A DNA stretch of 64,000 nucleotides, taken from assembly GCF_030704535.1 (NCBI RefSeq), contig NC_081818.1, positions 24,901,001 to 24,965,000 on the forward strand, in the 5' to 3' direction. This stretch comes from Vitis vinifera (taxonomy: Eukaryota > Streptophyta > Magnoliopsida > Vitales > Vitaceae). Shown here in pieces: positions 1-64,000 of the stretch. The position numbers were made by a program, and so were the translations under genes. How positions within the stretch are numbered: the stretch's first letter is position 1; each line of letters starts with the position of its first letter. A model generated the notes under the pieces. It searched no databases and was not told the origin of the DNA. It saw only the letters and a program-made list of their open reading frames with translations.

Positions 1-131
1 TGGGTCTGATACTCACTGCTAGAAAGAAAAATGAGAGGGTATTCATACAAGACCAGAAGGGAACAACTCGAACCTAGAAGTCACATGCAAGTATCAAGGA
101 GCCGCTCACGACATTTGAAACTGCAAGTCAA

Positions 132-700
132 TTGTCATGGACTTTATCCTACTTCGCTCCAACTCAAGGCAGTGGTAATGAAAAGGCATTCACTAAATTG
201 CAAGCTATGGAAAGTAGATTCTGCAGAGTGGAAAGAAACTGTCTTCGGGAAAGAAACTTTAGGCTCATAGCAACAGCAAATAAACTGCATGCCCTCAGGT
301 ACTTGCTCATCTAGTTGCTGCTGCAAGTACTCCTTCGACCTGAGGAATTCTCTGAAGCTGCCTCTGAACTTATTCTATGTTGTAAGAAAGCCTTCTCTTC
401 CTTGGATCTCCTTGAATCCTCTGGTGAAGATGAGTTATATGGCGATGAAACACTTAAATTAATGGATGTCTTTGCTGTGACATCACTCTCATTGTTGCCA
501 GAGTCATCAGCTCCAATGCGGTCTGCCATTGAGCAGGTTCTTTTTTTCTATATTTCTGTGATGAAGTCACGGATGATGGACTGCTTCGGATGTTGCGTGT
601 CATTGAGAAAGACCTAAAGATTGTCGAACATCAGGATGCAGAAAGTGAAGATGATAGCGATGATGATGATGATTTTCTCGATATTGAAGAAGCTGAGTGA
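132..700 (+). pseudogene. Broken fragment of a DNA polymerase V / MYBBP1A-like gene
   Basis: The translated frame reads NKLHALRYLLI, a TAG stop at 312-314, then LLLQVLLRPEEFSEAASE and SLLPESSAPMRSAIEQV. This matches, as far as I recall, the conserved middle of plant Pol5/MYBBP1A-like nucleolar proteins, which act in rDNA transcription. Near position 540 the frame shifts by two; the matching sequence then resumes as CDEVTDDGLLRMLRVI and runs into an acidic stretch (SEDDSDDDDDFLDIEEAE) that ends in TGA at 698-700. The intact family protein is more than 1,000 residues long and continues past this acidic run. The fragment has at least one nonsense change, one frameshift and no visible upstream domain, so it is a truncated pseudogene. 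Whether it is processed or a segmental copy cannot be told here. Confidence 0.7.
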
Positions 701-1429
701 AGGGAACACTATTCTACCTCTACATGGCTGAATCCCATTAATTTATCTTCAGGAAGATATGACGTGTGGGATATCTGCCAAATGCCAATACAATTTCTGC
801 TTCAGGTCCACGCCCCAAATTTCTGAAAATGGAGTCACATCTCGCCGTCTCTATTTGTGTTCAAATGTACCTCGATGGAATGTATTCTCTAATACTAATT
901 GAGTAATCAAGAGAAGATTATTCCAGCTTGGTTTGATTGAAAACATTTTGTTAGTGGACTCGGCTCGCGACTAGCACGTGGAGAATGTAAGGGTTTGAAT
1001 AAGAAGAGTGGTATCTAGAATGCAAAGCCATGCACTTGTCATGTCACTCAATTACACCGGCGTTGAAATCAAGGCAGCAAATTTCCGGGAATTTTAGAAT
1101 GGAGATATTCTAGTGATGATTTCAGGTGCTGCCCAAATTAAGGATTTCAGCAGCATCCAGTAGCTTCACTAGCTCAGAGCAGCTTTGATTCCAGGTTCCA
1201 TTTTAACTCACAAGACAGAGGAGGATGAGGTGGCATGTGTAGAGGTGATAGCAGGCAAAGAAGGTCATGTGGTCTATGATATGGACTCTGGGGTTATCTA
1301 TACGCATCCTGAGGTAGTTTTTGTTAGGAAGCAAAGGAGCGGAGTCTCTCAATTTTAGACACCTGTCATATCTTCGGGATGCAGTAACTGCAGTGGGATG
1401 TCTGCATCCAGTCAAACCTCTGAGGTAGG
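701..1429. other. Spacer between the pseudogene and the LTR
   Basis: No convincing gene. Short open stretches exist, for example around 1209-1330, but I recognise no family. The sequence is less AT-rich than the spacers further right and may be more decayed genic or element DNA. Confidence 0.4.
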
Positions 1430-2329
1430 TGTTTGCATGGTCACCTTTGATCTAAGTGCCATTTCCCATTTTTGTCATCTTTGACTTTTTAAAAATAATT
1501 TTTCCAAGTCCTTTTCTTCAAATAAATTTCTGGGTTTTAGTCTTTAAATAATTCCAACTCCATGTTTAACTTCATTCTCAGAGTTTCTAGGTCCCAAAAT
1601 CCCATTCTCCATAAAACAGATTGCCATTTTCTCTTCGGCAATTCTTTTCCACATCTTTCTTATTTTCTTTTAATGTTTTAAAAATAAGCAAGAATCAAAT
1701 TTCGTAATTCCAAATTATGGAATTTATGGATTTAATTCATGCAAAAATAAACGGGCTTTGGTGGGGGCCCGACATATGTGACTTCATGATTGATTGACTG
1801 ATTGATTGATTTGATTGCCATGCATGATTGATTTATTCTGATCTGTGACATGCATGAGATTATTTCTTAACTGTGCTCTAACCCTATTTCTTGATAGCGC
1901 ATGACGGCTCTTCACTTAGGTACGTGTCCACTCCCATTCTTGTAATTCTCTATGCATGTATTGATTCTCATATGTGCGATCATGCTGAGTACTCATTGAT
2001 TTCCTCATCATTGTCACGTCAGCTTCATTTTATAAGTAGAGACCCAACTTTAGGGACTTAGAGGGGTGCTACGGTCCTTACCGTACCTTCCCAATAAGTA
2101 ACCTGACCCCCGAACCCGATCCGGTTTTTCATAGACCGCCTTTTCCAAAATAAGGAGTCACACTTAGGGTTTTTCTTTCTTATTTTGTTTACCCTTTAAA
2201 AATAAAACAAAAATAAGTGGCGACTCCAAGTCATTTTCTAATAAATAAAATAAAAATCAATTTTTCAAATAAAAATCGAGCTCGCCATCGAGTGGGAAAC
2301 GTATTGAGCCGAAATGCGGGGTCCACACA
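1430..2329 (+). mobile_element. Probable solo LTR of a Ty3/gypsy retrotransposon
   Basis: The right end carries a series typical of plant gypsy LTR 3' ends: a GTGGCGACTCC block near 2216, an AT-rich run, then a GAGTGGGAAACG block and GCCGAAATGCGGGGTCCACA. The proposed element begins with TG at 1430 and ends with CA near 2329. TAGG occurs directly before the start and directly after the end, as expected for a short target-site duplication, though only four bases match. No gag-pol follows, so it is a solo LTR or a truncated copy. The left edge is uncertain. Confidence 0.5.
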
Positions 2330-3189
2330 TAGGAAATTCATCTCAACGCTCAATACAAGTTATTCCTCCAATAAAGAGGTAGTGCACTACAATCTATAAA
2401 TTGAATTGTTCAAATTCATGAAACGATTGTGAACTACTTATGATTTTACAAGAAACTTATGTCTTGTATTTTTTATGTAACTCCTAATGCACCTAAATCA
2501 TATACAATGTAAATAATATGAGTCTGAATGCTCAAATCAATCTCAATGCAAACGATTGATAGAAATGTGAAAACTCATGTTTACATCATATCTTGCTTTT
2601 AATGGTCTTATCCTAACATAATATTCAACAGAACATCATATTGTCATATACATTTTTTTTAATATGCATAAAATCAAGAATATGTCTCATACTCAATTTT
2701 GACCAACATCCCAATTCAAAAAATACACTTCTCTTAGTCCTATTTAATTCACAAAGTATTCAGTTCCTTTTATTATCTCTTTTGTTCAAGTTCTAACCTA
2801 AAATACACTTCATCAAAAAATACCAGATTCTTACCATCATGTAATCCATTCTCAATGATTGAGATGATGTATCAACATTGCAAAAAGAGTAAATCATATC
2901 AAATTTGGCACTTTAATCAGACAATGTGTCAAATGCGAGGAAATAATTTACTGTCCATAAAATTATTACATGCATTTGAAAATACTGACCAATAAAGACA
3001 TTATAGGTCTTTATGTCATCATACCATAATTCTTTGGGTTTATCGATTAATGGGTACCTCGAGATTGTGGACTTGGAATCAAAAGGGACATCATTAAGAA
3101 TTACTTTTTCACAAATTTTTAAGGAGACAAAATTATGACACCATTATAATATGCCATATAATGTATGAGTAACTCATGTTACCAATGGA
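2330..3189. other. AT-rich spacer
   Basis: No supported gene. The sequence is AT-rich and looks like decayed element or intronic DNA. Confidence 0.4.
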
Positions 3190-3392
3190 TTGAAACCTCT
3201 TCATGAAATACGTCCTAACCTCACATTTCATGATTCACCACTAAAAGAAGGATACATTCTATCAAATGACTTTTATGCTTCAACATTAACCATATGTCTA
3301 AGGACACCGTTATCTACTCTCTTGTCTTTATGTCACCTCATATTATTTGTTGTATGTCTTAACGTAAATAGTTTTTGTAATTTTGGTTTAAG

Positions 3393-3710
3393 ATGAAAGA
3401 GTTGCAAAGTTTTATGCAGGATCTTCTTACCCTTACCAATATTAATCTTATATCAATCATCATTAGTCATTACATACAAGCATGGATGAAAATTTCAGAA
3501 AATTTCGTAGAAATTGTGTATCGGATTGATGACATGAAACAAGCAGACGAAAATGAAGCTATTTTTCAAAAAAATTTGGCTTGTTTTTTTACCGATTTTT
3601 TGGTCCAATCAACACACAGTCAAAGCCTCAAAATTGTGCAAGCGTTGGAACTCGAAGCCGCCCAAACCCAAAAACAAGTATGGACTTACCTTGGACAACC
3701 ATTGAACTAA
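3393..3710 (+). CDS. Unrecognised 105-residue ORF, possible gene fragment
   Basis: An ATG-initiated open frame of 105 codons. Its composition is protein-like (for example ISENFVEIVYRIDDMKQADE and LKIVQALELEAAQTQKQ), with amphipathic helical stretches and no low-complexity run. I do not recognise the family. A TTTTGGTTTAAG stretch directly before the ATG resembles a splice acceptor, so this could be one exon of a longer, now broken, gene. A second open stretch at 3190-3396 lies just upstream. No promoter or partner exons are visible. The surroundings are element-rich, so it may be a captured fragment. Confidence 0.3.
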   Translation: MKELQSFMQDLLTLTNINLISIIISHYIQAWMKISENFVEIVYRIDDMKQADENEAIFQKNLACFFTDFLVQSTHSQSLKIVQALELEAAQTQKQVWTYLGQPLN

Positions 3711-4538
3711 CTACCTATTTGATAAATAATATGCACCAAAGATAGATATATAGTAAAACTATAAAAAATATTTTCATAAACAAATTAATTTTAATTATTT
3801 TATTTTAAAATTTCATTGAATTTATCACTAAAAATATAAAACCTATCATTATATTTTTTTATATCATTTATATATTAATTAAATATAAATATATAAATAT
3901 TTAAAAAATTTACATATATCATTAGTTATTTTATATCATTCAATACAATTGAAATTAAATAAATTATAATTTTAAAGTGAGATATATTATAATCAAATAT
4001 CATAATATTATTGTTAAATAATATTTGATGTAATTTAATAAATTTATAAAATTCATATTTTTTTTATGGACACATAATTACATCATATACATTTTTTTTT
4101 TTATAAAACAATTTTAAAATGTCTATTATTGTTTATTATATCATTTTTAGAGTTTTTCTTATTATTTTCATAAGTTTTGATCAACTTTAAACTACCTAAA
4201 TCTTTTTTTTCAAAATATCCGTCGATATATCTCTGATATATCCATAAAATTGAAATATCAATATATCCATTATTACCAATATTTTCATTAATGCATACAA
4301 GATTTTTATATGCAAATTCATTTTCTCTCTATAATAAAGCATAATCATACTTGTGCCACATGAATTTTGTTTTGATACCCTAAACCCTAGTCTCGTGACA
4401 TCTTCTTAGCATCATATATACATGATGGAAGATTTGTGCCTTCAAGAAATACCGCACTTAACAATTCAAATTATACATCAACTGAGTTATTACTTTGATA
4501 GTTAAAAACCTTTAGATGCATCAACTTAATAATGCAAG
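3711..4538. other. Very AT-rich spacer
   Basis: Runs of A and T and simple-sequence-like ATAT stretches. No gene or clear repeat boundary seen. Confidence 0.4.
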
Positions 4539-4960
4539 TCAAAGATGACCATTTAAATCATGTAAACAATTTTTTCTGCCTTCACCCAATACCTCGTTAA
4601 AATGTTTTATCTCTATATTAGTTGACTCACTTGTAGCATCTCTATTTAGTTTGAGGTCACAAGCATCACTTAAGAGTTCAATCATTTTACCATTCTTATC
4701 AACAACATCATTAACGATAAAAGTTTCATGACGATCTAGCTTATTAGTATCACTATTATCCATTGTTTCATTATAATCCATTAAAATATTTTTTTTCATG
4801 GAAAATCCACCATCGATGTGTTGTGGTTATTTTGTACTTATACAAGTGAGTCTCAATATCATTTATAAATTTTTTAAATGCATTCAGATCATGTTTACAT
4901 GAACAACAACCCTTTCTATTTTGATCCACACTATTTTTTGCAACTCGAAGAAATATCTTA
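4539..4960 (-). mobile_element. Remnant of a CACTA (En/Spm-type) transposon protein
   Basis: On the minus strand, 4930-4800 reads CSCKHDLNAFKKFINDIETH followed by LYKYKITTTHRWWIFHEKKY. This resembles the N-terminal transposase-associated domain of CACTA TNP2-like proteins: a Cys-rich segment, then a 'THLYKYGI...W..HGE' pattern. The ORF at 4799-4539 continues with NDVVDKNGKMIELLSDAC, like the acidic 'ML.DAYG' linker of the same proteins. There is no catalytic transposase core, so this is a dead fragment. The assignment is from pattern memory and moderate at best. Confidence 0.4.
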
Positions 4961-6378
4961 ACATTGGTTACATATTCTTCTCACAATCATGGGGATTCAT
5001 CTCACTTATATCCAACCATAAGAGAAGAAAATTTACGTGTGACAGATTCATACTTAATATTCCGAATTCGGGTGGAGGTGATCAATCTATATCAAACAAT
5101 TTATATATTTCTGGTAGTCGCTACTCTCCATAAGACTTATATTTTTAGTACTTAACACTTTTTCTCACATATGTAATACATTAGTTCGGTGCTTGTTAGG
5201 ATATTCCTTCATACTTTGAGGGGATGGATCCTTGTAACGAAAAAGATAAATCTTCCTAAAGTGAAGGATGATGACATAAAGTTTAAATGCATGTGTAAAG
5301 ACACATTACTAGACATATATAAAAAGGGTAAACCCTAATGGACTCGGACTCTATTTAGAAAATATAGATTTTCAAATATGGATTAGGAAAATTGATCCAA
5401 ATTCGAAGTCCACTAAAATTGGCGAATTTAGGCAAAACATGGTCTTGAGCGCCATTCAAGGGGTGTTCCATTAAAAATCTCTTTTTTAAATTCTTTTTTT
5501 TTTTTTTTTGCACCCAATTTTCTTTATATCCACGTATTATTCTGAATTAATTTTCACTCTCAAGCTTAGATATGAGCAATATGATTTTCAATTTCGCAAA
5601 TTGAATCGAGAAAAGGAGGATTGAAATTTGATATCTTCTATGTTGCAGAAAATTAAGGCATCATCAAAATGAAGCAAATTTTCGAAAGAAGGAAAAAGAA
5701 TTAATCAAATCAATAAAGTTGATGAATCGAGTTTGGACTACAAAATAAGGCAACCAACATCGTTTCACGTCTATTTTTCAGTCCAGCGATCAATTCCCAG
5801 TGAGATGAGATGATGGATGGAGACAAAAAGGGTTTGAGAATTTTATTTTCCAGTGAAGGCAAGTGACGTCGTTTTGAAGGAGGGGTGGGGGGTAATGGTT
5901 CTAAGGCTATTCTCCGCCCGTCAATTACGGGTGTCGACAACTGAGTAGTCGTGGAAAATCCGTGGCTTTTGACTGAGGGGTAACGTTAATATTTGTTCCA
6001 AACTCACCAGTCACCACCGCCCATACTCATGCGATGCAAGCAACTTGTACCGTTTTCTGAATCTCCTTTTCGGTTCTCTTGGAATGCAACGGGAATGCTT
6101 CGCAACCGAACCCAATAATCCCCCCAGATCTGCTTCCTCGTACTCCCTTTGATTTCTCATTTGTTTTCCCCCAATTAAGAAAGCCCTAATTGCTGCTATT
6201 GGCTATTGCAGTTGTGAATGATTTGCATTTCTATGTGAATCTCCTCCTTCTCTTTCTACAATTCAGCTGACGAAATGGTTTTCGCTGAAATCTTTGTTTC
6301 GTGTCTTATGCAATGAGGATTGTATTTTGAGGAGATCCGTGAGATCCCTGCGGTTGTTGCTCTGAATCTGGGCAGAAG
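4961..6378. other. Spacer and promoter side of the PGAM-like gene
   Basis: No gene supported between 4961 and about 5900. The segment 6000-6378 is less AT-rich and probably holds the promoter and 5' leader of the following plus-strand gene; I could not fix a TATA box. Confidence 0.4.
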
Positions 6379-9300
6379 ATGGGTGTTTCTCAGTCCAGAC
6401 AAGAGGTTGAAGAAGACAATGAACAAGAAGATGATGATGAGGAGGAAGATGATAATGATGCTTCCGGTATAAGAGAATTGGATAATCATTCGGTGAAGAA
6501 GGTTCTGGAACAAGAGCCGGAGATGTTACCCTGCTACGCATCAGCATCGCCGCTCTCCCCTCAGCTTTCTTCCTTTGGCACACCGCGGCTTGGGCCGTCA
6601 ATCAAGGTCTGGGATCCGTACAATGTTCTGGCTCCTCCTCCGCCGCCGCCACCGGCAGCTGTATTCTCCCGGAGTTTCTCATCCAGCGGGCTGGAGGAAG
6701 ATAGAATGGTTATTGAGGTTTTTTTTATCAGCCACGGGGAGTCCGATATGAATTTGAGGCCAGATTTGGTGGCTGGGCGGTGCCCGGGGGCGGGGCTGAC
6801 GCCCAATGGGAAGCGGCAGGCGAGAGCTTTGGCAGTGTTCTTGAATTCGCAGGGCATTCGATTTAATGCTGTGTATTCATCGCCATTGGATCGGGCGCGG
6901 GCCACAGCTGCTTCTGTTTGTCAGGTAGGTTTTTTTTTTTTTTTCCTTTCTTGTTTGATTTGCATTGGACCATTTACTTTCTTGATGATTGAATTGGGGT
7001 TGATGGCATACGAAAAAAGAATTATGCTTTTCAATGGTTTATTACTCATGGACTTGAATTTAGTCAGGGACAGTTGATTAGATTGAGCAAATTTGAGGAA
7101 AACTGAAAATGTGAGGTTAAAAGGTGTCATGCATAAGAATGGATTCTGCTTCTATAATTCGTAGCAACTTTAACCTGAGTAATCTATTTTTCCATTTCTG
7201 GACCATTTCTGGGTACATTTTGAAGTGCCTTTCTTGCTTCTGTAAGAGAGAACCAGAGAAATTTTTTGTTTTGAAAAGAAGTGAAAGTACTTCTAAATCA
7301 TAACCTGTAAGTTCCTAAATTTTCCTGGAAAATGTTTTGAGGTTGGTATGCTCAGAATTCTCTGCAAGGGGTAAGATAAGTCTCACCTGGCTCTTGAGTC
7401 TCTTTATTTTTGCGGCCTTCTCAGTCTGGCTAGTTTTAGATTATCTGTTTGTGCAATACATTTCTACCAATGTTAGTGAGAGCTTTGGACTTTAGAGATC
7501 CACCAAGTGGTTTTCCCCATTAGTCCCTTAGAATACGTTTGGCCTTTTAACCATTCTGTCAAAATCCAATCTTCCATTGCTTTATTGTTAGTATCAAGCT
7601 TATTGTTGTGTGTACTCCTGTATAAGGACTCTTAAGGATTGTAAATCAAGGTACTTGTTACTGGTGTAGATATAATTTAGGACTAGCGATAGATTCAGAA
7701 AAATTGTTACAGTGATTGTAATAACTTATTTCATGTTACACGCTAACAGCTCCTTGCAGCACATTTGTGTAGTCAAGGTCTTATTCCTCTCTTCCCTTTG
7801 TAATCCACAACATGTTTCAACCAGTATGATGTCTGTAAATTGTTTACAAAAAGCTAACTGAAATCTTTACATGGTTTTTAGGTTTTGGGCTTGTGGAATG
7901 GGCTAAATAATTAGCTTTTACATGCACAAAAGATGAGAATCATAGATGCCAATATTGATTCGTAATGAAAGTGACTTGTGATTGACACCCTTGATTCTGC
8001 TGCTAGTTTTATAACTCCTGTTCGACTATGATGTGTGAAAAAATAAAGTGCAATATTCTTCCCACAGATGTATCTGTTTCAACCTTCGATGGAAAGAAAA
8101 GAGTTTTACTGTATTAAACCCCTCGAACGATTTTGTTGAACCCACTTTATGGTGATTGATGCCCTAGAAATGTTGGCTCAATGCAGATGTGGAGTTCTTA
8201 CTTGTTACAGCTGGACTAATCTTTATTAATGCTTCTAGGGTGGTCAGCTCATTAGTAAATAATGTAGATTATTGAGGCCAAAGGCTAATTCTTTTCCTTT
8301 CACAGCTACAGTCATTTTGATTTTTCCATATATGATGACCATCATCTAACCTTTCAGGGGAAAATTATTGAAAGAATATCTCTCTCCCTTATAATCCCAG
8401 CTCTTCCATTTGCACAATGGTCCTTGTTCCAAGCAGCTATCATTTTCTCATTTCCCTATGACTTTTGATAGACCAGAGCAAGCATCTGCTGGTTTTCAAA
8501 TTGGCTGCTGCAATTTAGATGGTGCTTCTAGAGACTTCCCTTTGGATTGTTGAATGTCCTAGCTAAGTATACTCCCTATGAATATTTTTGCTCTATTGTT
8601 TGTGACTTCCATGTTGGCCATTGGTTGTTCCAGCTGAGTTTCCTCCTCATGAATATTTTGTTCTCCTACTTTGAATAATTGGCTGTCACAAATTGAAATA
8701 TATAGTAGCAGTCAACTAGGCCCATACTATTGACTCAAGGCAAACATTTCATCTTAACTTTGATGGTTGATGTAAGATTTCATTCTATGACTAATTTCAT
8801 TCAAAGAAATTGAAAATCCAAACAAGTGCAATGGTAAATGCTTGGGAAATTTATTACAGAAGAGTATTTGATGATGATTGTAAAGCACTCATTTTTTAAC
8901 AGAAGTTCTAATTATATTACATCCATGAAATCTTACCAATAACTTCAGCCTCTTTAATCAATAACATCACTGCACATTTCTTATTTTTTATTTCACATCC
9001 TAAGATTAGCACAAAGCTTGTGGAAGCCATTATCCGTCAGGGATCTGTCTGACCACAACACTTGCAGTGACAGTCAAGTCCACCTCTATAATTTGCCCCT
9101 GTTCGTAGTTTAGCTTAACAAAATTGGTATTTCATTTTCATGATCTTTTATTTCTGGTCTGACTGTGCAAGATGAGGTTGTCAGTGCTGTACATGCTGTT
9201 ACTGAATATCAATTGGAGGCTTACAATATGAACGATAAATGTTAATTCTATTAATTCAGTTATGAATTGCATCTGTTGGTTATTACTTCCTATAAAAGCA

Positions 9301-10142
9301 GCTTAATAATGATATATATAGTAACTTATCTGCTATTTGTGTGGCATATCCCAGATTTCTAGTATCTATAATAGTATTGATCTGCATCTTATCTTCAATT
9401 GAACAAATTATATATCCATCAAATAATGCAGGAGCTGAATTTTGCGGAGGAACAGATACAGCCATCAGATGCGCTTGTGGAGATGAGTCAAGGGCATTGG
9501 GAGGGCTGTCCGAGGTCAGAAATATACACACCTGAAATGTTGAGCTTAATGGAAAGATTCCAGCCTGATTTCTCAGCTCCTTCAGGAGAATCCCTTAGGC
9601 AGGTGGAATTCAGGATGGTTCAGTTCCTAAATGCAACAGTCCTGGGACTGCCTGAAAAGTTGAGATCAGATTTCTCCTCGCCCCGCCAGAATGAGAGCCA
9701 AGGATTTTCACTCAACTCACACACTTTTGCCAACTCAGTTCATGACCGAGATGGTCCTTCCCTTCCGCCACCTCATTGGGATTTGCTTAGCAGGCACCGG
9801 CAAGGGCTTACTAGGAAGAAGTCTGGTAAGAGCAGGTTACAGTTTGTGACTACAACTGGAGATCATGATGCCGAGGATGAAATCTCCCCTGGGGAAGCCA
9901 ACCAAAGCTCCCTGCACGAAATTAACGTCAGGAGCTCCTCCTCTTGCATCTCCTCCTCTGTTGGAGTTTTCACTCATTCAGGGCCGATTAAGTGTCTCTT
10001 GACCGGCATTCTTGGTTGTAGTCCAGAAATGTCTCATAAGTTTTGCATTGAAGATTCTTCAGTGACCGTGTTACAGCATTCATGGAAAACAGGTTGGCAG
10101 ATAAAGAGGTTGAATGATACTGCACATCTTAGGCTTCTCTAG
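6379..10142 (+). CDS. Histidine phosphatase superfamily (phosphoglycerate mutase-like) protein
   Basis: Two exons, 6379-6924 and 9432-10142, joined in phase 0 across a GT-AG intron, give 418 residues. The acidic N-terminus (residues 9-27) and a PPPPPPP run (residues 86-92) precede the phosphatase fold. The catalytic-histidine motif is FFISHGESDMN (His119), followed by LTPNGKRQA and YSSPLDRA; the second catalytic His lies in VFTHSGPIKCL (His364). The family normally has Arg-His-Gly; here Ser precedes His119. The protein begins MGVSQS, which fits the N-myristoylation consensus (Gly2, Ser6). The substrate is unknown. It is probably the orthologue of Arabidopsis At3g26780/At1g12850, which carry the same annotation. 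Start chosen at the first ATG of the long open frame. It could be a non-catalytic relative. Confidence 0.88.
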
Positions 10143-10476
10143 TAAAAATACTGGAAGCCTTTCATGAAAATGAAATTTGTTGATGAAATTTGAGGTGGTA
10201 ATTATTGGCTGGAAGTCAGCATTGCTATAACTTGTGGATTAAAATTGTATGTTGTAACTCAGGATTTGGCATGAATTGGCCATGGCTCTGCACCTTCTTG
10301 TAACCTTTGTTATAATTATTTCCTGAGTTACCAACTCCCAAACAAAAGAATTCATGCGGGAGTTGGAACTTTGTCTTGGGTGATTCTTTTGAATTGTAGC
10401 ATTAACAAAAGCTGTTATCATAGAGTGAGATATCATGTATTTCTTGATTTGAAAAAAAAAAAAAAAAAAATTCATT

Positions 10477-10710
10477 TTGGAAACCAGTGACTTGAAAGAG
10501 AGTTTCCTGCAGAAGGGTTCTACCAAATGTTCAGTCAGAATGATTAGCAGCTACTTCAAATCTCAAACAGAGGAAATCCCAATGCTTTCCTCATTCTATT
10601 TGTTTATTTTATATCTGTACTTTTTTGCAGGGATCACACAACGATCTCTGTTGTCAGCAGGAGATAGAAAGATCTGTCAGCAGGGATCTACCAAATGTTC
10701 AGTCAGAAAA
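10477..10710 (+). repeat. Interspersed direct repeat downstream of the PGAM-like gene
   Basis: The string CTACCAAATGTTCAGTCAGA occurs at about 10519 and again at about 10687. Between the copies, TTTTTTGCAG at 10621-10630 looks like a splice acceptor. The segment could be a 3' UTR exon of the upstream gene or a small duplication; no protein family is visible. Confidence 0.4.
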
Positions 10711-10739
10711 AGGGGCTTTGTTTTGGGATAAACTTCAGC

Positions 10740-11456
10740 AAAATTGATCAGTTTAGATAGAAAGAACTCTCTATATTCAGGATGTGATGTGCATGAAGTT
10801 AGTATTGATACAGGAAAAGTTCTTATTTAATTATTCTCTTCTTTGTATGATTGAATAGAGATTTATGAAAGTTAGATGACTAAAGTCCTACTTTTTCTCC
10901 CTTTAAGAGGGTGGCGGTGGGTCAAGGAATGGGCAATTATTGGCGCTGTACACATCCTCAAGCCTAGGCTATACCATTTGAAGAGCTCTATTTACCAAGA
11001 ATGGGTAAACGTAAATCTTTAGTCCCCCCCGCCCCTCCCCAAAAAAACTCACCTACTTGTAATGAGGAATTTTTGATTGAGCGCCGACAGGGCATAGCAA
11101 TCACATGGGGGAAAGCGAGGCCATGAAAGATGCGGACCCCTCAATCTAAAGCTTCAGACCTTTAGCATGTGACGATGCCACGCATAAATCAGAATTCCCT
11201 GGCGCACATAAACAACCCCTCTCAAATACATAGAATAGAATCTTTGTATAGTAATTACAACACAGGACAAATCAAGAGAAACAAAGGGGTTCCATAAATA
11301 AGGATAAACTCACTGACGCAAGTAAAAACTTTCCCTACCCATCCCGTGATTTGCAACCAACAGTCTCGCCCTCTTTATCTTTCACCCATCCCCTCCCTCC
11401 CCCCTCCCTCATCACTGTATTTATCCATCACTTGAGCTTCCCACTGCCTCCCCTCC
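10740..11456. other. Spacer and AGP promoter side
   Basis: No gene. Contains a C-rich run near 11025-11040 and a C/T-rich stretch at about 11380-11410 just before the arabinogalactan protein gene, which may be part of its 5' leader. Confidence 0.4.
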
Positions 11457-11792
11457 ATGGCTCCCATCACCAAGCTTTCTGCAGTTGCATCAATTTTGAT
11501 CTTCTTTCTTAACTTGAATTCTCTTAATTCAACCGACATCCCCACAATCTCAGCTTCTCCAGCTGTTCTGCCATATGTAGGATCACCGCCCAACATTTCC
11601 TCATTTTTCCCGAGCACACGGCCTTCCAGTTCAGCGGCTTCTCCAAACGCAGGAGCATTTGCGCCGGTGCCGTACTCCGGTGAGTTTGTGGGGAAGAGCT
11701 GTTCCAGTTCAGTAGAGTTTAACACTGGGGTTGCTGTGTTTGGCTTGGGATTCTGTTTCTTGTTTGTAATGAGATTAGTCTATCCTGCTTGA
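11457..11792 (+). CDS. Small GPI-anchored classical arabinogalactan protein
   Basis: A single-exon gene of 111 residues. Residues 1 to about 25 form a signal peptide (MAPITKLSAVASILIFFLNL). The mature part has the dispersed Ala-Pro/Ser-Pro/Thr-Pro pattern of arabinogalactan proteins (ISASPAVLPY, STRPSSSAASPNAG, FAPVPYSG). A C-terminal hydrophobic tail (GVAVFGLGFCFLFVMRLV) follows a small-residue stretch (KSCSSS), as expected for a GPI-anchor signal. The product should sit at the plasma membrane or cell wall, with hydroxyproline-linked glycans. It resembles the short AGP25/26/27 subgroup, but is poorer in Pro than large AGPs. The ATG at 11457 is chosen because it directly begins the signal peptide. 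Confidence 0.8.
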   Translation: MAPITKLSAVASILIFFLNLNSLNSTDIPTISASPAVLPYVGSPPNISSFFPSTRPSSSAASPNAGAFAPVPYSGEFVGKSCSSSVEFNTGVAVFGLGFCFLFVMRLVYPA

Positions 11793-13094
11793 GCCTTGAG
11801 CACACGAGCTATGTAGGCAATTTGTGTTGAAGCTCTTGTAATTGCGTCCAGTTGGGTGGTTTTCAGGCTGCTGCAATTTTTGTACTTCTTCTTTGAGTCT
11901 TTTGATGGAAGAAGTGATTATGCTTTAAATAATTGACTTTTAAGTTTGAAATTGATAGATCCCTGCATGTATGGTCAGGATTGAGGAAGCAAAATTTTCC
12001 AGCTCAAGTGATGATTAAATCAGCTTGGTAGTAGATGAATTTCGTTCATTTATTATTATTATTTTGCTAATAATTTGTCGTCCTTGCAGTATTCTAGTAA
12101 AATTAAATGTTAAAAAATAAAAATTAATATCATTTTTTAATTAGTAACTTTATAAGCCTAAATGAACACGCCGAATTTGTAGCTTTGTGCACCCCAATGG
12201 TGTTTAATTAAAGAATGATTCATTTAAAATGCAAAAAGTTAAAGGAAAGGACGGCAGGTTTGCTTTAAAAAGCAATTCTAAAAAAACAAGGGTTTAACTT
12301 GTTTTTAAATTAAAGAATAAAAACTAATTTTTAAAAAACAAGTTTAAAAAAATATGATCAAATGAGTACATATCTTCCTTCTATTTTAAAAAATCGATGA
12401 AAATATTCTTATTTACTTTTTAAAAATTATTTTTTATTTCACTTTATTTTTAAAACTCGTTTCCAAGAAAATAATGGATAAATAGTGTTATAAATTTTTA
12501 AAAACGGTTTTCTATTTTTAAAAATGGAAAATTGTTTTTAAATTACATGTCTATGACTTTTTGAAATCGTTTTATGATGTTTTTTAAAAGAGATTTAAAT
12601 TTAAAATGTTATTAACATGTTTCTCTTTTGAAATAATTTTTATTTTTATCATTTAATATTAAATAATTTTCATACTCATATAATCATTAAAAAATAAATA
12701 AATAAATCAACATAATTAAACATATTCTTATACAATATTCTATTTTAGATTATGTTAGACCACAAAATTATTTTCTGATAACTAATTTCATTAAAAAAAT
12801 TAAAAATAAATATAATTAAAATTAATAAAAAATTTATACACCTATTAAATCAAACTCTGATGTCACATTGAATTATAAAAATTTACGAGATTTAGGTTTA
12901 ATACATACATCACGCTACTTAATAAAAATAAGTTTAAAATAGGGTATAAAAATAATTTATTTTATTTTATTTCCCTTTTGTTGTATTAAGCTTTACAAAT
13001 GGTTATGTATATATATATAAAGACGTATTTTTTAAAGCGTCGAAAAGAGTTCTAATACCTCCCTTCGGCCTTCAACCTTAACCTTGCCACTGGC
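11793..13094. other. AT-rich spacer
   Basis: No gene. Many A/T runs between 12050 and 12980; a TATATATATAAAG stretch at about 13010-13022 is a good TATA-box candidate for the PPR gene. Confidence 0.5.
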
Positions 13095-13172
13095 GTGGGC
13101 GATGCAGAAGAAACGAAAGAGCGGGAGGAAACTGAAACTCCAAGAGGAATAAAGAAAGCAGAAACGAATGGA

Positions 13173-15359
13173 ATGAAGATTTCAAATTCAACTTCGGTAG
13201 TAATCACATTTTCTTGGAAAATCTACAGACGCCGCTACTCAAACAATCCAAACCTCACAACCCTTTTCAACAAGTACGTGGATAAAACCAATGTCTTCTC
13301 CTGGAACTCGGTCATTGCCGAGTTAGCTCGCAGCGGCGACTCGGTTGAAGCTCTTCGGGCCTTCTCCTCCATGCGCAAGCTCTCTCTCAAACCAAACCGC
13401 TCGACTTTTCCCTGCGCCATCAAATCGTGTTCGGCGTTGCTCGATCTCCACTCCGGCAGACAGGCCCACCAGCAAGCCTTGATTTTCGGGTTCGAACCTG
13501 ATCTTTTTGTGTCCTCCGCTCTCGTGGATATGTATTCCAAGTGTGGTGAATTGAGGGATGCAAGAACACTGTTTGATGAAATTTCTCATAGAAATATAGT
13601 GTCGTGGACGTCGATGATCACGGGCTACGTGCAAAACGATGATGCCCACAGGGCGTTGTTGCTTTTTAAGGAGTTTTTGGTTGAGGAGAGTGGGAGTGAA
13701 GGAGATGGGGAAGTTTGTGTCGATCCAATTGCTATGGTTTCAGTCCTATCAGCTTGTTCTCGTGTTTCGGAGAAGAGTATTACAGAAGGGGTTCACGGGT
13801 TTTTGATAAAAAGAGGGTTTGAGGGGGATTTGGGTGTTGAGAATACTTTGATGGATGCATATGCAAAATGCGGCGAGCTGGGTGTATCAAGGAGGGTGTT
13901 TGATGGGATGGCTGAGAGGGATGTGATCTCTTGGAATTCAATCATTGCAGTTTATGCACAAAATGGAATGTCAACTGAGTCTATGGAGATCTTTCATAGG
14001 ATGGTGAAGGATGGAGAAATCAACTACAATGCTGTCACTTTGTCAGCTGTGTTGTTGGCCTGTGCGCATTCAGGGTCTCAGCGACTAGGAAAGTGTATCC
14101 ATGATCAGGTACTCAAGTTTCAACTCCCTCAAGATTATTTCATCCTTTTGTAGTTATAGTTATCATTGCAAGCTCTAACCAACACTGCCTTCAAAATTAT
14201 TCTATAGTGGCCCTAAACAGTCTACACCTAGGATTAAATTTATAAAAGCATCTCTGGTTGTTTTCATACGTTAAATTTTTTTTTATTTTTTTTATTTACC
14301 AATCATTTTCAATAGGTTATAAAGATGGGTTTAGAATCGAATGTATTTGTGGGCACATCAATAATTGACATGTACTGCAAATGTGGGAAAGTAGAGATGG
14401 CAAGGAAAGCATTTGATCGCATGAGGGAGAAGAATGTCAAGTCATGGAGTGCAATGGTTGCAGGGTATGGAATGCATGGCCATGCTAAGGAAGCTTTGGA
14501 AGTTTTCTATGAGATGAACATGGCTGGGGTGAAACCAAATTACATTACATTTGTATCAGTTCTAGCAGCATGCAGTCATGCTGGTCTGTTGGAAGAAGGA
14601 TGGCATTGGTTTAAAGCCATGAGCCATGAATTTGATGTAGAACCAGGGGTTGAGCACTATGGTTGCATGGTCGATCTTCTTGGACGTGCTGGATATCTCA
14701 AAGAAGCTTTTGATTTGATCAAGGGTATGAAGTTGAGACCTGATTTTGTGGTCTGGGGTGCTCTTCTAGGTGCCTGTAGGATGCACAAAAATGTGGACCT
14801 TGGGGAGATTTCTGCAAGGAAATTGTTTGAGTTGGACCCAAAAAATTGTGGGTACTATGTATTGCTCTCAAACATATACGCTGATGCTGGAAGGTGGGAA
14901 GATGTGGAGAGGATGAGAATCTTAATGAAGAATAGTGGACTGGTTAAACCACCTGGATTCAGTTTGGTTGACATAAAAGGTAGAGTTCATGTATTTTTGG
15001 TTGGAGATAGAGAGCATCCTCAACATGAGAAGATATATGAATATCTGGAGAAACTATCTATGAAGCTGCAAGAAGTCGGCTATGTACCTGATATGACATC
15101 AGTTCTTCATGATGTTGGTCATGAAGAAAAGGAAATGGTTCTTCGAGTTCACAGTGAGAAGTTGGCTGTTGCCTTTGGAATCATGAACACAGTTCCTGGA
15201 ACAACAATCCATATCATTAAGAATCTTAGGGTTTGTGGTGATTGTCATACTGCAATTAAGTTTATTTCCAAGATTGTTGACCGGGAAATCGTGGTCAGAG
15301 ATTCTAAGCGGTTTCATCATTTTAGAGATGGATTGTGTTCATGTGGGGATTATTGGTAA
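13173..15359 (+). CDS. MEF14: DYW-class pentatricopeptide repeat protein, MEF14-like RNA editing factor
   Basis: Exons 13173-14108 and 14316-15359 join in phase 0 to give 659 residues. The first ATG in frame is 13173; the open frame extends further 5' but starts with GTG. The protein contains a series of PLS-type PPR repeats ([40 protein letters not shown]), then E motifs and a complete C-terminal DYW domain with HSEKLA, CGDCH and the terminal CGDYW. The DYW domain is the cytidine deaminase-like part that performs C-to-U editing. It looks like the orthologue of Arabidopsis At3g26782 (MEF14), reported to edit the mitochondrial matR transcript. The basic, Ser/Arg-rich N-terminus ([10 protein letters not shown]) suits organelle import. 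The single intron is unusual, as most PPR genes have none. Confidence 0.9.
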
Positions 15360-15978
15360 TATTTGAACAAGCAAAAAATTTAATAGCATGTTAACTGCAA
15401 GCTAGTGCTTGTTTCGTACTTGATCAACAATGTGCCATTGGCAGGGTAGCTATACCAAAAGATGGCTCCATGGCCATTTTTGGGTACTGAAGTCTATTTA
15501 TATCAGAAAAGCATTCAAACAGGAAACAATTCAGATGCTCAATTAAATAGGTGCAGTAGGAAGAGAACAACTCTGCTAGAAGCTTGATTTTGAAGGGAAT
15601 TGGTTATACTATTTTGCTTGCAAGTTTGGGTTGAGGATGAAAATGCAATAATAAGGAAATTCATACTGAATGGGAAAGAGAAGAAATACTTCTAGGTAAA
15701 GATAGGACTTGGACCACAAGGCTAGACAATCTTAAAGCTATCTGAAATACAAAGTAGAGTGGCTTTACCAGTGGTCTTACAAACATATATGCTAAAAAAG
15801 GATATGAAGAAAAGAAACATTCCTGGTGCCAATGATGGAGAGTCAAATAATGAAAAACCCCCTTTGAAGATCTTGCAGAAAGAAGTCCTTTCAGTTTTGA
15901 TATCTGAGATTGGATTTATTTCCCACCAATCAGTATGCTAGAAAGGAGGAATTTGCTACTTTTCCAATCCATGTTAAA

Positions 15979-16949
15979 TCATGACGAACTTTCTCTGAAG
16001 AACTTACTGAGCACTAGTCCTTTCAGTTTTGATAGGCGAGATCGGTTGTGCTTCACATCAACTTTTGAGCATCTGAGACAACTCTGGAGGGCCCTGTTCT
16101 CACTCTTCAACCGTTCCAGCTCGAACCGAAGCTCTTTAATGGTTTCTCTATTTTCATCATTTCTTCTTATCAACTCTGCTTGCTGCTGCAGATTTTCTTC
16201 TATAAGCTTCATAACTTGAAACCTCAGTTCCAACCATGTATTCTCTTGCTCAGGACCACATGCTGGGAACTCTCCAACTGCAATCTTGCTTAATTCATAG
16301 CCATCCTTCTTCCTAGGAATATCTCCTTTATCAGATAAATCAGTGGCTGTACCATTCATTTTATCTGTGTTTCCAGACTTTTTATCAGAATCCAAGGGTT
16401 CAAAATCAAGGTTAAGGTTGTCACATTCAACAACAGATTCAGGATGCAAATGGAAGGCCTCCCATTTAGAATAATCAAAGCTTACAACATTTTTGTTACC
16501 ATGGTGGACTTCTGTTGAGTTTGAAGAAGAAGATGAAAACTCTGAGGTCTGGACATGAGTTGATTCGGACCACAACTGGTCATATTTCTCAGCTAAATAG
16601 TGGTAAGCTCTGTTGAATTCTTCAACCATTTGTTTAAGTTTCGGTTTCCTCCTGTAATACATCTTCGCATTCTTGGCTAAAGAATCACCATCATCTTCTA
16701 TCAGTGTCAGCATTGCCTTTGTTTTCTTGTCTAATTCTGCAAATAATCAATAACAAAATTCAGCAACATATAAAGTCTGCCCTCTGCACATAGATTCAAA
16801 GGCAATGACATTGTTTTTGAGTTTAATGTTTGTAATGTGTAAATTCTATGATCACCATACTAACCAGATAGATTGATCCGAAGCCATTGAGACTGTTGGA
16901 GACTTTGAGGGCTACTCCAACCCCATGAAGTAGAAGACCTTTTCTCCAT
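15979..16949 (-). CDS. NETWORKED (NET3-type) actin-binding protein, KIP1-like domain
   Basis: Minus strand, exons 16949-16865 (85 nt) and 16736-15979, joined in phase 1, giving 280 residues. The short first exon encodes MEKRSSTSWGWSSPQSLQQS followed by QWLRINLS; exon 2 continues ELDKKTKAMLTLIEDDGDSL. Together they form the NET actin-binding (NAB/KIP1-like) domain, about residues 19-86, with the typical MLTLIEDDGDS, MYYRRKPKL and YDQLW signatures. A Ser-rich linker follows, then a predicted coiled coil (about 199-248). Length and layout match the short plant NET3 group, whose Arabidopsis member NET3C acts at ER-plasma membrane contacts. It is convergent with the PPR gene, about 620 bp apart. 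Confidence 0.85.
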
Positions 16950-17946
16950 TGAATGAGTGCTTTTCTGAGAAGCAGGAGCCTCTAGGCTTTGAAACAGAGC
17001 ATACCAAACTTGGGAAAGCTCTAATTTTTTAGGGCAAGTTGGCCCTCATCTTATTAAGAGACTCTCTATTCAAATTCAAATGCACCCTTCCAATGAGGCT
17101 AAATCAGTGCTGATTTTCCCGTTGGGTAGCTTGATTTTCTCCTTTCCTTTTCCAGGTTCTGAGGGAGAAACTTTTCTTTCTATTTACTACACATTTAATG
17201 CAGGTGCTTTGATATCTGTAATGAGTCGTATCTTCTCAAATAGTTTGACTCTGTGTTCATTGCTGAACGCACCCTTTGGTTTTATTTTTCCTTTTTGGTT
17301 TTATTCTTGTATTTGGTTGAGAAAATTTAAGAGAAAGAAAAGAAAATAGGGTAAAAGTAGAATGAGAATAAATAAATAAAAGTAAAGAAAAATAAAAGAT
17401 AAGTTTAAAGTCAATAAATTATTTTTATACGTTACTTTAAATTTATTTTACTTATTTTTAAAATTGTATAAATTTTTAATTAATTTTTGTTATATTTGAT
17501 TTTGTTTAAATTAAATATGAGAAAATTTTACTTTTTCAAAATCCAAGTTATTTTCTGTCTCACTTTTTTTTTTCTAATTTCTGTCCATTAGTATTGATCA
17601 CAAAAAAAAAAAAATCAAAAAGTCTGATGTTTTTAGTTATTAAAAAATATTTTAAAATTTTTATTTAAAAGAAAAAAAAAACTTTCTTGAAAGTTGATGG
17701 AAGTGGCAAGAGAATATAAGTTGGGATAACAATTTTTTATAATTATTATCTAATATTTTGTAAAACAAAAATTTCGCTAATTACTTTAAATGTTTTTAAC
17801 CTATTTTTAAATATATTTTAAAAATAATTTAATATTTAATATTTTATTTCTAAAAATTAAAAAATCCCAAGGATATTTTCTAAAACATTCTATTTTTTTG
17901 TTCTATTCTTCTATTTTTAAGAATGAAAGAGTCAAACTTTTGTCCC
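16950..17946. other. AT-rich spacer left of the TIR element
   Basis: No gene. The first part is probably the NET3-like promoter. From about 17340 the sequence is dominated by A/T runs. Confidence 0.4.
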
Positions 17947-18753
17947 GGAGTTTAAGTCCAAAATAATCCATTTGTTGAAAAAAATGGTAAGAATAGTACC
18001 TATCTTAAAATATTTGTTAAACTAATCTTTTGTATTCACATAAGTATCCACATAGATTTCCTTGAAACCATAGTCACATACCGTGGTTTTATAAGGAAAA
18101 TTTCTTACAATTTTCCATTGTTAGTTTAAAATTATTTTATTTTTTTATACAAATTATCCTTAATAAATTTTTTCGATTGTTTTAAAATTATATATTTATC
18201 TTTATTTTTTCATATTTTTCTTGTAATTTTGAGAAAATAATTTGGCCTACATGCATTCTCATAAAAAATTATATATTTATGTTAAATAAAATATTTATTT
18301 AAGAAAATTTGGTACATTTTTAAAGAAATTTTGGTATTATACTAAAATTAAAAATAAAAAAACAAAGTTCTAAAATCTCATATTTTTTTAGTTATGGTTA
18401 CACGAGTCCTCCACTAATTGTGGTTTTAAAGAACTTTAAAACCACAGTCTATGATAAAAAAAAATTTATAAATAATATTAAAATCACAATACTATTAAAA
18501 TCGACGTATATTAAAAATAATTTTAAAACCATAGATATTAATTATGATTTTAAGAAAAATTATAAAACCACAGTTATAAATTGTGGTTTTAAGGATATTT
18601 CTAAAACTTTTAAAACTACAGTTATCAATAATGACTTTTTACACTTAAAAAAAAATTCTATGTGGATACAAAAGATTAATTTCACAAATATTTTAAGATG
18701 AGTAGTATTCTTACCATTTTTTCACCAAATGTATTATTTTGGACTCAAACTCC
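17947..18753. mobile_element. Non-autonomous TIR element with about 105-bp terminal inverted repeats
   Basis: The left end, starting GGAGTTTAAGTCCAAAATAA at 17947, is repeated inverted at the right end (18753 back to about 18653). Matching continues through ATGGTAAGAATA, ATCTTAAAATATTTGT and ATCCACATAGA. The left copy has about a dozen extra bases near 18030-18045. The interior contains palindromes built on TGTGGTTTTAA/TTAAAACCACA, including a 13-bp arm pair with a 2-bp gap at 18419-18446 and a 9-bp arm pair at 18564-18590. No transposase is encoded; the open frame across it is an artefact. I see no clean target-site duplication, so the superfamily is not assigned. Confidence 0.75.
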
Positions 18754-19195
18754 TCGTCCTGCTTCCTTACTTACGTGGCTGATCATCCTATTTTATTTTA
18801 TTTATTTTTAATATACTGTAGAAGGGAAGGCTACAAAAACAAATTTTGAAAGCCGCCCATATGCAGAGTAGAAAGCGAAGTCGTGGAAAAATCAAACATG
18901 TCCTGCTCAACTCTCATGCTTCCTTTGTCTCTCGAGTAACTTTATCCTCACGCCACTCCATTCTGCTTCCAGAATATCAGGAAGAGTCTGTTTTGTTTGT
19001 GATTGAGCAGGATAGTCAAGCCTCGTAATTTGACGGACGCCTAAATATCTTTGACGGCTCGCCTATAATACGATCCATACTTTCTTAGCCCTAGCAGGAG
19101 CATCGTTTGTCGTGGGAAATTGAAAACCTCTGCTTTTGCATTTTCTCTCATTTTCTACCTATTTCTTCCATTTTCTCCCAATCTCTCAGATCCTG

Positions 19196-19468
19196 ATGGC
19201 AATTTTTGAAAACGCTAGACATTGTATACCTAACTACCTTTACTCTGTATCCCCGAAGAAGAGCCTAATTCTGGAGGAAATGGCGTCTCCGCCCTCTGCA
19301 AATGGAGCAGAATCGAAGAGATTCGTTGTTCCAGCTCCGAGTGAACCCGCAAAGATAGAGATGTTCTCGCCAGCATTCTACGCTGCGTCTGCTTTCAGTG
19401 GAGGCCTAAGTACTGGCCTAACTCATACGGCCGTCACTCCATTTGATCTCGTCAAATGCAACATGCAG
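19196..19468 (+). CDS. Orphan first exon of a mitochondrial phosphate carrier
   Basis: An intact 273-nt open exon, ATG to a preserved CAG|GT donor, encoding 91 residues. It matches the first exon of the complete gene at 23360: SLILEEMASPPSANG versus [16 protein letters not shown], and [15 protein letters not shown] versus [15 protein letters not shown]. The carrier signature Px(D/E)xx(K/R) is kept (PFDLVK). The 5' leader also resembles that of the full copy (shared AGGAGCATCG and C/T-rich leader). No exon 2-6 equivalents occur before 23360. It ends in phase 0, the same as the full gene's exon 1, so it could splice to 26317 as an alternative first exon. Otherwise it is a truncated tandem duplicate. 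Confidence 0.7.
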
Positions 19469-21881
19469 GTCTGATTTCCTTACATCCCTTTCTGTTTTCT
19501 TGCTATGCTGTCTTCTATTCGCCACTGTCACCAGAGCTATCGAAAGTTCCGCTGTTTTTTATCGGTAAAACGAGTGCTTTTCCACTTTGTCTTCGTAGAG
19601 TCGGTTTCAGTCCAATCGAAACTTGTGTTGAAGTAAGTACACCGGTGACGTATTAGAAGATCAATGGTCTTCTTCCTTCTTTCCTTAGCCTCCTTGTCCT
19701 CGTTTTTAGACTTTTAGTCCATGTCAAGCTCTCTATTTTCATTTTTCATATCTTCCCCAACAAATTGGATACATATAGGGCACGATTAGAATAATTAGCA
19801 CTTAGGTTTTCCTTTGATTTGGTGTGTCATGTTGGGAATAGAGGCAATAATAGAATGCCTGGAGTTTTCTAACCATGATCCCGTCCAAACCTGTTAATCT
19901 TGCCAAACCTTTTAAAGGACAATTAGGAGTTATTTTCACCATGGTTGACATCAAAAAGAAAATACGGAGAAATAAAAATAAAAATCAACACAATAAGAAA
20001 ATTATCTCAAATAGATGTATTTTTATGATTTTCTTTTAATTTTTTTAATTTTTTAATTTTCAATATAATTTAAAATTGAAAAATCAATCAAATTAGGAAA
20101 ATTAGGAACTCATAAAATCTATATTTTTGTTTATATAATAAGTTTTTTCATATTTAATAAAATCTTCATCTTTTAACAAGTTCAAAAAATTAACAACAAA
20201 TTAAATTTGAAACTGTTGTTTTTATTAATTTTAATTCTTTCATAATAATAATTTTTTATTTTTTGGAATGAAAAAATATTTAGATATTGCATGTACACCT
20301 GTAATATTTTTACATCTTAATATTAACATGTAAAATATAAACTCCAATTTCTTAAAAAATAAAATTAAGTTTAATAAAGTAGAAAATTAAGTTGAATAAC
20401 TTATAATTTCTTAAAACAAAAAATAAAATTAAGTTAAGAAAGTAGAAAGTATTGAATAATGAGCTCCTATTGGAGTGATATTTGAATAAAGCTAAAATTG
20501 TAAAATAAGACTAATTTAATTAAGAAAAACACCAAGGGTTGGTGGTTGAATTTGGTGATTAAAATCTTTCGAAAAATAGTTTAAGTGAAATCACAAAATA
20601 TTTAATTATAAGTGCAATAAAGTAAAGAGTGGAAGAAGAAAAATACTAACTTTTTTTATAGTGATTCAACGATCTATTCATTCTTTTTAATCTCCTAACT
20701 AGGTGAGGATTTATTAACCAAGGCTTCAACCTAAGCCTTTAACTATCATACTTAGATTCACCGACTCCAATGAGCATTATAGGTTAGATTTAGATGCACA
20801 CGATTTTAATACAAATATAACTCAAAACACAGAAAAACTAAGATAGATTTTAAGGGTGAACTAAAGGATTTGTAAATTTAGATTCAATGTACTTAAATGA
20901 AAAGTTTTCAAGTAGAGAAACTAAGTGAAAACTATTCAATGCAAATGTTCATTTCTCAATATATGCAAGAAAGTTCTTCAATTTTTATTTTTATTTTAAA
21001 ACTAGTTTTTACACTTGAATCAACATAAAAAGGCCTCAATTGAGTTTTGATTAATCGATCCACTAGTTGTTGATGCAATTAATGCTATGCTAGTGATCGT
21101 TGATGTAATTAATATTCTGCCAGTTCCCTAATCGATTTTAGGCACACTTTATAGATTAATCAAATTTTGTTAAAAAAAAAGCTTTCGTTATAGTTTTAAT
21201 TTTTCAATAACAAGAGCATTTCATTTAAAAATCTTTTTAAGTTGTTTTTTAAAGAATTTAACCTAAGGTTTTAAGATAAAACACATATTTATCTATTTTA
21301 GTGAGAAAAGGTCACTTATAAGCTTAAGTAAGAATGATGAAAAAACATTTGGAAATGTATGAAAATATTTTATCTTAGATCTATCAATGAAACTCATCTT
21401 ATAGAGATTATTAAGTCTTCAATAATCTAACTCTTCATGACTTTTGAATATCTTACAAAGATGCTTAAACTTTCTTTAAAATTTATCAATAAAACCCAAA
21501 AACTTCACTTGATTTAAACATGCCATTGTACTTAACTTTATTTTGTAATTATTAATTAGGAAAATCCTTGAGCTAATTTTTAATGGAAGTAGAAAAGCAT
21601 TTTAAATAAAAGGGTTTTAACCAAAATTACTCTCAATTAGGTTTTAAATCTTGAAAATGACTCATAAAAATAAGATGAAGATAATAATCTCATGAAAAAA
21701 AAAATGTAGATACTATGAAGGAAGAAAATAAGTATAAATGAGCCAAACATGTTAAGTGAAGACTAAACCATTTTACATTTTAATTTTAATTGTGTTTTTA
21801 AATTCTAATTTTTTATTTAATTATTAATGATAGCTAACGGAGTTTATATTTGATTTTAATACCAACATATATGGAAATTAA

Positions 21882-22283
21882 GGGCATGTTTGGTAATTGT
21901 TTTTTAAATCAGTTTTGAAAGATAGTTTTTGAAAATAACTTTTAAAAACTATTATATGATGTCTTAAATAACAAAAGTCTATTTGAAAACTTAAAATGTT
22001 TTTAACATATTTTTAATATTTTTAATTGTGTTTAAAATTTTTTTTTATAATGTTTTATTTTTAATTATTTTAAATGTTAGTATAATTATTTTTTAAAACA
22101 GTCATTAAAAAAAAAAGTGAAAACAACGTAAAATAATTAAAATATATTTTTTGAAAACACTTACTTTCTAGTTTTAAGAATATACAGCAAAAAATAGTTT
22201 TTAATTGCTAAACAGGTTTTGCGGATTTTTTTTTGTTTTGAAGAACAAAAAACTGTTTTGAAAAACAGTTGTGAAACAAGTCC
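21882..22283. mobile_element. MITE-like element, copy 1 (GGGCATGTTTGGTAA type)
   Basis: The left end GGGCATGTTTGGTAATTGTT and the right end, read inverted (GGACTTGTTTCACAACTGTT), are similar imperfect terminal repeats. The interior is A/T-rich and non-coding. A related element lies at 47813-48136. Target-site duplications are not clean, so hAT versus PIF/Harbinger is unresolved. Confidence 0.5.
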
Positions 22284-22316
22284 TCAAATTCTTAGCTATG
22301 AACATTGGATTGGATT

Positions 22317-22328
22317 GCTCTGATACCA
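22317..22328 (-). other. Retrotransposon primer-binding-site-like sequence
   Basis: Minus strand reads TGGTATCAGAGC, the 12-base complement of the initiator tRNA-Met 3' end that many plant copia elements use as primer site. No LTR or gag-pol can be delimited nearby, so it is at most a relic. Confidence 0.4.
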
Positions 22329-23359
22329 GTTATATGATTGAACAATTGAGAATGATGAGAGTCCTTTTCACTTAAAAAGGGGAATTGCTACCTCTTATGA
22401 TGATCAGCAAATGGACATTTTGAAACTCAGCTACTGTCATACAAAATAGTCCAAGACAAAAGGACAATAAAAGTAACTTTGGGGATCAAATTTCATATGA
22501 ATTTTTTTATTAAAAGTAAGCCAATAAAGAAAAAATGAGTCTTTCTTCGGATGAGATTTCTATATCTTTTTTACCATGATTTAATTATTTAATAATTTAA
22601 GTGACTTTTTATAAGTCCATAAGATATAAAGTTGAATTTTTATATTTATATTATATTTTAAAAAATAATTTAATATTTATAAAAATAATTTAAGATTTAT
22701 AATAATTAAAAAAATATTTCTAAATTTATGATAATATGTGAAATAATACTTGAAATTTTATTTCTTTAGAAATAATTTCAAAATTGTATTTTAAATTTAT
22801 TTATTTTTAAAAAAACTTTAAATTTTAATATCTAAATTAAAATTATTTCTTTAAAATCTAATTTTTTATTTACTTTTGTGCTGTTTTTTAAAAGAATATT
22901 ATTTATTTACTTTTGTTTTTTTTATTTTTTATTTTTAAATTATGGAAGATTTAGAAATAATTTTTATCAAAATCCCGACAACAGGTAGATAAAGGGGTTG
23001 AAATAGAATATTCCACTACCACGCCGGCCTCTTGTGCAAGTGAAATTACCCTTGCACTAAAATTACCAATCGTACCCGCACGAGAGATTCTGTCTGTGTC
23101 AGACGACGCCGTTTAGAGCGTTGGAGAGGAAAGTCCAGGGACAGAGCATCGTAATTTCAGTTGAAGTTTAGGGTTTTTATTTGTACGTCGTATAAGTAAC
23201 GCGAACGAGGGCTAGCCGGTGGCCAATAAGTGGAACGACACTCCCCTCATTTCTTACAGGAGCATCGCTGTTGTTGAGTGCGAGATATTGGGAGAACATC
23301 TGCTTCCCTTTTTTTTTCCATTCATTTCTTCCGTTTTCTCTCAATCTCTTTCAGCTCTC

Positions 23360-26300
23360 ATGGCGACTTCTGAAAACTCTCGACATTCTCTGATCCCTTG
23401 CTTCCTATACTCCTCCTCCTCGAAGAAGAGCCTTATTCTTGAGAAAATGGCGGCTTCTCCATCACCTGCAAATGGAGGAGTACCCAAGAGCTTCTTCGTT
23501 CCTGCTCCAAGCGAGCCGGGAAAGATCGAGATGTACTCTCCGGCGTTCTATGCTGCTTGTACCGCCGGTGGAATCCTAAGTTGCGGCCTGACTCACATGG
23601 CCGTCACTCCTCTTGACCTCGTCAAATGTAATATGCAGGTCTGATTTGTTTAGATCCATCTCTTTTTGTTGCTATGATTGTTTTCCTTTTTTGTTAGGAT
23701 TTTCTTTGACAGTTCTATTTTCAGATCTGTGATAATCTTTGGCCGTTCTTCTTCTTCTTCTCCTTCTTCATTCCATATCTTTTTGTTTTGTTCCATTAGT
23801 TTTTCTAGAAGCGAAGTTAGGTTTTTCTTTGATTTTGTGGTCTCACGTTACAATCATCACTGGATGTGACTTGTAGTTATTTTTCCCGTTCTCGTCCTTG
23901 CTTTTCTATGTGGATTTAACCTTCTGTTCATATTAGACTCCATTTGGTTGCAGAGAATCATAGACAATAATATTAAGCTTGGAGTCTTACAACATTCCGA
24001 ATATGTTAAAGAATTCCGAATTTTCATTTCTTTTGCTAAGCCTTCTTTGGCAAACAAACAGTCCTTTGGTGTTATTTTTTTTAATAGCTCAGTTTGCATG
24101 TTATTTTCTGTTTCTGATCCCACATTTTGCTGGATTGTTATTGGTTCCAATTTTTTCTATAGTGTTCTACTGAATCAGAGCTTTATCTATTTAATGTCTT
24201 CTTGTTGCAAAATTTATGAGAGGTACAGAATTTTTTTTTTTTTTTTGATAAGTATGAGAGGTACAGAATTTGAAATGCAATGGTGCTCCCTGAGGGCTTG
24301 GAAATTTTAGTTAGTCCTATATTTGATTTGATAGCTTAAATGTTAGACTTCCCACTGGATCAGATATTTGATTAGCTTTTTTTCTTGCTTGAGATCGTTA
24401 TACATCCCTGTAATCCTATTTATACATAAACCTATGATACTGATTAAGTATACATGTTTAGTAAATAGGAGTTGGTTCTTTTAGGATTTAATTGTAGCTT
24501 GTGCCTTTTTAATATTGTATTGTGATTGATCATGTCAAATTCATTTTTATTGATCTGCTGATAACTCGTTGAATCCTTTTGATCCTTCACCCTCCTCATG
24601 TTTGAAGCTTATGTTTTATATGGTCTAGGTCTTAGAAAACAAAATACCTAGACAATTCAAGCCAATTGAGGGTTTGGTTCCTCTCCCATGCTTTTGACAA
24701 GTGATCTCCCATCATCAACTATAAAATTAATGTTATTCACATAACAACATACTGTGTCAATCCATCCTCCTCAATAGAACATAGGGTATTTGTTATCTGT
24801 AGATGAATGCCTCCTCTAATCCCCTCTATCACATTTTGTGTATGCTCCAACATTTCTTCTCTTTGCTTAGTTTTTTGCCTGAATTTTGATGATAATTTCC
24901 CTTGTATTTTTTTACAGTTTGATGCTAAAGCGTTTTTTGTTTGGACTGAGGCTCTTTGCTCAAATTCTTCCACTACTAAATCCTCCATTGAATTAATGAA
25001 AATTTTGATTTTGTTTGCATTTTTCTAGTTTTAGTCAAAAAATTATTTTAAACTTGGAATTTTAAATCTTCTCCTTAATGAAGAAGGGTTCGTCAGTCCT
25101 ATACTTGATACTTGTTGCTATATCCTCTAGTAAACAGTTGAGGTGATAAGCTAATGTCCTGATAATCATAGATTTTGTAGTTAATGACTTGATAAAAGCA
25201 TAAGAGATTACATATTCATCTATGGATGGGAGAGGAGTCAAACCTGCTAATTGATTGTAGTAGGCTTGGTTGGGTGAAGCCATTTGTTTTGTTGAGCACA
25301 TGACAAGAAAGTTTTCAGATTTAAAAACTTTAGTTACTTTTCTTTTCATACATTTTCTCACTGAGAAAGCAACCAAATGGACTTTAAATGTTTCTATGCT
25401 TTTTTTTAAACATTGATTCTATACTTGCAATTTGAAATGTTCATATTTGATGTTAGCTTTTTTATTTTATTTTATTTTTTAATCTGAGGACTGTTTAATA
25501 TTTTTTATCAGTGCATACCTATAAAAAAAATGTTTTGATCAGTGCACGGCTTTGAGGTTCTTTCCATAGCAGGGGTAATTCTTGTTAAGACCTTTTTTGG
25601 GTTCTTCCCATAGCAGGGGTCTCTCTTGTTAAGATCTTTTTGATCAGTTAAGATATTTGTTTTGTAGTGCACATGACAATGAAAATTTTCAGATTTAAAA
25701 ACTTTAGTTACTTTTATTTTCATATATTTTCTCACTAACAAAGCAACCGAATGGAGTTTAAAGTTTCCATGCCCCTTTTTTTTTTGAATTATTTCTGTCT
25801 GTACATGCAATTTGATAGGTTTATCTTTGATTTTAGTTTTTTTTTTTTTTTCATCTTTTTTTATCTAGGGATTGTTTAATGTTCTTGTTAAGTTCATGAC
25901 TTTTCCTTTTTGAGTTCTTTCCATGGCAGGGGTAGTTCTTGTTAAGATTTAAAGCGGCAGATTGCTAATCCATTGTATGAGTTATTCGTACCGAGGGTTT
26001 CAATCCCTCTCTTTACTATATATATATGTTTGTTTTTTTTATATGTTTATATTTGTTATTTGGTACATGTATGTGATTTTTATATTTTAAGACATTTATA
26101 GTTTGCATCTCAATGGATCGTTTATAGGAAACAAGAAAAGAAATGAAAAGTTGGAATACTATAACAGGTTGGCTTGGATCAGAGCGGTGGTTTTTCGATT
26201 TTAAGTTTTTTTATCCTTTTCCAACACCTTCTCAACAATCTAAAGAAGAGATTTTATTTGTGTGTTAAAAAATGTTAGGAAGGAGTGATCTAAAATTGAG

Positions 26301-28037
26301 ATTATTTTTTGTTTAGATTGACCCTGCAAAGTACAAGAGCATTTCGTCTGGATTTGGAGTTTTGCTGAAGGAGCAGGGAGTTAGGGGATTTTTCAGGGGT
26401 TGGGTGCCTACCCTGCTTGGTTATAGTGCACAGGGTGCTTGCAAGTTTGGATTCTATGAATTCTTCAAGAAGTATTACTCTGACATTGCTGGGCCAGAGT
26501 ATGCTGCCAAGTACAAGACCTTGATCTACCTTGCTGGTTCTGCATCTGCTGAGGTAATTGCAGATGTTGCTCTTTGCCCCATGGAGGCAGTGAAGGTCCG
26601 GGTTCAAACTCAGCCTGGTTTTGCTAGAGGTCTGTCAGATGGATTTCCCAAGTTTGTTAAATCCGAAGGTGCCTTGGGGTATGCCTATCAAACTTTGACT
26701 TCTTTCCTCCCCAATTCGCCACTTTATAGTACTAAGCTATAACTACTGATTATGTGAAAACTTTGCAGATTGTACAAGGGCATTGTTCCTCTCTGGGGAC
26801 GTCAGATTCCATGTAAGTTGAGGCATCTTGTTAAGTTATTTATCTTTTATTTTTTTGGTCTATTGCATAAGAATATTCATTAACCAATGTAGTGTGCTTG
26901 CTCATGATGACTGAAACTTCTATGAGTTGTACTCCATCTGATAAATTGATGTTGGGGTAACTTTAAATGAATTGGTGTATTCTAGCTGTTTTGTTTACTG
27001 ATCTAATGCTGTGACCAATTTTTAGTATCTTGGTGTCTCCATCTTCTGAAGTTGATCTAGTATATCTTTTGGAGTGTACTAATTTTTAGATGAGCATTAA
27101 TGCTTTTGCAAACCATAATCTTGCAAATGGATGCATAAATGTGAATTTTTGTTGAATTTAGTTTGCTTTGTTTTTTATCTGTTACATGCTGCAACTCCGA
27201 GCCTCATTGGAAGAACAATTTCTGTGAAGCAACTAATCTTGATTTTCTGGATCAAAAGGATTGCGGCATGTTAATCATTTCCAAAATGTTAACCTTATTT
27301 TAAAGTATTTTTATGCTTTCTTAATCCAATTTCTGCTGTTTGAGCTTTGATATGGTTTCTCCTTGTCATGCTGATATAATTGGCTTTTTTGGGCTTTGCG
27401 TAAATGTTAATGTTCATTAGAAATCTTATAAAATCATAATGGTTTTTTGTGCAGATACAATGATGAAATTTGCTTCTTTTGAGACTATTGTTGAGATGCT
27501 TTACAAGTATGCCATTCCTACTCCGAAGGACCAGTGCAGTAAAACTCTGCAGCTTGGTGTGAGCTTTGCTGGTGGATATGTGGCTGGTGTTTTCTGTGCT
27601 ATTGTTTCTCATCCAGCTGACAATCTTGTCTCCTTCCTCAACAATGCTAAGGGCGCAACAGTTGGTGATGTGAGTGCTCTACTTTAAGATGTTTCCTTGG
27701 CCTTCTGTATTCCTTCATGCCCACATGTTTATGTTGTTTTGAACTTTTGTTCTCTAGGCTGTGAAGAACCTTGGATTGTGGGGTCTCTTCACCCGGGGGC
27801 TTCCCCTGCGTATTGTCATGATTGGAACTCTCACCGGAGCACAGTGGGGGCTATATGATGCTTTCAAAGTTTTCGTAGGACTGTAAGTTCTTCCTATGCA
27901 AATGCTGATCTTCATTTGGTGTTTTAGTTTTTTTTCTTTAGTTGCTAATTCGGTATGATCTTATCTTCAGGCCAACCACTGGTGGTATTGCTCCTGCTCC
28001 TCCTGCTCCAACGACTTCTGAGCTTGCAAAGGCCTAG
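23360..28037 (+). CDS. Mitochondrial phosphate carrier (PHT3/MPT)
   Basis: Six exons: 23360-23638, 26317-26678, 26769-26812, 27455-27669, 27758-27882, 27971-28037. All introns are GT-AG and the phases agree, giving 363 residues. After an N-terminal presequence ([16 protein letters not shown]) come three mitochondrial-carrier repeats. Signature motifs are PLDLVK (exon 1), PMEAVK (exon 2) and the third-repeat form PADNLV (exon 4). [20 protein letters not shown] and [20 protein letters not shown] are typical of the phosphate carrier. It imports phosphate with protons across the inner mitochondrial membrane for ATP synthesis. Closest in sequence to Arabidopsis MPT3/PHT3;1. Intron 1 (2.7 kb) holds internal duplications. 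ATG 23360 is preferred because the peptide after it aligns with the Arabidopsis N-terminus. Confidence 0.95.
24216..24271 (-). mobile_element. Minimal L1 LINE tail with perfect target-site duplication
   Basis: ATGAGAGGTACAGAATTT occurs at 24216-24233 and again at 24254-24271. Between them lie 20 bases: a T run and GATAAGT, which on the minus strand reads ACTTATC followed by A's. This is the tail signature seen at L1 3' ends elsewhere in the window (ACCTATC plus A's). It is best explained as an extremely 5'-truncated L1 insertion in intron 1 of the carrier gene. Confidence 0.65.
25283..25948. repeat. Internal duplications in carrier intron 1
   Basis: A block of about 185 bp starting TTTGTTTTG (25283) recurs at 25646, sharing TTTTCAGATTTAAAAACTTT and AAAGCAACC. 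Three copies of a shorter motif (TTCTTTCCATAGCAGGGGT then TTCTTGTTAAGA, with variation) lie at about 25557, 25601 and 25913. No coding content. Confidence 0.6.
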
Positions 28038-29726
28038 AATGTTGAATTATCGGTATACAGAGTTTAGATGAATGATAAAACTGGGAAAACGTCTTAATAG
28101 GGATCAATAAGGGTAGGATTCCTGAAGCTGCGAGTGGGAAATATTCTTTTGCATTTGAAACTTGCGTCAATTTTCCTTGTTCACTTTTTTTTGGGGTTGG
28201 GGGTTGTTTGATGGTGGGGGTTAAGATTGGTATCGGTCTTGTCCATCCAATTCTTGAAAACTTTAGTGTGTTAGACGAAAAATCTCACTTTGATATTAGG
28301 ATTATGGATGTCATCCATCACAAATGGACAGCAAGGAATAATGAGCATCTGCTTACATCGAACAGTAGGCATGTGCAGAGATGGCAATGCAAAGGCGTGG
28401 AAAATTATGTCTCTTTTCATGGTTCATAATCACTATCATGTCAGATGCCTTCGCAAACCATTTTTTTTTTTCTGCTGGGTATGTTAATGCATTTTTTACC
28501 TATTTGAAAAGGGCTTGGCATGAATTTTATATGTTGTAATCTGTTTTACCTGAGTCCGGTTGTGCCCTAGCCCAGTAACGTATGTCACCAAATAATTTAC
28601 TCTACCGTTCATTTCAAATTTCATACTTTATAGCATTTATAGATTTTAAATAAAAAGATTTTAGGTAAATATGTTTACTCTAAAAATAAATTTTCTTCTC
28701 CAAAAAGTAAGTTTTACACGAAATAAATCTGTAAAAATGTAGATGAAAATTAAAACCAAAGATTAAAATATATGAATGAAATTAAGTACAAAATATTAAA
28801 AGGAGATTATTTTTATTAACAAATTATAATTTTTTTATAAAGTAGGCATAAGCTTTTGTAAAATAAGGTCATATTTGATCCTCAATCAAATATCCATTTA
28901 AATCAATCAGATCAAAGTGCTGCCATTAAGGCAAAAGCCTCCGAAGATGCACTTCACGCTTCATACTCCCACCAACGTGGTAGGTGGACTTCGTCTTCTC
29001 ACCTCTCCTCTCACCTTAATGCAGTCTATGTAGGATAAAGGGTCTTCCTTGCAGTTACCACTCACCACTCTGATGAGTGGAGGCAGAGGCAGAACCAAGA
29101 ATATTTGGCGGGAATTCCAAACACTGGACCATGAGAGGCACCTAACTTTTGTGAAATCTTTATCTATGTTGTATAATGGAGTAAAAAGAGTCACATACCA
29201 CATACATCAGATATTTATCTCCAATTGAACAAAATCTTGTTCCTTCAGGAAGGATAACCATGACTATATGAATCAATAATTAATTATCATTGTTGGTCAA
29301 CCCAATTTAATCCTGGCCCAATCCAATCTATTAAAGCAAGTACCCTGGGGGCATCCTGAACAAAGGCATGCACTGGCCTGATCTCAGACCAGACCTCCCA
29401 AGCTTGAAGCTCTAGATGGAAAAGAGGCACGAACCACCAACAGTCAGAGACTTACATCTCCAGGTTTTCAAACTCATGAAACAACTCATAGAATCTTTAA
29501 CCGTAAATTTATCTTCTCTCGGCTCGTAAATTACATAAACCCTAAATAAACATAACCACCTCCAGCCCCCAAGCTTCTGCCCTGCAAATACAAATAAACC
29601 ACCAAAGAATGGGGTAGTTGATGGTAATATACAGCATTTTTAGTGCATGCCCATTGCAATAGTAATGGTGAGAGAATCCTACCCCATAGGATTTGAAATG
29701 AACAGGGAGCTGGAACCCAGTCTTGA
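28038..29726. other. Tail-to-tail spacer between the carrier and V-ATPase C genes
   Basis: Holds the 3' UTR regions of the two convergent genes. No additional gene, RNA or clear repeat found; the middle (28600-28900) is AT-rich. Confidence 0.5.
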
Positions 29727-32700
29727 TCAAACAAGATTAATTGTGAAGCAGACATATGGGTGGGCATCAGCGTCACCTCCTAGACCAGCCATCCCTCCTG
29801 CGTCATCCTCAGATTTCCAAAATGCGCTGCATTAAAAACATTGAGGAAGGATCAAACTGGAGCTCTCAAAAAGTACTTTACATATAAATAAAAAAAATCA
29901 ATATATGGCAAGTATAGAAATATTCTGTATGCAAATAATTTTAAAGGCAGAAGTTCAGGAGAAAACTTGAGAAAAAAATGGAATGAAATTTATAACAAAA
30001 AATTTAGCAAGAACTGAAACATGAGAAAAGAAGCATATTTAGTTAGGGAATGTGTTGAATATCTTAAGAAAGCAACGGATGCAGCCTGCATACGCTTCAC
30101 CTCTGCTTGTTTGCCAAGAAGATGGATAAAAAGATTAAGTAAGAATACTATAACCACCACTGGTGGAGCTGCTAGGGCCTAGGGGGGCAGGTGCCCCCCT
30201 TGAAAATGTTAAAACAAAAAAACTCTTACTTCGTGCAATAGGAGAACTTGAACCCAGGACTCTTATTGCCCCCTTTAACAATGACAAGTTTGAACCATTG
30301 GGGGCTAAGGCCCATATAAGTGTTAAAAGTTGCCCCTCGTGTACTAAACTGCTGGCTCCGCTACTGATAACCACCCTTCAGACCCAAAGTAGTTCTAAGG
30401 CATCAAAATTCCATTTATTTTTTCTCTCCTATCCAAAAAGATTACCATTTTATTTTGGTGAAAAGTTTTCATTGAGCAATTACTCGAACAATAAATTTAA
30501 TCCTATTTTGGACCTTTGGGTGTTTTATGACCATTCTGTATGACAATTGATCCCACCAACTCAAATAGATCTCATTAGAATCATGCCATTAACCAGCCCA
30601 TTTTATAGATGCACCTGGTAGTTAAAAATCATATTATTTCGTCTCAAAATTTCTATCCATTTATGGTTGTTTAGCTTCATCCATCATATGTGCCATAAAG
30701 TGACCAAGATCATTGACTTGCCTGTTTGTGCTGTCACATAGCCCTTCAAGAATTGATCGCACTTTCTTCTCACTTTTAACGGATGGAGCTAACACACATG
30801 CCTGAAATCATCTCAACAACCAATCCTCAATCAATAAAAGAAAATTCGTGAGGGAGGGATTCCAAGAAGGAATGTTGGAGTTGAATGGTTTATTTACCAA
30901 GAAGGATGGTGGCAAGCCATATCTAAGGATACTCTCTGCAAAGACACGTACAGCACAAAAATGCATCCAGGAGCTGAAAACCTGAAGGAGAAACTCATGA
31001 TATAAAAATAAAATTACCAAAATTTAACATTGGAAGGAAACAACAATAGCCACACTCTATCAACAACACAAGTCATTCACATCCTAAAGACAGACAACCA
31101 CACAAGGTCAACCAAGTCCCAATCACAACTATACATGTAGGCACCAACTTGTAGCACCATCAGACCATTTACTTAACACCAAAATAATGATTAATGATCA
31201 GTACTACAACTTCACCATAATTTTTTTCAATTGTTCATTTTCCATCTGTAACTAATTTTACTTTAAAAACATGAAACATGGTCATGGGTAAGGCTAGAAG
31301 GAGACTATATCATCTTTTAAGATAGAAAAGACAAGGGTTGGAAACGGTCCTTTCGATAAAAGATGGCGGGAAGTTATAAAACACAAAATACTTATATAAT
31401 TAATTAAACCAGTTAGATGACGGTAAAGTGCAATTCTAACAATTGTATAGGTCAAGGACTCAATAAAAAATCCATTATCAGAAGCTTTTATCATGCAAAA
31501 TAATATACCAGTCCCCTTGAACCTGTATCATGTCATGGCCTTTATTGTCAATTACCATGATAGACAAATTATAAATGCAAAATCCAAGGGGGAAAATTAT
31601 CTCCTGACTTGACCTTACATCAAACTATCAAACTATCAAACTTGCTATTTCCATTTTGCTTAGTTTCTATTTTCATGTAACAAATACATATCAAAGCCTC
31701 TTGAAACTTTCATGATATTTCAATTATTTCACAGGAAAAAAAAAAATTGGGAAAATTACCTCCCCATAACTGGTATAGCACCATTGCAAAAGAGTGCTCC
31801 TAAATGTTTCCTGGTCTCGCATCAATTTTTCCAACTCTTCCTTCCTACTTTCCTGTGCTTCTGAACTATATTCAAAATCACGAATCTGTATCACATTAAG
31901 AATCAAACATACACCCATTAAGTACAGATTTCCACTAAATCAAACATTAAACTAAAAGGCAATGCTATTTGGTCATGGAATTCATGAATTTGGCAATTTG
32001 CACTATGTCCACTAACAAAAAAAATCAAAATAGTATAAATTTGAGGTAAAGTTATTTCTGTAGCATAATCCTTGAGTGTGTTAAAGAACAAACTCACTTG
32101 AAATCCTCTTTCACGTGCATTTGTTCTAAAATTGTCAGCAACACGGTGAAACAGGGTTACAGTGTATAGAGCATACTCATTGTCTTCATGCAGCTTCTTG
32201 GATGACCTGGGGACCTGAAAGAGGTTAGCTCAATTAATCAGGAAGATTACAATGAACAAAAAGTCAAACAATGTATTCAAATACTCCAGAAATTTAAAAG
32301 GTATGACATCACACGAGCCAGTTACCAACCTACTGCAGATGATATCTTCAGGACCATAATTCGCTTAAGTTAGAATATATAGCCAGAAAAAATAGTTCTT
32401 ACCACATAGCTAGTCAATGTTTCATAAGTTGACAACCAGTCCTTCTGAGAATACTTGGGAACAATTGCAAGAAGTGTCACTAAATGTTCTGAGGCAATAA
32501 TGTCCTCTGGCTTTACTAGGTTGGAAAGATCACGAACAGCTAGGCTGAAGCAAGCAAAGAGGTCGATCAGAAAAGAAATCACAGTAAATAAAATCTTGTT
32601 TGTCCTACAAACAGATTTCAACCAAGGTATACCTTCCACTTTGCTTTCGATTAATAGCATTGAGCTGACTGCGCACATTATTATACTCAGCAATGCGAAC

Positions 32701-34057
32701 CTAGCATAAGAAATAATGATTCAATACCCAAACATCCAAATACAGTCTACAAACTGTAAACCAAATAAGTAAAAATATGTATACAATTTTTTTTATCTCA
32801 TTGTAAATTGGTTTAATTATTGAATCAAGAGTTGCAATATAATCAGACAACCTAAGTAAAAGAAAGGCTTTACCTACTGAAGGCAGTGTGGAACAACACA
32901 ATGCCAAGGTCAGTATCCAGTAACTGATTCCATAAATAGATGAATATTTGCATATAAAAAGAGAACATTATATTACTAAAAAAAAAAAAAGGGATTACGG
33001 AACATTTTTATGATCACATGATCATGAAATTCCTAACTAAGAGGGTTTATTTAACTAGGTTGGACGTCCATTTTCCCTGAAATTCAAACTCTATTCACGT
33101 TTCATATGTTCTGTTTGAGCCCATCTATTATATCTTAGATTCCCTGTTTAATCTTGTCTTTCATTACTCGCTCAAAGATCTCAGTTTCTTTTTGCTCAGG
33201 CTAAATTCAACTCGGACTATTGTTTTGGAGAGCTACTTCTATTGTGGTATGTAATTTTAGTATCATAACATGAAGTGGTTCAGGAGAACAAAGTTACCAC
33301 TGAATGATAAACTATAATGTGTTTAATCGTTTAAAATTTGAATAACGGATCTGCATATGGGACTTTTGTTCAATACCTTAAGATCATCCTCGATCTTTGA
33401 TACTTGATGATGAATACTATCCACGATCTCCCTCAGAGGTGACATCGTGGGAAACTTGGCTTCGTCCCAAACAAATCTTCCATTAGAAAACGAAATTCAG
33501 TTCATCCATAAGATAAAAACCACCTAATTTCAAATCCAGACAATTTCCATAATCACCTGGTGAGGTAGGAATCAACTGGTACTCCATCCACCGTAAGTGC
33601 ACTTGTCTCCACGCCCGATGCCTTCTCTAAATCCTCGATCTGGCGCCTGATCTTGTGCGTCACTCCTTCGACGAAGCTGTTTGACTGTAAATTTCACCAA
33701 TCAAAATCTCTAAAGTTTCAATTCAATAAAAAAGATAGAAATATGAAATTTGGAGTTCAATTGGAGAAATTTTACCTTCTGAAGGTCATCGCTGAGGGAT
33801 AATAGGGAATCTAGGGTTCCTACACGGAGATTAGGGATATTGAACTGCAAAAGACAAACAAAAAAAAGAGAGAGAAGCTAGTAACAAGAAAATGAAATAT
33901 TTGAATTATGGAGAGAGATGAGAAAAATACGGGGATGGCGTACCCTGTAGAGAGGAGTGTCGAAGGAATGCTTAGAAATGGCGTCCTGTAAACGATTCCA
34001 TAGTGAAGAAGCGGAGGTTCGAACTGGAAGAGACACCGACCAGTATCTGGTAGCCAT
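29727..34057 (-). CDS. VHA-C: V-type proton ATPase subunit C (DET3)
   Basis: Eleven exons on the minus strand: 34057-33944, 33844-33776, 33684-33557, 33476-33377, 32700-32633, 32544-32403, 32214-32098, 31885-31760, 30981-30898, 30801-30722, 29826-29727. Phases agree throughout and give 375 residues, the length I recall for Arabidopsis DET3. Recognisable blocks: SLPVRTSASSLWNRLQDAIS, LTVDGVPVDSYLTRFVWDEA, VKPEDIIASEHLVTLLAIVP, LLQWCYTSYGEVFSSWMHFC and the C-terminal HPYVCFTINLV. Subunit C links the V1 head to the membrane sector and controls reversible assembly of the vacuolar and endomembrane proton pump. Ten introns are used; all are GT-AG except intron 10, which has a GC donor (AG|GCAAGT) and contains a hAT MITE. 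Read-through of that donor would add 20 residues and stop at 30661. Confidence 0.96.
30158..30366. mobile_element. hAT-type MITE with 8-bp target-site duplication
   Basis: The 209-bp element starts CACTGGTGGAGCTGCTAG and ends in the imperfect inverse (CAGTAGCGGAGCCAGCAG on the minus strand). It is flanked by ATAACCAC on both sides (30150-30157 and 30367-30374), the 8-bp duplication length of hAT elements. Ends with CAGTGGCGGAGC-like sequence are typical of the Tip100 branch. An internal perfect palindrome (AGGGGGGCA, 2-bp gap, TGCCCCCCT) lies at 30181-30200. It sits in intron 10 of the V-ATPase C gene. Confidence 0.85.
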
Positions 34058-34244
34058 TGGAAAATTGGGTTTGGAGCTCTGAATCGCAAGTGAAATAGCC
34101 GGAGGAGAGAGAGTTAGCAAGGATGTTTGGCAATGGCAGAGATCGGACTGCGTGGGAAAAAGGCAATGATGTCTGTCGTTTTATAATACGGTGAAACAGA
34201 ATGTAATTTTCTGAGCCTGGGTCCACTCCTGGTGAGGGAAGCCA

Positions 34245-34320
34245 ACGACGTCGTATTATTCAAAAAAGATGCCCACCATGGTACGACGTCGTATTGAAAA
34301 AAACTCAAATCGCCCACCGT
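34245..34320. repeat. Short tandem duplication carrying GACGTC palindromes next to the tRNA
   Basis: ACGACGTCGT occurs at 34245-34254 and at 34283-34292. Each is followed by an A-rich stretch and then GCCCACC(A/G)TGG; in the second copy those last bases are the tRNA-Lys 3' end. The first copy therefore carries a duplicated scrap of the tRNA 3' end. GACGTC is a bZIP-type core and may serve the V-ATPase C promoter. Confidence 0.6.
34297..34303 (-). terminator. RNA polymerase III terminator of tRNA-Lys
   Basis: Seven T's on the minus strand beginning 8 bases past the tRNA 3' end, a strong Pol III stop. Confidence 0.75.
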
Positions 34321-34383
34321 GGGGCTCGAACCCACGACCACAAGGTTAAGAGCCTTGCGCTCTACCGACTGAGCTAGACGGGC
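34311..34383 (-). tRNA. tRNA-Lys (anticodon CTT)
   Basis: A 73-nt cloverleaf on the minus strand. The 5' acceptor arm GCCCGTC pairs with GGTGGGC at the 3' end, allowing G-T pairs. The D-arm region TAGCTCAGTCGGTAGAGC holds the A box; the anticodon loop is CTCTTAA with CTT; the T arm holds the B box GGTTCGAGCC. There is no intron and no encoded CCA, as expected for a nuclear plant tRNA. It lies 254 bp upstream of the V-ATPase C start codon, same strand. Confidence 0.97.
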
Positions 34384-35030
34384 TTTGTCGACAAGAGAAC
34401 TTGACTTTATATTATATCTATATTTAAATTAATTCAAATCTACTCTAATTATCCCCCAAATTCCAAAAAATAAAGAAAGGACACCTAAAAAAAAGCTAAA
34501 AAGGTTATTTTAGTAATTGACATTGGATGGGAGTTTACGAACATATCTACAAATAGATAAAGTCTTTTGTAGACTAGTAGGCAACAAAGCTAAAGCTTCC
34601 TCCAAGGTATAGTTTATGTACTTATATCCCTTCTATTCCTCTACTCTTTAAATATTTTCTTCTTTCCCTAGCCTGACTTACCAATACTAAGGACGACCAT
34701 TGAAGTTTCTAATATTTGCATGGGTACAATCTAAGTGCCACACGAGTGCTTAGAAGGCACCTAAGGTTGTGATAAGTGATAACATTCTAACTACACTAGA
34801 TATTGCATTAACACCCAAAATTTCATTAGCAAATTATCATCTGAAATCGCTAGTTCTAGCATTTTTATCAGCTGTCAGTCTAGGAGAGAAGGAAAGACAT
34901 ATATGCAAAAGACATTTCAAAAGTTTTTTAGTTGTTATTTATTATTACATATCACCCATTGTTGTTGGTAGCTGCAGGCAGCAAGCTATTGTTTAGTACA
35001 ACAATGATACACCACTGGGCACGCAGAAGC
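34384..35030. other. Spacer between tRNA-Lys and the FUS3 3' end
   Basis: No gene seen. It should contain the FUS3 3' UTR (right side) and the tRNA upstream region (left side). Confidence 0.5.
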
Positions 35031-36769
35031 TCAACAGAAATCATCGAGTGACAAGCTCTCTACAGATCCAAAGCCTTCCAGTGCTCCAAATCTTGAATAG
35101 TTGCTCACTGATCCACCAGGATAGTTGGTCATCGAGCCACCCAAAAAGTCAAGCGGAGAATCATTCGAGAAGGTGGTCTCATACACAAACGATGTGCCTG
35201 TGTCCATTGCCAGAAAATAATTTGATCGATTGGCCTCCAGATCTTGAAGAAAGAGGTCACTGACAGCGATATTCTTACTTAGATCAGCGTGCAGATTTTT
35301 TTCAGAAGCCTTCCTAGCCTCAATGACCTAAGAAAATTTCAACATAATACATATTAACCATTTGCAATTAAACTGCTGAAACAGTCAAAGAGCAGCAGCA
35401 CGCTTACTAAGCTCTGAGTTTGACCATCATGGTAAAGCATAATGTAGTCTCCAAGCTGTAGTCCATGAACATTAACAAATTCCCCTGAGAAAACTCGTTA
35501 TGAGCATGACAACAAACCTATGGTTTGGTGGAAATTTAAAAGAGAAAAAATGTTAATGATCCACTCGCACTCACCGGTGTTCTCAAGCACATACATTCGG
35601 CTATTATTATTGGGCCAAAACCTGCATATAAATTGATCTTACCATTAAAAAAATGATTTGGTTGTACAATTGAGAATCAAATTAATTGATCATAGTAGAG
35701 AAGTAGGTATAAATTATTAATGACTCGAACCTGTACTTGAAGTTCCAAACATGCTGGCCATCCAAATCATACATGGTGATGAGAATCCCTTCCTTTGCCT
35801 CAAGGAGAGGGAGGTGAGTCTCAGCCGATTTCTGAAGCCAAATGTCCCGCATTTTAGTAAGGTTTCGTAAGCAAATAAAGTCCAACAATGGCAGTTGTTA
35901 TGCGACCATAGCTCTTCACGGGAGTTCAAACAATATGAGTCAAACTACAAACCTTCGGGAGTACCATTCTCCTAAGGGAGCCTACATCGCTGTTCTTGAG
36001 TTCTTTCTCGAAAAGAAATCTTAGCCACTTTCGATCAATTGCCTAAACCATAACATCAATGTGTAAGGCATTACATGAAACACTTGGCCATCCAACAAAG
36101 GATGTAAAATAGGGCTACATTTACTCAACCTCTCACTAGCCAACAAATTAAGTTCCAACACCCCAAAAAGTAGAATCTAGTGAATTTTGATATTATAATA
36201 GTAGTTTTTTTTTTTTCTCTACATTTCTGGTTTGGGATGGAAATCTCACTAAGGATATACCAAATAACTATACATAGAGTTTTTTTTTTTTAATTAAAAA
36301 TAAAAGAAAAATCCCAGAAGATAATGTGTACAGAAACACAGATCCAGTAAACTCACCGTACTCCGATCACCTGGAGAACTCAGATATGGAGTCAGAAAAC
36401 GTGAAATCCCAAATAAGGATAATCATTACAATAAAAAAATGGAAAATCAAGTGGTTTTCTTTTTAAAGATAGGACTAAGAACTTAGAAGGAAGAGAGGAG
36501 AGAAAAAGAAAGCTCACACGTGCGGGGGGAGGGGGAGGCACGTGCGGGGAGGTGGAAGGAGCAAAAGTGAGAAGGTTGATGGCGGATGATCGCCTCTGTC
36601 TGGGCATCCTTTTCCTCCCTTGGACACCGAAACTGGAAGCGGCAACGAGGTCACGAGTGGGTGGACTCCGATCCGACCCCTCATGAGTCTTGTCCCCTCT
36701 CACTGTGACAAAGCTAAGCTCACCCCCAACACCTGCCATTAAAGCATACGCCTCGTTTTGCTCCATCAT
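35031..36769 (-). CDS. FUS3: B3-domain seed master regulator FUSCA3
   Basis: Six exons on the minus strand: 36769-36518, 36042-35953, 35831-35731, 35621-35575, 35484-35408, 35327-35031. Phases agree, giving 287 residues. The start is supported by an in-frame TAA nine bases upstream. The N-terminal 84 residues are Pro/Arg-rich. The B3 DNA-binding domain spans about 91-190, with FLFEKELKNSDVGSLRRM, KSAETHLPLLEAKEGI, GQHVWNFKYRFWPNNNSRMY and LENTGEFVNVHGLQLGDYIM. The C-terminal acidic part ends NDSPLDFLGG...GSVESLSLDDFC, like Arabidopsis FUS3 (LDDFY). FUS3 binds RY (CATGCA) motifs and drives seed maturation with ABI3 and LEC2. The absence of the A, B1 and B2 domains distinguishes it from ABI3. 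Confidence 0.95.
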
Positions 36770-36774
36770 TAGGA

Positions 36775-37394
36775 TTTAGGGTTAGGGGAGAAGGTGGATG
36801 GTCGAGCCCTTGTCACCCACTAGTTTTCTGTGAGACTGTCGTCTGCCCTCTCTCCACCGGTGATGGAAGCTTTGCAATCACGATATGGAGCTGATAAAGA
36901 GAAAGCTTCGGTACATAGTGGGCTTCTTTTTTCTATTTTTAGCAAGGGTTTGGCGCGTGCAGTCTCTGGTTCGGGTGACACTTGTGGAACCTGCATTCAT
37001 ACTTTGCTTTTTTGATATTTGTTTGTTTATATCTAATGGGGGGCTTTGGATTCTAAACAACAGATCACGAACCGGGGGTTAGGGTTAGGGTTCGGGTTCA
37101 GATTCCATTTCTTCTGTCTTTTTTTTTTGGGAGGTGAAAAGCTAGAGCGTTGCGTGGGTTAGAGTGCGTGAGAGGATAGGGTCTCTGGGTGGAGAGGAGT
37201 GGTTAGGGTTTGGCCAAGCGGTGGTTGACGGATGGGTGGTGGAGGTTGCTATGTTGCTCTTGTTTTGAGCTCCAGGTGTTGAAAAAGCTCTGAATTCTGA
37301 AACAGAAATCAATGGCGTTTGGGCATATTGGAAGTTCCGTCTTTCATGTTCATACTTCCACTCTCTCTCCCCCCCTCCTCTCTTTCTCTCTCTA
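36775..37394 (-). promoter_or_regulatory. Telobox and GA-tract cluster upstream of FUS3
   Basis: Minus strand carries AACCCTAA telobox cores at about 36775-36787, as a tandem pair at 37079-37092, and a perfect AAACCCTAA at about 37203-37212. A GA-rich tract (C/T on the plus strand) lies at 37359-37394. In Arabidopsis, teloboxes and GAGA motifs help recruit Polycomb complex PRC2, and FUS3 is a Polycomb target. Function here is inferred from motifs only. Confidence 0.5.
36878..36916 (-). other. Candidate upstream ORF in the FUS3 leader
   Basis: The ATG nearest upstream of the FUS3 start opens a 12-codon frame (MYRSFLFISSIS, stop at 36878), ending 108 bases before the FUS3 ATG. It is also the last in-frame ATG of a 60-codon open frame that begins at 37060. 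Whether it is in the mRNA depends on the unmapped transcription start. Confidence 0.35.
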
Positions 37395-37695
37395 CCTATA
37401 GCAATAGAGAAGCGACGTGGTTTTGAATTTGAAACGGGCAATAGAAACGGCTCTTTTTTTTGTTGCGTTCTCCTGCGCGCTACTCCCAGGAACCTTCCCG
37501 TGGTTGCACTATACGGAAAGCATGATACCTGGACACGTGCATTCCTTACCCTACGATCTGTAGAATTTTCATCGGTTTCTGTGGGTTTAAATTATTCCGT
37601 TGGTGTCTCACATGTAGCGGAGCGGAACCCAGAGATATTAAATCGATTTGAGGCTGTTCCACTTAATTAGACCCACTGATTTATGTAATTGATAA

Positions 37696-37714
37696 GCCAC
37701 GTGGCGATCATGCA
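37696..37714. promoter_or_regulatory. Composite G-box/ABRE and RY motif
   Basis: The perfect palindrome GCCACGTGGC (37696-37705) lies 3 bp from CATGCA (37709-37714). G-box/ABRE plus RY is the classical seed-maturation cis pair bound by bZIP and B3 factors. Another CACGTG lies at 37534-37539. The position is about 930 bp upstream of the FUS3 start codon. Confidence 0.5.
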
Positions 37715-40700
37715 GAGGTGGGTAAGAGATCAGAGAAACCAGCTACCATTTCCCGCTAGAAAATTTTCCGGAGGTGATACCCTAGTTTTCTCGCTCCCAG
37801 TCCCGGCCCGGATTCACAGGGCATGCCAAACGCCAATAAAAACTTGGGAGCAGACGCTAAATTCACGATGCCATTAATACAGGCATCCTGTATTTATTTA
37901 TTTATTTATTTTTAATAAAGAAAATATCATCCAAATTGAAGTCTTCAAAATTTTCAGTACTATTTTTAGTGATATTTTCAATACATAGCTGCTTCTTTTA
38001 TTAGGTTTAGTAAAATTCTTCTTAGGATGGATTAGAAGATAAATCTAATAGAGCATTTTGATTTTGAGAAATTAAATTTTTTATTTTTGGTATCACGTGC
38101 TTTCAGGATTTTCTCAATTACTTTTGTTGTGGCCTGATATATGACTCAGATGAAAAGTTTATTTTTAACACAAACCTTTGCTTCGAGCAAGCATGACAAA
38201 AGTCCTGCCTTAAATAAGAGGGGCATAATCTCCTACATAGAAATATGATGGCTATAAGCGCTTGTAGCCACCACATGCTATCCCTTTAGTGATTGTTTGG
38301 TACGTCGTGGAGTACATTCCCTCATAATTGTTGCATGACAAGTGCAAATGTGTGGAACATGCCACAATTGATGCACTATCATACAACACCTTTCTTATCT
38401 GTCGTTCCCATAAAAAAGTACTTATACACTAAGCTTTGCTTACTTAGCTTGTTGGCATTACGACCAATTGCTCTTCTATGCATGCCTTTATTTTATCGAC
38501 TTAGGATTGGAACATTTATCATCCATCAACGCTTCAAACCGTAACTTGAGCTATCCAAATTCTTATTTATTGATCACCTCCTTAAGAAAGTAACATTATA
38601 ATGTTGGATTAAGAGTTGTTGTTAGCACCTTAGTCATTAAAATGTAAGATGTGGGCATGTTTGGTGGCACCTTGTGCCCACACAGCCCAAAGCATGTTAG
38701 CGGTGCTATGCTTAAACTCAAACAAGGAGTTGTGACTTAGAAAACACACTTATGGTAGAGGTTGTTGCTTCCAAAGGCACAAATACGTAGGAACTTGACT
38801 GAGGCAACCCTGAAGGATTAGAGTAAGTTGAATGACATTGCACAACAAGGTTGTGTGTGATGGGTAGCATGCAATGCAATAAGTGCACACAACATAGCCA
38901 ACACATGTTGAATGACTCAAGGGCAAGATGTGCGATAATGACAATGTGTGGTGTCATTCAAGTGTTGGATGTTGGTACTTTGATGGGTTCCCTAGGTTTC
39001 TAGAAGCCTAAGAATAATTTTTCAAGTGATTAGGTATTTTTCCTTACTTTCTATAATTTGAGAAAATCCATTATGCTTGTGGAAGCATCCTTGGTATTTC
39101 CTCTTAGCATATTTGAAACAACTCAAAATGATTTTTAGGGAAGGGGTGGTAGCCTCACTTGGGACAACCTAAGGGTATGAGCTATGATAGGACATAGGCA
39201 GACCCAAGGCACGCCAAGCCTCTAAATAGATAAGTGCAAGGCACCGTTAGGCCTTGAACACACTTAAGTGCACGATGGCTTAGGCAAGACATAGGAGCAT
39301 GGACACAAAGCCTTGAATAGAGCATGATACATGTTGAATGTGGGCTATGTGGCCGAGATGACATGAGATGCAGGCAATTTGGTGCATGAGTTGCATGTGA
39401 GCAATGCTATGTGCATGTGCCTTGGGCATGACTAAGGTCATGAGACCTAACATGCGATGAAAGGCTTTGATACTAAGCAAGGGTTATCTTGGTGAGGCAC
39501 ACTTGTGCATGTGAGTGCATTACATGCAAGACATGTGGGGTTTGTTAGTTGAAACATGTAGACACAAGGGTTGGTTGGTTGAAAAGATTCTATTGGTACA
39601 TTAGGGTATATAATTTAAGTTGGCAATTTTGTTCCATTTATTCTAGCATAAAAGTTTTCTACATAATGTGTTTTACTTTCCTTTGAAGATTCAAAGCTAT
39701 GCATCATCAACTAGATAAACAAAAGTAAATATAGAAAGATTTGAGAAAGACTAATAGGATTTATATAAGGCTCATAGTATATTAAAGTTTGTTTAAAAAA
39801 AGAAATTGAAAAAAAAGGTTTTTTAAATGTTTTTTTTTTTAAATTACCAAATATAAATACCTTAGATTAATTTTCCATAATTAGATTAATTTAACCATTG
39901 TAATTGGATTTATTTTGAAAACTCTAATTTGAGTCCACTAGGTATTTGTATCCTATAAATATCTTGCCTAAAAAAAGTTTTTGGGTTGATGGCAACCTTG
40001 GAGAAAACCCAATTAGCTTTTGTGTTCCCTAAGTCATTTTTGTAGATTTACAAATTGGGAGTTATTTATCCATTTTAATCAAATAACCCAAAAAAGTATC
40101 TCACAAAAAACCAAATATTCAACTACACAAAAGTCTTTAAATTGAAAGGTCAACAAAAAATGAATTTTTTTTTTTTTTTTTAAAAAAAGGAGGTATCCAA
40201 ACACCTAAATAACTCTATAGTGCCTTAATAATGCAAAATTACCTCATAATGCTTAGCAAGTTTCATGATACTAGAGGGGAAAAATATACCAATTTATTTT
40301 ACACAGTCACAAGAATTGAACTTAAAAATTTCTAGTTTCTCATCAATAAGGGAAACACATTAAAAGTCTATCTGTAATATTAGCACATGACAATGGAGTA
40401 ACTTACAGCTATACTGAACAAATGGTCAAGAGAAAAAGGCAAAAATAATATATATTTGAAAAAAGAAAGAATAAAAAGATATGCTAGCTCCAGACAGGAC
40501 ATGAGAACCAGTTGACCAGTGTTTGTAACTTTGTATGAACAGAGGCACTCTTACTTACATCCAGTCTTGCATGGCAGTCAGACAACATTTTACCAGAAGA
40601 TTAGATCAAATGACAGAAATAAACCTTATCAAGGCAACAAAAAGAATTTGTTTCCCATTGAAAGTCACAATCCACTGTTGCAGCTGCTTACAGTTACCAA

Positions 40701-40734
40701 CTTATCAAAGTGAAACTTGAGTTGTCCATCACTT
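37715..40734. other. Spacer between FUS3 upstream region and LCB2 3' end
   Basis: No gene supported. The part 38640-39560 is less AT-rich and full of short related ATG/CATG-containing words (for example TGTTGAATG, ACATGTTGAATG), suggesting a very decayed repeat. From 39700 to 40480 the sequence is AT-rich. Confidence 0.4.
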
Positions 40735-47429
<6,695 letters not shown>

Positions 47430-49967
47430 TTGGATTTTTGTGCTGTGCTTGATGTTAGAGTCGACGGTTTTGCAGTAGAGAAGGTGGAATTAGAGAAGAC
47501 TTGAGGCGGCTGCCTGGTGGATACATGGAAGAGGTTAGTTATCCAAACGCGTCATTGTCGAAGTTTGTCATTTGGCTGAAGACTTGGGAGTAACGGTGAG
47601 ACCCGGAATCCAATTCGAATCTTCTGTTTTCCACTAAATTGCCGGATTCGCTGGAGGGAAACTTCCCACCGGCTGCTGGGCCCAACAAACTTCACGTTGG
47701 GCCTCTTGGGAGGCCTTTTTCCGTTGACGCATGGACGACACAAAATTATACCACCTCTTCCTTTTTTCTCTCTCTCACGAGGAATGGAATAAAATAAAAA
47801 TAATAATAAAAAGGGTGTGTTTGATAATTGTTTTGGATAATAATTTTCTATTCTTAAAAATTAAAAAAAAATATAAACATGTTTAATAATAAAAAATAAA
47901 CCGTCTTCAAATAATATTTTTTAGTTATTTTTTTTGTTTTCCTATAATTATTTTAAAAAATAATTATATAAACATGTAAAATAATTAAAAATAAAATCAT
48001 AGGTATAAAAATTATTTTTAAAACACATTTTAAAATATTAAAAATAGATTAAAGACATTTTAAGCTTCCAAACAAACTTTTATTCAACAAAACATCAAAA
48101 AATAATTTTCAAAAACCGTTTTTCATAAACAAGCCCTTAACTATTAAATTCATATCCATCACATTTGAAAGTAATGACCAAAATAAATGTTTGAAACGTG
48201 GCTAAGTTGCTAAATATCACCAACTTACTTTCTAATGTGATCAAATTATAATAACTAAATCAAGTTACATTTCAAATGTGATAAATAACTTTTTGAGCAT
48301 GAATTTCTTATTTTTCATGTGACCATAAGGAAATTGATAAACTTTTCAAATTATTTTTCCAAAATATAGGCTAAAGGGCCTTGATATTACATAACACTAA
48401 AATTAGTTCTTTCAAATTGTAGGATAAAGAGCTTTAATTTAGCATGAAATTAAAAAATTATATTGAAGCTATGTTGCATGGAAGGAGTATTAAAAATCAT
48501 AGTCAATATAGTCTAAGGTGATGTTTGTTTTTTTTACTTAATTTTAAATAGAACTTTAATGCTTAATAGTGTTAAGTATTAGACAATTTGTTTTTGTAAT
48601 GTTTTATTTTTATTAAGCATTAAAAGGTAAAGAAAAATCAGTATGTCATTTTTTCTATTTATAAAAAAGTAAAATATTTTGACTTTTTCTATTCAGTAAA
48701 AAATTCATAATAAGTTATGAAAAAATAGAAAAATAAATGACATAAAGTCTAAAAATAAATTACTTTCAGCAAAAAGCTAAAAAAAATAAATACATTTTAA
48801 TAGTGAAATCAATTCTCGCAATGAAATGAAAAAAAAAAAAATTGTATACATGTCCTTGAGTTATTATTATGAATTTTTAGGTCAAATAAAATGGTTTGTA
48901 TTCTACACTACACATAGGAAGTGATTAGGGTTATAACTAATATGGTCTTCTCCCATTGTGTCAATCTCAAATTTATGATATTGAAGGGTCTAGAGCTTAT
49001 TCCTATTACAAAATTGAGAATATTTGAACATATTTTCTTTTAAATATTATTTAAAAAAATAGTTGTTTAAGATGAAAATTCAAAATTATAATACTTTTTA
49101 GTTTTTACCACTTGTTTTTATTTTTGTATAGAATTTTTATTCTTAAAAAAATAATTTATTTTTAATATTAAAATTTTTTATATTGAATTCCCCTGAAAAA
49201 ACGAGTTCATTTTTGCACTAAGTACATATTTTCAAAAGCTAAATTACAGTGGATGTTTGGTAGACTAACTTAATAATTTAAAGTGACTTAATAATTTAAT
49301 TTAAATTATTAAATAATTTAAATATGTTTGGCAAAATAACTTAATAGTGTGATTTAAAAGTAAAAAACAAATTTAAGTAATAAATAAAAACAATTAATTT
49401 ATTTTTAAATCCACATATTACCTTTACCTTTATTTGTAATAATTATTTTCGCCATCTTTTTTACTATTTTATAACTTCTATTATTATTTGATTTTCTTTG
49501 TTTTAATTATAATTTATGAATAATATATTAATTTGTTGATTTAAAATAAATTTTATTAAATAATTTTAATATTTTTTTAAAATTAAATAATAAGTTTTAA
49601 GGTAATAATTTAAATGTAATTTAACTTAAAATTAATTTAAGTTATTAAGTTTTATTAATTATAATCTAAAAGTACGTAGATCGTGGAATTATTTTTAATG
49701 GTATAGTTTTTTAAAATTTAAATTGGGGCAAAAAAAGCCCCTTTGGGCCTTGACATCTCTTGACAAAGAAGAAGGGTCAAGAAAGAAATACCGCAAAATA
49801 GGAGGGTATCGCGACAAAAAGCAATAAGCAAATGGAGAGAGGCTGACACGAAGACAAAGCCCTAACTCTCAACTGGTTCGGTAGTGCCTCTTCTGTCTTT
49901 CGTACCAAGTGGTATCGGAGGACGCTCAACAACTTTCATCTTGAAGCGAAGCTTTGGAGAACAATCG
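47430..49967. other. Divergent spacer between LCB2 and the CHZ gene
   Basis: No gene. Two TGGGCC-type site II words occur near 47676 and 47697 in the LCB2 upstream region. A MITE-like element is at 47813-48136. The stretch 48150-49680 is very AT-rich. TTTGGGCC occurs again near 49743, upstream of the CHZ gene. Confidence 0.5.
47813..48136. mobile_element. MITE-like element, copy 2 (GGGTGTGTTTGATAA type)
   Basis: Ends are similar when one is inverted (GGGTGTGTTTGATAATTGTT versus GGGCTTGTTTATGAAAAACG). The interior is A/T-rich without an ORF, and it resembles the element at 21882-22283. No clean target duplication seen. Confidence 0.5.
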
Positions 49968-50489
49968 ATGGTGGAGGTGAAGGACCACGAAGAACCTGCA
50001 TTGCATGCGAAGCGGAAACCTGATCTCAGTTGTGTAGAAGACAAGGAGGACGATTCTAAGAAGCAAAAACTTGAAATTTCTGACAATAATTCCTCGGTTG
50101 TTGAAGACGAATTTGATGCAGACGAAGGGGAGTCAGATTCGGACGAAGAAGAGGAGGAAGAGGACTCTGGAAGCGAGGAAGGCGATGATTCTGAGCAGTC
50201 CAATGACAAGGCCAAGGCCAAGGCCAAGGTTATTGATCGTAAGGGAAAGGGGATCTTGGTGGAAGACAAGGGAAAAGGGAAATTGATAGAAGAAGAAGAA
50301 GAAGAAGATGATTCGAGTGATGGTGCGGCTCAATCTGATGACGATAGCGATCTTTCGGAAGATCCTCTTGCAGAGGTTGATTTGGATAATATTCTTCCGA
50401 CCAGGACCCGTAGGCGAGTGGTTCAGCCTGGAGTTTATTTGGCTAATGATCTTCCGGAAGGGGAAGATAGTGATGATAGTGATGCATAA
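49968..50489 (+). CDS. CHZ-domain histone chaperone (CHZ1-like), acidic nuclear protein
   Basis: A single-exon ORF of 173 residues starting at the first ATG (49968, context TCGATGG). Open frame continues 5' but without ATG. Composition is strongly acidic (GESDSDEEEEEEDSGSEEGD and LIEEEEEEDDSSDG), with a Lys-rich AKAKAK block between. Near the C-terminus, DPLAEVDLDNILPTRTRRRV matches the CHZ motif that binds H2A(.Z)-H2B dimers in yeast Chz1. A role in handling H2A.Z-H2B for chromatin exchange is inferred from that motif. The acidic runs and GAA repeats could vary in length between alleles. A generic acidic nucleolar protein is the alternative. Confidence 0.75.
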   Translation: MVEVKDHEEPALHAKRKPDLSCVEDKEDDSKKQKLEISDNNSSVVEDEFDADEGESDSDEEEEEEDSGSEEGDDSEQSNDKAKAKAKVIDRKGKGILVEDKGKGKLIEEEEEEDDSSDGAAQSDDDSDLSEDPLAEVDLDNILPTRTRRRVVQPGVYLANDLPEGEDSDDSDA

Positions 50490-52090
50490 GTTGAGGAAGG
50501 TTAGCAAAGTCTGTAATTCTGATTCAGTTTATACTTTGTTGAAATTCTGCTAATTTATTGTTCCGGTAAACACTGGTAATGTTGAGAACATTTTGTGACT
50601 CAGTTCAGATATTAGTGGTTTTCTCATTTTTGGTTCATCTGGGATTGTATTTTATTGTCAATATTTTGGTTCCATCATTTTCTGCTCTCATAATGTGTAG
50701 TTAGATAATACTAGTTAAAAATATGAACAAAATGCAATTGTGAACGATTTAGCTGCTAATTGCATTGTTGCTTGAAATCCATGGAAAGCTTGAAAAAATC
50801 CAAATGAATGTGAGCAAACAAATGAAACAACAGGCAAGATTTGATTTGGTCGGGTTGCTTGGTTTATATTGCTTGGTTTATATGGGAAATAACTTCCATT
50901 GCATTTATTAATACTTTCATCGTATTGTCAATTACTCACGCAGACCTAAAAATCGAGTTTACAAAATAATTAATTTACATACAGAAGTTATCTTTTGCTT
51001 AGGATTTTTAGAAGGGATGGCCCACTTTGAGGCTCATATTTTGCCCCCTTTGAGGCTCATATTTTGCCCCCATATATTGGATTAATTGATGTTGACATAA
51101 ACATATCATTACTATAAATGCCAAACATGATTGGTAATTTCTCTTAATAATTTTGAATTACTTTTAGGGAAACACATAAATAGAGTCATATCAGATAAAG
51201 ATGTAGAAAATGATAACATATGAATAGTTTGGGTCAGTTGTTTTTTTGTTTTTTTTTTTTTTTTTTTGATAGGTAAGTTTAGGTCAGTTGTAGTTTGGGA
51301 AATCCTTAACCTAGACTTCACTCAATCTTAGTGTTAGAGATAAAAAAAAAATGCTCTTTTCTTCTCCCCATTCCTCTTTATATAGATTTTAATACAACCT
51401 GTTGCTAGAATGTGGGAAACTCTTTCCTAAACAATCTCTAAAAAGGGCACGTGTTATCCTTACCAGTAACTCTACATTTAGCATGTCCTATTTACACTTG
51501 ATGTGCAGGTCCCGCTTGTCAAAATTCTCGTGTGGACATTAGCTCCCTTCTTGTGACAAGTTGAAGAATGGCATAGGTCACACATTGGGAAAATTCTTGG
51601 TCTAGACATTAGCTCCTTTGTTATGCCAAGTTGAAGGATGTTTCACTAGTAAACCATGAGACATAGCTGATGGATTTATTTCACAATTGTTAGGTTCATC
51701 CTTTATGCCTATGAGGGGTTACCACACTGCTCCCCTCTCACTAGCATGACATCTGTCACACATCTAGCGGTGACTCAAGTCACATTCATACTCTCAAGGC
51801 ATGTAAGAGGCTTGCCTCAAAGCGCAGCTACCCGATATTACACAGTTGTCACTATTGAGAAAGTGCACCCTTCTCAAAAAAATTTCATGACATACCATAA
51901 CATTGTCACCACCACCACCCCTCCCCTTACTCTCCCCCTGGAGCCAATGTGCCATCATTGGGGGCCCTATAATCAACCCATTGGCACCCAATTGTCACTT
52001 GAAGGTCATAAAAGGAAGCTCCGATGGTGGGTTGGGCCTTTTCTTCTTCCTCTACCTCATTTCTATTGCAAACACCGTTAGCGCCCTTAG
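50490..52090. other. Spacer with a short tandem repeat and an L1 tail
   Basis: No gene. Two tandem copies of TTTGAGGCTCATATTTTGCC lie at about 51027-51071, and a minimal L1 tail at 51226-51290. A C-rich run at 51900-51940 precedes the LINE fragment. Confidence 0.5.
51226..51290 (-). mobile_element. Minimal L1 LINE tail with target-site duplication
   Basis: AGTTTGGGTCAGTTG (51226-51240) and AGTTTAGGTCAGTTG (51276-51290) flank 35 bases of T's plus GATAGGTA, on the minus strand TACCTATC followed by A's. This is the L1 3' tail with almost no L1 body, as in the carrier intron. Confidence 0.65.
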
Positions 52091-52094
52091 TTGA

Positions 52095-52570
52095 ACTAGT
52101 GCCACCTTTTTCTTGGTATATATATATATATTTAATAGGCAAATGGGAAAAAAATGTATTAGTAGCGCCTAAAGGGAGGCATAGCAAAGTACACACAAAG
52201 TATACAAAATGCCCATTGGCAACAAAGGAAAGAAACAAAAAGACCCCTCCCCTTACTCTAGGCTCAATCAATCTACAAAATCTAAAATAGACATTGTATG
52301 ATCCTCTATATGCTACCTAGCCCAATTCCCAAAGGTATACAAAAAGGCAGATTTGATTGCTTGGTCAGACTGCTCAACATCATTAAAAGTCCTTCCATTC
52401 CTCTCCTTCCAAAGAGTCCAAAACAAACATAAGGGAGCCATCATCCACGTTTTTTTTCCATTTTTTCCTCATGAAAGAGCCATGCCAACTCAACAAGTTC
52501 CCTCTCATTGAAGAATGCATAACCCACTGTACTCCAAAAATAGAAAGAATCAAGTACCATACCATTTTGC
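52095..52570 (-). mobile_element. 5'-truncated L1 LINE, reverse-transcriptase C-terminal end
   Basis: On the minus strand the sequence encodes IFGVQWVMHSSMRGNLLSWH, then after a frameshift MAPLCLFWTLWKERNGRTF and FGNWARWHIEDHTMSILDF. This resembles the Zn-binding C-terminal region (zf-RVT) of plant L1 ORF2 proteins ('LFWTLWKERN'). The 3' tail follows at 52220-52110, with TACTTTGTGTGTACTT and CCTATTAAATATA. It is dead: frameshifted, no RT core, no endonuclease. Confidence 0.75.
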
Positions 52571-52771
52571 TTGGTAGTGTTCATTCTTGTTTGCACACAA
52601 AAGTCTCTTTCATCTTTTGATTTGCTCACATCCTTTGATTTTCCTCACTGTTTTTCCCTTTCATCCTTTAATTTTATTTGGCCTTTAGATTCCCTTCATT
52701 TTTGTGATAATATCTTTTTATTTCTTAGCTATTCTTTTGTCTATCCATCTACTTTTTCCTTCTTCTTTATC

Positions 52772-53270
52772 ATGGCGACTCCTCGCAACTTAGATACCCT
52801 ATAGGCTATGTTCCATTTCCATTTTAATGTTGATAAGAGGGTACATGTCCAACTACTTCTCCTCTCTGAAGATCCAGCCTTTGACACAAACAACCACAGT
52901 AAGATAACCCTCCAACATTCCAATTTCCTGGTAGGATTGAGGTTACCTTTTCCATCCTCAATTATACCCCTTTAAATCTGCGCTAATGTCATCGGGTTAC
53001 TCACTGAATGCCTAGTACTCAACTATCAACACAACCTAGATGTTGGCTTAGAAGAGATCTTATTTCTGTATATCTTGAAGAAGATAGAGAAGGAAAACAC
53101 CTACTTCCTCTGTCCTCAGAAAAGGTCTCATTCTGTGTTCTTAATCTTCCCGACTGCAATAAAGGTCAGGAGAATGGATTTGTTGAAGTAACAGGGGATT
53201 GGGAGTTTGACTCTAGAGATGAGGAGAAGTTGTGGGAGGAGCCAAGAACTTTTGGCTGGCTAGGTAGGTC
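52772..53270 (+). pseudogene. Degenerate retroelement-like coding remnant
   Basis: Frame fragments such as GLRLPFPSSIIPL, HNLDVGLEEILFLYILKKIE and NLPDCNKGQENGFVEVTGDW read like a protein seen repeatedly in plant mobile elements (gag-like or putative plant transposon protein), broken by stops and frameshifts. The start is ATGGCGACTCCTCG at 52772, with an in-frame TAG about ten codons later. Assignment is from memory of the pattern and tentative. Confidence 0.35.
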
Positions 53271-53619
53271 TTACCTATCTATCAAGTGCCTAATCTTCTC
53301 ACTTTATTATTTTCATGATGGTATGCTTACATAGCTGATGGATATGTAGAGGAATGCGAATGTTTTTTCAGCCAAATTGAGAATGGGTATGTCAAAGTAC
53401 TGATTGCAGCTCTTGAAAAGCCTGGAAGAGAGGAGGGTTTACCCTTGCAAAGGACCTTGATTAACAAAGCTTTGGGACATTGTCCGCCCACCAACTCTGC
53501 AAACTTTGAGTCCCAATAGATCCCATGTCATCAAAAGCAACTTCAGGAAACCTCTGTTGTCAACTACTAGAAGATTAAAGTAGAGTCCTAGTAGTTAGCA
53601 TACTAGTTGTAACTGATAT

Positions 53620-53880
53620 GATTATTTCAATTGGCACAAATAAAATCGAAAAGAGGATCATACTTTTGTGAATTGAGTTAGGGTGTATTTAGAGGATCAT
53701 ACTTTGTCTATGATTGCTTTTATAGAGTGACTGTTTGTCTAGTTAGGGAAAAGGTTTTTTGTCTTCTTTTTGCCTAGTTTTGGGAGTGATTTGTTTGTAT
53801 ACTTTATGTGTACTGTTTTCATCATTTCTAGGTGTTTCTAATACAAGGTCTTATTTACCTATCTAAAAAATAAAATAAAA
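53620..53880 (+). mobile_element. L1 LINE 3' fragment
   Basis: Encodes RVYLEDHTLSMIAFIE followed by a stop, equivalent to the 'IEDHTMSILDF' end of the minus-strand LINE, then a G/T-rich 3' UTR ending TTATTTACCTATC and an A-rich tail. Same family as the other L1 pieces in this region. Confidence 0.6.
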
Positions 53881-54333
53881 TGGAAAAGTGAAGAATAGGG
53901 GAAGAGAACCTCATTTTATCCACTTCTTTTTTGAAAAGAGTTTTTTGTATATTGTAACTCTAGTTATAAAGGATGCTTTTCCACTTCCACCATTTTTCTT
54001 TTATCTTATTATTAGGAGAATTTTTTGTCTCCTACCATTTGGCATCATCTATGGGAATGATATAAAAGGTCATCACCATCAAAGCATCAGATCAAGGATG
54101 CATCAACTGTTGAGCTTTTCTTCCATGATGGAATCTATTTCGCATGGGTATACATTCCTCAATTGTAACAAACACAATCTCACTACATCTTATCGGATAA
54201 GGACTTCAAAGTTTGACAAGAAAGCATCTTCCATTTTATTTTTAATTTCTTTGGATACATGATTTTCATTGAAAAGATAGATTTATAAAGATTAGTTTGA
54301 AATTTGACTAATAAAACTTTTGGTAAGAGCTCA

Positions 54334-54546
54334 ATGTAAAACCTGACTAATCCTTTAATCAATTTTTTGATTGGTTGGGCTATAGATGAGGGTGGGTGGT
54401 GGGTTTTGTTACCCTTTTTTTTGTAGATTCTTCTGTTTGGTGATTGCTGTATACCTTCTGTATGCTTTGGATCACCCTTTGGGTGCACTTTCCTTGTTAT
54501 TCAATATAATCTTTTTTACCTATCAAAAAAAGAAAAAATGTAAAAC
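54334..54546 (+). mobile_element. Short L1 LINE 3' end with target-site duplication
   Basis: About 195 bp of L1 3' UTR ending in TTTTTTACCTATC and A's. ATGTAAAAC occurs at the left edge (54334-54342) and directly after the tail (54538-54546), with similar bases beyond, as expected for a target duplication. Confidence 0.6.
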
Positions 54547-54549
54547 TAA

Positions 54550-57500
54550 CTGAGAGATAGCTTAAATATACTTGCAAAAAATATATAAAAAGTATACTAA
54601 ATATATTTTAACATAGAATCATAAAAAGAAATTATGGGCTGATGTGAAGGTATAATACAAATGGATTCAAAGTTCATTCAACTTAAATATACCAAGAGCA
54701 AAGGTGATCTAAGAAGATGGTCAACCATAGGGAGTGTATGAGAAGTTGTGAACCAGAAGTAATCCTTGTCACTTGTCTTATACTTGAGTTGTCTACTCAA
54801 CTCAAGCAAAGCTCAACCAGTGTGATGGCACCGTGCAACTCGTGTTCTTTGCAGCTCCAGCAAAATGCCCAGCAGTCCACCCTAACAACCTTGGGAAGTT
54901 TGGAATTTTCAAGATAGGTGGAAACACTAGAGAGCAAAAAGATGGTGAAGTTGAGGCGGGAGTGAAAATGACTCAACAAAAGTGAAACATTTGAAGCGAG
55001 TAGCTTGTCTTAAGACAGTTTTACTTATAAAATTATCCCATTTTGTGACTGCTCATTTCCTGCTGAAAAGTGTGATCTTGGTTGTAACTGGTGGTGGGTT
55101 GACTATGTTTTGTGCCCTTTAGAGACAGTTACAGTCTTTATTAATTGGTAGTTCAAGTTGGATTTCTATTTGTAAGGGCTTTATAGGTTTCCAAGGAAAG
55201 GAAGGCAATACAAAGTGCACAAGTAGTCTTTCATTTTTCCAAGTTCACAAGCAGTTATTAATCCCTTTAGACAGGCAAGTGGTGGCTGACTGTCTGTTAG
55301 AAAAGCAGGCATTAGGCAATTTTCTTGGAGATAAATATTACAGAGAAGGCATACTGTAGCCTCAAGTTTAGTCAGGAATGCCACTGGTTCTCACAATTGG
55401 ATTAAGTTTGCAGCATCTGTATTACTTTGGCCAATACAGAACATTGTTTATCCCACTCTGGAGTCAAACATCTACCAGCCTAAAAAAAACCTTTGGTGGT
55501 CTTGAGTAAGATTTGCGTCCTTTGGATGGTGCAGAGTGATGATTCTTCTGGCTAACTTTGAGGCTCAAACATTTAACTGTCTTCTACAACTGTTGCTATT
55601 GCTAGTGGTATTTTCTAGCATTTCAATGAATATCCCCATGTGCACATGCATAAGCAACACCCCTTAACCACCAGTTTGGCTAGATATAATCTAGCTTTCT
55701 TTGGTGGCAAGAGGCCAGGATGGGGAAACAGGTGTTTCCAAGTTCAATTCCACATAAAAGGAGAAACAAAGAAGGCAAAAAAGAAGTAAATATTACATAT
55801 CAACCCCACCCCAAAAAAAATCTAGTTTTGAGTCTCCCATGATTGTTTGATCACCTCTGCTGCGCGAGTTTTTTCCCTTTCTGGTTCATGTCTCTGGAAT
55901 GCACCCTGAGTTTGTCACTTGAACAAGCTATTCTTCTGTGTTGTGGTCAGGTACATGAGTCCTAGAACATGTGAACATGGTTGAATTGTGAAAAGAATCC
56001 AATTTTCTTTGTTGCCACCAAGTAAAGTTAACCTTGTATGTAGCGTCTTTCTAAATGATATTTGACTCATCTTGGAATATCGATGACATGCCAACAAATC
56101 CGAGAAAATGTTCCTGGGAACTTCTGGTGAACTTGGAATTATATTTCTCTTCAATTGTTAAATAGGTCTGATGCATGTTTTTGACCACTAGGTTGCCCAA
56201 TGCATCCCATACTCTGGGATTGTTGTACCATATGCTGGAATATGTTGTTTATCTTGGCCGGTTAGTCATGATGGGAATTTCAATTCAGTTCATTTCTCTA
56301 TGCAGATACTTCTTTAGATTGGGAAGAGATGATCAATTGTTTCAATATGGTTCAAGCACCTGTATCAGGTTGATCAGCAATCTTAGTGCTTTAACTTCTA
56401 ACAAAGATGAGATAACCTGAATTGTATTAGATACCAGGCTTGAGATGAAGAGTTTGTTGTTTCTGGGATTGTGTAGGGTTTTCTGAGAACCTAGTTGTGA
56501 AGGATGGTGTACTGATTTCAGCATATTGTTTGTGGATTTTGTTGGACTTGGAAGAATAGTTCACTATTTTTTTTTGTCTCCACATGGTCTCATCAGAAAA
56601 CCAGCTTTTGAATTTCAGTTTGCACATCTGTTGATCAGTGGGCTCGATGAGTATCCATCCTCAATTTTACTTGTGATTACTTCTTCCCTCAAAGCTTCCA
56701 TGATTAGGATACCAAAAATCTTCAATATTTTGTTTGATGGTCAATCCTTCATACTACACTAACAGAGACCATTATGAATCTTTGATTATCAGCATGCGTC
56801 TCCAGGCAGAGAATATCAAATGTCTTGAATTTGAAGTCGTGGTTTCAGGCAATGGTCCCTCACTAGGGCTGATTCAATTGAATAATGGAATGCAACCCCT
56901 AGGCCTGCTTCTACTTATTGATGAATGTGTAATATTCCCATTTCATGTTCCTCTTCTCTTCATTCTGCTCATGAGTAGCCCCCCCAAGACTGTCCATAGG
57001 TAAAACATTCTAAGTTCTGTAACCCCAGCACCCACTAGGGAGGTAATGCCTAAAAACCAAGTGAGCCACATTTTGTCAGTTAAGCCCACTTCACTCATTC
57101 TCCTAGAGAAGAAGAAAACATCAATTCTCAAACCAGGGCCAGCAGCCACGACTCATGGGCATACTCCATTTATCTGCAAAAAAAAAGACCCCATTTCTCT
57201 AACCAGGACCAGCTGACGTCAACCCACCATCTGTGTGGTCCTTCAGTCATCATCACCATCCTCGTCTCTAACCAACACCTCAATACTCTTCCAGTCTTTC
57301 CGTCATTCCATCGCGGTTACCATGTCAGTCTGCGCATTTCAGACAGACCGACAAGTTCTGGGAATGAAAAAAAAGGTCTTCCAGCGACCCCAAAATCCCA
57401 ATTCGGCAATTTCATACCTTGGTATTACTCAGTGGTCCAAATCAGTCTGAGAATTTACACACACAGTGCAGAGACCGTTTCAACTTGAAGATTGGTAAAG

Positions 57501-60500
57501 TTAAGAGATGGACCACATGAAGCAACAAAGGGACATTTTTACATTACAGTTCGGTGGGGGGTGAAGATGAATCCAATTTCCATGGTCGGATGAGTAGAAC
57601 CATAGAGAAGGCAGGACCACGGTTCGAGGCCATGCGCTATGATAGACCGCATGCGGTACCAAAATTTCAAAAATTTCACGGGACAACGTGTAACATTAGC
57701 CATGAAATAATGCCCCCAATTCTTTAATAATTAAGGCAATAATTCTCCACAAACTCGTATCATAGAAATAGGGAGATGCGTGTAGTTTAATGAGTATTGG
57801 GAGTAGCTTGGAGCTCCAAAATGAAAGTATCAATAATGCTGGGGTGGGTTGGATAATCTTTAGTGTAGTTTGAAATACCTAATGTACTTCACATGGTTGC
57901 AATTTTAGCAAATGATGGAAGAGACATATGAAGATGGAAATGATGATGACCCCTTTTTAAAGAATATTTTTTTTGTGCCTTTCACTATCAATTATGTTCT
58001 TTATCCTTGTAATTATATGCAAGTGGAGGTATAATTAAATATGATTAACCACCCTTTTGGTCTAACCACTCCCCTTTTCATATGCAAATTACATTTCTCT
58101 CATTGGATGACTTCTTGTGTGCTTCAATTAAACGTCATTCCCCCATATTACGTGTGTGTTTAAACTGTTGATTTCTGCTGATTTTAGTCTAATGCCAGAC
58201 AAATTTTGCCAGCCTACAAACCCTACCACTCCTTTTATTTTAATCCATAGATTTCTCATCCCACATGCCCTCTCTCTCATTCTTTAAACTTGTGTCAAGC
58301 TTCTTCACGCAAAACTCCAGGGATTCTAGAACCCTGCCCAGCTTCCTCTAACACCCCATCTCCTCTTTGAAGATCTATTTGGGGTCAATTTATTGTCTTG
58401 TGGGCAAAATTTTTAAGAGTTTCCCATTTCATATGTGTAAAAAATAAAATAATAATAATAATAATAATTTAAAAAAATTTAGAATATCTTCATTTAGCCT
58501 GACCTAAAAGGCTATGCCAAATGGGATCTTGAATTTCCACTTAAGTATAAAGTCTTAAGTAATTTTAGTGTTTTAAAAAATAGTTTCAGTATTTAATTGA
58601 AGGCTCCCTTTTAAAAGAGCCATATAAGGAGAAAAAATGAAGTAAAATTGAATACCGAAAAGAAGTTATATTGGCACAGGGCTCATGGTCAGGCTCATTA
58701 CAGTAGCCATGAGTTGTGACTTATGACCCACGTTAGGAGTTAGGACCTTGAATGATCTCTGTGTTCTGTGCCAGCAATGTACGAAAAACAAAGAGTCACA
58801 AGAGGCAGCCCCACCATCACATGGCGGCCGATTCTCCTTTGACAATGGCCTCCCATGTTAAGCCAAGGGAAAATTCAACTCTAGTAGATAAAATCTGGGC
58901 TATTTCGTGATGGGGATTGATGATCTGATCTCAACATTGAAATTGCAGTAATGTTTGACTGAAGCCACCCTGCATTTTCAGCTCAAATCTGCGGGCATCA
59001 TCTCTTCCACCTACCTTTTCATGAGTCGTGCCTTAACAAAACAAGATTTCAGTCTTCGCTACTGGACTTTTGTAGCACCCAATAGGCACCTCTACGAATC
59101 TCTGCGGCTGGCTGGCAGGCTGGCCCCCGACTCTATATTCATATCCATGAACATTTTCATGAATTCTCACAAATGACAAATTTCTTTTTATTGAGATTCC
59201 TCAGTGCCTGACCCCCACACGCCAAAGAAATCAAAAAGGAGAGACGGAGAGGGCTCAAAAAATGTAAAGAGTTCGGTATGGACCCAATTAAACATTGAGC
59301 ATTAGAAACAAAATTTACAGCAAAAAGCATGCTGTTATGGATTCTTTCCTTTCTCTCTCTCTCTCTCTCTCTCAAGAAAGTTTCAATAATTTTGCGAAAA
59401 AAAAAAAAAAGTTAAAAGACATTTTTCAAGCATGCCAGCATGCCAAACATATGTTCAATGGGGGATTCATTGATGGGTCAACAACTTAATTTCGGTCACA
59501 TCTATTTTTTCAAATTCACTATTAACTTCAACCAGAACTTAAGCTTTTTAGCTAAAAATCAAGTTTAGAGATAATGCTCAAATCAAACCAACAAAAATTT
59601 TGAGAAATACTCATCAAATGGGTGGCTAAAATCTAATGAATTTGATAAAGAAAGAGAAGGAAAAGTGATTAAACAGTGGGGAGGGATGGGATTTGAGTGA
59701 CAAAATTGACCAGTGATTAAACACACTGCTGCACTTTAATGGAGCAAGTATCAGGAAATAATACGAGAGGGGGAATGGAGGAGGGCGATATAAAATGATT
59801 GATGTATAATGGCAAGAGATATGACAAAACTCATTTATTAACACTTTGTCAGCAAAGCAAGAGAATCCCAGAAAACCCGCTGGAGAAAGATGTTTGGTGA
59901 TGATAAATGATAATATTTCTTTATATGTATGTATATATATATATATATTGGCAGATGAGAGCGTGGCTCTCACGACCACTGCTCAGAATCTGTCCTCTTA
60001 GGCTATAAGCGGAAGTGTCCAAGCCACTACCCTCTCTCGTCTCTTCTCCTACTGTCTACACCCTGTGACTTTTACCGTCAAACCTTGCCCTCTGCTTTGT
60101 TCTTCTCCTTGTTCTTTCTCTTGGGTCTTAATTCCACCCCTGATTTTGTGCTTGATGCTCTTCCATGACTGCGACCTATCCATACCTTGACAATGGTTTA
60201 GAATGATGCTCACATTGAAATTGTTTTGGTGCAAAAGAAAGGAAATAAAATTTTATCAATTTGGAAATTCTTAAAATATTATGAAATGTTTGTTTTTCTA
60301 GTTGAATATAAAAAGTCAAAAATTAATATTAAGTGGTATTTATTTTTTAATTGATATTTGATTTTTTTTTATTGAATTAAAAAATAAATATCACGTAAGT
60401 TTTTTTTTTTAAATGCTTATGTTAGGTTTGGTTTTAGAAAAATAATAAAAAAAAATATTTTTCTCAGGATTTAATTATGAAAATATAAAATAAAATTAAA

Positions 60501-61840
60501 ATAAGTCAAAACTAACTTATTTTAAAATTTTTCGAAATGGGTTGAAGTTGGATATAAAAAATAATTTATTTATTCATATTTTTCTTTAAAATTTTGGAAA
60601 AATCCATATGGTTAAATTCACCCACACATGAAATGGAGCAACGGAAATCAAAAGTGCTTTTAAATGGAATAAGTAGAAAAGCCGATAACCCTTAACTTGA
60701 AGGAACCATATCTCCATGAATGATGGGAGGGTTGGAGGAGATGATAGAATGATGATAAAGGTATTTCCGGTAGGAGTTTTTGGGATTCTTTTTTATCCTT
60801 TTCATTATTATATGTAGAAAGGGGTGACGTACAAGATAAAAATAATTTAAACTTTTCACTTAGTAGTTGGTTGAGTATTAATTTGAAACGTCTAAGTTAG
60901 GTGCATAGTTGAAAGCACTTTTTTTGTTGCTTTCCCAAGTCAAAATATCAATGTGTTTTTTAAACATAAATTTCAAAAGCACAAAAAAGAAGTGTCCAGA
61001 AGCATAATTGCTAGTGGCATAACTGTAAGGTTGTTTTAAGAAATAACTTTGTCAGACTATACGCCACTTCTTGAAGGATCATGTAGTGTAGCTTAAAACC
61101 GTTCCACACATGACTTAGAAATCACATTGAAAAGGGTAAATAATTATGATTAGCTGTAACAAAATTGATTACAAAAAGAGGGAAAATCAATCATTTATTA
61201 TTATTATTATTATTATTTAAATATTTTTATCATTTTTATATTAAAAATAATTTTCCAACTTGGAAAAAAAAAATTCAAAATGACCATAGGTTATAATCCA
61301 CGAGACCATATTATTAGCGTGTACCACGATACACCGGATCAAAAATTAATTGAGCAACGCATTTACATTACCACTACGCATTTAAAGCGGTCTTAGATTT
61401 TGTCAAAATCATTTTCTTTCTTACAGAATTTCCTAATCATTAAAAGGCCATGATTCAGTCATCCGGAAAGTAGAGGAAAAAAAATAAAATTTGCTGACAC
61501 GAAAAGGAACATACTCTCTAGAGTACAGAAAATGTGTACTCGCTTCTCGTGATGCTGAAATCTCGGACTACGCTATTAAGATGCCCCACATGAGAGAGTG
61601 TCGTCACGGCAGGCCGCGAGTAGATTTGACTACATCGAGTAGGGAATAATGATCTTATCTATAAAATGGCAGTTCGGTAATTAGAAGTAAAACAAGTGTC
61701 ATTTGTGGGTCTGTTGATGACTGATCTCTTTAGTAAGACTTTGGCAGGGTCTCTTGGAAAGCAGAGATAAGGACACATGCATGTTACCACCACAGGTCAG
61801 CACTCAACGGTCAAGATTCCCTTAAACCTTCCATCTACGC
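54550..61840. other. Long stretch with no recognised gene
   Basis: About 7.3 kb without a supported protein or RNA gene. The part 54700-57700 has near-genic base composition and several short open frames, but none resembles a family I know; a long non-coding transcript or decayed gene cannot be excluded. Simple repeats: (AAT)n at about 58448-58469, (CT)n at 59352-59373, (TA)n at about 59932-59949, (TTA)n at about 61194-61217. From 60240 the sequence is AT-rich. Confidence 0.45.
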
Positions 61841-62575
61841 GACAGTGACCGTGAGATCTAAGGATGCAACTAACCCTGGTTATGCTTTAGGGGTTGAAAT
61901 ATTAACCATGGTTGTTGGCTCAGTGTTGGGCAGGGGCTTCTCTCTGAGCTTTAACAGGAGTGAGAGAGGGAGAGTGGTGAGGAGAGAGACAGCTCCCTCT
62001 GATTGCCAAGAGCTCCTTCTCTTTCGCAGTATCATTATACGATTTCGATTTAGTTCAGTTTTTTTTTTTTTATCATTTATGGAAATTTTAGATTCTCAGA
62101 TCTATAAATTTGATATTTTCTTGATGTTTTTCATTGCGGTAATCATCACTTTTTGATCAGGAGATGATCACTGAGAAAATATTTTCCTGTAGTTTCTCGT
62201 CCTAGAAGTTTTTTTTTTTTCCTCGAGAAAGTTTGTGGTTTTTTCTTCTTCTTCTCTTCTTCTCTTGTTTCAGATCTAAGCTGAGAGGGAAGAGATGTAA
62301 GATATTCGTTTCTAGGGTTACCATTTTCTTTGAGTCCGAGGTAGTTATGGATCTGTAGATCTGAATGAGTGGTTTCAAAGGATCTTTTCGGAGATCGAGT
62401 GAGATATCCAGAATTTTGCCCGAGATCTTGGTTTTATAAGGAAAAAAAGCTTTGTTTAATCGAGTGTGAGAATTCAAAACCAGATCTTGGCTGTTTGTCT
62501 GGAAGGTTGTGGACTTTTGGATTGGCTTAGAGCTAGATTTACTGTATCTGTAGTTTTATTGCGTGCTTTTGAAGA
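61841..62575 (+). promoter_or_regulatory. Promoter and 5' leader side of the AFB gene
   Basis: Contains GA-rich blocks (61960-61990), a T run near 62060 and C/T-rich stretches at 62210-62270. These are typical of a long plant 5' leader. Open frames here (for example from 61845) have no family resemblance. The transcription start is not determined. Confidence 0.4.
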
Positions 62576-63027
62576 ATGAATTATTTTCCTGATGAGGTTT
62601 TGGAGCACGTGTTCGACTTCCTGACGTCCCACCGAGACCGCAATACGGTGTCTCTGGTGTGCAAGTCATGGTTTAAGGTGGAGAAATGGAGCAGGCGTAG
62701 GGTCTTCGTAGGGAATTGTTATGCGATTAGTCCTGAAAGATTAATCGCTAGGTTTCCTAGGGTTAGAGCTCTTACTTTGAAAGGAAAGCCTCACTTTGCT
62801 GATTTTAATTTGGTTCCTCCTGATTGGGGAGGTTTTGTTTATCCCTGGATTGAAGCCATGGCCAAGAGTAATATTGGGTTAGAGGAGCTCAGGTTGAAGA
62901 GAATGGTGGTTTCGAATGAAGGCCTGGAGCTGCTTGCTCGATCGTTCGTGAATTTCAAGTCTCTGGTTTTAGTCAGCTGTGAAGGGTTTACCACCGATGG
63001 ACTTGCAGCCGTTGCTGCAAATTGCAG
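62576..63027 (+). CDS. AFB2: Auxin receptor F-box protein, AFB2/AFB3-like (first exon only)
   Basis: The first coding exon, 452 nt (150 codons plus 2 bases), ends at a GT donor at 63028; the remaining exons are beyond the window. The protein starts [20 protein letters not shown] (F-box, about residues 1-42, which binds ASK1 of the SCF ligase). It continues into the first leucine-rich repeats: [31 protein letters not shown] and [20 protein letters not shown]. The start MNYFPDEV and the '[12 protein letters not shown]' segment favour AFB2/AFB3 over TIR1. SCF-TIR1/AFB complexes bind auxin together with Aux/IAA proteins and trigger their degradation. Splitting after AANCR matches the TIR1/AFB intron position as I recall it. 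Choice between AFB2 and AFB3 orthology is not meaningful from one exon. Confidence 0.93.
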
Positions 63028-63296
63028 GTAGGAGCTGGCTGTTCATTTTTTAGTTTACTTTAGCTAGTATTTTTGCATATTTTTATAAGTTGTTGCCTCT
63101 TCTGTCCCTTTCATTTATTTGTTTTTATGGATTTAAGTAGTTGATGAACAACTCTCCGAGAGTCTCATGTGTCTTTCGCTTAGATTTCTGTATATGCGCC
63201 TTTTCAACCAAGTTATACTGCTATAATGATACTGATAGCTGAATAAAATTTATTTCGATATCAAAGTTTGTTTGGTTACTAGTAATTGTCCTCGGA

Positions 63297-63806
63297 CGGG
63301 AAATTGATCGAGCTGAACCATCAGGATTATTGGTATGATTTAGGTTTTATTTCTCTCATTTATTTAGTTCAATCTTTGGGATGTTCTCAAGTGAAGCTAA
63401 AATATCCAGTAATTTGTTGTACAATCTATCAAAATGTTGAAACTCTTTATTATTGTATTCACGATTTCTTGTTGTAATTTGTCCATCAATATTTCCTGCC
63501 TTGTCTTGGTGTTTGTGCGGCTCTTTGGTTAGTTTCCTTATTCTTTCCAATCGGGAAATTGAGCGAGCTGAACCATCAGGATTATTGGTATGATTTAGGT
63601 TTTATTTCTCTCATTTATTTAGTTCAATCTTTGGGATGTTCTCAAGTGAAGCTAAAATATCCAGCAATTTGTTGTACAATCTATCAAAATGTTGAAACTC
63701 TTTATTATTGTGTTCACAATTTCTTGTTGTAATTTGTCCATCAATATTTCCTGCCTTGTCTTGGTGTTTGTGCGGCTCTGTGGTTAGTTTCCTTATTCTT
63801 TCCAAT
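63297..63806. repeat. 255-bp tandem duplication in AFB intron 1
   Basis: Two adjacent copies, 63297-63551 and 63552-63806, differ at only a handful of positions (for example GATCGAGCTG versus GAGCGAGCTG near the start). It lies within the first intron of the AFB gene, downstream of the exon donor at 63028. The high identity suggests recent origin; an assembly artefact is possible. Confidence 0.9.
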
Positions 63807-64000
63807 CGATGGCTTACTAATTATAGCTGCATATATCCTTTTAAGTCTCCTATTTATATGGACAACTGTCTACTGCCCTCGGTTTCGTAATTATTACTGT
63901 ATTCGTGCTTGTGAAATTCTCGTTTTAAACTTTTTTCACAGAAACATGATCTAGGATTCTGATGACTAAGAGAAAGTTAATGAATGATTAACAAGAAATC

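Follow-up and report, generated by a model that had tools for sequence, protein, structure and literature searches.

The closest described system is the mammalian mitochondrial phosphate carrier SLC25A3 (PiC), a transporter of the same type as the one encoded at the grape locus described here, and likewise with two alternative exons (3A and 3B; PMC7226361; PMC5740500; PMC7288124). In mammals the alternative exons are internal, and experiments have established their mutually exclusive use, whereas those of grape would both be first exons with separate promoters and would swap the presequence as well. Tissue use distinguishes the 3A and 3B forms, as do affinity and transport rate (PMC2636774). 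Gly72 of exon 3A, a disease residue, is found at position 14 within the translocation cavity, in the first-helix region, which is therefore taken as the segment swapped in SLC25A3 (PMC7226361). In the yeast carrier, uniport/antiport conversion depends on Cys28, which is also the target of N-ethylmaleimide (PMC3291998). Alternative-promoter genes generally join a separate promoter and first exon to common exons, as is proposed here; what sets grape apart is that the alternative exon is a diverged copy of its resident counterpart and encodes a portion of the folded transporter. The human exon boundary presumably coincides with the plant one, after ...VKC.MQ.

The window, a 64,000-nucleotide stretch of the grape genome (contig 14, 24901001-24965000), contains at 23360-28037 a complete six-exon gene for a mitochondrial phosphate carrier of 363 aa, the resident gene, with GT/AG at all five introns (Table 1). 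A separate copy of its first exon, the orphan exon, lies 4.2 kb upstream on the same strand. Translation and alignment bear out the original prediction for this exon, which had ascribed to it an ATG, an uninterrupted frame, the P-F-D-L-V-K carrier signature, a homologous leader and a GT donor. The donor, CAG/GTCTGATT, is identical to that of resident exon 1; GTCTGA, carried by both, is weak by consensus. Both exons also end in phase 0, as had been claimed, and joining 19468 to 26317 in frame does give the expected 361-residue carrier. All the structural properties of an alternative first exon (ATG, open frame, donor, phase match with exon 2) are thus present in the orphan, and the orphan/resident pair is frame-compatible with the common exon 2, as an SLC25A3-like exon pair would need to be. 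A direct repeat, 25274-25590 against 25647-25947 (75% identical), is located inside resident intron 1.

Table 1. Orphan exon, resident gene and associated sites (positions in the window)
Feature	Positions	Strand	Basis or remark
Upstream and leader DNA of the orphan, candidate promoter/5' UTR	18767..19195	+	Single copy (18754-19190); leader homologous, upstream part weakly
Orphan exon (91 codons) encoding presequence and first carrier helix	19196..19468	+	Mito_carr 24.6 bits; ATG, open frame and donor; evolved under constraint
Copy of 5' part of intron 1, with 99-bp organelle-like insert (19524-19622)	19469..19937	+	Alignment
Acceptor-like site TTTCAG/CTCTC directly 5' of the resident ATG	23355..23359	+	Orphan splicing here would give a frameshift and a stop at codon 104
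Exon 1 of the resident gene	23360..23638	+	Gene model
Exon 2, phase-0 acceptor exon, possible orphan splice partner	26317..26678	+	Gene model
Exons 3-6 (26769-26812, 27455-27669, 27758-27882, 27971-28037)	26769..28037	+	Gene model

The orphan and resident copies are 76.9% identical over 355 columns (E 2.6e-69). Both indels in the exon alignment are of 3 bp and in frame; the leader alignment has many gaps, mostly not of 3 bp. Homology of the leader extends over about 115 bp (score 90.9, against 49.7 as the maximum of 200 shuffles), and 19081-19192 is clearly homologous to 23250-23357. Further upstream the similarity is weak and reaches about 18767: none of 200 shuffles attains the score of 18754-19080, and in a GC-matched test against the resident upstream DNA 18860-19080 is barely above chance (48.7 vs a shuffle maximum of 47.6). 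This weak collinear similarity suggests that promoter DNA was duplicated together with the orphan exon; by genome search, 18754-19190 is single copy. Similarity within intron 1 is also weak and continues to about 19937 (125 vs a maximum of 114 in 100 shuffles). For 19508-19937 the score is attained by 4 of 200 shuffles, and by none of 200 once the organelle-like insert is left out (88.4 vs 86.7).

This insert, located in the orphan intron stub, matches two places at 99.0% identity: the 770-kb contig C20, which is probably mitochondrial DNA, and a nuclear copy on C10. A probable mobile element at 17947-18753, with inverted ends of about 96 bp that are 90% alike, ends just upstream of the promoter region of the orphan, and no clear target duplication was seen around it. 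The spacer holds at 21868-22302 a high-copy MITE-like repeat, whose long matches are 75-79% identical among the 40 scored of 3204 genome-wide candidates; a partial copy lies at 47883-48130 of the window.

The genome (21 contigs, 495.6 Mb) yields six places at E up to 1 when searched with the orphan protein. Copies of exon 1 of this type number three: the orphan, the resident and one on contig 17 (755223-755519, E 7e-22). Contigs 3 and 7 give weak matches to the helix, and contig 18 one match at chance level. Contig 17 holds a second carrier gene, with an exon 2 protein that is 91% identical, and no second exon 1 was found at that locus. The resident and contig-17 genes resemble ordinary plant phosphate-carrier members, which we take to be mitochondrial phosphate transporter genes of the MPT3 type. 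If expressed, the grape pair would function in the manner of the SLC25A3 exons; common descent with that arrangement is not suggested, since no such exon was found at contig 17. If contig numbers equal chromosome numbers, contigs 14 and 17 are presumably partners in the ancient grape triplication; the tandem duplication would in that case be younger than the triplication, because the leader is common to orphan and resident and absent from contig 17. A prokaryote collection contains one distant match, in a bacterial MAG, and no relatives were found in a viral collection. The full resident protein matches eight PDB sequences, none of them named phosphate carrier, and exon 1 alone matches none. 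No published description of the orphan exon was recognised in the literature searched, a partial search and thus no proof of novelty.

Fragments of phosphate carriers also occur elsewhere in the genome: at loci L021, L022 and L024 near base 1501 (on C16, C16 and C10), twice on C15 and twice on C5. All seven cover approximately residues 182-270, next to which five also carry 271-297, and they are continuous across the intron positions of the resident gene. Three of these loci, compared with one another, share more than 2 kb of DNA that is 90-99% alike, as if a spliced carrier piece had been captured there by a mobile element.

Selection on the orphan exon was assessed pairwise and by branch. 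The NG86 comparison with the resident exon gives dS 0.77 (bootstrap 0.47-1.30), dN 0.17 and dN/dS 0.22 (bootstrap 0.10-0.41), or 0.24 with an alternative placement of one leader gap. This is the comparison with 23360-23638 asked for beforehand, and its outcome is not near 1. The premise that a dead copy would show a ratio near 1 does not hold, however: with a constrained partner about 0.5 is expected (0.45-0.52 simulated). The two exons differ at 26 of 91 residues, of which parsimony assigns 12 to the orphan and 2 to the resident, leaving 12 without a branch. Codon likelihood was run on the three exon-1 sequences for three codon sets; contig 17 served as outgroup, and orphan and resident were given branches of equal length. 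The orphan dN/dS is then 0.34-0.37, against 0.08-0.15 elsewhere. A ratio of 1 along the whole orphan branch is rejected (p 0.00085, 0.00079 and 0.0098 for the three codon sets), and so is equality with the rest (p 0.034, 0.0028 and 0.0035). Without equal branches the orphan ratio is 0.24, a value of 1 is rejected (p 0.018) and equality with the rest is not rejected (p 0.64). The equal-branch version is relied on here because the free-ratio model without this constraint gives the resident an absurd value of 7.4 on a near-zero branch.

Given equal branch lengths, the orphan evolves faster than its relatives, a pattern that fits relaxation or recent death too. The exon was under constraint, though more weakly than its partner or for a time that stopped short of the present. 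These results support an origin as an old tandem copy that is nevertheless constrained, selection apparently having held it carrier-like for much of its history. Of the marks of a pseudogene, neither a stop nor a frameshift is present, and the data reject neutrality over the entire branch; a late death would be compatible with these findings.

The quality of the encoded helix was compared with the Mito_carr family, for which the orphan score exceeds the curated cut-off (22.3 bits), the resident scoring 21.1 and contig 17 19.7. The spliced carrier with the orphan exon reaches 160.8 bits, against 157.5 for the resident. None of 30 exons with 26 random amino-acid differences attains 21.1 (the best scores 16.8), and 8 of the 30 match the family at all. 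With six helix changes, the number that parsimony places on the orphan branch out of nine in total, 24 of 30 match and one reaches 24.6, with 26.0; the next best has 19.0. These controls were built from the resident exon and not from a reconstructed ancestor. Since random changes seldom keep such a score, the changes kept in the orphan are of the kind tolerated by carriers. The helix retains T-H and P-x-D-x-x-K-C. It lacks the conserved first-helix cysteine, which is not needed for family membership: this residue of S-C-G-L-T-H is Cys in the resident and contig 17, Ala in the paralogues of contigs 3 and 7, and Thr in the orphan. The position presumably corresponds to yeast Cys28.

The explanation we adopt, with slightly more belief than disbelief, is that the orphan arose by tandem duplication and serves the phosphate-carrier gene as an alternative first exon. 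Transcription would begin at about 19.1 kb, driven by a promoter in the single-copy DNA upstream that may have been duplicated together with the exon. With 19468 then spliced to 26317, resident exon 1 would be removed within a 6.8-kb intron. The product would be a carrier with a different mitochondrial presequence and a different first transmembrane helix, in which Cys is replaced by Thr. The orphan may in this way provide a second form of the transporter, and the two forms may differ in transport. Lacking the cysteine, the upstream form is predicted to be thiol-insensitive. A broader claim, which we judge less likely than not, is that the plant independently evolved a first-helix swap like that of SLC25A3, by duplicated exons with separate promoters and presequences; the upstream form, without the cysteine, may on this reading also be differently regulated under oxidative stress.

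The history could also have ended in silence. A whole tandem paralogue may have lost exons 2-6 through a single deletion running from its intron 1 to the upstream flank of the resident gene, leaving the first exon unused and not yet decayed; we give this recently silenced relic a substantial probability, although we incline against it. Such a single deletion would yield exactly the present layout, and the faster orphan branch would correspond to roughly a quarter of the branch being neutral. Timing was explored in simulations with assumed settings (kappa 2, 0.08 indels per substitution, 80% of them frame-shifting). Full integrity is kept in 36-40% of runs when the copy was neutral for the last 10% of the branch, in about 15% for the last 20% and in 5-6% for the last 30% (34-38% in this last case if stops and the ATG alone are counted). 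After death within the last 20-30% of the history the pairwise dN/dS would still be about 0.12-0.29, and fewer than half of the runs would keep the exon intact. Since late-dead copies can show both, a low ratio and an unbroken frame are no proof of present use. Late death is accordingly possible in these models, but would need some luck.

Against such a relic stand the intact donor and frame, and helix changes that are compatible with a carrier, a score of this kind being kept in one of 30 exons with six random changes. Traces of the lost exons are also missing: blastn, tblastn and local alignment gave no match to exons 2-6 in the stretch from 19.9 to 23.2 kb, which leaves resident exon 2 as the nearest compatible partner found. 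When the spacer was compared with 27400-28500, one local score (150.7) was slightly above the maximum of 20 shuffles (147.2), and blastn gave no exon match. The flanks, searched for a whole-gene tandem duplication, yielded two matches, one from a repeat and one of 42 bp in inverted orientation, a comparison that cannot decide the matter at the divergence of orphan and resident.

A further, improbable alternative is a decoy or regulatory first exon. The acceptor-like site at 23354/23355 in the resident leader could compete for the orphan splice; joining there would open a frameshifted frame of 103 residues, and the resident gene would gain a variant with an untranslated leader or one destined for decay. 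The site is preceded by 17 pyrimidines in 20 positions, exceeding all five true acceptors of the resident gene (10-15 of 20), but pyrimidine-rich leaders are common in plants and the same motif is also present before the orphan ATG. Constraint at the protein level and the high helix score would moreover be left without explanation.

Fragmentary duplications are common and repeats are present in the spacer, yet it is scarcely credible that the exon was duplicated by chance, dead on arrival and never used, since codon likelihood rejects this and lifelong-neutral copies with indels match the observed state (intact, with dN/dS as low) in 0 of 1500 runs under each of four settings, a first version without indels and with a somewhat too high dS giving matches in 2, 1, 0 and 0 of 600 runs. 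The ATG without a stop is kept in 6-7% of lifelong-neutral runs, and a ratio as low occurs in at most 0.7%. The argument that a dead duplicate of this divergence should have acquired stops or lost its donor thus stands in so far as death from birth is contradicted; it fails as an argument for present use, which the intact frame does not prove.

If the alternative first exon is used, plant phosphate-carrier isoforms would arise by duplication of an exon for the same protein segment as in mammals. Selection would have preserved a spare first exon of the gene ever since an old duplication, and the isoforms would give access to the way plant tissues adjust the phosphate supply for ATP synthesis. 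If the exon is silent, the locus would illustrate cleanly that a recently orphaned exon can look functional by its open frame and low pairwise dN/dS.

Other features lie farther from the carrier gene. At 13095-15359 there is what we take to be a PPR-like gene, with a break in its frame between about 14150 and 14320 that an intron may account for. The start of an F-box gene is located at 62576-63031 and presumably resembles the auxin receptors TIR1/AFB.
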